Positions 1-64,000 of a stretch of DNA of 64,000 nt are shown one piece after another. Numbering within the stretch: position 1 is the stretch's first letter; each line of letters opens with the position of its first letter. The notes below the pieces were generated by a model. That model worked only from the letters and a program-made list of their open reading frames with translations, did no database searches and was not told where the DNA came from. The translations under genes and the position numbers were made by a program. The stretch is from assembly GCF_001458215.1 (NCBI RefSeq), contig NZ_CYTW01000003.1, forward strand, positions 1 to 64,000, read 5' to 3'. Origin of the DNA: Shimia thalassica. Lineage in GTDB: Bacteria > Pseudomonadota > Alphaproteobacteria > Rhodobacterales > Rhodobacteraceae.

Positions 1-268
1 GGGTGTAAAGCGGAATGACATGGTCGCCGGGTTTCAGCGTCGTGACGCCTTCGCCGACTTCAACAACAACGCCCGCACCTTCATGACCCAAAATGGAGGG
101 GAAAATCCCTTCGGGATCATCTCCCGAGCGTGTGAATTCGTCGGTATGGCAAATACCTGTCGCTTTAATCTCGACAAGAACCTCGCCCGCTTTGGGGCCT
201 TCAAGGTTCACTTCCATGATCTCGAGGGGTTTGCCTGCTTCAAGGGCAACGGCGGCTTTGGTGCGCAT
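1..268 (-). CDS. frmA: S-(hydroxymethyl)glutathione dehydrogenase (class III alcohol dehydrogenase), 5' part only
   Basis: N-terminal ~89 residues of a zinc-dependent class III alcohol dehydrogenase, which oxidises the formaldehyde-glutathione adduct in the cytoplasm. The catalytic-zinc stretch [12 protein letters not shown] and the GHEGAGVV motif are both visible. The start at 268 opens with [17 protein letters not shown], typical of the family, and follows a GGAAGG ribosome site. The rest runs off the left edge, so completeness cannot be judged. It is divergent from the I78 lipoprotein, with about 134 bp between them that should hold both promoters. The family call is firm; the physiological role (formaldehyde or nitrosoglutathione detoxification) is inferred from the family. 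Confidence 0.9.
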
Positions 269-402
269 CATTTCTGGGGCCTTCCAATGTTGTTTTTCCA
301 GACCGTGGGCGAATTGGCGCTGTTTTTCAATAGAGCATACGACCGGCTCTTGTACCTATGCGACAACCAAGGGCAAAATGAATCCAAAATGGAGAGCTAT
401 TC

Positions 403-675
403 ATGAAACGATTTATCTTTGTGCCGCTGATCGGATTGACCGCTTGTCTCGAGACTGGCGAAAACACCGTCGAGATGAAGGGAAGCGAAACCTGTGATCC
501 GGCCGCTTTTGAATTTCTGATCGGGCAGCAAGAAGAATCAATGCCCGGCATTCTGACACCTGACGAACTGCGCGTGCTGAAGCCAAACTCGGTCATGACC
601 ATGGACCACAATCCCGAACGGCTTAACGTGTTCCTGGATGATGGCGGCACGATCACCAAGGTGACATGCGGCTAA
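403..675 (+). CDS. I78-family peptidase inhibitor, lipoprotein
   Basis: A 90-residue protein with a short signal peptide ending in a lipobox (LTAC, Cys15), so probably lipid-anchored in the periplasm or outer membrane. The mature part matches the I78 inhibitor fold: AAFEFLIGQ near residues 30-40, then a VMTMDHNPERLNV core and a closing TKVTCG, with two cysteines (about residues 31 and 89) able to form the usual disulfide. Family members resemble potato inhibitor I and are thought to block serine proteases; the target here is unknown. GGAG lies upstream of the ATG. It appears monocistronic, followed by a long inverted repeat. Confidence 0.82.
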   Translation: MKRFIFVPLIGLTACLETGENTVEMKGSETCDPAAFEFLIGQQEESMPGILTPDELRVLKPNSVMTMDHNPERLNVFLDDGGTITKVTCG

Positions 676-699
676 GATACTGATTTTTGGGAAATAAGG

Positions 700-749
700 C
701 CTCCGGCGGCACAGACTGGGTGGGGGCAAGAACGCCGCGCCGCCGGAGG
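700..749. repeat. 11-bp perfect inverted repeat in the gap after the I78 gene
   Basis: CCTCCGGCGGC at 700-710 is matched exactly by its reverse complement at 739-749, with a 28-nt loop. It lies 25 bp after the I78 stop codon. A T-rich stretch (GTTTGTTTCG) follows, so it may act as a terminator for that gene. The CCTCCGGCGG core also resembles GC-rich hairpins I recall from intergenic regions of Rhodobacteraceae. The rest of the 676-888 gap shows no convincing gene. Confidence 0.5.
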
Positions 750-888
750 TAGCGTTTGTTTCGCTATGGGATCAATATGCAGGCAACCTTGGGCGACAAC
801 AGGGAAAGCAAAAGGCGATTTACAGAATTATGTGGGGCAAAAACGGGGCAGGGTTGATTTCTGTTAAGATCGGCGCGAGGCTGGATTC

Positions 889-1236
889 ATGAACGCACAG
901 CCCCCCACACCGTTACACGGACGGCCGAAATTCCCAACACAGGTTGCGTTTCACCGTACCGAGTTGTCGGTGATCCTGTCGTTATATGGCCGGATGGTCG
1001 CCGCAGGAGAGTGGCGTGACTATGGCATTTCGAGCCTGAAAGAGGTCGCGGTCTTTTCCATTTTCCGGCGCACCGCAGAAAATCCGATGTATCGGATCGA
1101 AAAACGTCCCAAGCTGCGGAATCGCCAAGGCATGTATGCCGTGATCGGCATAGACGGTCAGATTTTGAAACGCGGGCATGATTTGCGCACCGTGCTCAGG
1201 GTACTTGAGCGGAAACTTATCCGGGCCGTCGATTAA
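889..1236 (+). CDS. DUF2794 family protein
   Basis: A 115-residue basic protein that I recognise as DUF2794, a small family found almost only in alphaproteobacteria and with no assigned function. The conserved body includes FHRTELSVILSLYGRMVAAGEWRDY-like sequence (residues 23-45) and AENPMYRIEK in the middle. There is no signal peptide or membrane segment, so it should be cytoplasmic. It converges with the NlpC/P60 gene and overlaps its 3' end by 4 bp. No strong ribosome site is visible, though a GAGG lies upstream. Family assignment is good; function is unknown. Confidence 0.8.
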   Translation: MNAQPPTPLHGRPKFPTQVAFHRTELSVILSLYGRMVAAGEWRDYGISSLKEVAVFSIFRRTAENPMYRIEKRPKLRNRQGMYAVIGIDGQILKRGHDLRTVLRVLERKLIRAVD

Positions 1237-2096
1237 CGCCTCTCCAGACGTTTGTGCGCGGTCACGTCGCCGTCCCCTTGTGCCGCAATGCGCGCAATAG
1301 CTTCTGCTATTGGTTCATAGGCCACCGCCATGTGATGGGCATTCGCGTGGATCAGGGTTTCAGAATTCACAACCATCGCAACGTGCCCTTTCCAAAACAG
1401 GATATCTCCGCGCTCATAGGGGGATCCTTGGGGCACGGGGTGGCCCAATGCCTGTTTTTGCATGTCCGAGTCACCGGGGCAGGGGATGCCACAGGCCATC
1501 AACGCGGCTTGAACCAATCCCGAGCAATCGATGCCCACCGAACTGTTCCCGCCCCAAAGGTAATAGGCGCCCAGATACCGTTCGGCCACGCGGGCGGGAT
1601 CATCTTCCAAAGCACCGATTGGGGATAGATGCGCCGCAGGCAGATAAAGAGACCCTTCGCCCCTATCTCGGGGCCAGTCGCATTCTGCCCATCCATCTTC
1701 AACCTGTTTGACGCACAACCGCGCGCCATGATGCAGAAGCAAAACTTCGTCGCGCTGTTTGAGGGCGGCGCTCGATTTTCCGTAACTTTGGCGGACCTGC
1801 ACAACATGGGTCACGTCCGATGAAGGTTTTGCCAGCGCATCGCGCGGCGTGTAGCCGACATAGCCATCGCGTTCGCTAAACCCGAAAACGTGGTCATCGG
1901 CCTCGTCCAGAACGATGAAGTCATCTCCAAACAACATTTCCCGGTCCCGACCTGTGTCGTTCGGGGTTTGCAGAATCGGGGCAGTCGCGGTGGTGATGCG
2001 AAAACGCTCACCTTCAACAAACCGGTCGGCGTCCACCTGCCCGACGAGGGAAACATGGGCGACGTGGCCGTTTGATTTCAAAAGACGCCGGTCCAT
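1233..2096 (-). CDS. NlpC/P60 family cysteine peptidase with SH3-like N-terminal part
   Basis: A 287-residue protein predicted to cleave peptide stems of peptidoglycan or a related gamma-D-Glu-diamino-acid bond. The C-terminal third carries the NlpC/P60 signature: YLWGGNSSVGIDCSGLVQ with the nucleophilic Cys and the downstream GHVAMVV with the catalytic His. The first ~150 residues look like two bacterial SH3-like repeats (GYVGYTPRDAL, then LYLPAAHL). The start at 2096 overlaps the stop of the upstream M17 gene by one base (TGATG), which argues for translational coupling and against a longer version. No signal peptide is visible. This M17-NlpC pair is common in Rhodobacteraceae; it may recycle wall peptides in the cytoplasm (inference). 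Confidence 0.85.
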   Translation of the reverse strand: MDRRLLKSNGHVAHVSLVGQVDADRFVEGERFRITTATAPILQTPNDTGRDREMLFGDDFIVLDEADDHVFGFSERDGYVGYTPRDALAKPSSDVTHVVQVRQSYGKSSAALKQRDEVLLLHHGARLCVKQVEDGWAECDWPRDRGEGSLYLPAAHLSPIGALEDDPARVAERYLGAYYLWGGNSSVGIDCSGLVQAALMACGIPCPGDSDMQKQALGHPVPQGSPYERGDILFWKGHVAMVVNSETLIHANAHHMAVAYEPIAEAIARIAAQGDGDVTAHKRLERR

Positions 2097-3481
2097 CAGG
2101 TCAGGTCCAAAATCTCTGGCAAAGCTTCGAGCAATGCACGCGCGCCCATGCCAACACCGCCTTTGGTGCGGGCAGGTGCAACGCCGGGGTGCCATCCATA
2201 AATGTCAAAATGCGTATAGCTTGGGTTGTCGACAAACCGGCGCAGGAAAAGCGCGGCAGTGATCGATCCGGCAAACCCGCCTTTTGGTGCGTTGTCGAGA
2301 TCGGCAATGCCGGGCTCGATCTGGGACTCGTAGGGCGTCCAGAACGGCATGCGCCACACCGGATCCGAAACGGCAGATGCCGCGTTTTCTAGCGCCGAAA
2401 CGATCTTTGGATCGTCGGAGTAGTAGGGGGCAAGATCGGCGCCTACCGCGACGCGTGCAGCCCCTGTTAGGGTCGCCATCGAGATGAGCACATCGGGGTT
2501 TTCTTCATCCGCAAGCGTAAGCGCATCCGCCAGAACAAGTCGCCCTTCCGCATCTGTGTTGTTAATTTCGACGGTCAGCCCTTTGCGCGAGGACAGGATA
2601 TCACCGGGCCGGAAGCTGTTTCCGCTGACCGAATTTTCTACGGCGGGTATCAGCACGCGCAACCGGACACGCATCCCTAGTGCCATGATCATTCGGGCCA
2701 ATCCTAAAACAGTGGCCGCGCCGCCCATGTCCTTTTTCATCAATCCCATTGAGGCGCCGGGTTTGAGGTTCAGCCCGCCCGTGTCAAAACAAACGCCTTT
2801 GCCCACCAGAGTTACGCTTGGACCCGCGTTGCCCCAGCGCAGATCAATCAACCTTGGCGCCTGTTCCGCAGCGCGCCCTACGGCATGGATCATGGGCAGG
2901 TTTTGCGCCAACAAGTCATCGCCGGAGATCACGTCGACTTTAGCTTCATGGTCTTTGGCAAGATCCCGCACCGCCGCTTCAAGAGCCTCTGGCCCCATAT
3001 CCGCAGCAGGCGTGTTGATCAGGTCGCGGGTCAACGCCTCGGAGGTGGCAATTGTCTCAATGGCCTTTGCGTCCAATCCTTCAGGACAAATCAAACGCGC
3101 CTTGGCCGGGGATTGTGAGCGGTATCGATCAAACGAATATCCGGTGAGCAGCCATCCCAAAACTTCGGTTTTCAAATCCCCGGCGGGCAGATCACTGGCG
3201 ATCTTATAGGTGCCTTTGGGAAGTTTGGCCGCCGCAGCAGCAAGAGGAAATCGGCCGCGTGCCCTGCCTTGCGTGTCTCCGAAACCGGCAACGGCCAATT
3301 CCGGCTGGCCTTCTGCATTCGGCACAACAACGGCAGATCCCAAAGCGGCCTTGAACCCGATCGCATCCAGCCAGCGAACAACTCTTGGTGGCTGGTCTTC
3401 CATCCAGCCTTCAAGGGCCGAAGCTTCTACAAGAAACAACGGGATTGCATCGGATGCGTCGGTTGCAAATGTCAGTGACAT
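2096..3481 (-). CDS. M17 leucyl aminopeptidase family protein
   Basis: A 461-residue two-metal aminopeptidase that removes N-terminal residues from peptides. The C-terminal catalytic domain shows the diagnostic motifs: KGVCFDTGGLNLKP (metal Asp and active Lys), the MKKDMGGAA segment, and NTDAEGRLVLADAL (M17 signature with metal Asp and Glu). The N-terminal ~150 residues are the variable M17 domain. The start at 3481 has GGAAAG upstream. It is the first gene of a two-gene unit with the NlpC/P60 peptidase, joined by a one-base stop-start overlap. It is shorter than E. coli PepA (503 residues) and closer to the PepB-like branch; exact specificity cannot be read from sequence. Confidence 0.88.
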   Translation of the reverse strand: MSLTFATDASDAIPLFLVEASALEGWMEDQPPRVVRWLDAIGFKAALGSAVVVPNAEGQPELAVAGFGDTQGRARGRFPLAAAAAKLPKGTYKIASDLPAGDLKTEVLGWLLTGYSFDRYRSQSPAKARLICPEGLDAKAIETIATSEALTRDLINTPAADMGPEALEAAVRDLAKDHEAKVDVISGDDLLAQNLPMIHAVGRAAEQAPRLIDLRWGNAGPSVTLVGKGVCFDTGGLNLKPGASMGLMKKDMGGAATVLGLARMIMALGMRVRLRVLIPAVENSVSGNSFRPGDILSSRKGLTVEINNTDAEGRLVLADALTLADEENPDVLISMATLTGAARVAVGADLAPYYSDDPKIVSALENAASAVSDPVWRMPFWTPYESQIEPGIADLDNAPKGGFAGSITAALFLRRFVDNPSYTHFDIYGWHPGVAPARTKGGVGMGARALLEALPEILDLT

Positions 3482-3566
3482 GATCAGGCTTTCCAAAGTC
3501 GAGGTTCACTCAATCTATGGTCAGTTCACCAAAAGATGCAATCAACCCGATGCCCCTTGGGCAGGC

Positions 3567-3947
3567 CTAAACCGAAATGTCCTGAAGCGCCCAAATTTCT
3601 TCCAGCGACCTTTGGCCCGCACGAAGCAGACGGGACTGGGTCGCCGACAGGGCAACAACATCCGAGGCATCGATGCAGGTTACGACATCCTCGGCCACCA
3701 TAGTCAGGGTATCCATCCCGATCTGGTCCGCAATGGCGACCAGCGATCTGGTACATTTGCGCATTTCCTGATGTTGATCCTTTTTATAGAGCGCGTGGCC
3801 GAGTTCGAGACGCGTTGCGATTTCTTCAACGGCGCGACACAGAATGTCCTGCGCGTCGGTTTCGCCAAGTTGTCGTGTCAATTGATGCAGGCGACTTCGG
3901 TTTACACAGACCGTTTCGCGCACATGCAGAATACAGATTTGTTCCAT
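3567..3947 (-). CDS. Conserved hypothetical protein (126 aa), helical
   Basis: I do not recognise a named domain. The protein is rich in Leu, Ala, Arg and acidic residues and looks all-helical, ending in a run of RLLRAGQRSLEEIW type. Cysteines lie near residues 5, 14, 36, 64 and 89. The start at 3947 is favoured because GAGGGGTGAGGAA lies immediately upstream; a longer in-frame start at 4052 has no ribosome site and adds low-complexity sequence. It is monocistronic and divergent from carbonic anhydrase. Its size and helical pattern recall phosphotransfer (Hpt-like) or four-helix regulators, but no conserved phospho-accepting His motif can be claimed. Confidence 0.6.
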   Translation of the reverse strand: MEQICILHVRETVCVNRSRLHQLTRQLGETDAQDILCRAVEEIATRLELGHALYKKDQHQEMRKCTRSLVAIADQIGMDTLTMVAEDVVTCIDASDVVALSATQSRLLRAGQRSLEEIWALQDISV

Positions 3948-4094
3948 TTCCTCACCCCTCGAGAATTTTTGCCCCCACAGCGTTCGCCAATCTCTGGGCA
4001 AGAGGTTCCTAAAAGGTTTCTTTTGATTCACGTTTTCGCTCGAAATTTGCACGATTTATGACTATCTCCTGAAAAACCAAAAAGCTGAGGAGAC

Positions 4095-4748
4095 ATGATG
4101 AAACACGCCAAGCCTTTGCCAACGTATCTGGTGCAACGCTATCAGGGATGGAAAGCAACGACTTACGCTTCGAACGAGTCGTGGTATCGCCACCTTGGGA
4201 CAGAAGGTCAGCACCCAAGGGCAATGATCATTTCGTGTTGTGACAGCCGTGTACACGTCACGTCGATTTTTGGCGCGGATCAAGGCGAGTTCTTCATTCA
4301 CCGAAATATTGCTAATCTGGTGCCGCCCTATCAACCGGATGGCAATCAACACGGGACCTCTGCAGCCGTTGAATATGCCGTGACCGCGCTCAAGGTTGCG
4401 CATGTTGTTGTTCTGGGCCATTCGCAATGCGGTGGTGTTCAGGGCTGTATCGACATGTGCGAAGGCAACGCGCCTGCGCTGGAATCCAAAGAAAGCTTTG
4501 TTGGTCGCTGGATGGACGTGTTGCGCCCAAGCTATGAAGAAGTTTCTGACATCGAAAACCCCGCCGAAAAAGCGCGCAGCTTTGAAAAACAGGCTGTTCT
4601 GGTTTCGCTGGAAAACCTCATGACCTTCCCGTTCGTCAAAGAACGCGTCGATTCCGGTGAGCTGAGCCTGCACGGTCTCTGGCACAATATTGCCGAAGGT
4701 GGGCTGGAGTCATTCAATCCGGCCTCCGGAAACTTTGCCCCTCTCTAA
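4095..4748 (+). CDS. Beta-class carbonic anhydrase
   Basis: A 217-residue zinc enzyme interconverting CO2 and bicarbonate in the cytoplasm. The zinc ligands are plain: CCDSRV near residue 49 (Cys and the Asp/Arg dyad) and GHSQCGGV near residue 115 (His and second Cys). The length matches bacterial beta-CAs. GAGGAG precedes tandem ATGs at 4095 and 4098; either could be used. It is monocistronic with a strong intrinsic terminator directly after the stop. Bicarbonate supply for carboxylases and pH control are the usual roles. Confidence 0.92.
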   Translation: MMKHAKPLPTYLVQRYQGWKATTYASNESWYRHLGTEGQHPRAMIISCCDSRVHVTSIFGADQGEFFIHRNIANLVPPYQPDGNQHGTSAAVEYAVTALKVAHVVVLGHSQCGGVQGCIDMCEGNAPALESKESFVGRWMDVLRPSYEEVSDIENPAEKARSFEKQAVLVSLENLMTFPFVKERVDSGELSLHGLWHNIAEGGLESFNPASGNFAPL

Positions 4749-4753
4749 ATATG

Positions 4754-4782
4754 AAAAAGCGGTCCCTGTGGGCCGCTTTTTT
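4754..4782 (+). terminator. Intrinsic terminator of the carbonic anhydrase gene
   Basis: Stem AAAAAGCGG-T-CCC pairs with GGG-CCGCTTTTT around a TGT loop and runs into six Ts, 6 bp after the stop codon. Confidence 0.9.
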
Positions 4783-4798
4783 ACCCTCTGAAAGCAAA

Positions 4799-4824
4799 GA
4801 AAACGGCCCCGTCGGACCGTTTTC
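4799..4824 (-). terminator. Intrinsic terminator for the 44-codon gene
   Basis: GAAAACGG at 4799-4806 pairs perfectly with CCGTTTTC at 4817-4824. On the minus strand it is followed by TTTTCTTT, 30 bp after the stop of the small gene. With the carbonic anhydrase terminator it makes back-to-back convergent terminators. Confidence 0.8.
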
Positions 4825-4853
4825 TTCTAGCGAAACAAACCCCAATTCGTTTC

Positions 4854-4988
4854 TCAGAGGAACAGGTTGTCCTGCTGATTTTCACAAGCCAACAATGCAC
4901 GCAACCGGCGCTGACGCGCTTTCTCCAAGAGGCTTGTTCCAGCTTGGCCAGCATTCTCTATCCGGGGGGTGTAATAATCTTTGCGCAT
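4854..4988 (-). CDS. Small uncharacterised protein (44 aa)
   Basis: A 44-codon reading frame starting at ATG 4988 and ending in TGA at 4854-4856. It is preceded by a good ribosome site (AGGAG, 8 bases before the ATG) and followed by its own intrinsic terminator, which together make it a real gene despite its size. The product starts MRKDYYTPRIENAG, has a basic middle (KARQRRLRALL) and ends DNLFL. It has one Cys and no membrane segment. I do not recognise the family; the basic helix could bind nucleic acid or a partner, but this is a guess. Confidence 0.7.
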   Translation of the reverse strand: MRKDYYTPRIENAGQAGTSLLEKARQRRLRALLACENQQDNLFL

Positions 4989-5278
4989 TGTTCAGTCTCC
5001 TAAGCGTTTTGCCCTTGCTTGATGAAACTAATATGCGCGGCAACTGTGGCCAAATTTCAGCGAAATGAGGCGGTGAAATGGCAAATAGGCCCGAAAACGG
5101 AAACAGTCCGTTCGGATTTTTGCAACAATTACATTGGGTTACCTTCTGGTAAACCTTGGTGCCCTTTCTGGCAAGGAAATCAGGCAAATATATCAAGAAT
5201 TTGCGGAAACACTGTGTTTGGCATGGCGAAATTGAGGCGGGAACCGTCCAGAATGTGGCCAAAACCCATATAATAACG
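4989..5278. other. Intergenic gap, no gene seen
   Basis: About 290 bp between the small gene and the asd terminator. Its right half is AT-richer than its surroundings (around 5100-5160), and it should hold the promoter of the small gene. Short open frames here have no ribosome site. I see no RNA gene or repeat. Confidence 0.5.
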
Positions 5279-5303
5279 AAAAAGGGCGCCCAACCGGACG
5301 CTC
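5279..5303 (-). terminator. Intrinsic terminator downstream of asd
   Basis: On the minus strand GAGCGTCC-GGTT-GGGCGCCC forms a stem with one mismatch and one wobble, followed by TTTTTCG, 25 bp after the asd stop. Confidence 0.7.
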
Positions 5304-5328
5304 CTTCGTAAGAATATGAAAGCGCCTA

Positions 5329-6351
5329 TCAGCCCTTTTTCAGAACTTCACGTCCCAATGTTTCGGCAATCTGTACCGCATTCAGGGCAGCGCCCTTGCG
5401 CAGGTTGTCAGAAACACACCACAGGTTGATGCCGTTTTCGACAGTCGAGTCCTGACGGATACGGCTGATGAATGTGGCAAAGTCACCAACGCATTCAACA
5501 GGGGATACATATCCACCGTCTTCACGCTTATCGATGACCATCACGCCTGGGGCCTCGCGCAGGATGTCACGGGCTTCGTCTTCATCAAGGAATTCTTCGA
5601 ATTCGATGTTGATGGCTTCCGAGTGACCGACAAACACAGGCACGCGCACACAGGTCGCGGTGACCTTGATGGCAGGGTCAATGATCTTCTTGGTCTCGAC
5701 GACCATTTTCCACTCTTCCTTGGTCGTGCCGTCTTCCATGAAGACGTCGATGTGGGGAATGACGTTGAAAGCGATCTGCTTGGTGAATTTCTTCGCCGGC
5801 TTGTCGTCAGTTGGGTTGTAGATCGATTTGGTCTGATCCCAAAGCTCGTCAATCCCTTCCTTACCCGAGCCGGATACGGATTGATAAGTCGAGACAACAA
5901 CGCGTTTGATCTTGGCACGGTCATGCAAAGGCTTCAGCGCCACAACCATCTGCGCAGTCGAGCAGTTGGGGTTGGCGATGATATTCTTCTTTGAATAGTC
6001 GTGGATCGCGTCGGCGTTACACTCTGGTACGATCAGCGGCACGTCGGGATCATAGCGATACAAGGACGAGTTATCGATGACAACGCAATTGGCCGCCGCA
6101 GCGATCGGGGCGTATTTCTTGGTTGCGTCCGAACCGATTGCAAACAACGCAATGTCCCAGCCGGCAAAATCGAACTGTTCGATGTCTTGCGTGATGAGGG
6201 TTTTGTCACCAAAGCTGACTTCCGTGCCAAGGCTACGACGGCTGGCAAGAACGGCGATTTCATCAACCGGGAACTGGCGCTCGGCCAGGATATTCAGCAT
6301 TTCGCGGCCCACGTTTCCAGTAGCACCTGCGACAACTATGCGATAACCCAT
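5329..6351 (-). CDS. asd: Aspartate-semialdehyde dehydrogenase
   Basis: A 340-residue NADPH enzyme making aspartate semialdehyde from aspartyl phosphate, the branch point to lysine/diaminopimelate, methionine and threonine. The N-terminal nucleotide site is VAGATGNVGREML (residues 7-19). The catalytic Cys lies in ANPNCSTAQMV (near residue 131), with SVSGSGKEG following. Length is normal. GGAGAG precedes the ATG at 6351. It stands alone with its own terminator. Confidence 0.96.
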   Translation of the reverse strand: MGYRIVVAGATGNVGREMLNILAERQFPVDEIAVLASRRSLGTEVSFGDKTLITQDIEQFDFAGWDIALFAIGSDATKKYAPIAAAANCVVIDNSSLYRYDPDVPLIVPECNADAIHDYSKKNIIANPNCSTAQMVVALKPLHDRAKIKRVVVSTYQSVSGSGKEGIDELWDQTKSIYNPTDDKPAKKFTKQIAFNVIPHIDVFMEDGTTKEEWKMVVETKKIIDPAIKVTATCVRVPVFVGHSEAINIEFEEFLDEDEARDILREAPGVMVIDKREDGGYVSPVECVGDFATFISRIRQDSTVENGINLWCVSDNLRKGAALNAVQIAETLGREVLKKG

Positions 6352-6475
6352 GTCATCTCTCCAATGTTTCGGACGGGCTCTATTAGCGTCGTTTCTTCAA
6401 AGAAAAAAGAGGTAAGGGGAGGATTCTTGTGATGTGGGACATTTCGCACTGCGATTGAGGCCCTCGCAACAGGGT

Positions 6476-7489
6476 CTATTTTGCGAGAAGGTCGCGATAG
6501 AGCGCCACCAAAGCGTCCGCTTCACGCTCAAGACCGAACTCTGCGCTCACACGATTTCGCCCCGCCTGTCCCATCGCAGGCAGATCCTTGGCCAGCATTG
6601 TCCCCACCGCAGCCGTCAGGGCAGGTGCATCATCCTTGTCGACGATAATACCGCAATCCTGGCTGACAAAATCGCGGAAGGCCCCCACATCGGTGGCGAC
6701 GACGGGAACTTCACAGGACAGGGCCTCGAGAGGGGTCAATCCGAACCCTTCCAGCAAGGAAGGCGCAACATAAAGAGATAACGCGCGATAGGCCTTGGGC
6801 ATTTCCGTGAGCGGCAGTTCATCCTTGAACAGGATGCGATCTGCCAGACCGGCATCCGCGATGCGCTTTTTCAAATCCGCGCCATAGGCTGCGTTGTCCG
6901 GTGTGATCCGCCCCATGATAACGGCCGTGTATTCGGGATGATCCGGCAAAAGGGTGCACATCGCATCCACGAAATGATGTGTGCCCTTCATTTGGCGCAC
7001 CCGCCCGAAACATCCGATCAACTTTTGGTTCGGCACGTCAAAGATATCCGACGGTCCGGGGGAAAAGGTTTCGGTGTTCACGCCGTGCGGGATAATCACC
7101 GGCGTTCCCGGCATCACACCTGCATTCACCGGTGTGGTGGCAACGATTGCGTCCATCTTGGACACCATCCAGTTGGTGAGCCCCCCACGGATGCGCGGAG
7201 AAGACGAGGTGAAAATCATCTTCAACTTCATCCGCAAAACACTGCGCAGCAAGATACCCAAAAGCATTTCGTTGTTGCGCCGCGCATGCCAGACCCGCGG
7301 CTTGCGTTTCAGGAAGGGCAACTTCCAAAGCGGTACAAACGGAAGACCATCCGGCAAAGCAACGCCTGTGGCGGCGATGCCGATCTTTTTTGCCTGCAAG
7401 GGCACCAATGCAATGACGGTTGCGGTTACGCCGGAAAGCCGCCGGTTGAGGTTCGGCGCAATGACATCAATGTCGTCTAAATCTGGCAT
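6476..7489 (-). CDS. Glycosyltransferase family 4 protein
   Basis: A 337-residue GT-B glycosyltransferase. The C-terminal half has the GT4 pattern: GRVRQMKGTHHFVDA, then PSLLEGFGLTPLEALSCEVPVVATDVGA, with the E-x7-E nucleotide-sugar motif. The N-terminal acceptor domain is shortened but shows IPHGVNTETFSP. The start at 7489 (MPDLDDIDVIAPNLNRR) lies 7 bases after the MFS stop, so the two are probably co-transcribed. An imperfect hairpin without a U-run overlaps the stop (about 6455-6476). The sugar and acceptor are unknown; LPS or glycolipid assembly is likely. Confidence 0.85.
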   Translation of the reverse strand: MPDLDDIDVIAPNLNRRLSGVTATVIALVPLQAKKIGIAATGVALPDGLPFVPLWKLPFLKRKPRVWHARRNNEMLLGILLRSVLRMKLKMIFTSSSPRIRGGLTNWMVSKMDAIVATTPVNAGVMPGTPVIIPHGVNTETFSPGPSDIFDVPNQKLIGCFGRVRQMKGTHHFVDAMCTLLPDHPEYTAVIMGRITPDNAAYGADLKKRIADAGLADRILFKDELPLTEMPKAYRALSLYVAPSLLEGFGLTPLEALSCEVPVVATDVGAFRDFVSQDCGIIVDKDDAPALTAAVGTMLAKDLPAMGQAGRNRVSAEFGLEREADALVALYRDLLAK

Positions 7490-7496
7490 ACGGGTC

Positions 7497-8723
7497 TCAG
7501 TCTGTGCGGTCTTGGCTAAACAGATAGACCAGAAGCCCAGCCAGCAAAAGGACCCCGAACAAGGTAAACAGCACTTGATAGGCGCCAATCGCAGACGTCG
7601 CCGCGACATCTTCGTGAATGCGTCCCGTTGCAAACTGCATCACACCGACGCCCCCAATGCCAAAGAGGTTCATCAATGTGACCCCGCGACCAATCAGGTG
7701 CGGTGGGAAAAAGCTTCTTCCGTGGGCAATCAGCAAAGGAAAGCTTGCGCCACAAAACCCAACCAAAGCCATCAGGGCGACGGACAGCCAGACATTGAGA
7801 TCAACCCAGAACGCCAAAGCGAAACAGGCGAGGGCAACGATAAAGTTCCCGGGCAGAACAACCCACTTTCGGGTCCCCATAATCCGGTCCAATGGTCCAT
7901 AGCTTAGGGTTCCGAGGATCATCGCAATCCCCATGATCAATGCCGCCGTTCCAATTGCGCTGGTCGAAAGGCCAAAGACGTCTGACAGATACGGACCCAT
8001 CCAGACTCCGCGAATACCGGCGGCGGGCATGTAGTTCACAAACATAAGCGGGAACAGCAACCACAGCGCGGGCATTTTCAGAAGGTCGAACACAGACCCT
8101 TTTTCGTCGTGGTTTTCCTTGGGCGGATCGAGAACCTTGAAAAACAATCCTGCTGCGATGGCGGCGCTAAACACGGCCAAGGCCACAAGCGACGCGCGCC
8201 AGCCGATTGTCTCGGCGGCCCAGGCCATCGGATAGGAGGCCACAAGATTTCCCACCGATCCCACGCCCAACATAAGTGCGGCCAGTGTTGCGAACTGGGC
8301 CGGCGGATAACTTTTGGCAAAGATATAGTAGCTGGCCACCAAAACCGGCGAACAGCCTACGCCAATCAGCCCCATCGCCAACACGGTGTGGAACGGCGTG
8401 GTGGCAAAGGCAAATATCAAGGCACCGCCGCCGCCACCAATCAACAACAGAACAGACGAGGTTAATCGTGGCCCGACCTTGTCCAAGGCCGCCCCGACAG
8501 GGATCTGCATGGCGGCAAACACGAGAAACCACATGCCCGAGGCAAAAGACAAATCCGCAGGTGTCGTGCCGATGTCTGTCGCAAGCGGTTGCGCAAGCAC
8601 AGCCAGAAAGGCACGGAAAAACTGGCTAAGCACATAGGCCAAGCACAGCAAGATCAGGTCTGGCCGCAAAATCTCTCTCCCTTTTGGTTGGGCGACTTGA
8701 TCTGAAGCCACCTGTATTGGCAA
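7497..8723 (-). CDS. MFS transporter
   Basis: A 408-residue inner-membrane protein with about twelve hydrophobic segments and the usual two six-helix halves. An MFS motif A-like loop follows helix 2 (GAALDKVGPRLT, near residue 78). It is first in a two-gene unit with the GT4 glycosyltransferase and divergent from the DUF3095 gene. The substrate cannot be read; the coupling suggests metabolite export or uptake linked to glycosylation, but may be coincidental. Confidence 0.85.
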   Translation of the reverse strand: MPIQVASDQVAQPKGREILRPDLILLCLAYVLSQFFRAFLAVLAQPLATDIGTTPADLSFASGMWFLVFAAMQIPVGAALDKVGPRLTSSVLLLIGGGGGALIFAFATTPFHTVLAMGLIGVGCSPVLVASYYIFAKSYPPAQFATLAALMLGVGSVGNLVASYPMAWAAETIGWRASLVALAVFSAAIAAGLFFKVLDPPKENHDEKGSVFDLLKMPALWLLFPLMFVNYMPAAGIRGVWMGPYLSDVFGLSTSAIGTAALIMGIAMILGTLSYGPLDRIMGTRKWVVLPGNFIVALACFALAFWVDLNVWLSVALMALVGFCGASFPLLIAHGRSFFPPHLIGRGVTLMNLFGIGGVGVMQFATGRIHEDVAATSAIGAYQVLFTLFGVLLLAGLLVYLFSQDRTD

Positions 8724-8809
8724 GCCCGATCACACCAAAGTGCATCGCATTGATCCAAACATGCCTCATTTCCGTAGTACAAGTAACAGAGTGCAAAGTG
8801 ATAAGGTCG

Positions 8810-10069
8810 ATGGCCATGGCGATTTCAGGACAGACATTTTACGGGAACCTGCCCCGCATCAATGACTTTGAAAAACTGACTGACCTGCATACCTATGTGC
8901 AGCTGCCAGACGACTGGTGGGTGGGGGTGGCCGACATTGTTGGCTCGACCCAAGAGATCGAACGCGGCCGGTACAAAATTGTAAACATGGTTGGGGCCGC
9001 CGTTATTTCGGCGCAGGTGAATGCCGCCAGGATGGAACCTTTGCCCTATGTCTTTGGCGGAGACGGTGCCGGCTTTGCCGTTTGGCCCGAACAACGGGCT
9101 GCTGCGGAAACTGCTCTGGCCGGCGTTCAAAACTGGGCCCGCGAGGAATTCGATATCGGGTTGCGCGTGGCAATGGTGCGCGTCTCGGACATAAGGGCCG
9201 CAGGTCAGGATATCAGGGTCGCGCGCTATGCAGCATCGGACGGTGTGGATTACGCCATGTTCTCGGGTGGTGGCCTTCTTTGGGCGGAAACACAGATGAA
9301 AGCGGGTCAGCTGTCCTTGGGCGACGTTGCAGGTGCAGAGACCGCAGACCTGACGGGGCTATCCTGTCGCTGGTCCAATATGGAAGCCCAGAACGGCAAA
9401 ATCCTATCGGTCGTCATGCAGCCGGGCGAAGGTGTCTCGGAACGGGATTTCGCAGCGATATCGCAAAGCGTCCTGTCGGCGGCACAAAACCTCAACCGAG
9501 AAGGCCATCCGGTGCCCAAGGCAGGGCCGGGGTTTCGCTTTCCACCCGCAGGCGTTGAGCTTGAGACACATGTGAACCGCAACGGGCGGTCAAAATGGAT
9601 GCATTGGACACGGATTATGGTCGGCAATGCCCTGATCTGGGTTCTGTTCAAATCAGGTGTGCGCCTCGGTTCTTTCAAGCCCGAAGAATATTGCGCGGAC
9701 ACGGCCCGAAATGCCGATTTCCGCAAATTCGATGATGGGCTCAAGATGACATTGGATTGCGACGCCGAGACACAAAGACGGATTGAAGCGGTTTTGAAAG
9801 AGGCCGCAGCCCAAGGGTTGGTACGCTACGGTCTGCATGCACAGGACGAGGCGATGATGACCTGCTTTGTGCCTTCGGCAACAGAAAACAGCCATGTGCA
9901 TTTTGTGGATGGTGCGGCGGGGGGCTATGCCCGCGCCGCATCACATCTCAAGGCGCGGGAGCGCTCAGCGTCCCTTTCGCAAGCGGCCCACGATGCCGGT
10001 CGGAAAGAAGTAAACGCTCAGAATGAACAGCACACCCAACCACAACAGCCAGCGATCAGCGTTCAGTAG
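8810..10069 (+). CDS. DUF3095 domain protein, nucleotidyl-cyclase-like
   Basis: A protein of about 419 residues matching DUF3095, a family related to class III nucleotidyl cyclases. Two cyclase-type metal motifs are visible: VADIVGST near residue 40 (first Asp) and VFGGDGAGF near residue 82 (second Asp). The C-terminal half (KWMHWTRIMVGNALIW onward) is family-specific. ATG 8810 and 8816 are both possible, with AAGG upstream. The C-terminal ~35 residues, rich in Gln and Ala, run antisense into the 3' end of livM by 105 bp. Enzymatic activity has not, to my knowledge, been assigned. Confidence 0.78.
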   Translation: MAMAISGQTFYGNLPRINDFEKLTDLHTYVQLPDDWWVGVADIVGSTQEIERGRYKIVNMVGAAVISAQVNAARMEPLPYVFGGDGAGFAVWPEQRAAAETALAGVQNWAREEFDIGLRVAMVRVSDIRAAGQDIRVARYAASDGVDYAMFSGGGLLWAETQMKAGQLSLGDVAGAETADLTGLSCRWSNMEAQNGKILSVVMQPGEGVSERDFAAISQSVLSAAQNLNREGHPVPKAGPGFRFPPAGVELETHVNRNGRSKWMHWTRIMVGNALIWVLFKSGVRLGSFKPEEYCADTARNADFRKFDDGLKMTLDCDAETQRRIEAVLKEAAAQGLVRYGLHAQDEAMMTCFVPSATENSHVHFVDGAAGGYARAASHLKARERSASLSQAAHDAGRKEVNAQNEQHTQPQQPAISVQ

Positions 10070-11023
10070 GTCCGGCAACAGGGGCAGGCCGGAAACCGCA
10101 TCCGCTGCCACGTTCATCAACCCCTGAAGATAGTTCTGCGCAAGCACAAACAGGGTCGCGCCGATCACTGCGCCATACATGGTGCCCATGCCGCCAATCA
10201 CCACCATCAACAGAATGTCGATCATGATCTCCATGCTAAGCGACGTATCGGGACCCACATAGCGCAGCCAGATCGCATAAAGTGATCCTGCCAGTGCCGC
10301 CATTGCCGCCGACAGACAAGTGGCTGCAACACGGTAATGCACCACGCGATACCCGATTGCCTCGGCTCGGAAATCGTTTTCGCGAATGGCCAGCAGAACA
10401 CGCCCGAAGGGGGAATGGACAACGCGTAGCATGAACAGGAACAAAGCAAGGCACGAGAAGAACACCAGATAGTACTTCAGCAGCTTGCCGTTCATTTTCA
10501 CGCCCAGCACCGTGCCATCATAGAACTTGAAAGCAGGGCCCAGTTCGCGCGGGATCTTATAGGACAGGCCGTCTTCACCACCGGTCAGACCAGACATCTG
10601 CGACACGAGAACCGCAACAGCCGATGCAATGGCCAGCGTGATCATCGCAAAGAAAATCGCCCTTACGCGTAGGCTAAACAATCCGATCACCAGTGCCAGC
10701 AACGCCGCAATAAGAGCGCCGGACACAGAGCCAACCAAAAGGGCATCAAAACCGCGCCCCATATGCGTGCTGGCCAAGGCAACCCCATAGGCCCCGAGGC
10801 CAAAGAACATTGTGTGGGCAAAGCTGACGATGCCGCCATATCCCAGCATCAGGTCATAGGACGCGACAAGGATAATAAAGACACAGATACGTGCCGCGGT
10901 GTCGACCGACCGAACGCCGGGAAACAGAAACGGTGCAAAGGCAAGACAGATCAGAATGCCAAGCAGAAGAACTGCCAGAATTTTGCTGCGGGGCATGTCG
11001 CCTGAAAGAAGTTTGTTCAGCAT
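9965..11023 (-). CDS. ABC transporter inner-membrane permease, LivM type
   Basis: A 352-residue integral membrane permease of the branched-chain amino acid class. It has about ten hydrophobic segments and the family motif GRVLLAIRENDFRAEAIGY (ATPase-contact loop, near residue 195). It is the last gene of the K-G-F-H-M operon, one base after the livH stop. Its 3' end overlaps the convergent DUF3095 gene by 105 bp. Confidence 0.92.
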   Translation of the reverse strand: MLNKLLSGDMPRSKILAVLLLGILICLAFAPFLFPGVRSVDTAARICVFIILVASYDLMLGYGGIVSFAHTMFFGLGAYGVALASTHMGRGFDALLVGSVSGALIAALLALVIGLFSLRVRAIFFAMITLAIASAVAVLVSQMSGLTGGEDGLSYKIPRELGPAFKFYDGTVLGVKMNGKLLKYYLVFFSCLALFLFMLRVVHSPFGRVLLAIRENDFRAEAIGYRVVHYRVAATCLSAAMAALAGSLYAIWLRYVGPDTSLSMEIMIDILLMVVIGGMGTMYGAVIGATLFVLAQNYLQGLMNVAADAVSGLPLLPDLLNADRWLLWLGVLFILSVYFFPTGIVGRLRKGR

Positions 11024-11024
11024 C

Positions 11025-12056
11025 TTATTTCGCCTTCACAACGGGGATCATGCCTTGGGGGCGCCACATCAGGATCGCGACCATCAGGCCAATGTTGGAA
11101 ATCAAAGCCACCTTGGGTTCAAGAAAAGCGACGTAGTTCTGTAAAAGGCCCACCATCAGGGCGCCGATGAAACAGCCTTCGACGCTGCCAAGACCACCGA
11201 TAATCACCACGATGAAGATCAGGATCATCGACTGGTTGCCCATGTGTGCCGTGATGACTTCCTGATAAAGACCCCAGAGGACTCCGCCCAAACCGGCAAG
11301 CGCAGACCCCGCAAGGAACACCCCAACAAACACGAGACGCAGACGATAGCCCAGAGCCTCGACCATTTCGCCGTTTTCGACACCGGCGCGGACAATAAGG
11401 CCGATTTTGGTGCTGCGCAAAACCCAGCGCATGCCAAGAAACACAACAGCCCCGATGCCAACCGCCACAAGACGGTATTTCTCGATTGCGGCTCCGGCAA
11501 ACGTGACGGCACCCTTAAGTGCCTCTGGGCGGGTGATATAGATTTCTTCCGGACCCCAGAGAACGATGATCAATTGTTCCACAACAATCAGACCGCCCAT
11601 CGTGACCAGAATTTGTTTGAGGTGATGACCGTAGACGGGTTTGACGATGACCTTTTCAAAGGCCCATCCCATGAGGCCCGTCGCCACCATGGCCCCCAGA
11701 ATCGCGACCAGCATCGCCGTCAGGTTCAATGCCAGCGATGGCGCACCTGTCATGTGCTCAAGCCCAAGCAGCAGCGAAACACCGACAAAGGCGCCAACCG
11801 AAACAAAGGCGCCGTGCCCAAAATTGATGACGTCCATCAAGCCGAACACAAGGGTCAGGCCAGACGCCATGATGAAAATCATCATCCCCATGGCCAGCCC
11901 GGAAACCGTCAAGGTAAGCCAGCTTGACGTGGAAGGGATTGCGATCAGTCCCAGTATCATCAGGCCCAGCACCAACAGGACCGGTGCATGTGGTTCAAGA
12001 CGTTGCACCAACGTGGTTTGTGCCATCGTTGGATTGTGATCGGGTGCCGCGCTCAT
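11025..12056 (-). CDS. ABC transporter inner-membrane permease, LivH type
   Basis: A 343-residue permease partnering the LivM-type subunit. Typical features are MIFIMASGLTLVFGLMDVINFGHGAF (first core helices) and IGGLGSVEGCFIGALMVG near the C-terminus. The start at 12056 (MSAAPDHN) has GGAGG eight bases upstream, preferred over an upstream in-frame ATG. The N-terminal extension before the first helix is slightly long. The operon context points to uptake of amino acids or aromatic acids. Confidence 0.92.
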   Translation of the reverse strand: MSAAPDHNPTMAQTTLVQRLEPHAPVLLVLGLMILGLIAIPSTSSWLTLTVSGLAMGMMIFIMASGLTLVFGLMDVINFGHGAFVSVGAFVGVSLLLGLEHMTGAPSLALNLTAMLVAILGAMVATGLMGWAFEKVIVKPVYGHHLKQILVTMGGLIVVEQLIIVLWGPEEIYITRPEALKGAVTFAGAAIEKYRLVAVGIGAVVFLGMRWVLRSTKIGLIVRAGVENGEMVEALGYRLRLVFVGVFLAGSALAGLGGVLWGLYQEVITAHMGNQSMILIFIVVIIGGLGSVEGCFIGALMVGLLQNYVAFLEPKVALISNIGLMVAILMWRPQGMIPVVKAK

Positions 12057-12117
12057 GACTGACCTCCGCAATTAGTCGTTCGAAACCTATTCATCGTGCT
12101 CGTTTTCCCCCCGCGCA

Positions 12118-12843
12118 TCAGTGATGCCCGTCCATGGTTAGGCCCATCAGGCGTTCTTGCAGGTCACCGTCGGTGGCAAGCGTGTTCATCTCGCCGGACC
12201 AGACCATGCGCCCGTCGTCCATAACATTTGCCGTGTCCCCAAGTGCCTTGGCGACGGCGAAATTCTGTTCGACCAAAAGGATCGATGCCCCCTGGCTTTT
12301 CAACTCGCGCAGCGCCTTGGCCATTGTCGAGATGATCGCGGGCGCAAGGCCCTTGGTCGGCTCGTCAATCAGATACAGCTTGCGGTCTTCAATCATCGCA
12401 CGGGCAATGGTCAGCATTTGCTTTTGCCCGCCCGACAAGGTGCCCGCGTCTTTTTTCCAGAACGTCTCCAGTGCCGGAAATACGCTAAACAGCCATTGCA
12501 GGCGGCTGTCGTTGATGGGCCCCGAGACGGCTGCGAGGGTCATGTTTTCCTCAACGCTCAGATCGGAAAAGATGCCCATGTCTTCGGGCACAAACCCCAC
12601 ACCCATGCGGGCAATGGCAGGGGTCGGCACTTTTGTGATGTCTTCGCCATCCAGAAGGATCTGGCCTTCGTGGGCGCGCCAGTGGCCGATGATGGTACGC
12701 AGAGTGGTTGTTTTCCCAACCCCGTTGCGCCCCAGAAGCATCGTGACCGCACCGCGCGGCACATCCAGATCCACACCCTGCAAAATGTGATATTGCGCGA
12801 TGTTCGTCTTCACGCCTTTGAGGGTAAGTATGTTGTCAGACAT
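12118..12843 (-). CDS. ABC transporter ATP-binding protein, LivF type
   Basis: A 241-residue ATPase with Walker A (GRNGVGKTT), signature LSGGQKQML, Walker B LYLIDEPTKGL and switch His (LLVEQNF). Its ATG at 12843 lies inside the last codons of livG (8-bp overlap), so translation is coupled. Together with LivG it powers the LivH/LivM channel. Confidence 0.94.
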   Translation of the reverse strand: MSDNILTLKGVKTNIAQYHILQGVDLDVPRGAVTMLLGRNGVGKTTTLRTIIGHWRAHEGQILLDGEDITKVPTPAIARMGVGFVPEDMGIFSDLSVEENMTLAAVSGPINDSRLQWLFSVFPALETFWKKDAGTLSGGQKQMLTIARAMIEDRKLYLIDEPTKGLAPAIISTMAKALRELKSQGASILLVEQNFAVAKALGDTANVMDDGRMVWSGEMNTLATDGDLQERLMGLTMDGHH

Positions 12844-13600
12844 CTTCCAGCTCCTTGCCCATATAGGCCTCTTGCACAACGTCCGACGCCATAACTTCGG
12901 TCGGGTCCCCATCCGCAGCAAGGGCGCCGTTGTGCAAAACGATGATGCGGTCGGCGAGGGTCCGGATCACATCCATCTTGTGTTCGACCAAAAGGATCGA
13001 GCGATCTTTCTTGGCTTTCAGTTCGGCAATCAGGTCAAGCACAACAGGGGCTTCATCGACAGACATCCCCGCGGTGGGCTCGTCAAACATATAGACCAGC
13101 GGATCCAGCGCGATCAAAAGCGCCACTTCCAGTTTGCGCTGGTCGCCGTGGCTCAACTCGGAAACGATCTGGTGTGCCTGATCGGTCAGCCGCACGCGTT
13201 CCACGATTTCCTCGGCCGGGCGGGTCAGGTCGTCATGATCCGAGGCCATCGAGAACATGTTAAAGCCGCGTCCGGCCTTGGATTGAATGACAAGGCGCAC
13301 GTTTTCCAGCACGTTCAGGTTCGGAAACAGGTTGGTAAGCTGGAAAGCGCGCCCAACCCCAAGATGCGTGCGCTGGGCGACGGACATACGCGTGATGTCG
13401 CGCCCGTTAAGCAGGACCTTGCCCTCGCTTGACGGGATTTGTCCCGAGATGAGGTTGAAATAGGTCGTTTTGCCTGCGCCGTTCGGGCCAACAATGGCCG
13501 TCAGCTCTCCGGCGTTAAACGTACAAGAGATATGGTCGACAGCCACGTGGCCACCAAACCGTACGGTAAGATCGGTTGTTTCAAGGATCGGATGTGACAT
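12836..13600 (-). CDS. ABC transporter ATP-binding protein, LivG type
   Basis: A 254-residue ATPase with Walker A GPNGAGKTT, signature LSHGDQRKLEVAL and Walker B VYMFDEPTAGM. The RAFQLTNLFPNLNVLENV stretch is characteristic of LivG. The start is ATG 13600 (MSHPILETTDLTVRF); in-frame sequence upstream is non-coding hairpin DNA. It is the second gene of the operon after the binding protein, separated from it by 107 bp with two hairpins. Confidence 0.94.
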   Translation of the reverse strand: MSHPILETTDLTVRFGGHVAVDHISCTFNAGELTAIVGPNGAGKTTYFNLISGQIPSSEGKVLLNGRDITRMSVAQRTHLGVGRAFQLTNLFPNLNVLENVRLVIQSKAGRGFNMFSMASDHDDLTRPAEEIVERVRLTDQAHQIVSELSHGDQRKLEVALLIALDPLVYMFDEPTAGMSVDEAPVVLDLIAELKAKKDRSILLVEHKMDVIRTLADRIIVLHNGALAADGDPTEVMASDVVQEAYMGKELEDV

Positions 13601-13620
13601 GATGGATCGCTTTTGCGTGT

Positions 13621-13695
13621 ACAGCCCGCAGTCCATTGAGACGCAGGGCTGTGAATAAGATGTCGGGCGGGCCACGGGGAAGAACCCGCCCGACA
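13621..13695 (-). promoter_or_regulatory. Tandem intercistronic hairpins between binding protein and ATPase genes
   Basis: TGTCGGGCGGG (13661-13671) pairs perfectly with its complement at 13685-13695, and ACAGCCC (13621-13627) pairs with GGGCTGT (13646-13652). No U-run follows either. Such structures after a substrate-binding protein gene usually protect or attenuate the message so that the binding protein is made in excess. Confidence 0.65.
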
Positions 13696-13707
13696 AAGTC
13701 AGCGCAG

Positions 13708-14883
13708 TTACTTGTTGCGCACGGGGATAGGCAGATCGTCGATGGTCAGTTCGCGCACCAGCTCTGGCACGGCCCATTCAACACCGTCTACGACCTTGAT
13801 CTTAAAGTGGTACATGGACTGCATCGCCTGATGGTCTTCGGCACGGAACTTCATGGTGCCTTTGGGGGTTTCCCACTCCATGCCTTCCATCGCCGTGATC
13901 AGCTCTTCCGTATCGGTGCTGCCGGCCTTTTTGATGGCCTCAACCGCTGCGATACCTGCGGCCATGCCACCTGCGGTGAAGAAATCCGGCGGGCTGTTGT
14001 AACGTTCCTGATGGGTTTTGACCAACCAGTCATTCACAGGGTTCTGCGGGATTTCATAGTAGTAGTAGGTCGCCCCTTCCATGCCGGGGAAGTCTTTGTA
14101 AGCCTTCATCGCAGCAAGGATGTTGCCACCGGTTGCGATCTCGATACCAAAACGGCTTGGGTCCATCGCCTGGATTTTGCCCATCGGGTTGCCGCCACCG
14201 GCCCAGATTATGAACAGCTTCTTCTCGCCGTCCAGATCTTTCATCGCGTTAAAGATACGCTCGGCCGCCGCAGTAAAGTCGGTGGTGTCTGTGGGGGCGT
14301 ATTCCTCGTGGGCGATGCCCGCACCAACGCTTTCCAGCGCTTCTTTAAAGGCCGAAATACCGTCGCGACCAAAGGCATAGTCCTGCGCCAGCGTGGCAAT
14401 GTGGGTGTTTTCACCGGCCAGCGCGATCGCGTTTGCAACGGCGTCCTGCGACGAGTTCCGTCCGGTACGGAAAATGTAGCGGTTCCAGTTGGCACCGGTG
14501 ATCGAGTCGGCCACAGCAGGCTCGACGATCAGGATTTTTTCGTATTCTTCCGCAACGGGCAGCATGGCAAGGGCCACGCCAGAGCTGACGGGGCCAACGG
14601 CCAGATCAACTTCGTCGTCACCATAGGCCTCTTCCAGAAGGGCCTTGCCGTTGTCGGGCTTCAATTGGGTGTCTTTTTCGATCATGATGATTTTCTCACC
14701 ATTGATCTCCATTGTGCCACCGGTGGCATATTCCAGACCCAGCATCAGGCCGTCATGCGATTGTTTCGCATAGGCCTCGAATGGTCCGGTTTTGCCATAG
14801 ATGTGCGCGATTTTAATGTCGGCAAAGGCCGCACTGGTAAGAGCCAAAGCAGATACCATACTGCCAAGCAGCAATTTTTTCAT
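13708..14883 (-). CDS. Periplasmic substrate-binding protein of the Liv-type ABC transporter
   Basis: A 391-residue solute-binding protein with a clean signal peptide (MKKLLLGSMVSALALTSAAFA, cleaved after about residue 21). The mature part has the type I periplasmic fold typical of amino acid and aromatic-acid binders (IKIAHIYGKTGPFEAYAKQ; LAQDYAFGRDGISAF near residue 160). GGAGGACAACC precedes ATG 14883. First gene of the importer operon. An aromatic amino acid or phenylacetate-like ligand would fit the neighbouring decarboxylase and HpaR, but the ligand is not readable. Confidence 0.9.
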   Translation of the reverse strand: MKKLLLGSMVSALALTSAAFADIKIAHIYGKTGPFEAYAKQSHDGLMLGLEYATGGTMEINGEKIIMIEKDTQLKPDNGKALLEEAYGDDEVDLAVGPVSSGVALAMLPVAEEYEKILIVEPAVADSITGANWNRYIFRTGRNSSQDAVANAIALAGENTHIATLAQDYAFGRDGISAFKEALESVGAGIAHEEYAPTDTTDFTAAAERIFNAMKDLDGEKKLFIIWAGGGNPMGKIQAMDPSRFGIEIATGGNILAAMKAYKDFPGMEGATYYYYEIPQNPVNDWLVKTHQERYNSPPDFFTAGGMAAGIAAVEAIKKAGSTDTEELITAMEGMEWETPKGTMKFRAEDHQAMQSMYHFKIKVVDGVEWAVPELVRELTIDDLPIPVRNK

Positions 14884-14938
14884 TGGTTGTCCTCCCTCTC
14901 GATCGGGGCCCGGAAAGGGACCCGTATCCATTGTCCCA

Positions 14939-14991
14939 ATCGTAGAGGTGAGGTGTCTTTAGGGTCAACTTGGTGGAAATACGTAGTTTCC
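14939..14991 (-). promoter_or_regulatory. Probable promoter of the ABC importer operon with upstream inverted repeat
   Basis: On the minus strand TTGACC (14963-14968) and TACGAT (14939-14944) are 18 bp apart, a good sigma-70 pair about 55 bp before the binding-protein start. Directly upstream, GGAAA (14975-14979) and TTTCC (14987-14991) form a 7-bp-spaced inverted repeat that could be an operator. Confidence 0.5.
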
Positions 14992-14994
14992 GGA

Positions 14995-16407
14995 TCAGGC
15001 CATGTTTCGGGAAATTTCTTTAATAACTTCAAAGGCTAAAAGAACATCTTCGCGGGTCGCATCCACCTGACCTGCTTGAAAACGAATGACCAAAGCGCCT
15101 TTGACACGGGTCTGGGTGATATAGATCCGCCCGTCATCGTTAATTGCATCCACCAATCTTTGATTGAGGTCGTCAAGATCGCTGACCCCCTCAGGGGCAT
15201 AGCGGAAAGTGAACAGCGACAGCACCGGCGCCGTGACAATCTCGAAATCGTCTTCCGCCTCCAGCAAGCTGTGAAGCTCTTGCGCCCACGACACATGGTT
15301 GCGGATCATTTGCTGAAGACCCTCAACGCCGTAAATGCGCAAGACAAACCAGATTTTCAGAGCACGGAACCGGCGGCCCAGCGGCACGGACCATTCCGAA
15401 TAGTTGATAATTCCGTCATGGCCGTGGGTTTTGAGGTACTCGGGCTTGATCGCAAGCGTGCGCACGAGGTCTTCCGGATTTTTGACAAAATGGGCCGAGC
15501 AATCGAATTGCATCCCAAGCCATTTGTGAGGGTTGAACACAACGGAATCCGCCTTGTTGACGCCCTCCCAAAGGGTGCGGAACTCGGGGCAGATCATTGC
15601 GGCGCCTGCCCATGCCGCATCCACATGGACGTAAAGGTCGTATTTCGCGGCGATGTCGCACACCGCGGAAATGTCGTCACAGCCCCCCGTGCCCGTGCCG
15701 CCGACGCAGGCAACGATGCCGGCAGGTTTCAAACCTTTGGCGATGTCTTCCTTGATCGCCGCTTCAAGAGCGTCTGGCTGCATCGACCGCAGGGCGCCAT
15801 GTGTCGGAATGCGGCGCAGATTGTTTTGCCCAACGCCAGAGATCCAGATCGCACGGTCAACCGATGTATGCACTTCTTCCGAGCAATAAATCCGCAGTGT
15901 CTCGAGACCAGCCAACCCCTCTTCGTTGCCTTTCCAGTCCAGACTGCGCTCGCGCATGGTCAGAACGGCGGCCAATGTTGCGGTTGAGGCGCTGTCCTGA
16001 ATGACGCCTTCAAAGTGGTCGGCCAGACCGAGAGACTGACGCAGCCATTGCAGCATACGTGTTTCCATCTCGGTGGCAGCGGGGGAGGTCTGCCACAACA
16101 TGCATTGCGGGGCGATCACTGTTGCAAGGTAATCGGCAAGCATGGACGGGGGCGTGGCATTGGCGGGAAAATAGGCGAAAAACCGAGGATGCTGCCAATG
16201 CGTGATGCCCGGCATGACGATGCTTTCAAAGTCGCTGAACACGTCTTCCATATCGCCGCCTTGAGCCGGAGGAGAGACGGGCAGTTGATTGAGGATGTCT
16301 CCGGGGGCGACCTGTGACCGCACGGGACGATCCCGCAGGTTGGAGTGATACCCCTTGGCCCAGTCGGAAATGCGGGCACCCCACTTTGAAAAATCGTCCC
16401 AGTTCAT
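14995..16407 (-). CDS. PLP-dependent group II decarboxylase, aromatic-L-amino-acid decarboxylase type
   Basis: A 470-residue enzyme of the aromatic amino acid decarboxylase family. It has HVDAAWAGA (PLP-ring Asp) and NPHKWLGM with the Schiff-base Lys near residue 309, plus the ITHWQHPRFFAYFPA N-terminal segment seen in plant and animal DOPA/tyrosine/tryptophan decarboxylases. It would turn Phe, Tyr or Trp into the amine, or into phenylacetaldehyde in some homologues. It is divergent from hpaR, with a palindrome between, and upstream of the ABC importer. Proximity to paa genes suggests it feeds aromatic amino acids into phenylacetate (inference). Confidence 0.88.
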   Translation of the reverse strand: MNWDDFSKWGARISDWAKGYHSNLRDRPVRSQVAPGDILNQLPVSPPAQGGDMEDVFSDFESIVMPGITHWQHPRFFAYFPANATPPSMLADYLATVIAPQCMLWQTSPAATEMETRMLQWLRQSLGLADHFEGVIQDSASTATLAAVLTMRERSLDWKGNEEGLAGLETLRIYCSEEVHTSVDRAIWISGVGQNNLRRIPTHGALRSMQPDALEAAIKEDIAKGLKPAGIVACVGGTGTGGCDDISAVCDIAAKYDLYVHVDAAWAGAAMICPEFRTLWEGVNKADSVVFNPHKWLGMQFDCSAHFVKNPEDLVRTLAIKPEYLKTHGHDGIINYSEWSVPLGRRFRALKIWFVLRIYGVEGLQQMIRNHVSWAQELHSLLEAEDDFEIVTAPVLSLFTFRYAPEGVSDLDDLNQRLVDAINDDGRIYITQTRVKGALVIRFQAGQVDATREDVLLAFEVIKEISRNMA

Positions 16408-16428
16408 GATCAGCCTCCCCCAATTCGA

Positions 16429-16440
16429 TTAACAGGTTAA
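16429..16440. promoter_or_regulatory. Candidate HpaR operator
   Basis: TTAACAGGTTAA (TTAAC and GTTAA arms around a 2-bp centre) lies in the 101-bp divergent gap between the decarboxylase and hpaR. MarR proteins usually bind such palindromes next to their own gene. Confidence 0.45.
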
Positions 16441-16508
16441 ATAAAGATAGGGTAGTTGACAAGTGAAATGATATTGCCCTCGCCCGTGCAAAAGTGCATC
16501 AATAGGCC

Positions 16509-16949
16509 ATGTCAGCTATGCCTTCAAATCCGTCTACGTCACGATCCCTTCCCATTGCTCTCTTGCGTGCGCGAGAGAAAGTCATGGGACCCATTCGTCA
16601 CATGCTTGCCGATGCCGGTGTGACCGAGCAACAGTGGCGTGTTTTACGGGTTCTGGATGAAGACGGGCCGCTTGATCCGACCACCATCGCAGATCGCGCC
16701 GTTCTGCTTCTTCCTAGCCTGACCCGCATTTTGCAAAAGCTGGAAGAAAAAGAATTTGTGACCCGTCGACGCGACGAAGAAGACCGCCGCCGTCAGGTGA
16801 TCGAGGTCACCGCGTCTGGCAGTGCGCTGATCGAAGCGAACATGGAAACCAGCCGCCGCATTTTGCGCGAATTGCGTGAACGGTTGGGGGACGAAAAGCA
16901 CGAAACGCTGATCACGCTGCTCAGCGAATTGAACGATCTCGAAATCTAG
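16509..16949 (+). CDS. hpaR: MarR-family regulator, HpaR type
   Basis: A 146-residue winged-helix repressor. It has the HpaR-like opening SLPIALLRAREKVMGPIRHML (residues 12-32) and the MarR core LTRILQKLEEKEFVTRRRDEEDRRR, where the DRR motif marks the wing. In other bacteria HpaR represses homoprotocatechuate (3,4-dihydroxyphenylacetate) degradation. No hpa catabolic genes are in view; the divergent partner is the aromatic decarboxylase, its most likely target. The start could be ATG 16509 or 16518. Confidence 0.82.
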   Translation: MSAMPSNPSTSRSLPIALLRAREKVMGPIRHMLADAGVTEQQWRVLRVLDEDGPLDPTTIADRAVLLLPSLTRILQKLEEKEFVTRRRDEEDRRRQVIEVTASGSALIEANMETSRRILRELRERLGDEKHETLITLLSELNDLEI

Positions 16950-16959
16950 ACAACGCGCC

Positions 16960-17769
16960 TCAGCGCGGGTTTAACGTGTCCAGCGTGGGGCGGCCCAGCC
17001 GGTCCAGCGTTTGCATGACTTTCGTGCGACAGGCCTCGCCGCGCCACTCTTTGGTGAAAAACACCTCGGGCAATTCCGGATGGGACAACAGCGCCTTGCG
17101 CCAGTTGTGGACAATCACGGTGCGCAGGGTGGCCACTTGCGCCGGAGACAGGGCTGGTGCCGACTTCATCAGGTCACAGAACGCGTCCAGTGCCGCCTCA
17201 AGATCCTGATAGGCGCTTACCAACTCTGGTGGTGACGTGCGCGCCCTGAGCCATTCGGGGATCGTGTCGGCGCGGCCGGTCATGACAAAGCCGTCAATGT
17301 CGGGCTGGGTGCCGTCCACAGGGGCGAGAAAAACGCCGGGCGCAACAACAAGACATCCCGCGTGGCGCATTTCCTTCTCGGCGGATTGTCGGGCCGCCAT
17401 GCGCACAACGTCCTGAACGACCAGACGCCATTCGCTGATTGGGGTGGGCGTGCGGGCATAGATACGCGGTGTTGCCGCTTCGGATTCGCGCAGGCCATGC
17501 TCGGTCAGGAAATAGAAACTGGAACGGCCCGCCTTTTCGCTGGCCAGCCAGCCGTCGTTGCGCAGACGGAACAGCGCAACACGCAGTGCCTCGGGCTTGA
17601 TGCCCATGGGTTCGATAATCGCGGAAAGGGCCGAGCCGCTGATCTTGTCGCCGTGGCCCTGTACCAGATCACCAAACAGGGTCACGATCACAGACCAAAC
17701 ACGTTGGTTGCGGTTATACGTCAGAACCGTAATGGCGTGTTGAAACCAGTTTTTCTCAGCGTCTTCCAT
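16960..17769 (-). CDS. paaX: PaaX-type transcriptional regulator of phenylacetate degradation
   Basis: About 269 residues. An N-terminal winged helix (RVWSVIVTLFGDLV, then ALRVALFRLRNDGWL and GRSSFYFLTEHG) is followed by the PaaX central and C-terminal domains (ALSPAQVATLRTVIVHNWRKALLSHPELPEVF). In E. coli PaaX represses paa promoters and is released by phenylacetyl-CoA. ATG 17769 keeps the family-like opening; ATG 17805 is an alternative. It lies just downstream of paaZ in the same direction, so the two are probably co-transcribed. It is convergent with hpaR, 10 bp apart. A second regulator (TetR-type PaaR) is present nearby. Confidence 0.88.
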   Translation of the reverse strand: MEDAEKNWFQHAITVLTYNRNQRVWSVIVTLFGDLVQGHGDKISGSALSAIIEPMGIKPEALRVALFRLRNDGWLASEKAGRSSFYFLTEHGLRESEAATPRIYARTPTPISEWRLVVQDVVRMAARQSAEKEMRHAGCLVVAPGVFLAPVDGTQPDIDGFVMTGRADTIPEWLRARTSPPELVSAYQDLEAALDAFCDLMKSAPALSPAQVATLRTVIVHNWRKALLSHPELPEVFFTKEWRGEACRTKVMQTLDRLGRPTLDTLNPR

Positions 17770-17848
17770 GACTTCGTTATAGAAGCCCGACACCGTGATG
17801 ACCATCCCCGCCCGTGGTTCAAACCCTCGGGCGGGGGGGCGTGCCAAC

Positions 17849-19879
17849 TTAGTAGGCGTTCATTGTCAAAAGCTCGTATTCCGCGACCAGCTCGTCATCC
17901 TGATTGGTCAGCGTCACATGCCAGCGGACTTCGCCGTATTCATCGTTGCGCTGGGTTTTCTTTTTGACAGACAGGCGCACCTTGATGCTGTCCCCTGCGG
18001 AGACGGGCTTCATAAAGCGCAGATTGTCGAGCCCGGTATTGGCCAGCACAGGACCTTCGTTCGGTTCCACAAAAAGGCCCGCCGCAAACGACAACAGCAG
18101 ATAACCATGCGCGACACGACCCGGGAAAAACGGGTTACGTTCGGCCGCGGCATCATCCATATGCGCATAGAACGTGTCGCCCGTGAAATTGGCGAAATGC
18201 TCGATATCTTCCAGCGTCACAGTGCGTGCCGCCGTATGCATGGTCTCGCCGATGGCCAACTCGCCGTATCTGCGGGTGAAAGGATGGGCATCCGCCTTGA
18301 TTTCCGTGGCACCCGGCACCCATTTCTCCCCAATCGCCGACAGGATGTCGGGTGATCCCTGGATCGCGGTACGTTGCATATAGTGGGTGACACCGCGCAC
18401 ACCGCCCAGCTCTTCACCGCCGCCCGCACGACCGGGACCACCGTGAACCATGTGGGGCAGCGGCGAACCGTGGCCGGTCGATTCCTTCATCGAGTCACGG
18501 TTGTTGAAATAAAGCCGCCCATGATAGGCACCCGACCCCAATGCGACCTGACGCGCCACGGCAGGGTCATGCGTGATAACCGAGGCAACAAGTGATCCAA
18601 GACCTTTGTTGGCCAGTTCAATCGCATGGTCAACGTCGCGGTACCCCATGATGGTCGAAACGGGACCAAAGGCTTCGGTATCGTGCACGCGTTCGGCACT
18701 GTCCGGATTTGCGCAATGGAACAGCATCGGTGGCAAAAACGCGCCCTTTTCCGCGTCGGCCCCCTCAACATCAAAGGCATCGGGGTCACCAAACACGCGC
18801 TCGGCCTCTTGACCGATGATGCCGGCCTTTTCCAGAACGTCGCGCTTTTGACCGTTGGACACCAGCGCCCCCATGCGCGTGGTTTCCAGACGCGGGTCCC
18901 CGATCACGGTTTTGGCAAGACGGGCAGACAGCGCCTCGATCACAGCCTGAACTGTGTTTTCCGGGGCGATGATCCGACGAATAGCCGTACATTTCTGGCC
19001 CGCCTTGGTGGTCATCTCGCGCTGGACTTCCTTGACGAACAAATCGAATTCCGGCGTGCCGGGCTGTGCATCTGGACCAAGGATCGAACCGTTAAGGCTG
19101 TCTTGCTCTGCAACGAAACGCACCGAATTCTCAAGGATAACAGGGTTCGAGCGCAGCTTCATCGCGGTCTGCGCCGAGCCTGTGAAGCTTACGACATCCT
19201 GCATGCCCAAACGGTCCAGCATGTCGCCCAGTCCGCCCGAGACAAGCTGGATCGCACCAGCTGGCAACAACCCGGATTCCAGCATCAAACGGACGCAAAG
19301 CTCGGTCACATAGCAAGAGTTTGTTGCGGGTTTAACGATACAGGGAACGCCCGCCAGCAAGGTTGGCGCGACTTTTTCAAGCATGCCCCAAACAGGAAAG
19401 TTGAACGCATTGATGTGAACTGCGACGCCCTGAAGCGGCGTGCAGATGTGCTGACCAAGGAACGTGCCGTTGCGCGACAACTGTTCGACGTCACCATCTA
19501 GATAGACATGCCCGTCCGGCATTTCGCGCCGCCCCTTCGAGGCGAAAACAAACATGGTACCGATGCCGCCGTCGATGTCGATCAGATGATCGTTCTGGGT
19601 CGCGCCGGTTTCAAAAGACAGGTCATACATGGCCTGCTTGTGCTTGCCCAAATAGGCCGCCACGGCCTTGAGCATCTTGGCACGCTCGTGGAACGTCATC
19701 TTGCGAAGGGCGGGGCCACCGACATTGCGGGCATAGTCCAGCATGCCCTGCACATCGAGATCATTGTTACCGGCGCTTGCGATCACATCGCCTGTGATGG
19801 CGCTCGCGATGTTGCGCGCGCCTGCGCCCGGGGCAATCCACTCGCCAGCGGCAAAGCTGGAAATCTGTTGGATGGTCAT
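17849..19879 (-). CDS. paaZ: Bifunctional ring-opening enzyme PaaZ (oxepin-CoA hydrolase / 3-oxo-5,6-dehydrosuberyl-CoA semialdehyde dehydrogenase)
   Basis: A 676-residue fusion. Residues ~1-520 are an aldehyde dehydrogenase with catalytic Cys in KAGQKCTAIRRI and Glu in FVAEQDSLNG. Residues ~545-676 are a MaoC-type hydratase with the Asp/His pair in GDTFYAHMDD and the PGRVAHGYLLLS segment. It opens the oxepin-CoA ring and oxidises the resulting aldehyde. ATG 19879 has GGAGGAAACAAA upstream. A textbook promoter with an embedded palindrome lies about 50 bp before it. It stands apart from the paaA operon but shares its operator type. Confidence 0.95.
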   Translation of the reverse strand: MTIQQISSFAAGEWIAPGAGARNIASAITGDVIASAGNNDLDVQGMLDYARNVGGPALRKMTFHERAKMLKAVAAYLGKHKQAMYDLSFETGATQNDHLIDIDGGIGTMFVFASKGRREMPDGHVYLDGDVEQLSRNGTFLGQHICTPLQGVAVHINAFNFPVWGMLEKVAPTLLAGVPCIVKPATNSCYVTELCVRLMLESGLLPAGAIQLVSGGLGDMLDRLGMQDVVSFTGSAQTAMKLRSNPVILENSVRFVAEQDSLNGSILGPDAQPGTPEFDLFVKEVQREMTTKAGQKCTAIRRIIAPENTVQAVIEALSARLAKTVIGDPRLETTRMGALVSNGQKRDVLEKAGIIGQEAERVFGDPDAFDVEGADAEKGAFLPPMLFHCANPDSAERVHDTEAFGPVSTIMGYRDVDHAIELANKGLGSLVASVITHDPAVARQVALGSGAYHGRLYFNNRDSMKESTGHGSPLPHMVHGGPGRAGGGEELGGVRGVTHYMQRTAIQGSPDILSAIGEKWVPGATEIKADAHPFTRRYGELAIGETMHTAARTVTLEDIEHFANFTGDTFYAHMDDAAAERNPFFPGRVAHGYLLLSFAAGLFVEPNEGPVLANTGLDNLRFMKPVSAGDSIKVRLSVKKKTQRNDEYGEVRWHVTLTNQDDELVAEYELLTMNAY

Positions 19880-19930
19880 TTTGTTTCCTCCTGTCACACC
19901 CGACGCGAAACGCGTGGTGGTTTCCTTGGG

Positions 19931-19959
19931 GTTATATTTCTGACCGTACGGTCGGTCAA
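19931..19959 (-). promoter_or_regulatory. paaZ promoter with PaaR-type operator in the spacer
   Basis: On the minus strand: -35 TTGACC (19954-19959), 17-bp spacer, -10 TATAAC (19931-19936). The perfect palindrome GACCGTACGGTC (19942-19953) fills most of the spacer, so a bound repressor would block polymerase. The same type of palindrome precedes paaG and paaJ. Confidence 0.75.
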
Positions 19960-19973
19960 TCAAATTGATCATA

Positions 19974-20006
19974 AAAAGGCCGCTCCGGTTTTCCGGGCGG
20001 CCTTTT
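19974..20006 (-). terminator. Intrinsic terminator of the TRAP transporter operon
   Basis: AAAAGGCCGC (19974-19983) pairs perfectly with GCGGCCTTTT (19997-20006), with an inner CCGG-TTTT-CCGG stem. It lies 5 bp after the large-permease stop and separates the TRAP operon from the paaZ promoter. Confidence 0.9.
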
Positions 20007-20011
20007 ACTGT

Positions 20012-21364
20012 TTAGTGGCCCATTGCGCCCATTTGTTCGGGCAGAACAAGCACCAGCCAGGGGATCAGCACGATCAGCGCCAGACGGAAGATGTCTGCGA
20101 TCCAGAAAGGTGTCACGCCCTTGAAAATCGTCGCCGTAGAGACATCGCCGACAACCCCCTTGAGAATGAAAACGTTCAATCCGACGGGTGGCGTAATCAG
20201 CGAAATCTCGGTGACAACGACAACCACAATACCGAACCAGATCGGGTCATACCCAAGCGACACAACCAGCGGAAAGAAGATTGGAACCGTCAGCAGAAGC
20301 ATCGACAGGGATTCAAACACACAGCCCAAAATGATGTAGATGCCAAGGATCATCAGAATGACCATAAAGTTCGGCACATCATAGGCCGTGACCATCGCGA
20401 TCAGGGCTTCGGGCAATCCTGCAAGGTTGATGAAGTTCGAAAAGATCTGTGCCCCAATCAGAACCGAGAAAAGAGCAGCTGCGGTAAAGGTGGTTTCTTT
20501 CAGAACTTCCAACGTGGACGCAATACTCAGACCGCCACGGGACAGAGCAATCAGGAAGGCACCCATTGCGCCCATGCCTGCGGCCTCGGTTGGCGAAAAC
20601 GTCAGGTTCAACGGTTCGAAATCGAATGCCCCGTACAGGCCACCAATCACGAGGAAGAACAGCAACAGAACGGCCCAGACCGATTTCAGCGCCAAAAGAC
20701 GTTCTCCCCATCCGGCGCGCTCTCCTGCGGGGCCGGATTCGGGGTTGCGCCAAACGGTCCAGCGTACGGCGAACAGATAGAACAGGATGCCCATCGCGCC
20801 CGGCAGGATCCCGGCCATAAACAGCTTTCCGATCGAGGTTTCTGTCAGCAACCCATAGATCACGAGGATCACGGACGGTGGAATCAGGATGCCCAGTGTA
20901 CCACCCGCCGCAATCGAAGCGGTCGACAGCTCATCCGAATAGCCATAGCGGCGCATCTCGGGCATGGCGACTTTGGACATTGTTGCGGCTGTGGCCAGCG
21001 ATGATCCGCAGATGGCCGAGAAACCACCACATGCGGCAACCGTTGCCATGGCGATACCGCCACGCATATGGCCCAGAAAGGCGTTGGATACGGCATAGAG
21101 TTCTTTGGCCATGCCGCCTTTGTTCACGAACAGGCCCATCAGGATAAACAGGGGCACCACCGACAGACCATAGTCCTGTGCGGTGTCGGTGATCTGACGC
21201 CCGACCATCGACATGGCGGCCTTGAGCCCGCGTTCGTCAAAGATGGACCCTCCGCGTTCATAGGCGAAGCCCAAAGTGCCAACCAAACCCATGGCAAAAA
21301 CAATCGGCAGGCGAACAAGCACCAGAATGAGAACAATGGCGAAACCAATGAGTGCGGCGGTCAT
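20012..21364 (-). CDS. TRAP transporter large permease (DctM type)
   Basis: A 450-residue integral membrane subunit with about a dozen hydrophobic segments. The family patterns LSVVPLFILMGLFVNKGGMA and AACGGFSAICGSSLATAATM are present, and the C-terminal scoop loop region reads TPPVGLNVFILKGV. It moves a carboxylate-type substrate with Na+ or H+. Its ATG overlaps the small-permease stop (ATGA). The operon (P-Q-M) is flanked by paaZ and the fused hydratase/dehydrogenase in the same direction, which suggests an aromatic acid substrate. Confidence 0.93.
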   Translation of the reverse strand: MTAALIGFAIVLILVLVRLPIVFAMGLVGTLGFAYERGGSIFDERGLKAAMSMVGRQITDTAQDYGLSVVPLFILMGLFVNKGGMAKELYAVSNAFLGHMRGGIAMATVAACGGFSAICGSSLATAATMSKVAMPEMRRYGYSDELSTASIAAGGTLGILIPPSVILVIYGLLTETSIGKLFMAGILPGAMGILFYLFAVRWTVWRNPESGPAGERAGWGERLLALKSVWAVLLLFFLVIGGLYGAFDFEPLNLTFSPTEAAGMGAMGAFLIALSRGGLSIASTLEVLKETTFTAAALFSVLIGAQIFSNFINLAGLPEALIAMVTAYDVPNFMVILMILGIYIILGCVFESLSMLLLTVPIFFPLVVSLGYDPIWFGIVVVVVTEISLITPPVGLNVFILKGVVGDVSTATIFKGVTPFWIADIFRLALIVLIPWLVLVLPEQMGAMGH

Positions 21365-21867
21365 GCTCGGCGCTCCGTCAGAAGATGTGGGGCAAAGAAG
21401 TGCAGCAGGCCCGTCACGATCATGGCGACAGCGGCAAGTGCGGCGAAAACAGTGATGAACCAGCCGACATAGAATTGCGGGATGGCCAGATATTCGGTGA
21501 CGTCGCCATAGTCGCGGGCCCGTTCGGCCAGGACCCAGACGCGTTTGATGGGCCAGTACAGCATCAGGCCAGACCCGATAAAGATAAGCCCGTCGCGAAT
21601 GTGGCTCAGACGGTAGCGCGCAAAAAGCCCATCAGTCAGGTCCACCGCAATGTGATCATTGCGGGCCGAAACCACGGGAAGCACAGCAAATACGAGAATA
21701 GCCATGAGAATACGGGTCAGTTCAGTCGCGGCTTCGATAGGCGCGTTAAAGATCGACCTCAGGATCACATCGCAGAACGTCATGACCATAAGTACAAAGA
21801 GAGCCGCACACGCAACGAGAACAGGAATGTTGCTGAGTTTGCGGACGGAATGAAGAAGCGCTGCCAT
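21361..21867 (-). CDS. TRAP transporter small permease (DctQ type)
   Basis: A 168-residue four-helix membrane protein with the DctQ feature VILRSIFNAPIEAATELTRILM near residue 35. It overlaps the large permease by 4 bp. Together they form the membrane part of the TRAP system. Confidence 0.9.
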   Translation of the reverse strand: MAALLHSVRKLSNIPVLVACAALFVLMVMTFCDVILRSIFNAPIEAATELTRILMAILVFAVLPVVSARNDHIAVDLTDGLFARYRLSHIRDGLIFIGSGLMLYWPIKRVWVLAERARDYGDVTEYLAIPQFYVGWFITVFAALAAVAMIVTGLLHFFAPHLLTERRA

Positions 21868-21908
21868 TGGGGCGGCCCTTTCGTCGTTCGAGGGGAAGAA
21901 GGAGGAAA

Positions 21909-21934
21909 GGCCCGGCGCAAGAGACCGCCGGGCC
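21909..21934 (-). promoter_or_regulatory. Intercistronic hairpin between TRAP binding protein and small permease genes
   Basis: GGCCCGGCG (21909-21917) pairs perfectly with CGCCGGGCC (21926-21934), with an 8-nt loop and no U-run. It starts about 11 bp after the binding-protein stop, a usual place for message stabilisation or attenuation. Confidence 0.65.
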
Positions 21935-21945
21935 AGATGTACTGC

Positions 21946-22968
21946 TTAGTAAGCAGACATTTCTTTCGCGATCATGTCATACGCCGCCTGGCCATCGATG
22001 CCGGCTTCGGTCACTTCCGCGATCACTTTGGCGCGCACGTCAGCTGCGATAGCGTTGAACTTTTCCAGATCAGCGGCCGATGCAGCGTTGATAGCGTTGC
22101 CTTCGGTCGACATGGTTGCTTCACGGCCGATGCCATCGATTTCGTCCCAGACTTTGCCGATTTCACGCGACAAAGGCTCGCCAAAGACTTTTTCATCAAG
22201 CGCTTTTTGCAGGTCTGCTGGCAGATCGGCAAAAGCATCTTCGTTCATGATGAATGCGAACGACCCACGATACAGACCACCGGGAACTTCATACACGTTC
22301 TGTGCAACTTCGGTCAGCTTGAAACCTTTGCGCGATTCAAATGGCATAACCACACCGTCGGCGGCGTTCGAAGCAAGGGTTTCATAAACCTTTGGCGCAG
22401 GAACAGCGATACCGGTTGCACCCAGAGCCGACCCAACGTCGCCACCAACACCGCCTGGAATACGAACTTTCATGCCTTCGATCTGCGACATGTCAGTAAC
22501 CGCAGCGTTGGAATGCAACTGCGCCGGGCCGTGTGTGTGCAGCGCGATCAGCTTAACACCGCGGTGCTCGTTCGCTTTCGACAGGTACTGCTCGTAGGCG
22601 CGCCAGTAAGCAACAGAAGCAGCTTCAGCCGAACCTTCATAACCGGGCAGCTCGATCATTTTTGTCGTTACAAAACGACCAGCCTGATAGCCGTGGAAAA
22701 TGATAGAGGCATCCGCAGCCCCATCCATGATCAGGTCCATTTGTGCAGGGGGAGGGGCAATGCCCAGCTTCAGTTCTGCAGTAACCTTACCGTCTGTGGC
22801 CTCCTCGACCATTTCGACGAACTTGGGCCACATCTTTGCGTTGATGCCGTGCGTGGGCGGAGCCCAGCTCGAGATAACCAATGTGTGGTCTGCGGCAAAA
22901 GCAGTAGCCGCGGACAGAGCCATAGTGGCACCTGCGAGAAGCGATGTAATTTTTGAGAACTTAGCCAT
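21946..22968 (-). CDS. TRAP transporter substrate-binding protein (DctP type)
   Basis: A 340-residue periplasmic binding protein with a signal peptide (residues 1-24, ending ATAFA). The mature part shows SSWAPPTHGINAKMWPKFVEM at the N-terminus and the GMKVRIPGG segment (near residue 165) containing the Arg that usually binds the ligand carboxylate. GGGAGGATCTC precedes ATG 22968. It is first in the operon. Phenylacetate or a related acid is a reasonable ligand guess from location only. Confidence 0.92.
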   Translation of the reverse strand: MAKFSKITSLLAGATMALSAATAFAADHTLVISSWAPPTHGINAKMWPKFVEMVEEATDGKVTAELKLGIAPPPAQMDLIMDGAADASIIFHGYQAGRFVTTKMIELPGYEGSAEAASVAYWRAYEQYLSKANEHRGVKLIALHTHGPAQLHSNAAVTDMSQIEGMKVRIPGGVGGDVGSALGATGIAVPAPKVYETLASNAADGVVMPFESRKGFKLTEVAQNVYEVPGGLYRGSFAFIMNEDAFADLPADLQKALDEKVFGEPLSREIGKVWDEIDGIGREATMSTEGNAINAASAADLEKFNAIAADVRAKVIAEVTEAGIDGQAAYDMIAKEMSAY

Positions 22969-23006
22969 GAGATCCTCCCTAAATGGCAATTCGTTGTTGT
23001 GTTAAC

Positions 23007-23029
23007 CGTTGATTTTGTAACTATCAACG
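23007..23029. promoter_or_regulatory. Candidate operator upstream of the TRAP operon
   Basis: CGTTGAT (23007-23013) and ATCAACG (23023-23029) form a perfect 7-bp inverted repeat with a 9-bp spacer, 39 bp before the binding-protein start. It differs from the PaaR-type palindrome, so a different regulator (GntR- or MarR-like) may act here. Confidence 0.5.
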
Positions 23030-23038
23030 ATATTCGGT

Positions 23039-25078
23039 TCACTTTTCAAACCGCCCTGAATGTGGGGCGATACTCCAAGAGTTCGGGCTTTCATCAGCTA
23101 CCAACTGCATGAATTTCTGCGATTTTTCCCAACCGATTTCGGTGGCGTACTTCATTGGGCCGCCCCGCCAGCGTGGAAAACCATAGCCAAAAATCTTGAC
23201 CATATCGACATCGGCGGGCCGTTCGGCGATTCCCTCGGCCACGATCATGGCACCTTCGTTGGCCAGAACGGCCAAAAGACGGGATGAAATCTCGTCGTCG
23301 CTAAAACTGCGCCGGTCGATCCCGTGTTCTTCGGAATAGGCCACGACAAGGGCTTCAACTTCGGGGTCTCGAAGGGGCGCGCGGTTGCCGTCTTCGTACC
23401 GGTACCAGCCTTTTCCGCTGCGCTGACCCAAACGATCCATTTCGCAAAGTTGGTCTGCGATGGTCACATAACGTTCGTCCGGATGTCTGGTTGCGGCCTG
23501 ACGTTTGCGGTTGGCCCATGCAATTTGCAGCCCCGTCAGATCCTGCATTTCATACGGCCCCATAGGCAGCCCCATGTTGCGCATCGCGGCGTCGATTTGA
23601 TACGGGAACGCCCCGTCAGCAAGCAGATAATCCGCCGCCCGCCGATAAGCCGCGAGCATACGGTTGCCAATGAAACCGTCACAGATGCCCGACAGAACCG
23701 AGACTTTCCGAAGCTTTTTCCCAAGGGCGAAACCGGTGGCCAGAACCTCTGCGCTGGTGTCAGGGGTTTTGACGATCTCAAGCAGTTTCATAATGTGGGC
23801 CGGGCTGAAAAAGTGCAGCCCGACACAGCGCGACGGGTTCTCGATACCGTCGAAAATCAATGTCGGATCAAGATATGACGTGTTGGTCGCAAGAATCGCG
23901 TCCGGTGACATGACGGCGGACAGTTTTTGGAAAACATCGCGTTTGACGTCGACGTCTTCAAACACGGCTTCGATCGCAAGCGGCGCCTGCGCGGCCTCGG
24001 CATAGTTGGTGACCGCGCGAAAGGCGTCTTTACGCGCCTCAAGCGCCGATGCAGACATCTTGCGCCGTTTATGTGCCCCATCCAGCAGGCCGTGCACGCG
24101 TTGAACGGCGGTCTCTGCCGCCTGCTCATCGCGTTCAATCAGCGTGACCGACAGGCCCGCATTCAAAACAGCGGTGGCGATGCCTGCTCCCATGAGGCCA
24201 CCACCCACAACAACAAGCGAGGTGATCTCGCGTGGCATTGCATCCTTGATGGCGCTGGGTTTGGACACCTGACGCTCGGCGAAAAAAGCATGGCGCAATG
24301 CGCGGCTTTCCGCACTTTGACGCAGTTCAAGATGGCGTGCGCGCTCTTTGGGTTGCCCCTCGGCAAAAGGTGTCAGCGCCCATTGCAGCGCCGTCAGGTT
24401 TTCAAGAGGAGATTGCTGCCCCTTGGCGCGTTTCGTCAGTTCCGCCCGTTTCGTGTCGATCAGGTCTGCGGCAAAGGGCGGCACCTCGCGCAACCGGACC
24501 GCTGCTGGGCGCTCGGGCAAATCCGCAACAAATGCAGCAACTGCGGCGTTCAGGTCTTCGGCAACCACATCAATGCCGCCCAAGGCCAGCATTTCATCCG
24601 CTTTCACGATCTTGCCTGCACAGGCGATATCAATCGCAGCCACCATCCCCACCAATCGCGGCAAACGTTGCGTGCCCGCCGCACCGGGAATAAGCCCAAC
24701 ATTGACCTCGGGCAGGCCGAAACCTGTTCCTGTGCGCGCAATCCGCCAGGCACATCCCATTGCGATCTCGAAACCCCCGCCCAGCACATTACCATGCAAA
24801 GCGGCGATAAAGGGCACGGGGCTGTCTTCGATCATCTGGACCACGTCGGGCAGGTGGGGTTCGACCGGCGCGGCGTCGAATTCTGACATGTCGCCACCGG
24901 CAACAAAGGTGCGTCCGGCACAGGTCAGGACCGCGACCCGCGCGCCTTGAACGGCCGCGACTGCATCGGCCAATCCTTGGCGAACCGCTGTCGATGTCGC
25001 GTTGACGGGCGGGTTGTTGATCTCCACCCATGCCACATCATCCTGATGCGTGACCGTGACTGTGTGATTTTCCGACAT
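23039..25078 (-). CDS. Fused enoyl-CoA hydratase / 3-hydroxyacyl-CoA dehydrogenase (FadJ-like), probable PaaF/PaaH equivalent
   Basis: A 679-residue two-enzyme protein. Residues ~1-190 are a crotonase with both catalytic Glu positions (GGGFEIAMGC and GLPEVNVGLIPGAAGTQRL). From about residue 285 comes an NAD-binding domain (VVVGGGLMGAGIATAV) and the 3-hydroxyacyl-CoA dehydrogenase domains (GLHFFSPAHIMKLLEIV with the catalytic His; FGYGFPRWRGGPM). It should hydrate and oxidise the C8 intermediates of phenylacetate degradation or general acyl-CoAs. No separate paaF or paaH is in the window, so the fusion probably covers both. It is divergent from paaG across about 100 bp. Confidence 0.88.
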   Translation of the reverse strand: MSENHTVTVTHQDDVAWVEINNPPVNATSTAVRQGLADAVAAVQGARVAVLTCAGRTFVAGGDMSEFDAAPVEPHLPDVVQMIEDSPVPFIAALHGNVLGGGFEIAMGCAWRIARTGTGFGLPEVNVGLIPGAAGTQRLPRLVGMVAAIDIACAGKIVKADEMLALGGIDVVAEDLNAAVAAFVADLPERPAAVRLREVPPFAADLIDTKRAELTKRAKGQQSPLENLTALQWALTPFAEGQPKERARHLELRQSAESRALRHAFFAERQVSKPSAIKDAMPREITSLVVVGGGLMGAGIATAVLNAGLSVTLIERDEQAAETAVQRVHGLLDGAHKRRKMSASALEARKDAFRAVTNYAEAAQAPLAIEAVFEDVDVKRDVFQKLSAVMSPDAILATNTSYLDPTLIFDGIENPSRCVGLHFFSPAHIMKLLEIVKTPDTSAEVLATGFALGKKLRKVSVLSGICDGFIGNRMLAAYRRAADYLLADGAFPYQIDAAMRNMGLPMGPYEMQDLTGLQIAWANRKRQAATRHPDERYVTIADQLCEMDRLGQRSGKGWYRYEDGNRAPLRDPEVEALVVAYSEEHGIDRRSFSDDEISSRLLAVLANEGAMIVAEGIAERPADVDMVKIFGYGFPRWRGGPMKYATEIGWEKSQKFMQLVADESPNSWSIAPHSGRFEK

Positions 25079-25122
25079 GCACAATTTTTCCGCGTTCTAA
25101 GAATCAATCTTCATGACTTTTA

Positions 25123-25140
25123 TTGACCAACCGTTCGGTT
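25123..25140 (+). promoter_or_regulatory. PaaR-type operator and -35 element of the paaG operon
   Basis: TTGACC (25123-25128) is directly followed by the perfect palindrome AACCGTTCGGTT (25129-25140), the same arrangement as at paaZ. The -10 (about 25146) is weak. The site lies between paaG and the divergent fused gene and could control both. Confidence 0.7.
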
Positions 25141-25181
25141 TATGCAAGATGAGATTGAAATGATCGCCAAGGGAGGGTGTG

Positions 25182-25967
25182 GTGAGCAATACGATTCTTG
25201 CGCAGAACAATGGAAATTGGGTTGAAATTACCCTGAACCGTCCGGATCGTCTGAATTCGTTCAATGACGAGATGCACCTAGCCTTGCGCGCCGCGCTTGA
25301 AACGGCACGGGACACTGGCGCGCGTTGTGTGTTGATCACCGGCGCAGGGCGCGGCTTTTGTGCGGGGCAGGATCTCGGGGATCGCGACCCGTCCAAGATG
25401 CAGGGCAAGCCCGATTTGTCCAAGACTGTCCGGACCTTCTATGCGCCGCTGGTGAACCTGATCCGGTCGCTGGACTTTCCCGTGATCTGCGCCGTCAATG
25501 GCGTTGCGGCAGGGGCAGGGGCCAACGTGGCATTGGCCTGCGATGTGGTTTTGGCCGCCGAAAGCGCAAAATTCATCCAGTCGTTCTCGAAGGTCGGTTT
25601 GATTCCGGACACGGGCGGATCATGGCATCTGCCCCGCTTGTTGGGTGAGGCGCGCGCCAAAGGCCTCGCCTTCACGGCACAACCCCTCAAGGCACAACAG
25701 GCCGAGGACTGGGGGCTGATCTGGAAGGCGATTCCCGATGCGACCCTGATGGACGAAGCCCGCAAAATGGCGGAACAATTTGCCAACGGCCCAACCTTGG
25801 GTCTGGGGCTGACGAAACAGTGCATTCAGGCCGCTGCCGTCGACACGCTGGAAGATCATCTCGAAATGGAAGCCGACGCGATGAAAACCTGCGGCGAAAG
25901 TGATGACTACGCCGAAGGTGTGTCCGCCTTTCTTGAAAAACGCGCACCGGAGTTCAAAGGGGCATGA
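25182..25967 (+). CDS. paaG: 1,2-epoxyphenylacetyl-CoA isomerase PaaG
   Basis: A 261-residue crotonase-family enzyme converting ring-1,2-epoxyphenylacetyl-CoA to oxepin-CoA. GAGRGFCAGQDLGDRD (acyl-CoA oxyanion region, near residue 58) and KVGLIPDTGGSWHLPRL with the catalytic Asp (near residue 135) are diagnostic. Two GTG codons are possible starts (25179, 25182); the second has better spacing from GGGAGG. It opens a paaG-paaI-paaK-paaR operon and overlaps paaI by 4 bp. Confidence 0.94.
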   Translation: MSNTILAQNNGNWVEITLNRPDRLNSFNDEMHLALRAALETARDTGARCVLITGAGRGFCAGQDLGDRDPSKMQGKPDLSKTVRTFYAPLVNLIRSLDFPVICAVNGVAAGAGANVALACDVVLAAESAKFIQSFSKVGLIPDTGGSWHLPRLLGEARAKGLAFTAQPLKAQQAEDWGLIWKAIPDATLMDEARKMAEQFANGPTLGLGLTKQCIQAAAVDTLEDHLEMEADAMKTCGESDDYAEGVSAFLEKRAPEFKGA

Positions 25968-26395
25968 CATTGACCCCGAAAGAAATTGCCGAAAAATCTG
26001 CGGCGGCCATGTGGGCTGGCGACCGCGCGAGTCAGGATCTTGGCATGTCGATTGCCGAGGTCGACGAAGGCCGCGCCGTTCTGAACCTGACTGTCGCCGA
26101 GCGTCACGCCAACGGGCACGGCATCTGTCACGGCGGAATAACCTTTGCACTGGCCGACAGCGCTTTTGCCTTTGCCTGCAACAGCCGCAATCAATCGACA
26201 GTCGCACAGCACAACATGATCAGCTATCTCGCGCCGGGTCGTCTTGGTGACGTCCTGACCGCGACCGCAACCGAGCTGAGCCTCACAGGGCGCAGCGGAA
26301 TTTATGACGTCAAAGTCACCAACCAAAACGCCATTGTGATCGCAGAGTTTCGGGGCTTTTCCCGCGCGATCAAAGGCCAGCTATTCGAAGAATAG
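25964..26395 (+). CDS. paaI: Phenylacetyl-CoA pathway thioesterase PaaI
   Basis: A 143-residue hotdog thioesterase. The active-site region HGHGICHGGITFALADSAFAFACNS (two parts of the PaaI signature) is clear. It hydrolyses dead-end ring-hydroxylated CoA esters and frees CoA. Its ATG overlaps the paaG stop (ATGA), so translation is coupled. Confidence 0.93.
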   Translation: MTLTPKEIAEKSAAAMWAGDRASQDLGMSIAEVDEGRAVLNLTVAERHANGHGICHGGITFALADSAFAFACNSRNQSTVAQHNMISYLAPGRLGDVLTATATELSLTGRSGIYDVKVTNQNAIVIAEFRGFSRAIKGQLFEE

Positions 26396-26409
26396 GCGAG
26401 GAGGACACC

Positions 26410-27720
26410 ATGAAAGACCTTACCCCCAACAAAGCCGATCTTGATCCGATCGAGATCGCTTCGATTGACGAAATCCGCGCGACCCAGCTCGAGCGCCTGA
26501 AATGGTCGCTCCGCCACGCCTATGACAACGTGCCAATGTATAAACAGCGCTTTGACGAGGCCGGCGTGCATCCCGACGATCTCAAGGACCTCAAGGATCT
26601 GGCCAAGTTTCCGTTCACCTATAAAAACGACCTGCGCGACAACTACCCTTTTGGCCTGTTTGCCGTGCCGCGCGATCAGATCATCCGCCTGCACGCCTCG
26701 TCCGGCACAACCGGCAAACCCACCGTGGTCGGCTATACCAAGAACGACATTTCGATGTGGGCCGACGTGCTGGCACGCTCGCTGCGCGCCTCGGGTCTGC
26801 GTGCGGGCAACACGGTGCACAACGCTTACGGATACGGGTTGTTCACTGGTGGTCTGGGCGCGCACTACGGGATCGAACGTCTTGGCGCCACCGTTGTGCC
26901 CATGGGCGGCGGACAGACCGAGAAACAGGTCGGTCTGATCACCGATTTCAAACCCGATGGCATCATGGTGACCCCGTCCTATATGCTGAACATTCTCGAA
27001 GGCTTCCACAAAGCCGGTCTTGATCCGCGCGACAGCTCGTTGTCGGTGGGCGTGTTTGGCGCAGAACCGTGGACCAACGCCATGCGCAAAGAGGTCGAAG
27101 CCGCCTTTGATATGCATGCCGTAGACATCTATGGCCTGTCGGAAATCATTGGGCCCGGCGTTGCAAACGAATGTGTCGAAACCAAAGACGGCCTGCATAT
27201 CTGGGAAGACCATTTCTTCCCCGAGATCATCAACCCCGCAACGGGCGAACCGGTCGAGGATGGCGAAGAAGGCGAGTTGGTCTTTACCACCTTGACCAAA
27301 GAAGGCATGCCCATGGTCCGCTACCGCACGCGTGACCTGACCCGACTGATGCCGGGATCTGCCCGCTCGATGCGTCGTATGGAAAAAATCACCGGCCGCA
27401 GTGACGACATGATTATTCTGCGGGGCGTGAACGTGTTTCCGACACAGATCGAAGAACAGGTTATGGCCACAGGCGGCCTCACTCCACACTTCCAGATCGA
27501 GCTGTATAAATCGGGCCGCATGGACGCGATGCGCGTCCTCGTCGAGGCAACACCGGACGCGGCGGACAACCTGTCCAAAACTGCGTCGGCCCGCATGCTG
27601 ACCAAACACATCAAGGACATGGTGGGCGTTTCGACCGAGGTGATTGTCGGTGATCCGGGTGAAGTGGCCCGTTCCCAAGGCAAAGCAGTTCGTGTTATCG
27701 ACAGTCGCGACAAGGAGTAA
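26410..27720 (+). CDS. paaK: Phenylacetate-CoA ligase PaaK
   Basis: A 436-residue ANL-family ligase that activates phenylacetate with ATP and CoA, the committed first step. The P-loop SSGTTGKPTVVGYT (near residue 97), IYGLSEIIGPG and the C-terminal GRSDDMIILRGVNVFPTQIE hinge are all present. GGCGAGGAGGACACC precedes the ATG. It sits between paaI and paaR in one operon. Confidence 0.96.
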   Translation: MKDLTPNKADLDPIEIASIDEIRATQLERLKWSLRHAYDNVPMYKQRFDEAGVHPDDLKDLKDLAKFPFTYKNDLRDNYPFGLFAVPRDQIIRLHASSGTTGKPTVVGYTKNDISMWADVLARSLRASGLRAGNTVHNAYGYGLFTGGLGAHYGIERLGATVVPMGGGQTEKQVGLITDFKPDGIMVTPSYMLNILEGFHKAGLDPRDSSLSVGVFGAEPWTNAMRKEVEAAFDMHAVDIYGLSEIIGPGVANECVETKDGLHIWEDHFFPEIINPATGEPVEDGEEGELVFTTLTKEGMPMVRYRTRDLTRLMPGSARSMRRMEKITGRSDDMIILRGVNVFPTQIEEQVMATGGLTPHFQIELYKSGRMDAMRVLVEATPDAADNLSKTASARMLTKHIKDMVGVSTEVIVGDPGEVARSQGKAVRVIDSRDKE

Positions 27721-27723
27721 GTT

Positions 27724-28320
27724 TTGGCCCGCACAATCGCAAAAGACCACGACCAGAAGCGTGAGCAGATTCTGACAACCGCCGCAAAGGTGTTCGCAAC
27801 CGAAGGGTTCGACCGCGCCTCGATGGCGATGCTGGCGCGAGAGTGCGGGATCTCCAAAGCGAACATCTATCACTATTATGACAGCAAAGACGCGTTGCTG
27901 TTTGATATTCTGGAAACCTATCTTCGCGAACTCCGGGACCGCATTTGCGGGATCGATATCGAAGGGCTGACCCCAGAGGAAAAGCTGCGCCGCGCCGTTG
28001 CGGAAACGCTGCAAGCCTATCAGGGGGCCGATCATGAACATCAGGTTCAGATCGGATCAATGTCGGCTTTGCCGGAAGATCAGCAAAAACTGCTGCGCGG
28101 CTATCAGCGCGACATGGTGATGTTTATGCGCGATATCGTTGCCTCGAACGCATCCACGGTGTTCGAACAAGACCCGGAAAAGCTGCGGGCAACGACGATG
28201 TCGGTCTTCGGGATGCTGAACTGGTACTACATGTGGAATTCCGGCGCAGGCACCGCAGCACGCGAAGAATATGCTGATCTGGTCACCAATCTGACACTCG
28301 GGGGCGTCAACGGCCTCTGA
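27724..28320 (+). CDS. paaR: TetR-family regulator PaaR
   Basis: A 198-residue TetR repressor. N-terminal helix-turn-helix: KVFATEGFDRASMAMLAREC, then GISKANIYHYYDSKDALLF. The variable C-terminal ligand domain contains the pocket. The start is an unusual TTG at 27724, eight bases after AAGGAG at the end of paaK, so it is co-transcribed. In beta-proteobacteria and Thermus, PaaR binds palindromes of the GACCG-CGGTC type and responds to phenylacetyl-CoA. Three such palindromes occur here before paaZ, paaG and paaJ. Confidence 0.88.
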   Translation: MARTIAKDHDQKREQILTTAAKVFATEGFDRASMAMLARECGISKANIYHYYDSKDALLFDILETYLRELRDRICGIDIEGLTPEEKLRRAVAETLQAYQGADHEHQVQIGSMSALPEDQQKLLRGYQRDMVMFMRDIVASNASTVFEQDPEKLRATTMSVFGMLNWYYMWNSGAGTAAREEYADLVTNLTLGGVNGL

Positions 28321-28342
28321 ATTGATAGGACTTCAAACAAAA

Positions 28343-28371
28343 CGCGCCGGCAGAAACCCTCTGCCGGCGCG
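28343..28371. terminator. Bidirectional terminator between paaR and the amino acid dehydrogenase
   Basis: CGCGCCGGCAG (28343-28353) pairs perfectly with CTGCCGGCGCG (28361-28371), 7-nt loop. A-rich sequence lies before it and GTTGTCGTTT after it, so it may serve both convergent genes. Confidence 0.8.
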
Positions 28372-28394
28372 TTGTCGTTTCTCACGCCGCTTGT

Positions 28395-29456
28395 TCAGGC
28401 CGCTTTCGAGGTCACGACTTCGTCCACGATTTCTGTAGCGACATCATTGGGGCTACAGTTGCGCTGGGTCGCACGTTGGAAAATCCGGTTAAGCGTGTCG
28501 TCCAGTGCCGCCAGTTTCTGATCAACAAAGCTGGCGCGGTCTTCGATCTCAAGAATTTCGGTTGCAACGTTGATGATGCCGCCAGCATTGGCAACATAGT
28601 CCGGCGCATAAAGAATGCCGCGCTTGTGCAGTGCCTCTCCGTCTTTATCGCTTGCCAGCTGGTTGTTTGCGCCGCCACAGACCGCCGCGACCTTCAGGTC
28701 GGCAATCGTTGCGGGGTTCAACACGGCCCCGATCGCACATGGGGCAAGGATGTCTGCCTCGACCGACAGAATGCCCAGAGGATCGGCCGCAACCGCCTCA
28801 AATGCGTCCACGGCGTCTGCAATGCGGGCATCGTCGATGTCTGTCACGATCAATTTGGCACCGGCGTGATGCAGCATTTTACACAGGTGGGCGCCGACGT
28901 GCCCCAATCCCTGAACCGCGACAACGCGACCGGCCAGATCCGCAGTGCCAAACCGGTGATGTGCGGTGGTCTGGATTGATTGAAAAATACCGCGTGCGGT
29001 AATGGGGGACGGATCGCCGCTGGCAAATTTACCATCGGCAAGACCGGCCACATACCGCGTCTCCTCGGCCAGAATCGCCATGTCGTCAGGGGTCATACCC
29101 ATGTCTTCGGCGGTCCAATAACGCCCCTCAAGCGTGTTGATCGCGCGGGCAAAGGCGCGCAACAGTTCCGGAGTTTTAAGTTTTGCAGGGTCCCCCATGA
29201 TGACGGCCTTGCCGCCTCCCAAGGGCAGACCGGCGGCCGCGTTCTTGTAGGTCATGCCACGGGACAGCCGCAGAACATCTTCGATCGCCGCGTCCTGACT
29301 GTCATAGGGGCGCATACGCAGCCCGCCCGCCGCGGGGCCAAGCGCCGTTGAGTGCACCGCAATAAAGCCGATCAGTCCGGTCGCGCGATCTTCAATTCGC
29401 AAAACGGTTTCATGGCCTGGGGCAAAGACATGTGTGATGTTCAGTGGCGAATTCAT
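28395..29456 (-). CDS. Glu/Leu/Phe/Val dehydrogenase
   Basis: A 353-residue NAD-dependent amino acid dehydrogenase. The N-terminal domain has the glycine-rich GGLRMRPY and the LPLGGGKAVI loop with catalytic Lys (near residue 80). The NAD domain has VQGLGHVGAHL (near residue 180) and the ANNQLA motif. It probably deaminates Leu, Val or Phe to the 2-oxo acid. The start at 29456 is favoured over a longer version because of GGAAGAGG upstream. It is divergent from an Lrp regulator. If it acts on Phe, it would feed phenylpyruvate towards phenylacetate (inference). Confidence 0.88.
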   Translation of the reverse strand: MNSPLNITHVFAPGHETVLRIEDRATGLIGFIAVHSTALGPAAGGLRMRPYDSQDAAIEDVLRLSRGMTYKNAAAGLPLGGGKAVIMGDPAKLKTPELLRAFARAINTLEGRYWTAEDMGMTPDDMAILAEETRYVAGLADGKFASGDPSPITARGIFQSIQTTAHHRFGTADLAGRVVAVQGLGHVGAHLCKMLHHAGAKLIVTDIDDARIADAVDAFEAVAADPLGILSVEADILAPCAIGAVLNPATIADLKVAAVCGGANNQLASDKDGEALHKRGILYAPDYVANAGGIINVATEILEIEDRASFVDQKLAALDDTLNRIFQRATQRNCSPNDVATEIVDEVVTSKAA

Positions 29457-29591
29457 AATGGGGGCTTCCTCTTCCTGCGTGGCGCACAAATTGACACAAA
29501 GGTCTGAGAGGTTTTCTCCAAATTTCACTCTTCGGTGTTTCAATGTTGGAGGATTCCGCTAAAATTGCGTATAAAGTTAGGGGAGAGCATC

Positions 29592-30050
29592 ATGGATGCG
29601 ATTGATCGTAGAATCATCAAGGTGTTGCAAATCGACGGTCGTATGAAGATCGCAGAGCTGGCCGAAACGGTCGGATTGTCTGCCACCCCCTGTGCCCGCA
29701 GGCTTGAACGGCTGCACAAGGACGGCGTCATCACCGGATATTCCGCCCGCGTGGATGCGCAAAAACTCGACTTGCCGGTGACGGTGTTTGTCTCTGTCGA
29801 ATTAGAGCAACAAGCCAGTGGAGGCGTGGATGCCTTCGAACGCGCAATACGGGCCTTTGACGAAGTGATGGAGTGTCACCTTATGACAGGGTCGCGCGAT
29901 ATATTGCTGCGCATCGTCGTGGCGGATCTGAACGCCTTTGACCGCTTCCTTGAAAACAGGCTGATGCGCGTGCCCGGCATTCGCAACATGCGGTCGAACT
30001 TTGCCCTGCGCACGATGGTGCGGCGCGATGTGCTGCCGGGGCTCGATTAA
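29592..30050 (+). CDS. Lrp/AsnC-family regulator
   Basis: A 152-residue leucine-responsive regulator. Helix-turn-helix: MDAIDRRIIKVLQIDGRMK then LSATPCARRLERLHKDGVI (residues 35-53), followed by the RAM ligand domain (VMECHLMTGSRDILLRIVVADLNAF). GGGGAGAGCATC precedes ATG 29592. It is divergent from the amino acid dehydrogenase, which it likely controls in response to an amino acid. It overlaps the convergent PACE gene by 4 bp. Confidence 0.9.
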   Translation: MDAIDRRIIKVLQIDGRMKIAELAETVGLSATPCARRLERLHKDGVITGYSARVDAQKLDLPVTVFVSVELEQQASGGVDAFERAIRAFDEVMECHLMTGSRDILLRIVVADLNAFDRFLENRLMRVPGIRNMRSNFALRTMVRRDVLPGLD

Positions 30051-30493
30051 CACGACATCCCGTCCGCGACGTCGGCCGCGCGGCGTGGCACCGGAAACAC
30101 CACGTCATATGCCCAATTAAAAACAAAGGCATAGGCGAGGAAAAAGACAGACAACCCGATATCGAGCATGAAAGCGTCCCAATAGGTCATCGACAGCCAC
30201 CATGCGATGACAAACAGGCCCACGATCAAAAGCCCCCCTTCGAACAAAAGCGCATGCACAATCCGAAGCCCCACACCACGAGGGGCCATGTCGCGCACCC
30301 GATTGTCCCACTGATCAAACATCCAGTTGTAAACCAGATTCCAGCTCATCGCGATCAGGCTCATCATCAGGCCAAGCACCCCCAGTTCGGTTGGAGCATG
30401 GCCTGTGATCCATGCGCCAAACACCGCCAGCAAAGTCAGCGCAATCCCTTCAAACAGGACAGTGTGGCGAATGCGATCCTTGAGCGTGCGCAT
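30047..30493 (-). CDS. PACE-family efflux transporter
   Basis: A 148-residue inner-membrane protein with two repeated bacterial transmembrane pair domains. Each begins with an R-x2-H-x2-LFEG stretch (RHTVLFEGIALTLLAVFGAW and VHALLFEGGLLIVGLFVIAW) and ends at an N-x-x-[YF]-[ND]-W element (YNWMFDQW, FNWAYDVVFP). PACE pumps (AceI type) export chlorhexidine and short polyamines with protons. It is divergent from a MarR regulator with duplicated operator-like sites between. The start at 30493 has AAAGGTAA upstream. Confidence 0.88.
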   Translation of the reverse strand: MRTLKDRIRHTVLFEGIALTLLAVFGAWITGHAPTELGVLGLMMSLIAMSWNLVYNWMFDQWDNRVRDMAPRGVGLRIVHALLFEGGLLIVGLFVIAWWLSMTYWDAFMLDIGLSVFFLAYAFVFNWAYDVVFPVPRRAADVADGMSC

Positions 30494-30502
30494 CTGATTT
30501 AC

Positions 30503-30555
30503 CTTTCTGGAAAGATTTATATCCATATAGAACCGGTTTATCTTTCTGGCAAGAT
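30503..30555. promoter_or_regulatory. Duplicated MarR-type operator between PACE pump and MarR genes
   Basis: The core CTTTCTGGNAAGAT occurs at 30503-30516 and again at 30542-30555, 39 bp apart in direct orientation. Each copy is itself partly palindromic (CTTTC-GAAAG, ATCTT-AAGAT). The pair fills the divergent promoter region. Confidence 0.65.
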
Positions 30556-30571
30556 ACATTAGGCTGAAGTC

Positions 30572-31072
30572 ATGAAAAAACTGACAATCGCAGAAATCGT
30601 TGCGGGCAACCGAGAGCACTGGCCCGAGGTGGACACACCCACGTCGATCACCATCATCGCTCTGATCCGGCTGAACGATCTGGTGATGGAGCGTTACAAG
30701 GAAATCCTGCTGGGCTACGGGCTGACGCAGGCCGGTTTTGAAGTGCTCGCAACCCTGCGCGGATTGCCCGAACCCAACTGTCTCACGCCCACCGAACTTT
30801 ACCGGTCCATTCTGATCACCTCGGGCGGTATGACCAAGGTGCTCAAAGGGCTCGAGGAAAACGCCCTGATCCTGCGCAAGAGCAATCCCGACGATCAACG
30901 CAGCCGCTTTGTCCAGCTGACCGACAAAGGCCGCGCTCTGGCAGAGGCCTCGATGGAGGCCGTCAGCCAGGAAGAGCAGAAGATGCTGGAAAGCGCCCTG
31001 ACACCCCAGCAGATCGCACAACTGTCCAGCGTTTTGATGCGCACGGTGAACAAACTCGAAAGCACAGACTAA
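30572..31072 (+). CDS. MarR-family regulator next to a PACE pump
   Basis: A 166-residue winged-helix protein. The MarR core reads LTPTELYRSILITSGGMTKVLKGLEENALI, followed by the wing KSNPDDQRSRFVQLTDKG. It has a longer N-terminus than usual (about 40 residues before the first conserved helix). It is divergent from the PACE gene and likely represses it by binding the two repeated sites. Its inducer is unknown but may be a cation or amine. Confidence 0.88.
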   Translation: MKKLTIAEIVAGNREHWPEVDTPTSITIIALIRLNDLVMERYKEILLGYGLTQAGFEVLATLRGLPEPNCLTPTELYRSILITSGGMTKVLKGLEENALILRKSNPDDQRSRFVQLTDKGRALAEASMEAVSQEEQKMLESALTPQQIAQLSSVLMRTVNKLESTD

Positions 31073-31087
31073 CCCCTGTCACCAAAA

Positions 31088-31124
31088 GAAAACGGCCCCA
31101 AAGCCACCGCTTCAGAGCCGTTTC
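31088..31124. terminator. Terminator between the MarR gene and the paa operon
   Basis: On the minus strand an AAACGGC-T-CTGAAGC arm pairs with GCTTTGG-G-GCCGTTTT around GGTG, followed by TTTTCTTTT. It ends the paaJ-paaE operon and, read the other way, the MarR gene. Confidence 0.8.
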
Positions 31125-31145
31125 AAGTGATGCAATTTCTGTGGC

Positions 31146-31904
31146 TTAGCCAGCAGTCATACCAAGGTTTTCAAGAACGGCCTTTGTCTCGGCGCCCCAG
31201 CGCGCCTTGAGATCCGCATTCGCGGTCTTGCGCAGGCCCATCCCTTTCAGGCTTTCAGCCTTGGCAGAGGTTGCCGACCCAAACGATGCCGCAACACGGG
31301 GCCACCAATAGTCGACGCTGGCTTGCAATGTGGCTTTGTCTTCCGTCTCGAGAAGCTTTTGCAATCCTTCCTCGGCCAGTTCCGCGTGACGTGCCTCAAT
31401 CGGGGCAATCGCGCGAAATGCTTCGGCCAGAGGCTGATAGGACACCATCGAGAATTCGGCCATCTGCACGGCAACAGCACGCCCCATCAACAGGTTCATC
31501 ACAACGGCATCTGCCCAACCCGCAAGGGGATAGTTGAACACCGCAAGACGCATGTCCTGTTCGGTGCGCGAGGCCCCGATGTCGGCGTCACGCTCCAGAC
31601 GTGCCGTCCACGGATGGTGGTTGGCATAGCGGTTTCCGTCGACACCGAACTCGCCCATGATTTTCAACACGCGATCCGCGTTGTCGGTCTTTTCCAGCAC
31701 GATCTTTGCCGCGGCGATCCGTTCCTTGATGCCGGGGCCTGCGTTGATGATATCGGCAAACCCCGCAGCACCAGCCAGTTCCGAATCCACGAATGTGGTC
31801 ATCAGCTTCATCAATTCCGCACGATAGCGCGGCGGTACGTTTGACGGGTTGGTCAGAACGCCACCCGCAGCAAGATAGCTTTCAATGCTCATATCTTCGG
31901 CCAT
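31146..31904 (-). CDS. PaaA/PaaC-like ferritin-fold protein, additional subunit of the paa operon
   Basis: A 252-residue helical protein resembling the phenylacetate catabolic (PaaA/PaaC) ferritin-like family. Possible metal ligands are E42, E71 and E170-x-x-H173, but the second helix has E71-x-x-D74 where a His would be expected. It therefore may be a structural subunit or have an altered di-iron site. It is the last gene of the paa operon, 13 bp after paaE, with GGGAGGACAG before ATG 31904, and is followed by a strong terminator. E. coli has no counterpart at this position. Its role is unknown. Confidence 0.75.
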   Translation of the reverse strand: MAEDMSIESYLAAGGVLTNPSNVPPRYRAELMKLMTTFVDSELAGAAGFADIINAGPGIKERIAAAKIVLEKTDNADRVLKIMGEFGVDGNRYANHHPWTARLERDADIGASRTEQDMRLAVFNYPLAGWADAVVMNLLMGRAVAVQMAEFSMVSYQPLAEAFRAIAPIEARHAELAEEGLQKLLETEDKATLQASVDYWWPRVAASFGSATSAKAESLKGMGLRKTANADLKARWGAETKAVLENLGMTAG

Positions 31905-31917
31905 GATCTGTCCTCCC

Positions 31918-32994
31918 TTACTGATCAAAGTCGACAACAACGTTGTCGGTCACGGGATAGGATTGGCACGACAGGACATAGCCCTTTTCGACCTCGTAAT
32001 CCTCAAGCGCGTGGTTGGATACCATTTCCACTTCACCTTCCAGAACACGGCACCGGCAGGTCGAACACACACCTGCCTTACAGGCAAAAGGCGCGTCCAT
32101 CTTGTTGTCCAGAGCGGCATCCAGAATGGTGGTGTCTTTGGGCATTTCAATCGCTTGGGTCGACCCATCCAGCGTAATGGTGGCAGAGGCCTGATTGGCA
32201 CCTGACGCGGCATTCTTGGACACGGCTTTGCGTTTCGCACGTCCGGGCTGGGACGATGCAAACAGCTCGAACTTGATTTGCGCGTCGGTCAACCCGCCGG
32301 TGCGCAGGGCTGCAGCGATCCCCAGCATCATCGGCTCTGGGCCACAAATGAACGCGGTGTCGACAGAACCGATATCGATCCATCCGGTCGCGAACAACTG
32401 GGCGCATTTATCTTCTGTGACCAGACCGGTGAACAGGTCGATTTCCTGCGCGTCGGTTTCCAGAATGTGAATGACGTTGAAGCGCCCCATATAGGTGTTC
32501 TTCAGGTCTTCAAGTTCCTCGCGGAACATGATCGTGTTCACGCCTTTGTTGGCATAGACCAGCGTGAAGGTCGAATTCGGCTCGGCCGCCAGCGTGGTTT
32601 TCAGGATCGACAGAACCGGCGTGATGCCCGATCCACCCGCAAATCCGAGATAGTTCTTTTCGTTGCCTGCATCCAGTGCGGTAAAGAAACCGCCCATCGG
32701 GGGCATGGCCTGTACCGTGTCACCGATTTTCAGGTCTTCATTGGCCCAGGTCGAAAACGTTCCGCCATCGACACGCTTGATGCCGACTTGCAGGATTCCG
32801 TCGTCCTTGCCAGCGCAGATCGAATAGGACCGGCGCAGCTCGTCACCGTCAAAATCCTGACGGAAGGTCAGATACTGGCCTTGGGTGAAATCGAATGCCT
32901 CGGCCGCGCCATTAACGGGCTTCAGCGTCACGACAACGGCGTCGCGGATGGTTTTTTGGATGTCAGTGACTTCCAGATCGTGGAAACGTGCCAT
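31918..32994 (-). CDS. paaE: Phenylacetyl-CoA epoxidase reductase subunit PaaE
   Basis: A 358-residue electron-transfer protein passing electrons from NADPH to the epoxidase. The flavin/NAD part has RRSYSICAG (near residue 55), GFAGGSGITPVLSIL and CGPEPMM. The C-terminal 2Fe-2S ferredoxin has ACKAGVCSTCRCRVLEG and a last Cys in LSCQSYP. It is separated from paaD by 126 bp with a long hairpin. Confidence 0.95.
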   Translation of the reverse strand: MARFHDLEVTDIQKTIRDAVVVTLKPVNGAAEAFDFTQGQYLTFRQDFDGDELRRSYSICAGKDDGILQVGIKRVDGGTFSTWANEDLKIGDTVQAMPPMGGFFTALDAGNEKNYLGFAGGSGITPVLSILKTTLAAEPNSTFTLVYANKGVNTIMFREELEDLKNTYMGRFNVIHILETDAQEIDLFTGLVTEDKCAQLFATGWIDIGSVDTAFICGPEPMMLGIAAALRTGGLTDAQIKFELFASSQPGRAKRKAVSKNAASGANQASATITLDGSTQAIEMPKDTTILDAALDNKMDAPFACKAGVCSTCRCRVLEGEVEMVSNHALEDYEVEKGYVLSCQSYPVTDNVVVDFDQ

Positions 32995-33011
32995 GTAGGA
33001 TCCTCCCTAAG

Positions 33012-33054
33012 GCGTTTCGAGATTGAGTTGGATACCGACTTGATCTCGAAACGC
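33012..33054 (-). promoter_or_regulatory. Long hairpin in the paaD-paaE gap
   Basis: GCGTTTCGAGAT (33012-33023) pairs perfectly with ATCTCGAAACGC (33043-33054); the 19-nt middle can extend the stem with wobble pairs. Several further GAAACG/CGTTTC copies follow up to 33120. This 126-bp gap is much the longest in an otherwise tight operon, so an attenuator or RNase site is likely. Confidence 0.65.
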
Positions 33055-33120
33055 TCGAAACCTTTCGGTGGTGTGGGCGTTTCGCCAAGTTTTCGTTGCC
33101 GTAAACATGCCGAAACGCTT

Positions 33121-33582
33121 TTAGATGCACTTGAAATATTCAAAGGGTTCAAGACAGTCCTGACAGCGCCATTGTGCCTTGCACGGGGTCGAGCCGAACT
33201 GGCTCAGCTTTTCGAGATGTGTGCCGCCGCAATGCGGGCAGCGTTGTGGGCCTCCCGCCGGTTGCGGCGGGGCAATCCCGTATTTCTCAAGAGCGGTGCG
33301 GGCCTTGTCGGACATCCAGTCTGTCGTCCACGCCGGGCTCAGCTGTTGCTTGAGTTCGATATGGTCGAGCCCGCAATCGCGGAGCTTGGTTTCGATGTCC
33401 ATGTTGATCATCGATGTGGCCGGACAGCCGGAATAGGTCGGGGTCACGGACACCACACAGGTCTCGCCATGAAACTCCACGTTCCGGATAATGCCGAGAT
33501 CGACCAGTGTAATCACGGGAATCTCGGGATCGGGGATGGTCTCCAACCATTCCCAGACCTGTTTGACACTTGGCTGGGTCAT
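33121..33582 (-). CDS. paaD: Phenylacetyl-CoA epoxidase maturation protein PaaD
   Basis: A 153-residue protein with an N-terminal DUF59/MIP18 domain (IPDPEIPVITLVDLGIIR, TPTYSGCPATSMI) and a C-terminal zinc- or cluster-binding tail (CPHCGGTHLEKLSQFG, then RCQDCLEPFEYFKC). It is thought to help mature the metal centres of the epoxidase. AAGGAG precedes the ATG. Confidence 0.94.
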   Translation of the reverse strand: MTQPSVKQVWEWLETIPDPEIPVITLVDLGIIRNVEFHGETCVVSVTPTYSGCPATSMINMDIETKLRDCGLDHIELKQQLSPAWTTDWMSDKARTALEKYGIAPPQPAGGPQRCPHCGGTHLEKLSQFGSTPCKAQWRCQDCLEPFEYFKCI

Positions 33583-33633
33583 GTCCTTGCTCCTTGTGAG
33601 GGTGGGGCCTTGGTGACCAAGGCCCCCATCGCG

Positions 33634-34398
33634 TCACCACTCGCAACCGGGATAGGCGCGCTGCAACCACTGCATCGACGTCAGAAGATGCCCCAGATGC
33701 TCGGTGTGCATATAACCGGTACGACCACCCTTGTGGGCGTATTTGCTGGCCGGAATGGTCAGCGTCGCATCGGCCAGAACCTTGCCCACCAGCGCGTCAT
33801 ATTCTTCGCGCAAGCTGGCCGGATCGGGCGCAATGCCTGCTTCTGCCATGGCGGCGTCCACATCGTCACTTGCAAAGAATTCACCGACATAGGGCCAGAG
33901 GTAATTCAGCGCCTCTTGCATGCGTGCGTGGCTTTCCTCGGTGCCGTCACCCAGACCCACAACCGTGTCAGCGGAACGCTCGACATGATAGGCCACCTCT
34001 TTTGAGGCTTTGGCGGCAATCGCGGCAACAGTTTCGTCCGACGACTTCATCAGGCGACCCATCAGAACCGACTGGAAGGCGTCAAACAGGAACTGGCGCA
34101 GCAATGTGCGGCCAAAGTCGCCATTCGGCAACTCGGTCAGCAGCACATTGCGGAAATCCCACGCGTCGCGCAGAAACGCGAGATCATCAGCCGATTTGCC
34201 TTCGCCCTGCACGTCGGCGGCATAACCCAGCCACATCTGCGTCTGCCCGATCAGGTCCAGCGCAGTGTTGGCCAGTGCAATGTCTTCTTCCAGAATGGGC
34301 GAGTGACCACACCATTCCGATACGCGGTGCCCGAGGATCAGGGTGTTGTCCCCCTGACGCAGCAGGAACTGCAGCAGTTTTTCTTGATCGACAGCCAT
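33634..34398 (-). CDS. paaC: Phenylacetyl-CoA epoxidase structural subunit PaaC
   Basis: A 254-residue ferritin-like subunit with LGHRVSEWCGHSPILEEDIALANTALDLIGQ at the N-terminus and YHVERSADTVVGLGDGTEES in the middle. It pairs with PaaA in the multicomponent epoxidase. Its start overlaps the paaB stop by one base (TAATG), so translation is coupled. Confidence 0.95.
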   Translation of the reverse strand: MAVDQEKLLQFLLRQGDNTLILGHRVSEWCGHSPILEEDIALANTALDLIGQTQMWLGYAADVQGEGKSADDLAFLRDAWDFRNVLLTELPNGDFGRTLLRQFLFDAFQSVLMGRLMKSSDETVAAIAAKASKEVAYHVERSADTVVGLGDGTEESHARMQEALNYLWPYVGEFFASDDVDAAMAEAGIAPDPASLREEYDALVGKVLADATLTIPASKYAHKGGRTGYMHTEHLGHLLTSMQWLQRAYPGCEW

Positions 34399-34682
34399 TA
34401 CATGTGCCCCACTTCATCGGGGATGTCGAAGAAGGTCGGGTGACGATACACCTTCGACTCGGACGGTTCGAACAACGGGCCTTTTTCACCCGGTGCGGTG
34501 GCGGCGATGTGGCGGGCTTCAACAACCCAGATCGACACGCCTTCATTGCGACGGGTATAGACGTCGCGGGCGTTCTTGATCGCCATCTCGGCGTCCGGTG
34601 CGTGCAGTGATCCAACGTGACGGTGGCTCATTCCATGCTGACCGCGGATAAAGATTTCCCATAGGGGCCATTCGTTTTTCAT
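34398..34682 (-). CDS. paaB: Phenylacetyl-CoA epoxidase small subunit PaaB
   Basis: A 94-residue protein with the family's standard opening (NEWPLWEIFIRGQHGMSHRH) and the SIWVVEA and YRHPTFFDIPDEVGHM segments. It bridges PaaAC units. GAGGAGGACAACC lies before the ATG. Confidence 0.96.
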   Translation of the reverse strand: MKNEWPLWEIFIRGQHGMSHRHVGSLHAPDAEMAIKNARDVYTRRNEGVSIWVVEARHIAATAPGEKGPLFEPSESKVYRHPTFFDIPDEVGHM

Positions 34683-34703
34683 AGGGTTGTCCTCCTCAGG
34701 TAC

Positions 34704-35696
34704 TTATTCAGCTGCAACTTTGGCAGCGGCTTTTTTGCGGGCATGCGCCATCAGACCATCACGCACCCATTGACCGTTGTCCCATGCGGCGACGCGATCA
34801 TTCAGACGATCCACGTTGCAGGGGCCATTGCCGCGGATCACGTCCATGAACTCGTCCCAATCGGGATCCGAGAAATCATAGTGGCCGCGTTCTTCGTTCC
34901 ACTTGATGCCCTCGTCCGGCAGGTCGAGACCCAGATATTCGATCTGCGGGATGGTCTGGTCGACAAATTGCTGGCGCAGCTCGTCGTTGGATTTGACCTT
35001 GATCTTCCACGCCATCGACTGTTCCGAATGGGTGCTGTCGCTGTCATGCGGGCCGAACATCATCATCGCCGGGAACCAAAGACGGTTCAGCGCATCCTGC
35101 GCCATCTTCTTTTGCGCAGGTGACCCGAAGGCCATCTTCATCATCGCGTGATAGCCTTGACGCGCATGGAAGCTTTCTTCCTTGCAGATACGGATCATCG
35201 CGCGGCTATAGGGGCCATAAGATGTCCGCTGCAGCGCCACCTGGTTCACAATCGCCGCGCCATCAACCAGCCAGCCAACCGCGCCGATATCGGCCCAGTT
35301 CAGCGTGGGATAGTTGAAGATCGACGAATATTTCATGCGGCCCTCGTGCAAGAGCCGGACCAGCTCGTCACGTGTCTCGCCCAGCGTTTCCGCCGCCGAA
35401 TACAGGTACAAACCATGGCCCGCTTCGTCCTGTACTTTCGCCAGCAGGATCGCCTTGCGCTCCAGCGTGGGCGCACGGGTGATCCAGTTGCCTTCGGGCA
35501 GCTGGCCCACGACTTCCGAGTGCGCATGCTGGCCCATCTGGCGGATCAGCGTGGCGCGATAGTCGTCAGGCATCCAGTCACGGGGCTCGATCTTGATGTC
35601 GTTGTCGATTTTGTCTTGGAACTCACGTTCCTGTTCGGACATGTCCTCGCGGGATGTAATGCCAGAGCGGGCTGTTTTAATGAGCTGTGCATACAT
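34704..35696 (-). CDS. paaA: Phenylacetyl-CoA epoxidase catalytic subunit PaaA
   Basis: A 330-residue di-iron monooxygenase subunit that inserts oxygen into the phenylacetyl-CoA ring. Two metal motifs are visible: [13 protein letters not shown] and [12 protein letters not shown] (each with E-x-x-H), with [15 protein letters not shown] further on. GGGAGGAGACCTGCT precedes ATG 35696. It is second in the operon, 15 bp after paaJ. Confidence 0.97.
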
Positions 35697-35711
35697 AGCA
35701 GGTCTCCTCCC

Positions 35712-36914
35712 TTATACGCGTTCGAGAATGATGGCGGCACCTTGACCGACACCAACACACATGGTGCACAGCGCATAGCGCCCACCGGTGCGTTGCAATT
35801 GATAAGCGGCCGTCAGCACAAGGCGCGCACCGGACATACCCAGCGGGTGCCCCATGGCAATCGCGCCGCCATTGGCATTTACATGGGGGGCGTCATCCGC
35901 CACGCCAAGTTCGCGCAGGGTTGCGAGACCTTGTGACGCAAATGCCTCGTTCAATTCTATCACATCCATCTGGTCGATGGTCAGGCCGGCACGCGCCAGA
36001 ACCTTTTGGCTGGCGGGGACGGGGCCAATACCCATCACGCGCGGGGCCACACCGGCGGCAGACATGCCAACAACACGTGCCATCGGTGTCAGGCCGTTTT
36101 TGGCGGCGGCGGCTTCACTGGCCAACAGGATTGCGGCAGCCCCGTCATTCACACCCGAGGCATTGCCCGCGGTTACGGTTTTGTCGGGGCCATTCACGCC
36201 CTTCAGACCACCCAACTTTTCGGCACTTGTACCGGGGCGGGGGTGCTCGTCTGTGTCAACGATCACCGGATCGCCCTTGCGTTGCGGAACGCTCACGGCG
36301 GTGATTTCGTCGGTAAATACACCGGCCTCATGCGCAGCCGCCCAACGGGCCTGGCTGGTGGCGGCGAACTTGTCCTGATCTGCGCGGCTGATGCCGTAAT
36401 CTTCGGCGACATTATCCGCCGTCTGGGGCATCGAGTCGGTGCCGTACATCTCGTGCATCTTCTTGTTCACAAAACGCCACCCGATGGTGGTGTCAAAGAC
36501 GGCGTTGGCACGGGTAAAGGCGCTGGTGGCTTTGGGCATCACGAAAGGTGCGCGGCTCATGCTTTCCACACCGCCTGCGATTGCCATGTCATAGTCACCG
36601 GCCTTGATGCCACGTGCGGCCATGCCCACGGCGTCCATTCCGGACGCGCACAAACGGTTTACAGTGGTGCCCGGTACATCAATCGGCAAACCTGCCAGCA
36701 GTGCCGCCATCCGCGCCACGTTGCGGTTGTCTTCGCCCGCCTGATTGGCCGAACCATAAATCACATCGTCGATGCTGGCCCAGTCAACTTGGGGGTTGCG
36801 CGCGACCAGTGCGGCGATGGGGGCCGCAGCCAGATCGTCTGCACGTACCGAAGAAAGTGCGCCGCCATACCGCCCGATCGGGGTGCGGGTTGCGTCACAG
36901 ATGAATGCGTCCAT
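35712..36914 (-). CDS. paaJ: 3-oxoadipyl-CoA thiolase (PaaJ/PcaF)
   Basis: A 400-residue thiolase completing beta-oxidation to acetyl-CoA and succinyl-CoA. Catalytic residues: Cys in VNRLCASGMDAVG (near residue 90), His in GGAIAMGHPLGMSGARL, and Cys in ALCTMCVGVGQG. ATG 36914 is chosen; a longer start at 36938 lacks support. It leads the paaJ-A-B-C-D-E operon. A PaaR-type palindrome lies about 38 bp upstream. Confidence 0.92.
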   Translation of the reverse strand: MDAFICDATRTPIGRYGGALSSVRADDLAAAPIAALVARNPQVDWASIDDVIYGSANQAGEDNRNVARMAALLAGLPIDVPGTTVNRLCASGMDAVGMAARGIKAGDYDMAIAGGVESMSRAPFVMPKATSAFTRANAVFDTTIGWRFVNKKMHEMYGTDSMPQTADNVAEDYGISRADQDKFAATSQARWAAAHEAGVFTDEITAVSVPQRKGDPVIVDTDEHPRPGTSAEKLGGLKGVNGPDKTVTAGNASGVNDGAAAILLASEAAAAKNGLTPMARVVGMSAAGVAPRVMGIGPVPASQKVLARAGLTIDQMDVIELNEAFASQGLATLRELGVADDAPHVNANGGAIAMGHPLGMSGARLVLTAAYQLQRTGGRYALCTMCVGVGQGAAIILERV

Positions 36915-36951
36915 GGGGATTACCTTTGTCCTGTTCATCGTCGGATAATAG

Positions 36952-36967
36952 CCGACCGCATGGTCGG
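36952..36967 (-). promoter_or_regulatory. PaaR-type operator of the paaJABCDE operon
   Basis: CCGACC and GGTCGG arms (36952-36957, 36962-36967) flank a 4-bp centre. The site adjoins a possible -10 TATTAT (minus strand, about 36944-36949), so bound repressor would cover the promoter. Confidence 0.7.
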
Positions 36968-37134
36968 GATAGCCCAGAGGGCGATTCGTAGCAAGTTAAA
37001 TGTTACTCATTTTTGATAAATGGAAAAATTTGGTAACGTAATGGGGGTGAAGTGCTGACCCGTTCTGTGGATAAAACAACGCCCCCGGCGTCATTTGACA
37101 CAGAGGGCGCTCGGATCGCGGCTAAAACTGGCTG

Positions 37135-37173
37135 GTACAAACCGGACAATCGGGCCGGAAGTTTTGTACAAAA
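37135..37173. repeat. Palindromic segment in the maiA-paaJ gap
   Basis: GTACAAACCGG (37135-37145) can pair with the CCGG...TTTGTAC arm ending at 37169, and TTTTGTACAAAA (37162-37173) is a perfect 12-bp palindrome. It starts 13 bp after the maiA stop, so it may be a weak terminator. The rest of the 271-bp gap holds the paaJ promoter, GC-rich repeats near 37080-37115, and no gene. Confidence 0.45.
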
Positions 37174-37185
37174 TGAACAAAAGGC

Positions 37186-37824
37186 CTATTTCGGTGCCAC
37201 CGCATCAGGATAGGCCGCAGCAAAAGCAGGATGGGCTGCACAGGCCTTTTCGACCGCAGTGATGCGCGTGCAATCATCAAAGGCCACGCCCCAGCGATGC
37301 GCGTTGTAAAGTTGAGGCATCAGACAAAGGTCCGCAAGGGACGGCGAGTCACCACAACAGAACGGCGCCTGTTCGAACTCGGCCAGAAGGCTTTCAAAGG
37401 CTTGCAACCCATTGGGAATAAAGTGTTTCATCCAGTCCACCTTGGCCTCTGGCTGATCCGGCAACAGTTTGGAAACATGCGCGACGACACCCAGATTACA
37501 GACCGGATGCACATCAACCGCCACACTATGGGCGACAGCGCGCACCTTGGCGGCCAGCACCGGATCGCTTGGCAGCAGGCCCAACTCTCTGGTTTCATTA
37601 AGATAATCCAGAATGGCCAGCGATTGTGTAAAGCTGTGCCCATCAATTTCCAGCACCGGCACCAACCCCTGCGGATTGCGCGCGACGTGGTCGTCCGACT
37701 TGTGTTCGCCCTTCACCAGATCCACCGAAATGGCCCGATATTCGATCCCCGCAAGGTTCAACGCGATGCGCACACGATAGCTTGCAGATGAACGCCAATA
37801 GTCAAAAAGGATCGCTTCGGTCAT
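37186..37824 (-). CDS. maiA: Maleylacetoacetate isomerase
   Basis: A 212-residue zeta-class GST-fold enzyme isomerising maleylacetoacetate to fumarylacetoacetate. The SSASYRVRIALNLAG motif (residues 12-26) has Ala at the Cys position of the eukaryotic SSCS motif. The glutathione-binding QSLAILDYLNE segment follows. It is the last gene of the homogentisate operon, 76 bp after the VOC gene. Confidence 0.93.
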   Translation of the reverse strand: MTEAILFDYWRSSASYRVRIALNLAGIEYRAISVDLVKGEHKSDDHVARNPQGLVPVLEIDGHSFTQSLAILDYLNETRELGLLPSDPVLAAKVRAVAHSVAVDVHPVCNLGVVAHVSKLLPDQPEAKVDWMKHFIPNGLQAFESLLAEFEQAPFCCGDSPSLADLCLMPQLYNAHRWGVAFDDCTRITAVEKACAAHPAFAAAYPDAVAPK

Positions 37825-37900
37825 GTGTAAGTTCCTGAGAAAAAGGCAACAACCGGCCACGAGGCCGGCTGTTCTTTCATAAAGCAATTTGCTTGCGAAG

Positions 37901-38446
37901 TTAAGCGTCTTTGTTCAGCTCTTTGGCATGCAGCCAATCCGCATGTTTCGGGGCTTTCTTGGTGACGGACCATTCGTTCAGCATGTCCCATTTCACCGCG
38001 TCCATCCGCTCGAGCAGGGCTTCTTCTTCGGGATCGGGGCAGGCCAGTTCAACACGGTGGCCGTTGGGGTCGAAGAAATAGATCGAGTGGAAAATCGAGT
38101 GGTCGGTCACGCCAAGAACTTCGACGCCTTCCTTTTCAAGATGCTCCTTGAACTCGATCAGCGTGTCACGATCTTTTACTTTGAAAGCAATGTGTTGCAC
38201 CCAGATCGGCGTGTTCGGATCACGGCCCATTTCGGGTTTTGTCGGCAGTTCAAAGAACGCCAGAACGTTGCCGTTCCCTGCATCAAGGAACAGATGCATA
38301 TAGGGGTCGGGCTCGTGTGTGGATGGAACATGGTCTTCGGCGATTGCCAGAATGAAATCCATGTTCAGCATTTTGCCATACCACTCCACGGTTTCTTTCG
38401 CGTCTTTGCAGCGATAGGCGACGTGATGAATTTGTTCGACTTTCAT
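37901..38446 (-). CDS. VOC (glyoxalase/extradiol dioxygenase fold) family protein
   Basis: A 181-residue single-module VOC protein. Metal-ligand-like positions are the His in EQIHHVAYRC (near residue 8), IWVQHIAFKV, and the Glu in GHRVELAC. GAGGAGTAACACCCG overlaps the upstream stop, so it is tightly linked to the DUF2783 gene. The reaction is unknown. Being next to the FAD hydroxylase, it may act on an aromatic or ring-opened product. Confidence 0.8.
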   Translation of the reverse strand: MKVEQIHHVAYRCKDAKETVEWYGKMLNMDFILAIAEDHVPSTHEPDPYMHLFLDAGNGNVLAFFELPTKPEMGRDPNTPIWVQHIAFKVKDRDTLIEFKEHLEKEGVEVLGVTDHSIFHSIYFFDPNGHRVELACPDPEEEALLERMDAVKWDMLNEWSVTKKAPKHADWLHAKELNKDA

Positions 38447-38452
38447 CGGGTG

Positions 38453-38653
38453 TTACTCCTCGGATTTGAGCGCGGCTGCCGCCAGCGCCTGAGACAGTGT
38501 CGCGCGGTCTCCAATGTGGTTCGCCATCACCAGAACAAGGCGGGCATTCAGCGCCTGGCTGTCTGCGTCGGACAGGCCTTCGTGGGTGGCAATCAACTCG
38601 GCATAGAAATCGTCTACGCCATCGATATTCGGGGTCAGGATAAGATCAGACAT
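38453..38653 (-). CDS. DUF2783 family small protein
   Basis: A 66-residue acidic, helical protein matching DUF2783 (NIDGVDDFYAELIATHEGLSDADSQALNARLVLVMANHIGD). Function is unknown. It sits 5 bp after the FAD hydroxylase and is usually found beside such enzymes, so it may be a small partner of it (inference). Confidence 0.78.
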   Translation of the reverse strand: MSDLILTPNIDGVDDFYAELIATHEGLSDADSQALNARLVLVMANHIGDRATLSQALAAAALKSEE

Positions 38654-38658
38654 CAGGA

Positions 38659-40281
38659 TTACTCCTTGCCAGTGGCGCGGCGAATGGCGGCGCGGATCTG
38701 GTTTTCATCAAAGTTGGGACGGCGTGCGGCGACGTGTTGATCGGGGCGGATCAGGTAGACGCCCGCCGGGCAGTCGCCCAGATACCGCTCTTTCAACAGC
38801 AGGCTTGGATCGTCATGGGTCGACAAGGCCAGCCGACGCACGGTGATGCCGGACTCTTCGATTTCATCGGGTGCATCGGTGTCGATGGTCAACAGGATGA
38901 ATTCATTGCCCAGCTTGGACAAAAGATACCCGTCTCCCAAAGGAACATCGGGGCAGGGCGAGCCGGGGCGCGTGCGTGCCGGTCCATCCAGCGCATCTGC
39001 CGAATTCAGTGCGGACCCGTCATAGGTGCATGGCACCGACAGGCGCCCAGAGTTCACCATGGGACGCGCGAATTCATAGTGCTCTGACAGGGCCAGAACC
39101 GAGTCTCGCAGCAAGGTCGACATGGCAGACTTCGGCGTGATGAAGTCGGTCGACCGTGTCGAGTTCAGGATGTTTTCGTCCGCACCGTGTACACGCTCGG
39201 TGTTATAGGTATCCAGCAGGCTTTCGGGGGCTTTGCCCTCGATGACCATGCCCAGTTTCCAACCAAGGTTGTCCACGTCCTGCATGCCCGAGTTCGCGCC
39301 ACGTGCGCCAAAAGGCGAAACCTGGTGTGCGGCGTCACCGGCAAAGAACACACGTCCCTGAAGGAAGCTGTCCATGCGTTTACATTGGAAGGTATAGATC
39401 GAGGACCAGACCATGTCGTATTCAACGCCTTTGAGGAAGGCATCGAGACGGCGGCGGATGTTTTCCTCTTTCATTTCTTCCTTGCGGTCCACATCCCAAC
39501 CGATCTGGAAGTCAACACGCCAGACATCGTCGGGCTGGCGGTGCAGCAGCATCGAGGCACCTTCGCCGTGCGAGGGTTCAAACCAGAACCAGCGCTCAGT
39601 CGGGAAGTCCACATCGCCCTTCATTTTGATGTCGGCAATCAGGAAGCTGTCCTGGAATACCTTGCCGGTAAAGTCATAACCGAGCATCTCGCGCAGGGGC
39701 GACGACGCCCCATCACAGCCCACAAGCCAGTCGGCCTCCATTGTGTAGGGGCCGTCCGGTGTCGAAACCTCCAGCACAACGTGGTCTTCCTTGACCGTCA
39801 CATTGTCGATGCGGTTTTTGCCGCGAATTTCAATCGGGGCGCCCTGGGCCTGAAGCTCGCGCAGGCGTTCGATCTGGAAGCTTTCAAAGTAAGGCTGTTG
39901 CAGGTTGATAAAGGCCGGATACTTGTGACCTTCTTCAGGCAGCAGGTTGAATTCGAAAACCTGATCGTCCTTGTGGAAAACCTTGCCCACGTTCCAGACG
40001 ACGCCCTTATCGAGCATCGGTTCACCACAGCCGTAGCGGTCTGCGATCTCGAGACAGCGTTTGGCAAAACAGATCGCGCGCGATCCCATGCCGACGCCTT
40101 CGTGGTCATCCAGCACAACAACCGGAATGCCCTGAAGCCCAAGGTCAAGAGCGGTGGCAATGCCAATCGGCCCGCCGCCCATCACGACAACGGGGTGGCG
40201 CACAGGTGTGTCTTTGTCCTGATCTGCTGACCGTTCGTAAGGATAAAGCTTGTAGGCCAGAGTATATCTGTCATCAAACAT
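38659..40281 (-). CDS. FAD-dependent aromatic hydroxylase (PheA/TfdB/MhpA-like)
   Basis: A 540-residue group A flavin monooxygenase. It has the FAD site VVVMGGGPIGIATALDLG (residues 31-48), a DG motif (LVGCDGASS) and the GD motif FFAGDAAHQVSPFGARG, followed by the C-terminal thioredoxin-like domain of the phenol hydroxylase group. GGAGGAG precedes ATG 40281. Within the homogentisate operon it could make homogentisate from 3- or 4-hydroxyphenylacetate; that substrate is inferred from context only. Confidence 0.82.
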   Translation of the reverse strand: MFDDRYTLAYKLYPYERSADQDKDTPVRHPVVVMGGGPIGIATALDLGLQGIPVVVLDDHEGVGMGSRAICFAKRCLEIADRYGCGEPMLDKGVVWNVGKVFHKDDQVFEFNLLPEEGHKYPAFINLQQPYFESFQIERLRELQAQGAPIEIRGKNRIDNVTVKEDHVVLEVSTPDGPYTMEADWLVGCDGASSPLREMLGYDFTGKVFQDSFLIADIKMKGDVDFPTERWFWFEPSHGEGASMLLHRQPDDVWRVDFQIGWDVDRKEEMKEENIRRRLDAFLKGVEYDMVWSSIYTFQCKRMDSFLQGRVFFAGDAAHQVSPFGARGANSGMQDVDNLGWKLGMVIEGKAPESLLDTYNTERVHGADENILNSTRSTDFITPKSAMSTLLRDSVLALSEHYEFARPMVNSGRLSVPCTYDGSALNSADALDGPARTRPGSPCPDVPLGDGYLLSKLGNEFILLTIDTDAPDEIEESGITVRRLALSTHDDPSLLLKERYLGDCPAGVYLIRPDQHVAARRPNFDENQIRAAIRRATGKE

Positions 40282-40370
40282 GGGGTAGTCTCCTCCAAAA
40301 TTCGGGCGCACTTTTCGAAGCCATGGCCGCGCATGACGCCAATGAATGCCATTGTATTTCGCGCCGCGGC

Positions 40371-40402
40371 CTTGTGCGCTGATCTGAAACAAGGCGCACA
40401 AG
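40371..40402 (-). promoter_or_regulatory. Intercistronic hairpin before the FAD hydroxylase
   Basis: CTTGTGCGC (40371-40379) pairs perfectly with GCGCACAAG (40394-40402), 14-nt loop, in the 139-bp gap after the MBL gene. No U-run. Confidence 0.6.
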
Positions 40403-40420
40403 ACGAGGCTGAGTAGTGGT

Positions 40421-41371
40421 TTAGCCTTGCAGCGCTTCCCACATTTCCAGATCGCGTTGCGCGGTCCAGATGCGTGGGTGCGCGATGCCGCGGGCTTCGT
40501 CATAAGCGCGGGCAACGTTGAACGGCAGGCAGTGTTCGTAAATCGCATAGTCGGCGAATTTCGGATCACATTCGGCGCGAACCGCATCCCATGCTTCTTT
40601 CAGAGACCCACCGCGAGCAGCAACCTTGGCTGCAGGCAGATAAGTGCTCTGAACGAAGTCGCGGGTGCTTTCGATGGCGCGTTCCACGGCGTCTTTGCCA
40701 ACCAGCGCACCGCCACGACCGGGTGCGATCGCATCCACGTCATAGGCTTTGATATTGTTGAGAGTCTGACCCCAGTCCGCAAAATGGCCGTCACCACAAT
40801 AACAGGCCGAGTGGTCTTCGACGATGTCGCCGGTGAACATGACGTTCTGGTCTGGCACGTGGATGACTGCGTCGCCGGCTGTGTGGGCACGGCCGATCTG
40901 TTTGATGTTCACGCGGCGCTTGCCGAGGAACACGGTCATTTCATCGCTGAAAGTGGTGGTCGGGAAGGTCAGTCCGGGAATCGACTCGTGACCTTCGAAC
41001 AGGCGGGGGAAGCGTTGGAATTCACTGTCCCAGTCTTCCTGACCGCGCTCCAGCACCATGTTGTAGGCGGCATTTGACATGATGACCTGTTGGGCCCCAA
41101 AGGCAGACGCGCCCAGCACGCGCACCGCGTGATAGTGTGTCAGAACAACGTGGGTGATGGGTTTGTCGGTGACCGAACGCACGCATTCGATAACTTTGTT
41201 GGCCAGGCGAGGCGTTGCCTGAGCCTCGACGATCATGACGCTGTCGTCGCCGATGATGACGCCCGAGTTAGGGTCGCCTTCGGCCGTAAAAGCGTACAAG
41301 CCTTCGCCGATCTCGTCGAAAGTGATTTTCTTTTCGGTCATGTCCCCTTGGGACGCGAATGCTTTTGCCAT
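40421..41371 (-). CDS. Metallo-beta-lactamase-fold hydrolase with atypical metal motif
   Basis: A 316-residue MBL-fold protein. The first metal motif reads H79-Y-H81-A-V83-R84 instead of HxHxDH, so the second-site Asp and His are missing. A later His (RAHTAGDAVIH) and Asp (MFTGDIVEDHS) are kept. It may bind a single metal or have lost hydrolysis. AAGGAAACACACA precedes ATG 41371. It sits between fahA and the FAD hydroxylase in the homogentisate operon. A CoA-thioester or lactone hydrolase role is possible, not shown. Confidence 0.8.
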   Translation of the reverse strand: MAKAFASQGDMTEKKITFDEIGEGLYAFTAEGDPNSGVIIGDDSVMIVEAQATPRLANKVIECVRSVTDKPITHVVLTHYHAVRVLGASAFGAQQVIMSNAAYNMVLERGQEDWDSEFQRFPRLFEGHESIPGLTFPTTTFSDEMTVFLGKRRVNIKQIGRAHTAGDAVIHVPDQNVMFTGDIVEDHSACYCGDGHFADWGQTLNNIKAYDVDAIAPGRGGALVGKDAVERAIESTRDFVQSTYLPAAKVAARGGSLKEAWDAVRAECDPKFADYAIYEHCLPFNVARAYDEARGIAHPRIWTAQRDLEMWEALQG

Positions 41372-41394
41372 TGTGTGTTTCCTTTTTCGGTGCG

Positions 41395-41425
41395 CCCGCC
41401 GGGCGTTTGGGACGCCGCCGGCGGG
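41395..41425 (-). repeat. GC-rich intercistronic hairpin of the Rhodobacteraceae intergenic type
   Basis: CCCGCCGG (41395-41402) pairs with CCGGCGGG (41418-41425), with an inner GGCGT-ACGCC stem. It is followed by GGAGTATTTGGGAAGA, a combination I recall as recurrent in intergenic DNA of this family. It lies between fahA and the MBL gene. Confidence 0.6.
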
Positions 41426-41451
41426 AGTATTTGGGAAGAGATGAAGTTGGT

Positions 41452-42726
41452 TTAGCCTTTGGCAGGCCATTCAACAGCCGGAAGGATTTTGCCGGTGCAA
41501 TCCCCAAAGCCGATGCTGAACCCGTCACCCTTGGCTGCGCCGCGCAGGGTGAGCGTGTCGCCGTCTTCGATGAATGTGCGGGTTTCGCCAGTGTCCAGTG
41601 TGAACGGCTCGCGACCGGCCCAGCTCATCTCCATCAACGAACCGTATTCGGTTTTGGTTGGACCTGAAATTGTGCCCGATCCCAAAAGATCGCCTACATT
41701 CATCGCGCAACCGCCAACCGCGTGGTGACACAGTTGCTCCGCGGCAGAATAGTACATCCGGTTATAGTTGGTCTCGCCGACGATGCTGGCTTTTTCAGCA
41801 CCTTCAGGCTGCATAAGAACCTGTAGTTCGATGTCGTAGAGGCCGTCTTTGGAGCCATCGAGGTAGGGCAGAAGTTCCTTTTCACGTTCCGGAGTAGGCG
41901 CGCGGAAGTCTTCCAGGGCGGCGGCTGTCACGATCCACGGGCTGATAGAAGTGCCAAAGGCTTTGCCTTGGAACGGGCCCAATGGCTGGTATTCCCAACC
42001 CTGGATGTCGCGTGCGGACCAGTCGTTCAGCAGAACATAGCCAAAGATCATGTCATCGGCTTCGTCCACGGTGATCGGTTGGCCAAAGTCACAGGGCTGG
42101 CCAACAATCGCACCCATTTCAAGCTCGATATCCAGACGCATCGAGGGGCCAAAGCTTGGCATCTCGGCATCGGGGGCCTTGCGCTGGCCATTGGGTCGGT
42201 GGATCGGTGTGCCCGAAACCACAACCGACGACGCGCGACCGTTATAGCCGATTGGAATGTGCAACCAGTTGGCGGGCAGATCAGGCGACCCGCGCAGGAT
42301 TGCACCCATGTTGGCGGCGTGTTGGCGGCCTGCATAGAAATCCGTGTATTCGCTCACGGCAAAGGGCATGTGCAATGTGGCATCTGCCATCGCAACCAGA
42401 TGGGGTTCCGTTGCGGCCTGTTCGTCGCTGCCTTCTGCCAGCAGTGCGGTAAGACGGGCGCGCAGCTCGGCCCATGCGTCGGGACCCAGATCCATCAGAT
42501 CGTTCCAGTAGGGCACGTCAAAGACCGGAATTTCACTCAAGGCCACAAGCCCGGCTTGTTCAGCCGAGGCCATGTCCAGGATCATGTCACCAATCGCAAC
42601 GCCGCACCGCTCTTCGGTGCCTGCAACAGAGAACACACCATAAGGCAGGTTGTTCAGCGGGAAGGGGTGATTTGCGTCGTTGGCCGAAGCCACCCAGCTT
42701 TTCAATAGAGGCAAAGCTCTCTCCAT
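41452..42726 (-). CDS. fahA: Fumarylacetoacetase
   Basis: A 424-residue FAH-family hydrolase splitting fumarylacetoacetate to fumarate and acetoacetate. The N-terminal SH3-like domain is followed by the catalytic core with SEYTDFYAGRQHAANMGAILRG, MRLDIELEMGAIVG and LLNDWSARDIQGWEYQPLGPF. ATG 42726 gives the usual start; its ribosome site is weak. It follows hmgA by 71 bp containing a hairpin. Confidence 0.95.
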   Translation of the reverse strand: MERALPLLKSWVASANDANHPFPLNNLPYGVFSVAGTEERCGVAIGDMILDMASAEQAGLVALSEIPVFDVPYWNDLMDLGPDAWAELRARLTALLAEGSDEQAATEPHLVAMADATLHMPFAVSEYTDFYAGRQHAANMGAILRGSPDLPANWLHIPIGYNGRASSVVVSGTPIHRPNGQRKAPDAEMPSFGPSMRLDIELEMGAIVGQPCDFGQPITVDEADDMIFGYVLLNDWSARDIQGWEYQPLGPFQGKAFGTSISPWIVTAAALEDFRAPTPEREKELLPYLDGSKDGLYDIELQVLMQPEGAEKASIVGETNYNRMYYSAAEQLCHHAVGGCAMNVGDLLGSGTISGPTKTEYGSLMEMSWAGREPFTLDTGETRTFIEDGDTLTLRGAAKGDGFSIGFGDCTGKILPAVEWPAKG

Positions 42727-42770
42727 TTTTCGTGGCCTATGTGTGAGGCCGAATTCATCAATTTCCGAAG

Positions 42771-42801
42771 GTAGGTTTGGGGTGTTCCCCAATGAGCCTA
42801 C
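42771..42801 (-). promoter_or_regulatory. Hairpin overlapping the hmgA stop codon
   Basis: TTGGGG-TGTT-CCCCAA (42777-42792) forms the top of a stem, and GTAGG (42771-42775) with CCTAC (42797-42801) forms its base. It overlaps the hmgA stop and has no U-run. Probably attenuates or stabilises the message. Confidence 0.55.
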
Positions 42802-44159
42802 TTTTTGCCGGGGGTGCCGTCGAATTTCTTCTCAATGTCGACCCAGCAGTCGATATAGTCGTCCTGCAGTGGGGCTTCACTTGCGGCAAATCCGGTCAAG
42901 TGTTGTGGGAAGCGTGTTTCGAACATGAAGGACATGGTGTTGTCCAGCTTTTCGGCGGTCAGATCTGCATTCGAGGCGCCCTCGAACGCGTTCTTGTCGG
43001 GGCCGTGCGGCAGCATCATGTTGTGCAGCGACATGCCGCCGGGGATGAACCCTTGGGGCTTGGCGTCGTACTGGCCATAGATGTTGCCCATCAGCTCGGA
43101 CATGATGTTCTTGTGATACCACGGTGGGCGGAATGTGTCCTCGGCCACCATCCAGCGCTCGCGGAACAACACAAAGTCGATGTTCGCGGTGCCCGGCTGA
43201 CCCGAAGGTGCGGTCAGGACGGTAAAGATCGAGGGATCGGGGTGATCAAACAGGATCGCACCGACAGGGCAATAGGTGCGCAGGTCGTATTTCACCGGCG
43301 CATAGTTGCCGTGCCATGCCACAACATCCAATGGGGACTGGGCGATTTCGGTTTTGTGAAACTGTCCGCACCACTTTACGGTCACTGTCGACGGGACTTC
43401 GCGGTCTTCAAAGGCGGCTACGGGCGCTTTGAAATCACGCGGGTTGGCCATGCAGTTCGCGCCGATCGGGCCACGACCGGGCAGTTCGAATTTCTGGCCA
43501 TAGTTTTCGCAGACAAACCCACGTGCCGGACCTTCGAGAACTTCGACACGGTAAAGCAGGCCGCGGGGAAGAATGGCGATTTCCTTTGGCTCGACATCAA
43601 TGATGCCCAGCTCGGTTGAAAAACGCAGAACGCCCTCTTGTGGCACAACCAGCATTTCCGAGTCGGCCGAGAAAAAATAGTCATCCTCCATCGAGGTGTT
43701 GACCAGATAAGTATGCGTGGCCATGCCCACTTGGGTGTTCACATCACCCGCGGTGGTCATGGTGCGCATGCCCGAAATCCATGTGAGCGCATCTTCACTG
43801 TGGGGAACAGGGTCCCAACGGTATTGACCCAGTGAGATCACGTCAGGGTCTACGTTCGGGGCAGATTTCCAGTAAGGCACATCAATTTTTGTATAGCGAT
43901 GCGAGTGCTTGACCGACGGGCGGATACGATAGCACCAGGTCCGTTCGTTCTGGTGAGATGGTGCCGTAAAGGCGGTGCCGGACAGCTGTTCGCCATAAAG
44001 CCCGTAATTGCATTTTTGCGGGCTGTTCATGCCCTGCGGCAGTGCACCGGGCAGAACCTCGGTTTCATAATCATTGCCAAACCCTGGCATATACCCTTCA
44101 TTTGGACCTTCCAGAGAAGGGGCAACTTGCATCCGGGTGGGATGAGCCAAATCTTTCAT
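42798..44159 (-). CDS. hmgA: Homogentisate 1,2-dioxygenase
   Basis: A 453-residue iron-dependent ring-cleaving dioxygenase. The iron ligands lie in [12 protein letters not shown] (His, Glu) and [12 protein letters not shown] (His). The N-terminus reads [30 protein letters not shown] precedes the ATG. First gene of the operon and divergent from a MarR regulator. Confidence 0.97.
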
Positions 44160-44207
44160 CGCGCGTTCCTTAGTGACAGTTTCTGTCGAATTTGGTTGCT
44201 TTGGTAA

Positions 44208-44225
44208 TAGTTGTTTTTGTAACTA
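44208..44225. promoter_or_regulatory. Candidate MarR operator between hmgA and its regulator
   Basis: TAGTT (44208-44212) and AACTA (44221-44225) form an inverted repeat in the 87-bp divergent gap. A second repeat, GACAG-TTT-CTGTC (44175-44187), lies nearer hmgA in its leader. Confidence 0.5.
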
Positions 44226-44246
44226 ACAAGCAGGAGGATACTGAAA

Positions 44247-44684
44247 ATGTCAGAAAACGATGATTTTAACTTACAGGTCTTTCTGCCCTACCTGTTGAAT
44301 CAGGCCGCCGAAGAAAGCAGCATCGCCTTTACCCAAGTCTATAAAAACAAATACGGAATGTTGCGCACCGAGTGGCGTGTGCTGTTCCATCTGGGGTCGT
44401 TTGGGAAGCTGAATGCCACCGAGATCGGGGCCCGTTCAAAAATTCATAAAACGAAAATCAGCCGCGCCGTTCAGAAACTGGTCGAAAAGCGATTCGTGGT
44501 GCGCGAGCGTTCCGAAGACGATCGACGTCAGGAATTCTTGACCCTGACATCTGCCGGACAAACAGCGTATGCTGATCTGCGAAATGTCGCGCGGGATTAC
44601 GATGCGGCCCTGTGTGACAAGTTTTCGGAAGACGAAGTTCTTTTACTGCGCAAGATGTTGAGACGGCTTGCCGCGATGGAGTGA
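44247..44684 (+). CDS. MarR-family regulator, probable homogentisate operon repressor
   Basis: A 145-residue winged-helix protein: LRTEWRVLFHLGSFGKLNATEIGARS, then IHKTKISRAVQKLVEKRFVVRERSEDDRRQEFL, which includes the DRR wing motif. AGGAGGATACTGAAA precedes the ATG. It is divergent from hmgA, which it most likely represses, and 9 bp upstream of an adenylate cyclase gene. Confidence 0.88.
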   Translation: MSENDDFNLQVFLPYLLNQAAEESSIAFTQVYKNKYGMLRTEWRVLFHLGSFGKLNATEIGARSKIHKTKISRAVQKLVEKRFVVRERSEDDRRQEFLTLTSAGQTAYADLRNVARDYDAALCDKFSEDEVLLLRKMLRRLAAME

Positions 44685-44693
44685 TTTAGATTT

Positions 44694-45923
44694 ATGAGCT
44701 GCCAAACAATAGCCAATACCAAAAACCTTTCTGAATGGCTTGTTGCGAATGGATTAGAAGGCGCGAGCCAAGGGCAGTTGCTTGAGGAGTATTGCAACAA
44801 ACTGTTGGCGATGGGGGTTCCCCTGCTGCGCTTGCATGTTGCCCAAAGGGCATTTCATCCGGAATACGGCGGCATCGGGTTTGACTGGCTTCGTGAAAGC
44901 GGATTTTCGGACGAGCAGTACACCTATAGCGAAACCCCCGTTCAGCAATGGCTGGCCAGCCCGTTCTATATGATGTTGCAAGAACGGATTTGGGAGTACC
45001 GCGAGCGCATCGGCATCGAAGGACACCAGAGCACCTTTCCCTTGTTGCAGGGGTTACAGGAAAGTGGCGCAACAGATTATGTCGCGGCGGCCGTTTTGTT
45101 TGAAAAGCCTGATCCATCAAAGGGACCGGATCCCAACGATACCCCCGAAGGAATGTTGATTTCCTGGACGTCTGATGCTGCAGACGGGTTCAGCGATGAC
45201 GACGTTGCCTTGCTCAAAGAAACCTTGCCGGTTTTGGGGCTTGCCCTGAAATCCGCAGCAAACCGTCAAATGGCGAGCGATCTGTTAAAGGTCTATCTGG
45301 GGCGGGACGCTGGGCAGCGTGTGCTGTCTGGGGAAATTCGACGGGGCAGCCTACAGAGTCTGGACGCGGTCATTTTCTATTTCGACCTCTCCGGATTTAC
45401 GGTCATGACCGAACAGATTCCGGCACCTTCCATTGTTGAAATGCTGAACGACTATTTTGCCCTGGCCGTGAAAATCGTGCGCGAACACGGGGGCCATGTT
45501 CTCAAGTTCATGGGGGACGGCATGTTGGCGATGTTCGACCATGGAGAAATGGGCGACGCTGCAAAATCTGCGCTGGACGCTTCGGTTGATCTGGGCGCAG
45601 GTATGGAGGTGCTCAGTGCGGGGCGCGCGGCAAAGGGGCTGCCGCATACGGGCTATACATTGGCGCTGCATGCAGGCGAAATTCTCTATGGCAACATCGG
45701 CGCGGAAACACGTCTTGATTTCACGGTCATCGGGTCGGCGGTAAATCAAACGGCGCGGATTGGCGGGATGCATGGGGCGCTTGGGCAAAAAGTGCTGATT
45801 TCGCAAGCGGTCCAGAATGCCGCCGTTGATACCGAATATGACCTTGTCCCACTGGGGCGCTATATGCTGCGCGGCGTGACCGAACCCCAGATGCTTTATA
45901 CGCTTTATTTGCGAGGTTCCTGA
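44694..45923 (+). CDS. Class III adenylate cyclase with unknown N-terminal sensor
   Basis: A 409-residue protein. Residues ~220-360 are a class III cyclase domain with all key positions: metal Asp231 (FDLSGF) and Asp275 (GDG), adenine-selecting Lys271 and Asp342, and transition-state Asn351 and Arg355. It should therefore make cAMP. The first ~200 residues are an uncharacterised domain typical of rhizobial/roseobacterial cyclases; there is no membrane segment. It is probably co-transcribed with the upstream MarR gene, which could link aromatic catabolism to cAMP (inference). Confidence 0.86.
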   Translation: MSCQTIANTKNLSEWLVANGLEGASQGQLLEEYCNKLLAMGVPLLRLHVAQRAFHPEYGGIGFDWLRESGFSDEQYTYSETPVQQWLASPFYMMLQERIWEYRERIGIEGHQSTFPLLQGLQESGATDYVAAAVLFEKPDPSKGPDPNDTPEGMLISWTSDAADGFSDDDVALLKETLPVLGLALKSAANRQMASDLLKVYLGRDAGQRVLSGEIRRGSLQSLDAVIFYFDLSGFTVMTEQIPAPSIVEMLNDYFALAVKIVREHGGHVLKFMGDGMLAMFDHGEMGDAAKSALDASVDLGAGMEVLSAGRAAKGLPHTGYTLALHAGEILYGNIGAETRLDFTVIGSAVNQTARIGGMHGALGQKVLISQAVQNAAVDTEYDLVPLGRYMLRGVTEPQMLYTLYLRGS

Positions 45924-45993
45924 ACCTGCCCTTTACAAGTGCAACCGTTGGCGCAAGACATAGCAAACGGCATTGAACCAGGAGCGCGAACAG

Positions 45994-47463
45994 ATGGCAC
46001 AGGCGGATAGATACCCCGCTCAGGGTGGGTTGGATCCTCAAGATTGGGATGCATTTCGGGCGCGGGCTCATGACATGCTGGATGCTGCGCTGGAGCAGAT
46101 GAAGAGTGCCGAGCAGGGGGCCGTCTGGACACCGCTGCCGGAAGACACAAAAGAGACCTATCGCACGCCTTTGCCGCGCGAAGGCAAGGGTGGCGAGGCC
46201 GTTGCCGACCAGTTGGCACAGCTTTTGCCCTATGGAGTGGGAAACACCCATCCACGGTTCTTTGGCTGGGTGCATGGAAGTGGCACACCGGGCAACCTTA
46301 TGGCGGATATTGCCGCTGCCGCGCTGAATGCCAATTTGGGAGGGCGCGACCACGGGGCGATGTACGTCGAGAAACAGGTTCTCGACTGGGTCCGGGAATT
46401 GTTCGATTTCCCCGAAGACTCGAGCGGGCTTGTGGTGTCTGGCACTTCGGTTGCAACGGTTATTGCCCTGAAAACTGCGCGTGATCGCGCGCTGGGCTGG
46501 GCCAGCCGCAAGGAAGGCGTCGATGGCGCGCGCCTTGTTGGGTACACCTCCGAACAAACGCACAGTTGTGTCGCAAGAGCCTTTGATATTCTCGGGCTGG
46601 GGTCCGACGCGTTGCGCAAGATTCCGACCGACGCAGATTTTCGGATCGACCTCGAGGCGCTGACCCACGCAATCGACGCCGACCGTGCCGCCGGATATCA
46701 CCCTTTTGCAGTGATTGGTACGGCAGGTGCCGTCAACGTCGGTTCAATCGACGACCTGTCGGCTGTGGCGGACATCGCGGCCAAAGAAAACCTGTGGATG
46801 CATGTTGATGGCGCATTTGGCGCGCTTGGCGTGCTCAGCGAGACGGTCCGCCCCATGTTGAAGGGGCTTGAACGCGCAGACTCGCTTGCCTTCGATTTCC
46901 ACAAATGGATGCATGTGAACTATGATGCGGGATGTGTTTTGATCAGTTCGGAAGAAGAACACCGCAAAACATTCTCGGAGCGTCCCGAATACCTCAAGGC
47001 AGCGTCGCGTGGTCTGGCCGCCGGAAACCCTTGGCCTGTGGAATACGGTCCGGAATTGTCGCGCGGGTTTCGCGCGCTCAAGGTTTGGACACAGATTGCA
47101 GAGCATGGCACAGACCGCATTGGTGCGATGGTTGAACGTAATTGCGGCCAGGCGGTGTTGCTGGGGAAACTGGTCGATGCGGCGGATGATCTGGAATTGA
47201 TGGCGCCTGTTGCCCTAAACATTTGCTGTTTCCGCGTGTTGCGGGCGGGTCTGGACGATACGGCCCTGGATGCACTGAACGAAGAAATCGTGATCCGGTT
47301 GCAGGAAGACGGGATTGCCGCGCCCTCGACGACAAAAATTCATGGGCGCGTCGCGATCCGAGTGAACATCACCAACCACCGTACAAAAGACGAAGATATG
47401 GAAATCCTACTGTCTGCGATCAAGAGAATAGTTCCCGACTGTTCTCAAGAAGCGGCAGAGTGA
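45994..47463 (+). CDS. PLP-dependent group II decarboxylase, second copy in the window
   Basis: A 489-residue decarboxylase-family enzyme. The PLP Asp lies in MHVDGAFGALGV and the Schiff-base Lys in FDFHKWMHVNYD (near residue 310). ATG 45994 has AGGAG ten bases upstream; an in-frame TTG at 45973 is less likely. It is only distantly like the decarboxylase at 15-16 kb. It ends in a GTGA overlap with an EamA exporter, suggesting its amine or aldehyde product is exported. The substrate is not readable. Confidence 0.85.
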   Translation: MAQADRYPAQGGLDPQDWDAFRARAHDMLDAALEQMKSAEQGAVWTPLPEDTKETYRTPLPREGKGGEAVADQLAQLLPYGVGNTHPRFFGWVHGSGTPGNLMADIAAAALNANLGGRDHGAMYVEKQVLDWVRELFDFPEDSSGLVVSGTSVATVIALKTARDRALGWASRKEGVDGARLVGYTSEQTHSCVARAFDILGLGSDALRKIPTDADFRIDLEALTHAIDADRAAGYHPFAVIGTAGAVNVGSIDDLSAVADIAAKENLWMHVDGAFGALGVLSETVRPMLKGLERADSLAFDFHKWMHVNYDAGCVLISSEEEHRKTFSERPEYLKAASRGLAAGNPWPVEYGPELSRGFRALKVWTQIAEHGTDRIGAMVERNCGQAVLLGKLVDAADDLELMAPVALNICCFRVLRAGLDDTALDALNEEIVIRLQEDGIAAPSTTKIHGRVAIRVNITNHRTKDEDMEILLSAIKRIVPDCSQEAAE

Positions 47464-48338
47464 ACACGCAAACCAAAGGTCTTTTGATTACAACACTTGG
47501 GGTGTTGTGTGTACTGCCGGACTCCCTGTTCATTCGCCTTATCGACGCGGATGCGCTTGTGATCGCGTTCTGGCGCAATCTGATGGCGGGCATGGGTGTC
47601 CTGATCGGTGTTCTCGCCTTTCAAGGCACGGCCCCGTTTCGCGCGGTGATGGCAACGGGGATCAATGGGTGGATTTACGTTGTCACACTTGGGGCCAGCG
47701 GGGTTCTGTTTGTCATCGCGATCAGCCTTACCAGCGTTGCAAATGCGGTGTTTATCATAGCATCCATGCCAATCTTCGCTGCAATTTTCAGCCGCGTCTT
47801 TTTGAGTGAAAAAATAAGCCCGCACATGATGATCACGATTGTCTGTGTCACGGCCGGGCTTGGCGTGATCGCATATGGGTCAGGCGAGACATCGAATGCC
47901 AGCCTTGTCGGGGATGTGGCGGCTTTGCTTGTCGCAGCAAGTTTCGCGGCGGGATTGACCGCCGTGCGGGGTGTCAAAGACGTCTCAATGGTGCCTGCCG
48001 TGCCGATTGCCTATGTCGGGGCGGCCCTGTTGATCCTGCCCTTTGTCGATGTGTTTTCGGTTCCGTCAGATCAAGTTTGGATGCTGCCGGTCTATGGTGG
48101 CTTTATCGTTGCAAGCGCAACACTGCTTGCCCTTGGGCCGCGCTATATCACCTCTGCAGAGGTGGCCCTTTTGATCCTGTTGGAATCGGTTCTGGCCCCG
48201 ATCATCATCTGGGCGTTTTTAGGAGAACAGCCGGGGCGCTGGGCCTTGATCGGCGGCGCACTGGTTGTTGGCGCGCTGGCCGGATCAAATATCATTGCCT
48301 TGCGGCGCAAAAGGGGCGTGAAAGCCCCTTTGCAATAG
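47460..48338 (+). CDS. EamA/DMT-family transporter
   Basis: A 292-residue inner-membrane protein with ten hydrophobic segments in two EamA repeats (residues ~5-135 and ~150-285). It begins at a GTG that overlaps the decarboxylase stop (GTGA), so translation is coupled. The family exports amino acids, amines and other metabolites. An earlier in-frame ATG at 47223 lies deep inside the decarboxylase gene and is rejected. Confidence 0.86.
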   Translation: MNTQTKGLLITTLGVLCVLPDSLFIRLIDADALVIAFWRNLMAGMGVLIGVLAFQGTAPFRAVMATGINGWIYVVTLGASGVLFVIAISLTSVANAVFIIASMPIFAAIFSRVFLSEKISPHMMITIVCVTAGLGVIAYGSGETSNASLVGDVAALLVAASFAAGLTAVRGVKDVSMVPAVPIAYVGAALLILPFVDVFSVPSDQVWMLPVYGGFIVASATLLALGPRYITSAEVALLILLESVLAPIIIWAFLGEQPGRWALIGGALVVGALAGSNIIALRRKRGVKAPLQ

Positions 48339-48349
48339 GCGACAAATGA

Positions 48350-49159
48350 TCAGAAGTTCACGTCAACATTCGGCAAATTCAATGCCTTGATCAACTCGCG
48401 AAGTTCCTGACGCGCCGCGACATTCGAGATATTGAGCTGCTTCACCCCGATGTCACGCAGATCCAGCAGGGTCAGGCCACGCGGGAACAGTTCGCGGAAA
48501 ATGACACGCTCGTTAAAGCCGGGTGCGACGCGGAAACCGATGCGGCGCGCGAGGTTATCCAGCGCCTTGCCCATCTTTTCCTTGTTGACCATTTGCTGCG
48601 CCCCCATGCGGTTTCGCAGCACAACCCAGTCAATGGGTTTGAGCCCCGCCTGCGCACGCAGCTGTCGCGCATTCCAGACCATCTCGGAATAGACCGATGG
48701 CCCCATGATCTTTTCGCCAAGCGCATCGACATGGGCCAGCAGGTCAAAGTCAATAAAGCTATCGTTCAGGGGGGTCACAAGCGTATCGGCCAAAGAGTGC
48801 GCCACCTGGCTCAGCCGGGTATGAGATCCCGGGCAATCGATCAGGATAAAGTCGCAATCCGGCTCAAGCGTTGCAACCGCCGCGGAAAGACGCAGATCAT
48901 AGATGTTCTCGCCCGGCTTTACCGAAGCGGCATCGATGTCAGGCAGTTCGTGATATACGGCAGAAGGCAGCTCGAGACCTTTTTCGCTCAGAAATTTCTG
49001 GCGGTTAAAGGCATACCGGCCGAAGGTTTTCTGTCGCAAGTCCAGATCCAGCGCGCCAACCTTGTGGCCCATGCGCGCCAAAGCGGTGGCGATATGCATC
49101 GACATGGTGGATTTGCCCGCACCGCCTTTTTCATTCCCCACGACAATAATATGCGCCAT
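48350..49159 (-). CDS. mipZ: Division-plane positioning ATPase MipZ
   Basis: A 269-residue ParA/MinD-superfamily ATPase. Deviant Walker A NEKGGAGKSTMSMH (residues 9-22), the ALDLDLRQKTFGRY switch stretch, Walker B FILIDCPG, and the C-terminal FNERVIFRELFPRGLTLLDL are all MipZ-like. In alphaproteobacteria it forms a bipolar gradient and inhibits FtsZ away from midcell. It is monocistronic. Confidence 0.93.
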   Translation of the reverse strand: MAHIIVVGNEKGGAGKSTMSMHIATALARMGHKVGALDLDLRQKTFGRYAFNRQKFLSEKGLELPSAVYHELPDIDAASVKPGENIYDLRLSAAVATLEPDCDFILIDCPGSHTRLSQVAHSLADTLVTPLNDSFIDFDLLAHVDALGEKIMGPSVYSEMVWNARQLRAQAGLKPIDWVVLRNRMGAQQMVNKEKMGKALDNLARRIGFRVAPGFNERVIFRELFPRGLTLLDLRDIGVKQLNISNVAARQELRELIKALNLPNVDVNF

Positions 49160-49288
49160 GTGCTTGTTCCCGCTGCCCTAAATGTTTGAACGCGCTCTTT
49201 GGCGCGATGGCTGTCTTATGCACACTATATGTTGTGGCAGGCAAGAGGGGAAGCTTTCCGTATTTTCCCATCTTGCCGTTTCGCAAAA

Positions 49289-49909
49289 CTATCGTCTGGG
49301 CCGGCGATTGGGTTTGCGTGAGGGACGTGGCCCGTCACCCGCTGGCGGAATGCGATGTGCCGGCGCATCGTTCCATGTGCCGGGCAAAAGACCGTCGATT
49401 GTCCAAGGGCCGATCGCATAGCGGATCAAGCGCAGGGTCGGGTGCCCGACGGCGGCTGTCATGCGGCGCACCTGACGGTTGCGGCCTTCGGATATGGTGA
49501 TCTTTAGCCAGCAATCCGGCACGGATTTTCGAACGCGAATGGGCGGTGTGCGCGGCCAGAGAGACGCAGGTTCATCCATCCGCGCAACTTGGGCCGGGCG
49601 TGTTTTGCCGTCTTTCAGGTCGACACCTTTGCGCAGGCTTTCCAAGGCGGCGTCAGACGGTGTGCCTTCGACCTGAACCCAATATGTTTTGGGCCATTTG
49701 TTGCGGGGATTGGCGATCTTTTGTTGCAATCCGCCATCGTCTGTCAGGACAAGCAATCCCTCGCTATCGCGATCCAGTCGCCCCGCAGCATAGACACCGG
49801 GGACATCAATGAATTCGGACAGGGTGCGACGGGTCGTGCCTTCGGTGCCCTTGTCGGTGAATTGGGACAACACATCAAAGGGCTTGTTGAACAAGAGAGT
49901 GCGCGGCAT
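49289..49909 (-). CDS. rluE: Pseudouridine synthase, RluE type
   Basis: About 206 residues of the RsuA/RluE family, which modifies a U in 23S r[23 protein letters not shown] contains the catalytic Asp. [14 protein letters not shown] at the N-terminus and [29 protein letters not shown] near the C-terminus match E. coli RluE closely. No S4 domain is present. ATGs at 49909, 49942 and 49981 are all possible; none has a clear ribosome site, and 49909 opens on the conserved core. The C-terminal tail is basic. Confidence 0.88.
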
Positions 49910-50018
49910 GGCGGGGGCTTTCGCAAGAGGTTGTCCCGTCATAAGGGGCACAGCAGGGGGGTTGCAAGTCACGCTGTTCATGCAACAGATAGCCAGAGCA
50001 GTTGTTCAGGAGAGTCCG

Positions 50019-51161
50019 ATGGATGCCAAGGATATGAAACCCGCAACACTCGCCGCACAGGCCGGCGGTGTTATTGATGTTCAAAGTGGTGGCGTTGTGC
50101 CCCCGATCCAGCCGTCGACAACGTTCGCTCGGGATCGGGACTATGAGCCGCTAAACGCAGACAACATCTATGCACGTGACCACAATGATGTGGCGCGACA
50201 GGCCGAAGCCGTTCTGGCACAGCTGGAAGGCGGGACAGAGGCGCTGTTGTTCCCCTCGGGCATGGCGGCGATTGCCGCTTTGTTTCGAACCGTTCCCAAC
50301 GGGGGCCGTGTGGTTGTGCAGTCAGGTATCTATTGGGGCACGACAAAGTGGATCAGGGATTTCTGCGAGCGCCGCCAGATTGAAATGACAGAAGTCGAGG
50401 CAAGTGACATTGCCCAGCTTCAAGAGGCCTGCGCACAGGCGCCTGCGCAAATTGTTTGGATCGAAACGCCATCAAACCCGTGGTTGCGGATCGTCGATAT
50501 CGAGGCCGCAGCTGAGGCAGCGCACCAGACCGGCGCTCTTTTGGTTGTGGACAGCACGGCGGCAACGCCGATTTTGTCCAAGCCCTTCGCGCTGGGGGCG
50601 GACATCGTGATGCATTCGACAACCAAAGCCATCAACGGGCATTCGGATGTGTTGAGCGGTGTTTTGGTCGCCAAGGAAACAGGACCCGTTTGGGATGAAA
50701 TTGCGACAGACCGTGCCAGTGCCGGTGCTGTGCTTGGGCCGTTTGAAGCGTGGCTTTTGTTGCGCGGCATGCGGACTTTGCCGCTGCGTGTGAACCAGAT
50801 GTGTTCGAACGCGATGAAGGTTGCCGTGTTTCTCGATGACCATCCGCAGGTCGAAGAAGTGCTGTATCCGGGACTGCCGAGCCATGCCGGTCATGATTTG
50901 GCCTGCAAGCAGATGAAGGGGGGCTTCGGGTTTCTGATGTCATTCCTTGTCAAAGGCGGGCGCGAAGACGCGCTAAAGGTGGCGGGGCGGCTCAACCTGT
51001 TTCATCGGGCGACATCCCTTGGCGGTGTCGAAAGCCTTGTCGAGCATCGTTATACGATTGAACCGCATACGGGTATTCCGGAAAACCTGTTGCGAATCTC
51101 GATCGGTATCGAGGACGCAGATGACCTGATCGCGGATCTGGCGCAGGCATTGGGCCAATAA
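50019..51161 (+). CDS. Cystathionine gamma-synthase / homoserine sulfhydrylase family PLP enzyme
   Basis: A 380-residue transsulfuration-family enzyme. The PLP Lys lies in MHSTTKAINGHSDVLSG (near residue 205), with PPIQPSTTF near the N-terminus and RIETPSNP-like WIETPSNPWLRI in the middle. CAGGAGAGTCCG precedes ATG 50019, favoured over the upstream ATG at 49809. The exact reaction (cystathionine synthesis, lyase or direct sulfhydrylation) cannot be settled from sequence. It is divergent from rluE. Confidence 0.85.
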   Translation: MDAKDMKPATLAAQAGGVIDVQSGGVVPPIQPSTTFARDRDYEPLNADNIYARDHNDVARQAEAVLAQLEGGTEALLFPSGMAAIAALFRTVPNGGRVVVQSGIYWGTTKWIRDFCERRQIEMTEVEASDIAQLQEACAQAPAQIVWIETPSNPWLRIVDIEAAAEAAHQTGALLVVDSTAATPILSKPFALGADIVMHSTTKAINGHSDVLSGVLVAKETGPVWDEIATDRASAGAVLGPFEAWLLLRGMRTLPLRVNQMCSNAMKVAVFLDDHPQVEEVLYPGLPSHAGHDLACKQMKGGFGFLMSFLVKGGREDALKVAGRLNLFHRATSLGGVESLVEHRYTIEPHTGIPENLLRISIGIEDADDLIADLAQALGQ

Positions 51162-51164
51162 CAG

Positions 51165-52310
51165 CTAGCCTTTGGGCGCAAGCTTTCGGCGCAGAGGCAG
51201 CATCGGGCGTTCGACGATGCGGTACATCAAGGCGGCATAGGCCAAAGACAATGCAGCAGCCCCAAGAACCAATGCGGGGCTGCCATGGCTGGCAAGCCCG
51301 TTATATTCCAGCGCTTTGACGATCAGATAGTGCACAAGGTAAAGCGTGTAAGACCAAACGCCAATTTGCGAGATCCAAGACAGGTTCAGGGGTTTGAACA
51401 GGTGGGTGTCTGGCTGGGTGACGGCGTAGTGAAAAACCGGCATCAAAGCCAATCCCTGAAGGCTATAGCGCAGCGTGGATCGAAAGGCGGGTTCGCGAAT
51501 GGCAAAGGTCAGAAGCAGCAGGATGACTGCTGCGCCAAGCCACACCCATTTGAAATGATCCGCCTTGAACAGGCGATCTGCGGCACCGTTGGCTTGAAGG
51601 ATCGCAAGCAGACACCCAAACAGCAATGCATCAATCCGCGTGTCTGTGGAAATGTAGATTTCCCATTCGCTGCTTTGAAAGTGAACAAACCGCACAACCC
51701 GCCAAACCAGAGTTGCAACAAGGATCATGGCCAGAATCCGAGAGGCCCCAAGGCGTTTGTGCAGCAATAAGAACACGGACGGCCAGAGCAGATAAAAATG
51801 CTCTTCTACGGAAAGAGACCAGAAAATCCCGAAGCCGTCGACGCTATTGGTCGGCTCTGCAAACAAAGAATAGTAGTTGTAGTAAAAGAAAATCTGACTG
51901 AGCAGTGTTCCCCAATCCAGCGCGCCCTGAGCGAGGCCGATTGCCACCAGAAACACCCCGACCAAAAGCGTGACCAGCAGGGGCGGCCAGAGGCGCACAA
52001 CACGTCTGAGGAAAAAGCGCGGCAAGGATATCGTGCCGGTTTGCGAAATCTCACGCTGAAGCAATGTGGTGATGAGATAGCCCGACAGAAAGAAGAACAA
52101 TGTCACGCCAAACCCGCCGGGTATCAGATGCGAGACACCTGCATGGCTTGCAAAAACAATCGCAATCGCGACGGTGCGAAATCCGTCCAGCGAAGGTAAT
52201 TGATTGGGAAGGGCGGTCGGCCGGACGTTGGGCACCTCGGGCTCCGTTCGATGATGTGTCTTTTTGAGAAAAGCAAAGCGTCGAATGTTACGCAAGAGAA
52301 TTGATGCCAA
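51165..52310 (-). CDS. Acyltransferase 3 (OafA/YrhL) family membrane protein
   Basis: A 381-residue integral membrane protein of about ten helices. It has the family's first-helix pattern LPSLDGFRTVAIAIVFASHAG (catalytic His region), FFFLSGYLITTLL and the FWSLSVEEHFYLLWP motif. It O-acylates a surface polysaccharide, lipid or peptidoglycan component. There is no SGNH domain. It converges with the transsulfuration gene, 3 bp apart. Confidence 0.9.
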   Translation of the reverse strand: MASILLRNIRRFAFLKKTHHRTEPEVPNVRPTALPNQLPSLDGFRTVAIAIVFASHAGVSHLIPGGFGVTLFFFLSGYLITTLLQREISQTGTISLPRFFLRRVVRLWPPLLVTLLVGVFLVAIGLAQGALDWGTLLSQIFFYYNYYSLFAEPTNSVDGFGIFWSLSVEEHFYLLWPSVFLLLHKRLGASRILAMILVATLVWRVVRFVHFQSSEWEIYISTDTRIDALLFGCLLAILQANGAADRLFKADHFKWVWLGAAVILLLLTFAIREPAFRSTLRYSLQGLALMPVFHYAVTQPDTHLFKPLNLSWISQIGVWSYTLYLVHYLIVKALEYNGLASHGSPALVLGAAALSLAYAALMYRIVERPMLPLRRKLAPKG

Positions 52311-52345
52311 TCTTTAGAGATGGCTTTGGGACGAGGTTCCAAACA

Positions 52346-52374
52346 AAAACGCCGTCCCAAAGGAACGGCGTTTT
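52346..52374 (-). terminator. Intrinsic terminator after rpmE
   Basis: AAAACGCCGT (52346-52355) pairs perfectly with ACGGCGTTTT (52365-52374), followed on the minus strand by TTTTTGTTT. Ends the rplS-rpmE unit. Confidence 0.85.
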
Positions 52375-52394
52375 CTTGAAATCGGAAGCGGTGC

Positions 52395-52616
52395 TTAGAA
52401 GCCCAGACCTTCGTATTTCTTTTTGAACTTCGACACGCGGCCGCCAGCGTCCAGCAGGCGCGAAGTGCCGCCGGTCCATGCTGGGTGCACGGTTGGGTCG
52501 ATGTCCAAAGCCAGGGTGTCGCCTTCTTTGCCGTAGGTCGAACGCATCTTTATAATGGTGCCGTCGGTCATTTTGACGTCGATGAAGTGGTAATCGGGAT
52601 GTGTGTCTTTTTTCAT
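52395..52616 (-). CDS. rpmE: 50S ribosomal protein L31
   Basis: A 73-residue L31 of the type lacking the CxxC zinc motifs ([37 protein letters not shown]). It is a surface protein of the large ribosomal subunit. It follows rplS by 11 bp; GGAGTGG lies before the ATG. Confidence 0.95.
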
Positions 52617-52627
52617 GAGTCCACTCC

Positions 52628-53002
52628 TTAGGCTTTTTTGTTCTTGTAAGAGGTGTCTTCGGCGATACGTGCCGATTTACCGCGACGTGCACGCAGATAG
52701 TACAGTTTGGCGCGACGAACGCGGCCACGACGGACTACTGTGATCGAGTCGATGTTTGTCGAGTGCAGCGGGAACATACGTTCTACGCCTTCGCCAAACG
52801 AAATTTTGCGAACTGTGAACGAGCCGGCAATGCCTGAACCATTTTTGCGGCTGATGCAGACGCCTTCATAGTTCTGAACACGGCTGCGCGAGCCTTCAGT
52901 TACTTTAAAGCCAACACGGATGGTGTCACCGGCTTTGAAATCGGGGATGTCTTTCCCCAGAGCGGCAATTTGTTCCGCTTCTAGCTGTGCGATCAGGTCC
53001 AT
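52628..53002 (-). CDS. rplS: 50S ribosomal protein L19
   Basis: A 124-residue L19 ([47 protein letters not shown]). ATG 53002 is chosen over ATG 53011 because AGGAG sits 9 bases before it. The usual trmD-rplS link is broken here by an opposite-strand GH25 gene, so rplS-rpmE have their own promoter. Confidence 0.95.
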
Positions 53003-53549
53003 TATGACCATCTCCTAAATCTGCTCGTGGTTGGTCCACGAAGTTGGTGCCGTCCAAGAGCTCTGTGTCTTCAACCGGGTCCACCGAAGTGCCCGCCAGA
53101 GATTGTCGTCGTTTCTTTTGATCCCTGCCTTGCGCCGCGCACCTGTCGAAGAAAACAGACACATACGAATGCAAAACAAATCCGAACGACTCGGAAAGAG
53201 TCTCGGACGGGCGGTGTATAGGCCTGTTTGATCAACGTGGCAAGGGGTTTGATGCAGCGGTGTGCTCCGTCGCAGGCGGCTTTTTCTACCCATCCGTGGC
53301 CACATTAATAAAAGCGCGCTTGTGTGCCCGCAATTTTGATGGCGTGTAGGCCTTTGAAGGTGTTTGTAATCTCTGCGATGGGCCAAATTCTGGTCGGTTG
53401 CACGCGGGGTGCGCCCCGTAAGAGCCTGAGTGCGTGACTTTTGAATTTTGGGAGTTACGTCAAGCATATTGCCAAAAACAAACGCACAGCGTGTAATGAA
53501 AAAACGGGCGGTTCAGGGCAGCGGTGCCAGGCAGCATAGAGGGCGATAA
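53003..53549. other. 547-bp gap: rplS leader and GH25 promoter region
   Basis: Holds a hairpin at 53181-53207 (TCCGA-GACTC arms with GAGTC-TCGGA) in what would be the rplS leader on the minus strand, about 180 bp before the start codon. Small frames here, such as a 20-codon one at 53170, lack ribosome sites and look spurious. A ribosomal-protein autoregulatory leader is possible. No tRNA or known riboswitch is recognised. Confidence 0.45.
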
Positions 53550-54347
53550 ATGCGCAAGATACTTGGCATGATGGTTGTTTTGGTGGTTGTCACCGCCTGT
53601 GGACAGCGCCCTCATAAACCTGTCGAAAGTGGCGCCTCTGCGGTCGTGGTCCCCGATATTGTCACCTATCCCCGCTTTGGAGATGCGGATCCTCATGAAT
53701 GGGAATCGCGCGCTCCTCAAAGTTATCCGGTTCACGGCATCGATATTTCGCGGTGGCAGGGGGACATCGACTGGCGCACCGCCAAAGACAGCGGTGTGAG
53801 TTTTGCATTTATCAAAGCCACGGAAGGTGGAGATGTTGCCGATCCGAAGTTTGATGAACACCGGCGCGGTGCCCAACGCGCGGGCGTGCCTTGGGGTGCG
53901 TACCATTACTACTATTTCTGTCGCCCCGCCGAAGAGCAGGCCCGCTGGTTCATCCAGCATGTGCCGAAGGGCGCGCCGCTGCCCCATGTTCTGGACTTGG
54001 AATGGACGCCGCGATCCAAGACCTGCACACGACGCCCCGATCCGCGCGAAATCTGGCGCGAAGCACGTGTTTTCATGAATATGCTAGAGGCGCACTACGG
54101 ACGCAGGCCCATCATCTATACCACGGTTGATTTCTGGAAAGACTCGGACATCGGTCAACTGGCACGCACAGAATTCTGGTTGCGCTCTGTCGCGGGCAAT
54201 CCACGCAAAGTCTATCCCGGTGCGTATTGGACCTTTTGGCAATACACCGGAACAGGCCTCATTCCGGGCATAAGCGGAGAAGTGGATATCAACGTGTTCC
54301 GAGGCTCACCCGAAGCATGGGCACACTGGATGGCGGGATCAGGATAA
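53550..54347 (+). CDS. GH25 lysozyme-like lipoprotein
   Basis: A 265-residue muramidase. A lipobox (VVTAC, Cys17) follows a short signal, so it is lipid-anchored in the envelope. The GH25 barrel begins at HGIDISRWQGDIDW (near residue 62); the catalytic acidic pair is in HVLDLEW (D-x-E), with WTFWQYTGTG near the end. It cuts peptidoglycan glycan strands. It sits on the opposite strand between rplS and trmD, interrupting a normally conserved order. Confidence 0.9.
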   Translation: MRKILGMMVVLVVVTACGQRPHKPVESGASAVVVPDIVTYPRFGDADPHEWESRAPQSYPVHGIDISRWQGDIDWRTAKDSGVSFAFIKATEGGDVADPKFDEHRRGAQRAGVPWGAYHYYYFCRPAEEQARWFIQHVPKGAPLPHVLDLEWTPRSKTCTRRPDPREIWREARVFMNMLEAHYGRRPIIYTTVDFWKDSDIGQLARTEFWLRSVAGNPRKVYPGAYWTFWQYTGTGLIPGISGEVDINVFRGSPEAWAHWMAGSG

Positions 54348-54381
54348 GGCGAAACAGCGTGCAGAAATCATGCTGGTGTCG

Positions 54382-55179
54382 TTAGTCCTTGTCCGAGGCC
54401 TCATAATCTTTCCACATGTCCGGCCGCCGTTCACGGGTCAGGTCTTTGGCCATTTTCAGACGCCATTCAGCGATTTTTCCGTGATGGCCAGACATCAGTA
54501 CTTCGGGGATGGGGCGTCCCATCCATTCGGCAGGACGCGTATATTGCGGGTGCTCAAGCAGGCCGTTTGAATGGCTCTCGTCTTCGATGCTTTCGGCATT
54601 GCCGAGAACAGAAGGCAAAAGCCTGACGGTCGCGTCGATCATGGCCTGCGCTGCAATCTCGCCCCCTGTGAGTACGAAGTCTCCGAGGCTGACTTCCTGA
54701 ATGCCATAGTGATCCAGAACACGCTGATCGACACCTTCAAAGCGTCCGCACAGCATCGTGACACCGTCGCACTTGGCCCATTCGCGGGCCATTTTCTGAT
54801 CGAACCTGCGACCACGCGGGGACAGATACACCAAGGGCAGGCGCCCACGTGCGCCTCTCAAGGTGTGCTCGATCGCACGTCCAAGAACGTCGGCACGTAA
54901 AACCATACCCGCGCCGCCACCGGCAGGTGTGTCATCCACGTTGCGATGCTTGCCTTCGCCAAACAGGCGCAAATCGGTCGTGTCGAGCTGCCATTTGCCT
55001 TCTTTGAGGGCCTTGCCCGTCAAACTTTCACCCAGCACACCGGGAAAGGCTCCGGGAAACAGGGTCATAATCCGCGCGGTCCAGACACCGGCAAGGTGCG
55101 GGTTGTGTGTCATCAACTCGCGCGGTTTCAACGAAACCGAAATGGCTTTTCGACCATGAGAGCGGGGCTTGTCAGTCAT
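54382..55179 (-). CDS. trmD: tRNA (guanine-37-N1)-methyltransferase
   Basis: A 265-residue SPOUT methyltransferase modifying G37 of tRNAs. The trefoil-knot residues lie in [35 protein letters not shown], with the EHPQYTRP segment after. ATG 55179 ([11 protein letters not shown]) matches close relatives with a ~45-residue N-terminal extension before the conserved core ([13 protein letters not shown]). A GTG at 55218 is less likely. It follows the sulfotransferase gene by 77 bp. Confidence 0.94.
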
Positions 55180-55256
55180 TGTATGCCTATGATGCGTCGC
55201 AGTTGAGAGTTGAGACACCTGTGGCGCAAAACAGGGTCAAGGTCCAGACTCAGGGC

Positions 55257-56069
55257 CTAGGTCTCGGAGATTTCGTCTTTTTGCCGGCGCCACTTTTTAC
55301 GGGCTTCCATCTTGGCGCGGTTCAACGCCTTGATGTCCAGATCGCTCTGGTTCAGCAAAAGAATTTCCGAGGTCAAAGGCTTGGGCAGACCTACATTTAC
55401 AGGCGCAACCGGTTTGATTTTTTCGCAAATCTCGCGCGGCCACTGGAGCAAATCGGCGATAGGTTGCAGCGGACCCAATGGCGCATTTTGCGTATCATGC
55501 AGCCATGCGGTTTCAATGCGATGGGGGGCCACGGCAACGCGTACCCGGTCGACTGCATGTTGCAGGTCGGCCGCTTCGAGATGATCCGCAAAAAAGTCTT
55601 CTTTAGATTGGGTCATGCGCACGACACGTACATGGTGCGCGTGGCAGCTGGTCAGCCAGGAATGTGGATCACGAAGTGAATAATAGAAGATCAGCTCCGG
55701 CGGTTCCGGCAAAGCCTCTTCCAAGCTGAGCAACATGGCCTTCATCAACAAGGGCGCTGCGCCATACGATGACTGGTTTCGCCGCCCTGGCATCAGCCCG
55801 CTCAGGTCTTCGGCACTGATCACGATGTCGCGCGGATCATCCTTTGGCAGGGATTGAAAAAACGTCTTCATTCCTGCGGCGAATTTCTTGAGCGCAACAG
55901 AGCGACGTTTGGCAGAAAATGTGCGCGCCGCGTTGCAGGTCTCGGCCAGTTGCTCGTGCAGGTAAACTTGGGCCAGGGGCGCAAGTGTTTCACGATTTAC
56001 GTCCAGCATTTTCTGAACGGTCGACGTGCCGGTTTTGTGAAAACCCGCATGTATGAGCATGCGAGTCAT
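55257..56069 (-). CDS. Sulfotransferase-like P-loop protein
   Basis: A 270-residue protein with a 5'-phosphosulfate-type loop at the N-terminus (HAGFHKTGTSTVQKML, residues 7-22), as in PAPS-dependent sulfotransferases, and a VISAEDLSG segment typical of bacterial members. It starts one base after the rimM stop, so it is tightly coupled. It is not part of the usual rimM-trmD pair, so this is an insertion. The acceptor is unknown (sugar or surface glycan likely). A kinase-like P-loop function cannot be excluded. Confidence 0.72.
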   Translation of the reverse strand: MTRMLIHAGFHKTGTSTVQKMLDVNRETLAPLAQVYLHEQLAETCNAARTFSAKRRSVALKKFAAGMKTFFQSLPKDDPRDIVISAEDLSGLMPGRRNQSSYGAAPLLMKAMLLSLEEALPEPPELIFYYSLRDPHSWLTSCHAHHVRVVRMTQSKEDFFADHLEAADLQHAVDRVRVAVAPHRIETAWLHDTQNAPLGPLQPIADLLQWPREICEKIKPVAPVNVGLPKPLTSEILLLNQSDLDIKALNRAKMEARKKWRRQKDEISET

Positions 56070-56070
56070 A

Positions 56071-56574
56071 TCAGAAAAGGCCTTCTGGTGGATCCACGAT
56101 GATCCGCCCGCCTGCGATGTCGACAGTGGGGACCGCTTGTTTGGTGAAAGGCAACAGGACCGTTGTTTTCAGGCCGGGGCCGTAAATCTCGAGAAGATCG
56201 GTTGCGCCGTGGTTCTGAACAGATTTCACGCGCCCAAGAACGGTGCCGCCAGTGTCGCGCACTTCGAGGTTAACCAGATCGGTGTAATAGAATTCATCGT
56301 CTTCCAACTCGGGAAACCTGTCCCGTGGAACAAACAGTTGCAGCCCTTTGAGGGCTTCAGCCTCTTCTTTGGTGCTGATTCCGGTTAGACGTGCGGCCAA
56401 CCCGTTTTTAATGGCGCGGGTCACGGTGACTTCAAAACTGCGGCTGCCGTCTTCGGACATCAGTGGCGCGTAATCCGCGATGGCCGCTGCGTCGGCGGTA
56501 AAGCTTTTCAGGCGTACTTCGCCCCGAACGCCAAAGGCACCTGCGATAGCTCCGACACAAACCTGTTCCGACAT
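56071..56574 (-). CDS. rimM: Ribosome maturation factor RimM
   Basis: A 167-residue two-domain 30S assembly factor ([21 protein letters not shown] at the N-terminus; PRC-barrel with [14 protein letters not shown] and [12 protein letters not shown] at the C-terminus). It binds S19 and helps 16S rRNA folding. Confidence 0.96.
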
Positions 56575-56681
56575 AATGCGATCCGATTTTTAACTATGGG
56601 CCCTGTTTTCACTCATTGCGGGGGCAAGAGCAACCCGTTGGGCCCGTGAGTGCGACAGAAAACGTCTCGAATGCCGAGGGC

Positions 56682-57311
56682 TTAGCGCGTTTCCAGCGGC
56701 AGTTCCTGCCGGCGGGCTTCCCAGCCGACGGTTTCAAGTTCGGGCGTGTCCGACATCGCCTGAGGATATCCCACACAAAGGTAGGCCACCAGTGACCAGT
56801 TTTGGGGCACTTCCAGATCACGGTTCAATTGCTCGGGGTCAAGAATAGAGACCCAGCCGACACCAAGACCACGCGCGCGGGCGGCCAGCCAGAAAAGATT
56901 GATCGCCCCAACCACGGAATACCGCCGCATTTCCGGCATGGTGCCAGCTCCAAGACCGTGACCCTTGGGTGTGGTTTCATCACAGTAGATGGCAAATTGA
57001 ACCGGCGCGTCCGTCATTCCGGACAGTTTCAGCTTGGAATAGTGCGCGGCTTTTTCGCCGGCATATCCTGCCAGGGCATCCGCATTGGCGGTTCTGTAAT
57101 TCTCGAATGCGGCCGTGCGTGCGGCGGCACTGTGGATACGGATAAGACGCCATGGTTCGGAAAGCCCCACTGAAGGGGCCATCAGAAACGCGTCGAGGCA
57201 CTCTGATAAGAGTGCCTCGTCCACCGTATCGGTGCGGAAGCTGCGTACATCACGCCGCCACCGCATCAACTGTGCGAGGTCGTTCTGGAACGATTCGGTA
57301 AATTCGGTCAT
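56682..57311 (-). CDS. bluB: 5,6-dimethylbenzimidazole synthase BluB
   Basis: A 209-residue nitroreductase-fold enzyme that breaks down FMN to make the lower ligand of vitamin B12. Characteristic segments are MRWRRDVRSFRTD, APSVGLSEPWRL, HYSKLKLSGM and MPEMRRYSVVGAINLFWLAARARGLGVGWVSI. It lies in the rpsP-rimM operon, 17 bp after rpsP, which is unusual since B12 genes normally cluster together. Confidence 0.92.
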   Translation of the reverse strand: MTEFTESFQNDLAQLMRWRRDVRSFRTDTVDEALLSECLDAFLMAPSVGLSEPWRLIRIHSAAARTAAFENYRTANADALAGYAGEKAAHYSKLKLSGMTDAPVQFAIYCDETTPKGHGLGAGTMPEMRRYSVVGAINLFWLAARARGLGVGWVSILDPEQLNRDLEVPQNWSLVAYLCVGYPQAMSDTPELETVGWEARRQELPLETR

Positions 57312-57328
57312 CCCAGAGCGCGCCCTGC

Positions 57329-57694
57329 TTAGTCTTCTGCAGGTGCTTCAGCAGCGTCAGCGGCCTTGGCTGCTTTTTCTTCAGCACGTTCTTTGGCTTT
57401 TTTGCCTGGCTCACCCTTTTTAGGGTTGTTGCGGTCGGCTTTTGGCAATGTGCCCGAAGCTTCGAGGAAACGTGCAACACGGTCAGTCGGTTGAGCGCCT
57501 TGGTCCAACCAGTACTGAACGCGTTCCATGTCCAGTTTCACGCGCTCTTCGCTGTCTTTGGGCAGCAGTGGGTTGTATGTGCCGAGCTTTTCGATGAAGC
57601 GACCATCGCGAGGCATACGGCTGTCAGCCGCAACAACGCGATAAAAAGGACGTTTTTTCGAGCCGCCGCGGGCGAGACGAATTTTCATAGCCAT
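57329..57694 (-). CDS. rpsP: 30S ribosomal protein S16
   Basis: A 121-residue S16 ([39 protein letters not shown]) with a Lys/Glu/Ala-rich C-terminal tail of about 40 residues ([16 protein letters not shown]), longer than E. coli S16 (82 residues) but usual in alphaproteobacteria. AGGAG lies 8 bases before ATG 57694. Confidence 0.96.
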
Positions 57695-57762
57695 GGTGAA
57701 TACTCCTGTTTTAGCTATTTGAGGGGCAGCGCCCCGTCATTCCTGTTGTGCCTGTACCAGCG

Positions 57763-58059
57763 TTACTGCTGGTGTTTCTTGTGGTGCCTGATGACCTCAT
57801 CGATGATGAAGTTCAGGAATTTTTTTGCGAATTCCGGATCAAGATCGGCGCGTGTGGCCAGATCTTCCAGGCGTGCAATCTGCGATGCTTCGCGGTTTGG
57901 GTCCGAAGGCGGCAGGTCGTGCTCTGCCTTCAGTTTGCCCACCGCTTGGGTGTGCTTGAAACGCTCGCCCAATGTGTAGACGAGGATCGCATCCAGACGG
58001 TCGATGCTTTCGCGATGTTCTTTGAGCACCTCGGCGGCGCGGGTCACGGCGTCAGTCAA
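57763..58059 (-). CDS. Chorismate mutase, monofunctional AroQ type
   Basis: A 98-residue helical protein turning chorismate into prephenate for Phe/Tyr synthesis. RESIDRLDAILVYTLGERF (conserved Arg), KHTQAVGKLKAEHDLPPSDPNRE (Lys and Arg of the active site) and the final helix are present. It starts at TTG 58059, eight bases after AAGGA, inside the end of the preceding GNAT gene (8-bp overlap); a GTG at 58047 is an alternative. Confidence 0.85.
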   Translation of the reverse strand: MTDAVTRAAEVLKEHRESIDRLDAILVYTLGERFKHTQAVGKLKAEHDLPPSDPNREASQIARLEDLATRADLDPEFAKKFLNFIIDEVIRHHKKHQQ

Positions 58060-58657
58060 GAGCGTATCCTTTCGGTTTGAACATCGGGTCGGCGTAATGG
58101 CTGATTTCCATTTCGATCCCGTGATTGATCTGGCTGTCAGACAGTTGTTCGGCGCTTGGGTGGCGATACACAACGTCATGGTTGTCGACAGTTTTGGCGG
58201 ACTTGTCTTTTTGGGCGCCAAGACGTTCGGCCAAACGGATCGAGTCGAGGTTTTTCGGGTCGAGATACGACACGGCGCTGTCCCATCCGAGCTCACCATA
58301 AAAGTACTTGCGCGCGGCATGTGTGGCCTCAAGCGCATAGCCTTGACCGGCGGCGTCGGGCCAAATGATCCAGGCAAGTTCTTTTTCGGGCCAGGCTGCT
58401 GGCATCCAGCCACCCGCCATACCGTAGGTTTCGTCGGTTTCTTTGTCGTGGATCATCCACATGCCGTACCCGCGAATGTTCCAGTGGCCGATCTCGGCCG
58501 CATAGAGCATCCACGTTTCATAGGCATTCAACGGACCGCCCATAAACCGCGAACGATAAGAGGCAAAAGTCGCCTTGAAGTTCGGGTAATCCTCGGGCTC
58601 GGGGCCGCGCAGGACAAGACGTTTGGTTTCGATAATCGGGATGTTCTTGGTTGCCAT
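58052..58657 (-). CDS. GNAT N-acetyltransferase, RimJ/RimL type (third in tandem)
   Basis: A 201-residue acetyltransferase with the acetyl-CoA loop PDAAGQGYALEA (near residue 100) and the PIIETKRLVLRGPEPEDY opening typical of RimJ/RimL proteins. Start ATG 58657 overlaps the preceding GNAT stop by one base (TAATG). Targets may be ribosomal protein N-termini or small amines; not readable. Confidence 0.85.
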   Translation of the reverse strand: MATKNIPIIETKRLVLRGPEPEDYPNFKATFASYRSRFMGGPLNAYETWMLYAAEIGHWNIRGYGMWMIHDKETDETYGMAGGWMPAAWPEKELAWIIWPDAAGQGYALEATHAARKYFYGELGWDSAVSYLDPKNLDSIRLAERLGAQKDKSAKTVDNHDVVYRHPSAEQLSDSQINHGIEMEISHYADPMFKPKGYALD

Positions 58658-59211
58658 TACGCGTAGGCCTCCATGCCGCCATTCACGAGCGAATCCGGTG
58701 AGGGATGCCGCCAGATTTCGGTCGTGCCGTATTCGGGTTCTTCGTAAAACTTTTCGAACGAGGCTCCGAGCCGCCGTGCGACGGCCTTGGAGGCCGTGTT
58801 CTCGGGGGCGATGCATGAGATCGCCGTGTCCCAGCCCAGCACGTCATAGGCGTGGGCGCGCGAGGCCATGGCGGCTTCGGTCGCCAGACCCTTGCCCCAG
58901 GCATGAGGCATCAGCGTCCAGCCGATCTCACGTCCGATCCATCCGTCGGGATACCAGAGACCGACACGCCCGACATACTGGCCGGTTTCCTTGTCTTCGA
59001 GAGCCCAAAGGCCAAAGCCACGCAAAGCCCAGTGACCGGTGACCATTGCGATCGAACGCCACGCACGGTGCGGCGGCATCGGGCCGCCGACAAAGCGCGA
59101 GTCTTCGGTGGCCAGAAACGCCTTTTCGAAGGTGATATCGTCTTCGCAGAACGCCCGCATGATCAGGCGTTCGGTTTCAAGTGTCGGGATGGTGAAGGTC
59201 GTTGCGGTCAT
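58657..59211 (-). CDS. GNAT N-acetyltransferase, RimJ/RimL type (second in tandem)
   Basis: A 184-residue paralogue of its neighbours (TIPTLETERLIMRAFCEDD; acetyl-CoA loop MPHAWGKGLATEA). It overlaps the first GNAT by 4 bp and the third by 1 bp. It shares the GHW-x-LRG-x-G motif with the third and the ETERL opening with the first, supporting tandem duplication. Confidence 0.86.
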   Translation of the reverse strand: MTATTFTIPTLETERLIMRAFCEDDITFEKAFLATEDSRFVGGPMPPHRAWRSIAMVTGHWALRGFGLWALEDKETGQYVGRVGLWYPDGWIGREIGWTLMPHAWGKGLATEAAMASRAHAYDVLGWDTAISCIAPENTASKAVARRLGASFEKFYEEPEYGTTEIWRHPSPDSLVNGGMEAYA

Positions 59212-59747
59212 GCCACGGCCTCCGCCTTGAATGCCTCTGCGCCCAGATGGCGGAAAACCATCTCTTCGCCCATGTGGACGTTGTCATAGGTGCGCTCGTG
59301 GTGCGCGCCCATACGTTTCGCCAATGCAATAGACCGCGCGTTGGAAGGAACGATCTGCGACGTCATCGTGGTAAAGCCCATGTCGTCATAGGCCCAGGTC
59401 AGTGCGCGCTGTGCGGCTTCATAGGCAATACCTTTGCCCTCGGCCCCGTCAAACACGACCCAGCCCAGCTCGGGTTCGGGCCAGCCTTCGGGGTTCCAAA
59501 TGCCAACAATGCCAGCCGGAGCGCCCGTGGCTTTGTCCACAACCGTAAAATAGCCGTAGCCGTGGATGTGCCAATGTCCCACGCTCAGCGCGAACCAGCG
59601 CCACGCATCACTGCGGTTGGTGCAGTGCCCAAACCCTTTTGCGCGCTGTTCATCGCACAAAAACGCGATCACGGCCTCGGCATCCCCAACGAGGGGGCCG
59701 CGCAAGATCAGGCGTTCGGTTTCAAGAGTGGGGGCGTTGGTCAGCAT
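59208..59747 (-). CDS. GNAT N-acetyltransferase, RimJ/RimL type (first in tandem)
   Basis: A 179-residue acetyltransferase (APTLETERLILRGPLVGDA; acetyl-CoA loop DGAEGKGIAYEA; GHWHIHGYGYFTV). ATG 59747 lies 4 bases after the ffh stop, so it is co-transcribed with ffh. An earlier in-frame ATG inside ffh is rejected. Confidence 0.86.
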   Translation of the reverse strand: MLTNAPTLETERLILRGPLVGDAEAVIAFLCDEQRAKGFGHCTNRSDAWRWFALSVGHWHIHGYGYFTVVDKATGAPAGIVGIWNPEGWPEPELGWVVFDGAEGKGIAYEAAQRALTWAYDDMGFTTMTSQIVPSNARSIALAKRMGAHHERTYDNVHMGEEMVFRHLGAEAFKAEAVA

Positions 59748-59751
59748 GGTC

Positions 59752-61263
59752 TTACTTTTTCTTCCCGAATCCGCTGAGACCGGGGGGCAGGCCGCCGCCG
59801 CCAAGACCGGGCAGACCACCGGGCAGCTTGCCGCCCATGGCCTTGGCCGCTTGTTCCAGCGCCTTGGGGTCCATTGCAGACGGGTCCATTCCGGCAGGCA
59901 AATCGCCGCCTTTGCCCATCATGCCTTTCATGGCTTGCTTGAGCATGCCGCCTTTGCCCATTTTGCCCATCTTCTTCATCATGTCGGACATCTGACGCTG
60001 CATCTTGAGCAGTTTGTTCAGCTCGCTCACTTCCATGCCCGCACCTGCGGCGATCCGCTTTTTGCGGCTGGCTTGCAGGATCTGCGGGTTGGCGCGTTCC
60101 ATCTTGGTCATCGAATTGACCAGCGCGACCTGACGTTTGATCATCTTGTCATCAAAGCCGGCTTCGGACACCTGTTTCGACATCTTGGCCATGCCGGGCA
60201 TCATGCCCATCACGCCTTCCATGCCGCCCATCTTTTGCATCTGTTCCAGCTGCATTTTCAGGTCGTTCATGTTGAAGCGGCCCTTCTGGAACCGTTTCAT
60301 CATGCGTTCGGCTTGTTCGGCCTCGATGGTTTCCTGCGCCTTTTCGACCAGCGCAACAATATCGCCCATGCCGAGAATACGGCCTGCGATTCGATCCGGC
60401 TCGAAGGTTTCCAGCGCGTCCATCTTTTCGCCAAGGCCGACGAACTTGATCGGCTTGCCTGTGACCGCGCGCATCGAAAGCGCTGCACCACCGCGACCGT
60501 CACCGTCCATACGTGTCAGGACAACGCCCGAAATGCCGATCTTGCCGTCAAACTCTTCGGCGACCTCGACAGCGACCTGACCGGTCAGACCATCCACAAC
60601 CAAAAGCGTTTCGCGGGGTTTAACCACATCGCGGACATCTTCGACCTCTTGCATGAGGACTTCGTCAATTTGCAGACGGCCCGCAGTGTCGAGCATATAG
60701 ACGTCATAGCCACCCAAGGTGGCCTGCTGCTTGGCGCGCTTTGCGATTTGTACGGCGGTCTCGCCTGCAACAATCGGCAAAGTGTCGACGCCGATCTGTT
60801 GGCCCAGAACCTGCAACTGTTGCATCGCGGCCGGACGATAGATGTCGAGCGAGGCCATCAGAACGCGTTTGCCGTTCTTTTCCGTCAATCTTTTCGCAAG
60901 CTTACCGGTTGTCGTGGTCTTACCCGAACCTTGCAGACCCACCATCAGGATGGGGGCTGGCGCATTGTCGATCTTCAACTCGCCACGTTCGTCGTCGTCG
61001 CCTGCGAGAACATGCTGCAGCTCGTCGTGAACGATTTTGACAACCTGTTGGCCGGGGGTGATCGACTTGGTCACCGCTTGGCCGGTTGCCTTGGATTGAA
61101 CCGCTTTGACAAAATCGCGAGCCACCGGAAGCGAGACATCGGCCTCAAGCAGGGCAACACGCACTTCGCGCAGGGCGGTTTTGACATCGTCTTCGGACAG
61201 GGCGCCTTGTTTTGTCAGCCGGTCAAATACACCGGAAAGGCGTTCGCTTAGATTTTCAAACAT
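59752..61263 (-). CDS. ffh: Signal recognition particle protein Ffh
   Basis: A 503-residue SRP54-type GTPase. The N domain is followed by the G domain (GLQGSGKTTTTGKLA, DTAGRLQ, TRMDGDGRGGAALS) and a methionine-rich M domain (MMKRFQKGRFNMNDL onward) binding 4.5S RNA and signal sequences. The C-terminal tail is Gly/Pro-rich. AAGGAG precedes the ATG. It leads a long run of genes to trmD. Confidence 0.97.
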   Translation of the reverse strand: MFENLSERLSGVFDRLTKQGALSEDDVKTALREVRVALLEADVSLPVARDFVKAVQSKATGQAVTKSITPGQQVVKIVHDELQHVLAGDDDERGELKIDNAPAPILMVGLQGSGKTTTTGKLAKRLTEKNGKRVLMASLDIYRPAAMQQLQVLGQQIGVDTLPIVAGETAVQIAKRAKQQATLGGYDVYMLDTAGRLQIDEVLMQEVEDVRDVVKPRETLLVVDGLTGQVAVEVAEEFDGKIGISGVVLTRMDGDGRGGAALSMRAVTGKPIKFVGLGEKMDALETFEPDRIAGRILGMGDIVALVEKAQETIEAEQAERMMKRFQKGRFNMNDLKMQLEQMQKMGGMEGVMGMMPGMAKMSKQVSEAGFDDKMIKRQVALVNSMTKMERANPQILQASRKKRIAAGAGMEVSELNKLLKMQRQMSDMMKKMGKMGKGGMLKQAMKGMMGKGGDLPAGMDPSAMDPKALEQAAKAMGGKLPGGLPGLGGGGLPPGLSGFGKKK

Positions 61264-61587
61264 CGCTCTTTCGGCTCCTTTTCACCGTTTCAATGTGGTC
61301 CGAACATAAGCACGCACCGCTCAAGTACCAGTCCAAATGCACGAAGGCCCCCGTGGGCGAAACTCGCTGACGGGGGGCGATCCCTGCACTAGGCAATGGG
61401 ACCGGAAGCATTAACAGACTTCCGGATGTGGGCCGCGTTTATCTCTGGTGTCCCCAAGAGTCAAGCAACACAGGTCTTGGCCTTCGCCCGAAAGGTTCCC
61501 CGAAATCGTCCTAGGCTCACCCTAGTTCGACCTCAATCGCATTCTACCAAAATAATGAGGCAGTGTGTTGAGGTAAAAGCGAGCAAA
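61264..61587. other. 324-bp divergent gap between ffh and the Hint-domain gene
   Basis: Contains inverted repeats GCCCCCGT (61347-61354) with ACGGGGGGC (61370-61378), CCGGAAG (61402-61408) with CTTCCGG (61419-61425), and CTAGG-CCTAG near 61512. I compared it with 4.5S RNA and found no conserved GGAAGCAGC-type motif. It should hold both promoters. An ATG at 61396 would extend the Hint protein, but that extra sequence looks non-coding. Confidence 0.4.
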
Positions 61588-63363
61588 ATGCTCAATCCGG
61601 GAGACATCATATTCGTCGGTTGGGACGGGGATCACGACGACGTCGCGTTTGTGACGACGGTCGATGTGCCTGCGGGCGAGGTGATCTATTTTACCGACAG
61701 CGAATGGAATGGTTCCAGCTTCAACAACGGCGAGCAGCTCATTGAATGGGTGGTGCCCGCCGGAGGAATTGCCGCTGGTTCCCTGATGACGCTGGACATG
61801 GACAATTCCACCAACAGCGCACAAGTGATCGAAGGGGGCGATTTGTCCGGCCCCACCAGTGGCACAATAGATTACATTCAAGGCGGCGGAAATCTGGCGC
61901 CTGTGAACGAAATGATGTGGGCCTTTCAGGGCACGCGCGTCGGTGATGATGTCACGGCCGAGAATTTCATTTCCGTCATCGGCAACGAAGCAGACGGCGG
62001 CAACAATGCCACGCCAAACCTGTCAAACACCGGGCTCACCTCGGACAATGGCGCGATCATTATTGATGGCGACCATGACTATATGGTTTTCGATGGCTTC
62101 GATGCCTTGCCGGATCCGCTTACAGGACAAGGTGTCATCGACGCCGTTTCAGACACGTCGAACTGGACCGTGGATGGCGGTGGCCGAAATGGAGATGATA
62201 ATAATCCTCTGATCAATGACGGCTTTACAAACATCACCCCGGTTCGGGTTTATGATGAAACCGACGTTACAACGCTTTACTTCTCTGGCGACAATGTCGC
62301 CTTCATTTCTGACGTATCCTCAAGCGATAGCGATGTTTCAACAGATTTGACGGTGTCCGAGCAGCCGTTTCTTTCCACGGATGTTATTGAAATAGACATT
62401 CTAAACAGTTCTATCCGTGCGGATGGAGAGTTTGATTTTGATGAGGTGATCTTTACCTCGGTGCGTGTCACCCGAGACGGTGCGACCTATGAATTTGTGG
62501 TGAACGACGGGTCAAAGGTTAAAGAATCCGGCGCCGAAGAGGATGAGTCCGGACAGGCGATTGAGCAGGGCGACACCTTCTTTATCACCAACGATGACGT
62601 GAACAGCTTTGTCGCGGCTCCTCTTGGTTTTTCGCCCTTTGCGGGGGTTCCCAGCGGGCAAATGGCGTTCGCTTTAGATGCGGTGTTTGTTGACGGCGGT
62701 GTGACCAACATCGTGCGCGAACAGGGCTTGGTGGATGGGGATGGTGATCCAGTCGGGACCATCAATGCCAATTTTTTCACCGGATTAAGCGAATTACCCC
62801 CTCCGCCTTGTTTTACGAGGGGCACCTTGATTGAAACGGCTTTGGGGTCTGTCGCCGTAGAGGATTTGTGCATCGGTGATCTTGTCGTCACGAAAGACAC
62901 AGGCTTGCAGCCTGTGCGATGGATTGGGCGGCGCGAGGTGCCTGCCACCGGCAAGCTGCGACCAGTGGTTTTCGCGGCAAGCGAAATTGGAAATCAGCGC
63001 GAAATGCGTGTGTCGCAACGACACCGGATGCTGGTCTCTGGATGGAAGGCCGAACTGGTGATGGGTGTCGAAGAGGCATTGGTTCCGGCACGACACATGG
63101 CGGAAATGGGCATCGGTCGCATTTGTGGCGAGGGCGGGCAGGTTGAGTACTTTCACCTTCTTTTTGACCAGCATGAGATCATTTTTGCCGAAGGGGTGGC
63201 AACCGAAAGCCTTGATCCGGCTTGGCTCAGCAGTATGGCGTCGGATGACCCGGGCATCGAAGAGGTGCGCAGCCTCTTTCCCGAAGTCTTTGAAGGTACC
63301 GTGGCAGGTACAACTGCACGCCCTGTTGCGCGGGCCTTTGAGGCGCAGCTGATGCTGAGCTGA
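61588..63363 (+). CDS. Secreted-type Hint-domain protein
   Basis: A protein of about 591 residues. Residues ~1-400 are Asp/Gly/Asn-rich, acidic and repetitive (DGDHDD, SGDNVAF), typical of extracellular calcium-binding roseobacter proteins. Near residue 410, CFTRGTLIETALGSVAVEDL starts a Hint domain (nucleophilic Cys; VSQRHRMLV with the catalytic His), ending near residue 545. No classical signal peptide is seen, so type I secretion is likely. ATG 61588 is preferred; 61555 or 61396 are possible. Confidence 0.82.
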   Translation: MLNPGDIIFVGWDGDHDDVAFVTTVDVPAGEVIYFTDSEWNGSSFNNGEQLIEWVVPAGGIAAGSLMTLDMDNSTNSAQVIEGGDLSGPTSGTIDYIQGGGNLAPVNEMMWAFQGTRVGDDVTAENFISVIGNEADGGNNATPNLSNTGLTSDNGAIIIDGDHDYMVFDGFDALPDPLTGQGVIDAVSDTSNWTVDGGGRNGDDNNPLINDGFTNITPVRVYDETDVTTLYFSGDNVAFISDVSSSDSDVSTDLTVSEQPFLSTDVIEIDILNSSIRADGEFDFDEVIFTSVRVTRDGATYEFVVNDGSKVKESGAEEDESGQAIEQGDTFFITNDDVNSFVAAPLGFSPFAGVPSGQMAFALDAVFVDGGVTNIVREQGLVDGDGDPVGTINANFFTGLSELPPPPCFTRGTLIETALGSVAVEDLCIGDLVVTKDTGLQPVRWIGRREVPATGKLRPVVFAASEIGNQREMRVSQRHRMLVSGWKAELVMGVEEALVPARHMAEMGIGRICGEGGQVEYFHLLFDQHEIIFAEGVATESLDPAWLSSMASDDPGIEEVRSLFPEVFEGTVAGTTARPVARAFEAQLMLS

Positions 63364-63458
63364 TCAAATTGGCGATTTTGTAACAGTCAGATTGCGCATG
63401 GCGTCACATTGAGGCAAACCGCCTCTAAGACTTGCTTGGACCAAACGGGAAATCGCGC

Positions 63459-63998
63459 ATGGACGCTTCTTCGACATATCAGGACAGTTTGCCAATATCT
63501 TCGGATGCTTTGCTGGAACAGCTTCGCTCTCTGGGCCTGTCCTTTACCTATCACGAGCATGTGCCACTTCGGACGGTTGAGGACGCAAAGGGCGTTGAAC
63601 GCGGATTGATCGAAGATGGGGAAATCCCGTTTCGCGTTAAAAACCTTTATCTGCGTGACAAGAAAAAGCGCAACTACCTGATCACGCTCGAACAGGATCG
63701 GGAGATTGATCTCAAGGCGCTTGGGGCGCGTTTGGGGGTTGGAAACCTGTCATTCGGATCTGCGGATCGATTGCTTGAAAATCTTGGAATTCGACCGGGT
63801 GCCGTGAGTCCTCTTGCGATGGCGACGGGCGGGTCAAAAGGCGTGCGCCTGTTCATTGATGCCGCCGCCCAAAACGCGGATCGCATTTACATGCATCCTC
63901 TGGTCAATGATCGGACTATCGGCATGACGCCTGCGGATTTGCTGACCTATTTTGCCCAGATCGACGTTGCCCCTGAATGGCTTGATCTGGACGCGTGA
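63459..63998 (+). CDS. YbaK/ProX-type prolyl-tRNA editing domain protein
   Basis: A 179-residue protein of the aminoacyl-tRNA deacylase fold (FTYHEHVPLRTVEDAKGVERGL, KNLYLRDKKKRNYLITL, PGAVSPLAMATG). Free-standing members hydrolyse Ala-tRNA(Pro), improving translation accuracy. ATG 63459 (MDASSTYQ) follows GGGAAATCGCGC. It ends two bases before the window edge and is complete. Confidence 0.86.
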   Translation: MDASSTYQDSLPISSDALLEQLRSLGLSFTYHEHVPLRTVEDAKGVERGLIEDGEIPFRVKNLYLRDKKKRNYLITLEQDREIDLKALGARLGVGNLSFGSADRLLENLGIRPGAVSPLAMATGGSKGVRLFIDAAAQNADRIYMHPLVNDRTIGMTPADLLTYFAQIDVAPEWLDLDA

Positions 63999-64000
63999 AC

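Follow-up and report, generated by a model that had tools for sequence, protein, structure and literature searches.

Homogentisate is formed in P. putida U by MhaAB, a 3-hydroxyphenylacetate 6-hydroxylase that consists of MhaA (566 aa) and MhaB (60 aa); similar genes adjoin hmgABC in strain LB400, and MhaAB is termed highly specific for 3-hydroxyphenylacetate (3-HPA) in the parts of the source available here (PMC3053370). The title of PDB entry 9u42 (2025) reads "Homogentisate 1,2-Dioxygenase from Acinetobacter"; we met it only after obtaining the genome-profile results below, and we found no publication on the entry, so the title is the depositors' word. PDB 8d2z (2023) is an MBL superfamily protein from Burkholderia cenocepacia, and its title names no function.

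We analysed a 64,000-nt stretch of Shimia thalassica DNA (GCF_001458215.1, contig NZ_CYTW01000003.1, positions 1-64,000, forward strand), referred to here as the window. With a probability of roughly 80%, its homogentisate operon represents a homogentisate pathway with a built-in hydroxylase feeder, a duplicate ring-opening step (HmgA and a VOC-fold protein) and an MBL-fold accessory. In this scheme, an FAD hydroxylase and its DUF2783 partner would convert a hydroxyphenylacetate, most likely 3-HPA at C6 as in MhaAB, to homogentisate, and either of two unrelated dioxygenases, the cupin-fold HmgA or the VOC protein as a one-domain extradiol-type enzyme, would convert homogentisate to maleylacetoacetate. 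MaiA and FahA would complete the route to fumarate and acetoacetate, and the MBL-fold protein, with one metal site, would be an accessory of the homogentisate branch. Gene content, conservation, the replacement pattern and the conserved residues are established directly, and from them we infer the enzyme activities throughout.

Organization and recurrence of the operon

The first gene of the operon is hmgA (42798..44159, minus strand; TIGR01015, 642 bits, above cut-off), which encodes the cupin-type homogentisate 1,2-dioxygenase. The fumarylacetoacetase gene fahA (41452..42726; TIGR01266, 505 bits) and the maleylacetoacetate isomerase gene maiA (37186..37824; TIGR01262, 239 bits) are also on the minus strand, both matches being above cut-off. 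The earlier note had placed a four-gene set between fahA and maiA, and gene calls and family matches bear this out: a single minus-strand run encodes an MBL-fold protein with a one-metal-type site (40421..41371; Pfam Lactamase_B, E 5e-11), an FAD-dependent aromatic hydroxylase (FMO; 38659..40281), a 66-aa DUF2783 protein (38453..38653; PF10932, E 4e-27) and a 181-aa VOC-fold protein (37901..38446; Pfam Glyoxalase, E 1e-16). The start of the hydroxylase gene is an inferred one, because the frame stays open further upstream. A divergent MarR-family gene (44247..44684, plus strand; Pfam MarR_2) likely encodes the regulator of the homogentisate operon, and a MarR gene pointing away lies less than 1 kb ahead of the operon in 59/80 relatives. 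In the gap between the VOC gene and maiA, a pattern scan finds a terminator-like hairpin of 11 pairs with a T-rich tail (37848..37873, minus strand), whose stem is the longest among the 20 terminator-like sites in 33500-44700, against 12.0 (sd 4.4) sites in shuffles. A phenylacetyl-CoA-type run, paaJ-paaABC, is found among the neighbouring genes. The 64-kb window contains no hppD, as had been pointed out before; this absence is no sign, because the genome has hppD elsewhere, its single match to the HppD model being located beyond the window (G000:C1:1601781-1602794, 360 bits).

A search for the same four genes in other genomes had also been proposed. With the MBL gene as anchor, among the best 80 named loci, the complete four-gene module is present in 18, the hydroxylase in 74, DUF2783 in 72 (always with the hydroxylase and in 0 loci without it) and the VOC gene in 19, while hmgA, fah and maiA are present in 67, 66 and 46, respectively. 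This co-occurrence is more than chance, and the module has the look of an accessory set, common among bacteria, that channels aromatic acids into the homogentisate pathway.

The MBL-fold protein has a single conserved metal site

The model of the MBL-fold protein (pLDDT 84) and its Foldseek matches to MBLs show an MBL fold, in which the residues of the first metal site are retained. The HxHxDH motif and the final histidine of dinuclear MBL hydrolases are replaced by HYHAVR and PGRG, both of which are shared by the nearest solved relative, PDB 8d2z (54% identical over the full length, TM 0.91). HYHAVR and R219 are found in 128/128 distinct homologues, all of which keep the first-site ligands H79, H81, H163 and D182 and have lost the second-site ligands. 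This conservation, together with the hydroxylase gene in 74 of the 80 loci above, points tentatively, at somewhat less than even odds, to a metal enzyme of the mononuclear type, perhaps a hydrolase of lactones or thioesters, that would use the product or substrate of the hydroxylase. However, the proposed reaction is a guess, and four loci (L092, L105, L109 and L141) carry the MBL gene with hmgA-fah and no FMO within the fetched stretch, so the MBL-fold protein may belong to homogentisate itself. Within this very widespread catabolic operon, the conserved one-metal-site family is the single member left without an explanation.

The hydroxylase and DUF2783 protein resemble MhaAB

The hydroxylase is about 540 aa long, contains the PF01494 domain (E 2e-56) and falls in the PRK08132 subfamily (NF006002, 734 bits, cut-off 416), in keeping with an FAD-binding aromatic hydroxylase of the MhaAB type (~560 aa). 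The MhaAB type also has an adjacent partner of about 60 aa, and the DUF2783 ORF, 5 bases downstream of the hydroxylase gene, likely encodes a small, MhaB-like coupling partner; for a related hydroxylase of Acinetobacter, the partner (61 aa) matches DUF2783 only weakly and under cut-off (E 0.024). In a 72-row tree, the hydroxylase falls in a clade of 15, in 14 of which a gene for HmgA, Fah or VOC is no more than 8 kb away. The best reading of these sequences is that the FMO and the DUF2783 protein form a homogentisate-feeding hydroxylase, and they fit the published two-component MhaAB, which would make them a known kind of enzyme. The likeness is to the published description of MhaAB and lies in an FAD flavoprotein of similar size with a partner gene of 60-66 aa near homogentisate genes, whereas the MBL-fold and VOC genes are additions of the present locus. 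The earlier interpretation is supported in part: a homogentisate-making hydroxylase remains the best reading, but as an enzyme of a known kind.

The family is tied by its tree context to homogentisate genes and not to any single substrate, and the paa run lies close by; the substrate could thus be 4-hydroxyphenylacetate (by 1-hydroxylation with a side-chain shift) or another aromatic acid in place of 3-HPA. We consider such a substrate rather unlikely, as the flavin enzyme of this two-component type that PMC3053370 describes, in the parts available, with a partner of 60 aa and hmg genes nearby, is MhaAB, termed highly specific for 3-HPA.

The VOC-fold protein is a candidate second homogentisate dioxygenase

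In 398 genomes, the VOC core family forms one score class (at least 292 bits, next score 173), and the VOC protein of the window falls inside it. Residues H8, H85, H116, Y123 and E133 are invariant in 69/69 core sequences, and H85, H116, Y123 and E133 align with H214, H246, Y255 and E265 (numbers hand-counted) in the active half of catechol 2,3-dioxygenase 1mpy, a type I extradiol dioxygenase. We take these residues to be a two-His-one-Glu metal site with a catalytic His and Tyr. Unlike enzymes of the 1mpy type, the VOC protein is one 181-aa chain, and the overall similarity is weak (profile E 2e-7). The VOC protein is an orthologue of PDB 9u42 by sequence (276 bits, E 1e-81, residues 3-178) and 67% identical to it in a fold search, the only use made of its poor structure model (pLDDT 58.7); 9u42 also matches the VOC protein of the A. 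baumannii cluster (403 bits). However, the VOC gene of the window shares its operon with the cupin hmgA, whereas the Acinetobacter clusters were seen without hmgA. HmgA and the VOC protein are unrelated in sequence and belong to separate Pfam families, although they would catalyse the same reaction.

Three operons (L085, L099 and L123) have the same arrangement minus hmgA, and no HmgA match was found in any of the three assemblies searched; this absence carries less weight because two of them (L085 and L123) come from metagenome bins and the third (L099) from a draft, with no completeness given. Jhaorihella thermophila DSM 23413 is among the hosts of such an hmgA-less operon, and its draft genome gives no HmgA match. 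By comparison, all seven VOC-less loci without a local hmgA (7/7) have hmgA elsewhere in the genome. An Ideonella plasmid carries an hppD-VOC-fahA cluster (plasmid sequence alone), and A. baumannii carries fahA-maiA-VOC with a divergent hppD; no HmgA was found in two chromosome-size A. baumannii records.

Core VOC genes are carried by 41/398 genomes. With HmgA absence set at E 1e-15, HmgA is absent from 28 of these carriers, present at 270 bits or more in 12 and present in a low-scoring form in 1. At E 0.01, 26 of the 28 HmgA-less carriers give no HmgA match and 2 give fragments; the absence is weaker in genome G112, which is 81% complete. HppD is found in 25/28 and MaiA in 27/28 of the HmgA-less carriers, and in 15/28 the VOC gene and hppD are same-strand neighbours no more than 500 bases apart. 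Among the 68 genomes with TIGR01266, VOC proteins occur in 13/13 without HmgA (9 core, 4 distant) versus 10/55 with HmgA (Fisher p 3.6e-8), and core VOC proteins alone in 9/13 versus 8/55 (p 2e-4), with both p-values overstating the significance because the genomes are related. Over all 398 genomes, no negative association of VOC and HmgA is found (13 both, 28 VOC only, 127 HmgA only, p 0.73); the VOC protein is thus seen to stand in for HmgA in the TIGR01266 genomes (13/13) and in the three operons, not as a plain association over the 398 genomes. The four distant VOC proteins in HmgA-less TIGR01266 genomes may have another role.

The earlier suggestion was that the VOC protein could be among those handling an intermediate. 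The profiles across genomes, the context in operons, the residues of the active site and the title of 9u42 favour a different role: it is probably a further homogentisate dioxygenase with no relation to HmgA, and many bacteria seem to use such a VOC-type ring-opening enzyme in place of HmgA. It is proposed as the missing ring-opening step where HppD, MaiA and fumarylacetoacetase are present but HmgA is absent, for example in Acinetobacter, which would account for failed hmgA searches in such genomes and gives a proposed function to a gene labelled VOC family protein in databases. More speculatively, and in our view doubtfully, the VOC fold could be a second widespread class of bacterial homogentisate dioxygenases that has repeatedly displaced HmgA, with roseobacters keeping both in a shared operon to suit differing conditions or substrates and the adjacent MBL-fold enzyme, whose one metal site has three histidines, carrying out a new reaction of aromatic catabolism.

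Because the VOC gene coexists with an intact hmgA in Shimia thalassica, its product may turn over a different substrate there or be kept in reserve. Coexistence with HmgA of at least 270 bits, in the window and in 12/41 carriers in all, and distant relatives (39-51%) beside alpha/beta hydrolases would suit a VOC protein whose substrate is a related hydroquinone that the hydroxylase makes from some other compound, with HmgA alone serving homogentisate, but this is improbable given the VOC gene next to hppD, whose product is homogentisate, in 15/28 HmgA-less genomes, the single score class of the core sequences, the title of 9u42 and a conservation as strong as that of hmgA in six relatives with both genes (dN/dS 0.03-0.06 for VOC and 0.04-0.07 for hmgA). 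The distant relatives adjoin alpha/beta hydrolases at L180, L183, L185 and L188, with the hydroxylase and DUF2783 also present at L180, so the wider VOC family may open other rings.

Other candidates were rejected. Against NCBIfam, the VOC protein of the window scores 38 bits with fosfomycin transferases versus 36 bits with catechol 2,3-dioxygenase, all far under cut-off, and a Fos-type transferase (FosA/FosB; cut-offs 171 to 305 bits) was dismissed on these scores. Replacement of MaiA by the VOC protein was discarded given MaiA in 27/28 HmgA-less VOC genomes. Gentisate in place of homogentisate was rejected at locus L042, where the protein matches HmgA models (TIGR01015, 84 bits; HgmA_N, E 5e-17). 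The low-scoring HmgA form (58-88 bits) is present in 32/398 genomes, and weak HmgA matches also occur at loci L041, L051 and L055.

Operon layout and recurrence of the module

In the window, the gene order on the minus strand is hmgA, fahA, the MBL-fold protein, FAD hydroxylase (FMO), DUF2783, VOC and maiA, with a divergent MarR regulator gene ahead of hmgA. Gene calls and family models recovered every gene that the earlier note had named, all on the minus strand. Between VOC and maiA, the minus strand carries a strong terminator-like hairpin (37848-37873), so VOC may be the final gene of the main transcript. Downstream of the operon, paaJ/pcaF was identified by a model match, and it is followed by paaA, paaB and paaC, named by order and by homology to annotated neighbours; the Dinoroseobacter annotation shows the same run. 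The earlier note had seen no hppD, which is true of the window, but the same genome carries hppD (360 bits) on a different contig. Next after the MarR gene comes a gene for a class III nucleotide cyclase (44694-45923), and 16 of the best 80 relatives' loci have a similar gene.

Of 190 genomes of the class, 29 have a match to the hydroxylase family NF006002 above its cut-off. Among 31 neighbourhoods surrounding such matches, DUF2783 occurs in 26, MBL in 17 and VOC in 3. An MBL-anchored scan of named genomes was used to take the best 80 loci; some of these stop at contig edges, so the counts are lower bounds, with at least 74 containing FMO, 72 DUF2783, 67 hmgA, 66 fah, 46 maiA and 19 VOC. MBL, FMO and DUF2783 occur jointly in at least 72 of these 80 loci, all seven operon genes in at least 11, and all four module genes, whose co-occurrence elsewhere had been proposed as a check, in at least 18. 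We chose 20 extra neighbourhoods from 63 MBL places in further genomes of the phylum, and MBL, FMO and DUF2783 occur together in 17, 12 of them also with hmgA. The four-gene module is genuine and common, and part of it is already known. Two contigs titled Nocardioides marinus (L073) and Enemella evansiae (L111), both Actinomycetota, carry this alphaproteobacterial gene set with MBL identities of 89% and 83%; they are probably contaminated or mislabelled assemblies.

The hydroxylase and the MBL-fold protein

The hydroxylase tree comprises 72 sequences from the loci at hand, many fetched via MBL, and in this uneven sample the window hydroxylase falls in a clade of 15, of which 14 lie no more than 8 kb from hmgA, fah or VOC. 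On the tree as a whole, the label for such a nearby gene changes 13 times, compared with 21.0 in shuffles. PMC3053370 describes MhaA (a 566-aa flavoprotein) and MhaB (a 60-aa coupling protein) of Pseudomonas putida U as a 3-hydroxyphenylacetate 6-hydroxylase that yields homogentisate, and like genes (560 and 60 aa) adjoining hmgA1B1C1 in strain LB400. At about 540 and 66 aa, the pair in the window matches these in make-up and setting. We infer that the window hydroxylase and DUF2783 are orthologous to MhaA and MhaB, and that MhaB belongs to DUF2783. The earlier suggestion of a ring hydroxylase making homogentisate, a predicted activity, fits this published kind of enzyme. A literature match for DUF2783 concerns, going by its title, a denitrification regulator.

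The MBL fold is sound (model pLDDT 84; PDB 8d2z, 54% identical, TM 0.91). In 128/128 distinct homologues, HYHAVR replaces the usual HxHxDH and Arg replaces the last His, while H79, H81, H163 and D182, at the positions of metal ligands in MBLs, are kept. Because the second-site motif is changed and these four residues are kept, the protein should, as predicted from conservation, form only the first metal site. MBL mostly accompanies the hydroxylase, and four hmgA-fah operons (L092, L105, L109 and L141) have MBL without a hydroxylase inside the fetched stretch. The 398 genomes contain 63 MBL places, and in 46 of them HmgA or core VOC is no more than 8 kb away.

VOC as a likely second homogentisate dioxygenase

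The proposed hydroxylase activity fits an already published kind of enzyme, and the unexpected part is VOC, which is likely, as a predicted activity, a second homogentisate dioxygenase in the same operon with a fold unlike HmgA. This reading is supported by replacement patterns and by the title of a recent structure (PDB 9u42), which was seen only after the genome tests of the idea.

Among 398 Pseudomonadota genomes, core VOC (at least 292 bits; next score down 173) was found in 41, fumarylacetoacetase TIGR01266 in 68 and HmgA (E 1e-15) in 140, of which 108 score at least 270 bits and 32 score 58-88 bits. HmgA is absent at this threshold from 28 of the 41 core-VOC genomes, 25 of which have HppD and 27 MaiA; in 15 of the 28, VOC and hppD share a strand and are no more than 500 bases apart. 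Loosening the HmgA search to E 0.01 gave nothing in 26 of the 28 and only hmgA fragments in the other two, G364 (by fah) and G298 (by maiA). These fragments (G364:C33:72270-72557 and G298:C83:5482-5850) resemble hmgA decay, and VOC sits elsewhere in both genomes. VOC is present in all 13 TIGR01266 genomes without HmgA (the core form in 9, a distant form scoring 153-164 bits in 4) versus 10 of 55 with HmgA (p 3.6e-8, kinship ignored); for core VOC alone, the figures are 9/13 and 8/55 (p 2e-4, kinship ignored). The full set of 398 genomes shows no negative VOC-HmgA association (p 0.73, kinship ignored; both 13, VOC only 28, HmgA only 127, neither 230). A member of the HmgA-like class that scores low against TIGR01015 (58-88 bits) is encoded in L042 (12962-13801), next to MBL and the hydroxylase.

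The fetched stretch lacks hmgA in 13 of the best 80 named loci. All seven VOC-less loci among them (L078, L104, L107, L110, L115, L134 and L070) have HmgA elsewhere, as do three of the six with VOC (L064, L076 and L081). The other three, the Jhaorihella thermophila DSM 23413 draft (L099) and two metagenome bins (L085 and L123), for which completeness is not given, have hppD and no assembly-wide HmgA match. In L099, a gap of about 125 bases separates the MarR match from the fah match at the place where L063 has hmgA. VOC, DUF2783, FMO, MBL and fah stand in a row in G404 (100% complete) and G001 (98%), and the gene set is rearranged in G112 (81%); HmgA was not found in these three genomes. G184 has a similar operon, and its low-scoring HmgA lies elsewhere. 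Six relatives carry both enzymes, and their dN/dS against the window is 0.03-0.06 for VOC and 0.04-0.07 for hmgA; VOC is constrained as tightly as hmgA, so neither looks like a relic where both occur.

VOC orthologues also occur in homogentisate clusters without hmgA, where for plasmids the absence refers to the cluster itself: hppD-VOC-fahA (Ideonella plasmid), hppD-VOC-fah (Novosphingobium plasmid), MBL-FMO-DUF2783-VOC-fahA (Sphaerotilus plasmid), fahA-maiA-VOC (Acinetobacter plasmids) and fahA-maiA-VOC-IclR with divergent hppD (A. baumannii). Two chromosome-size A. baumannii records gave no HmgA match. In L097, a metagenome-assembled genome also with hmgA, VOC appears as two overlapping matches in different frames (12880-13414).

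In PMC7646211, A. baumannii AB4353 is reported to lack an hmgA homologue and to have, between hmgC and hmgR, a type I ring-cleaving dioxygenase gene guessed to be inactive. The methods of PMC11945678 give an Acinetobacter hmgA reference of 633 bases with a 14-base overlap with a 1308-base hmgB. The maiA and fahA of the A. baumannii cluster equal these in sizes and overlap, so the hmgA label there seems wrong, and the reference looks like maiA in length and overlap. The available part of PMC9431530 reports that pigment was abolished via a gene named hmgA, by name alone, with the cloned gene unspecified there.

Active site and structure of VOC

H8, H85, H116, Y123 and E133 are invariant in 69/69 distinct core VOC sequences, and 13 distant sequences keep all five residues save one H116. 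In a profile search, H85, H116, Y123 and E133 align with H214, H246, Y255 and E265 of catechol 2,3-dioxygenase (1mpy; numbers hand-counted on the alignment), which we take to be iron ligands and catalytic residues. Fosfomycin transferases also match that region. The VOC structure model is poor; a fold search with it returned PDB 9u42, released in July 2025 and titled "Crystal Structure of Homogentisate 1,2-Dioxygenase from Acinetobacter in Complex with Zn ion", whose chain matches the A. baumannii cluster VOC at 403 bits. No paper describing this entry was found in a collection of open-licence literature; in a 2025 A. baumannii paper (PMC12718150), homogentisate appears in the reference list only.

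Distant VOC relatives (39-51%) adjoin alpha/beta hydrolases in L180 (7959-11512), L183, L185 and L188, which perhaps represent another short ring-opening route. The L180 locus also holds a hydroxylase and DUF2783.
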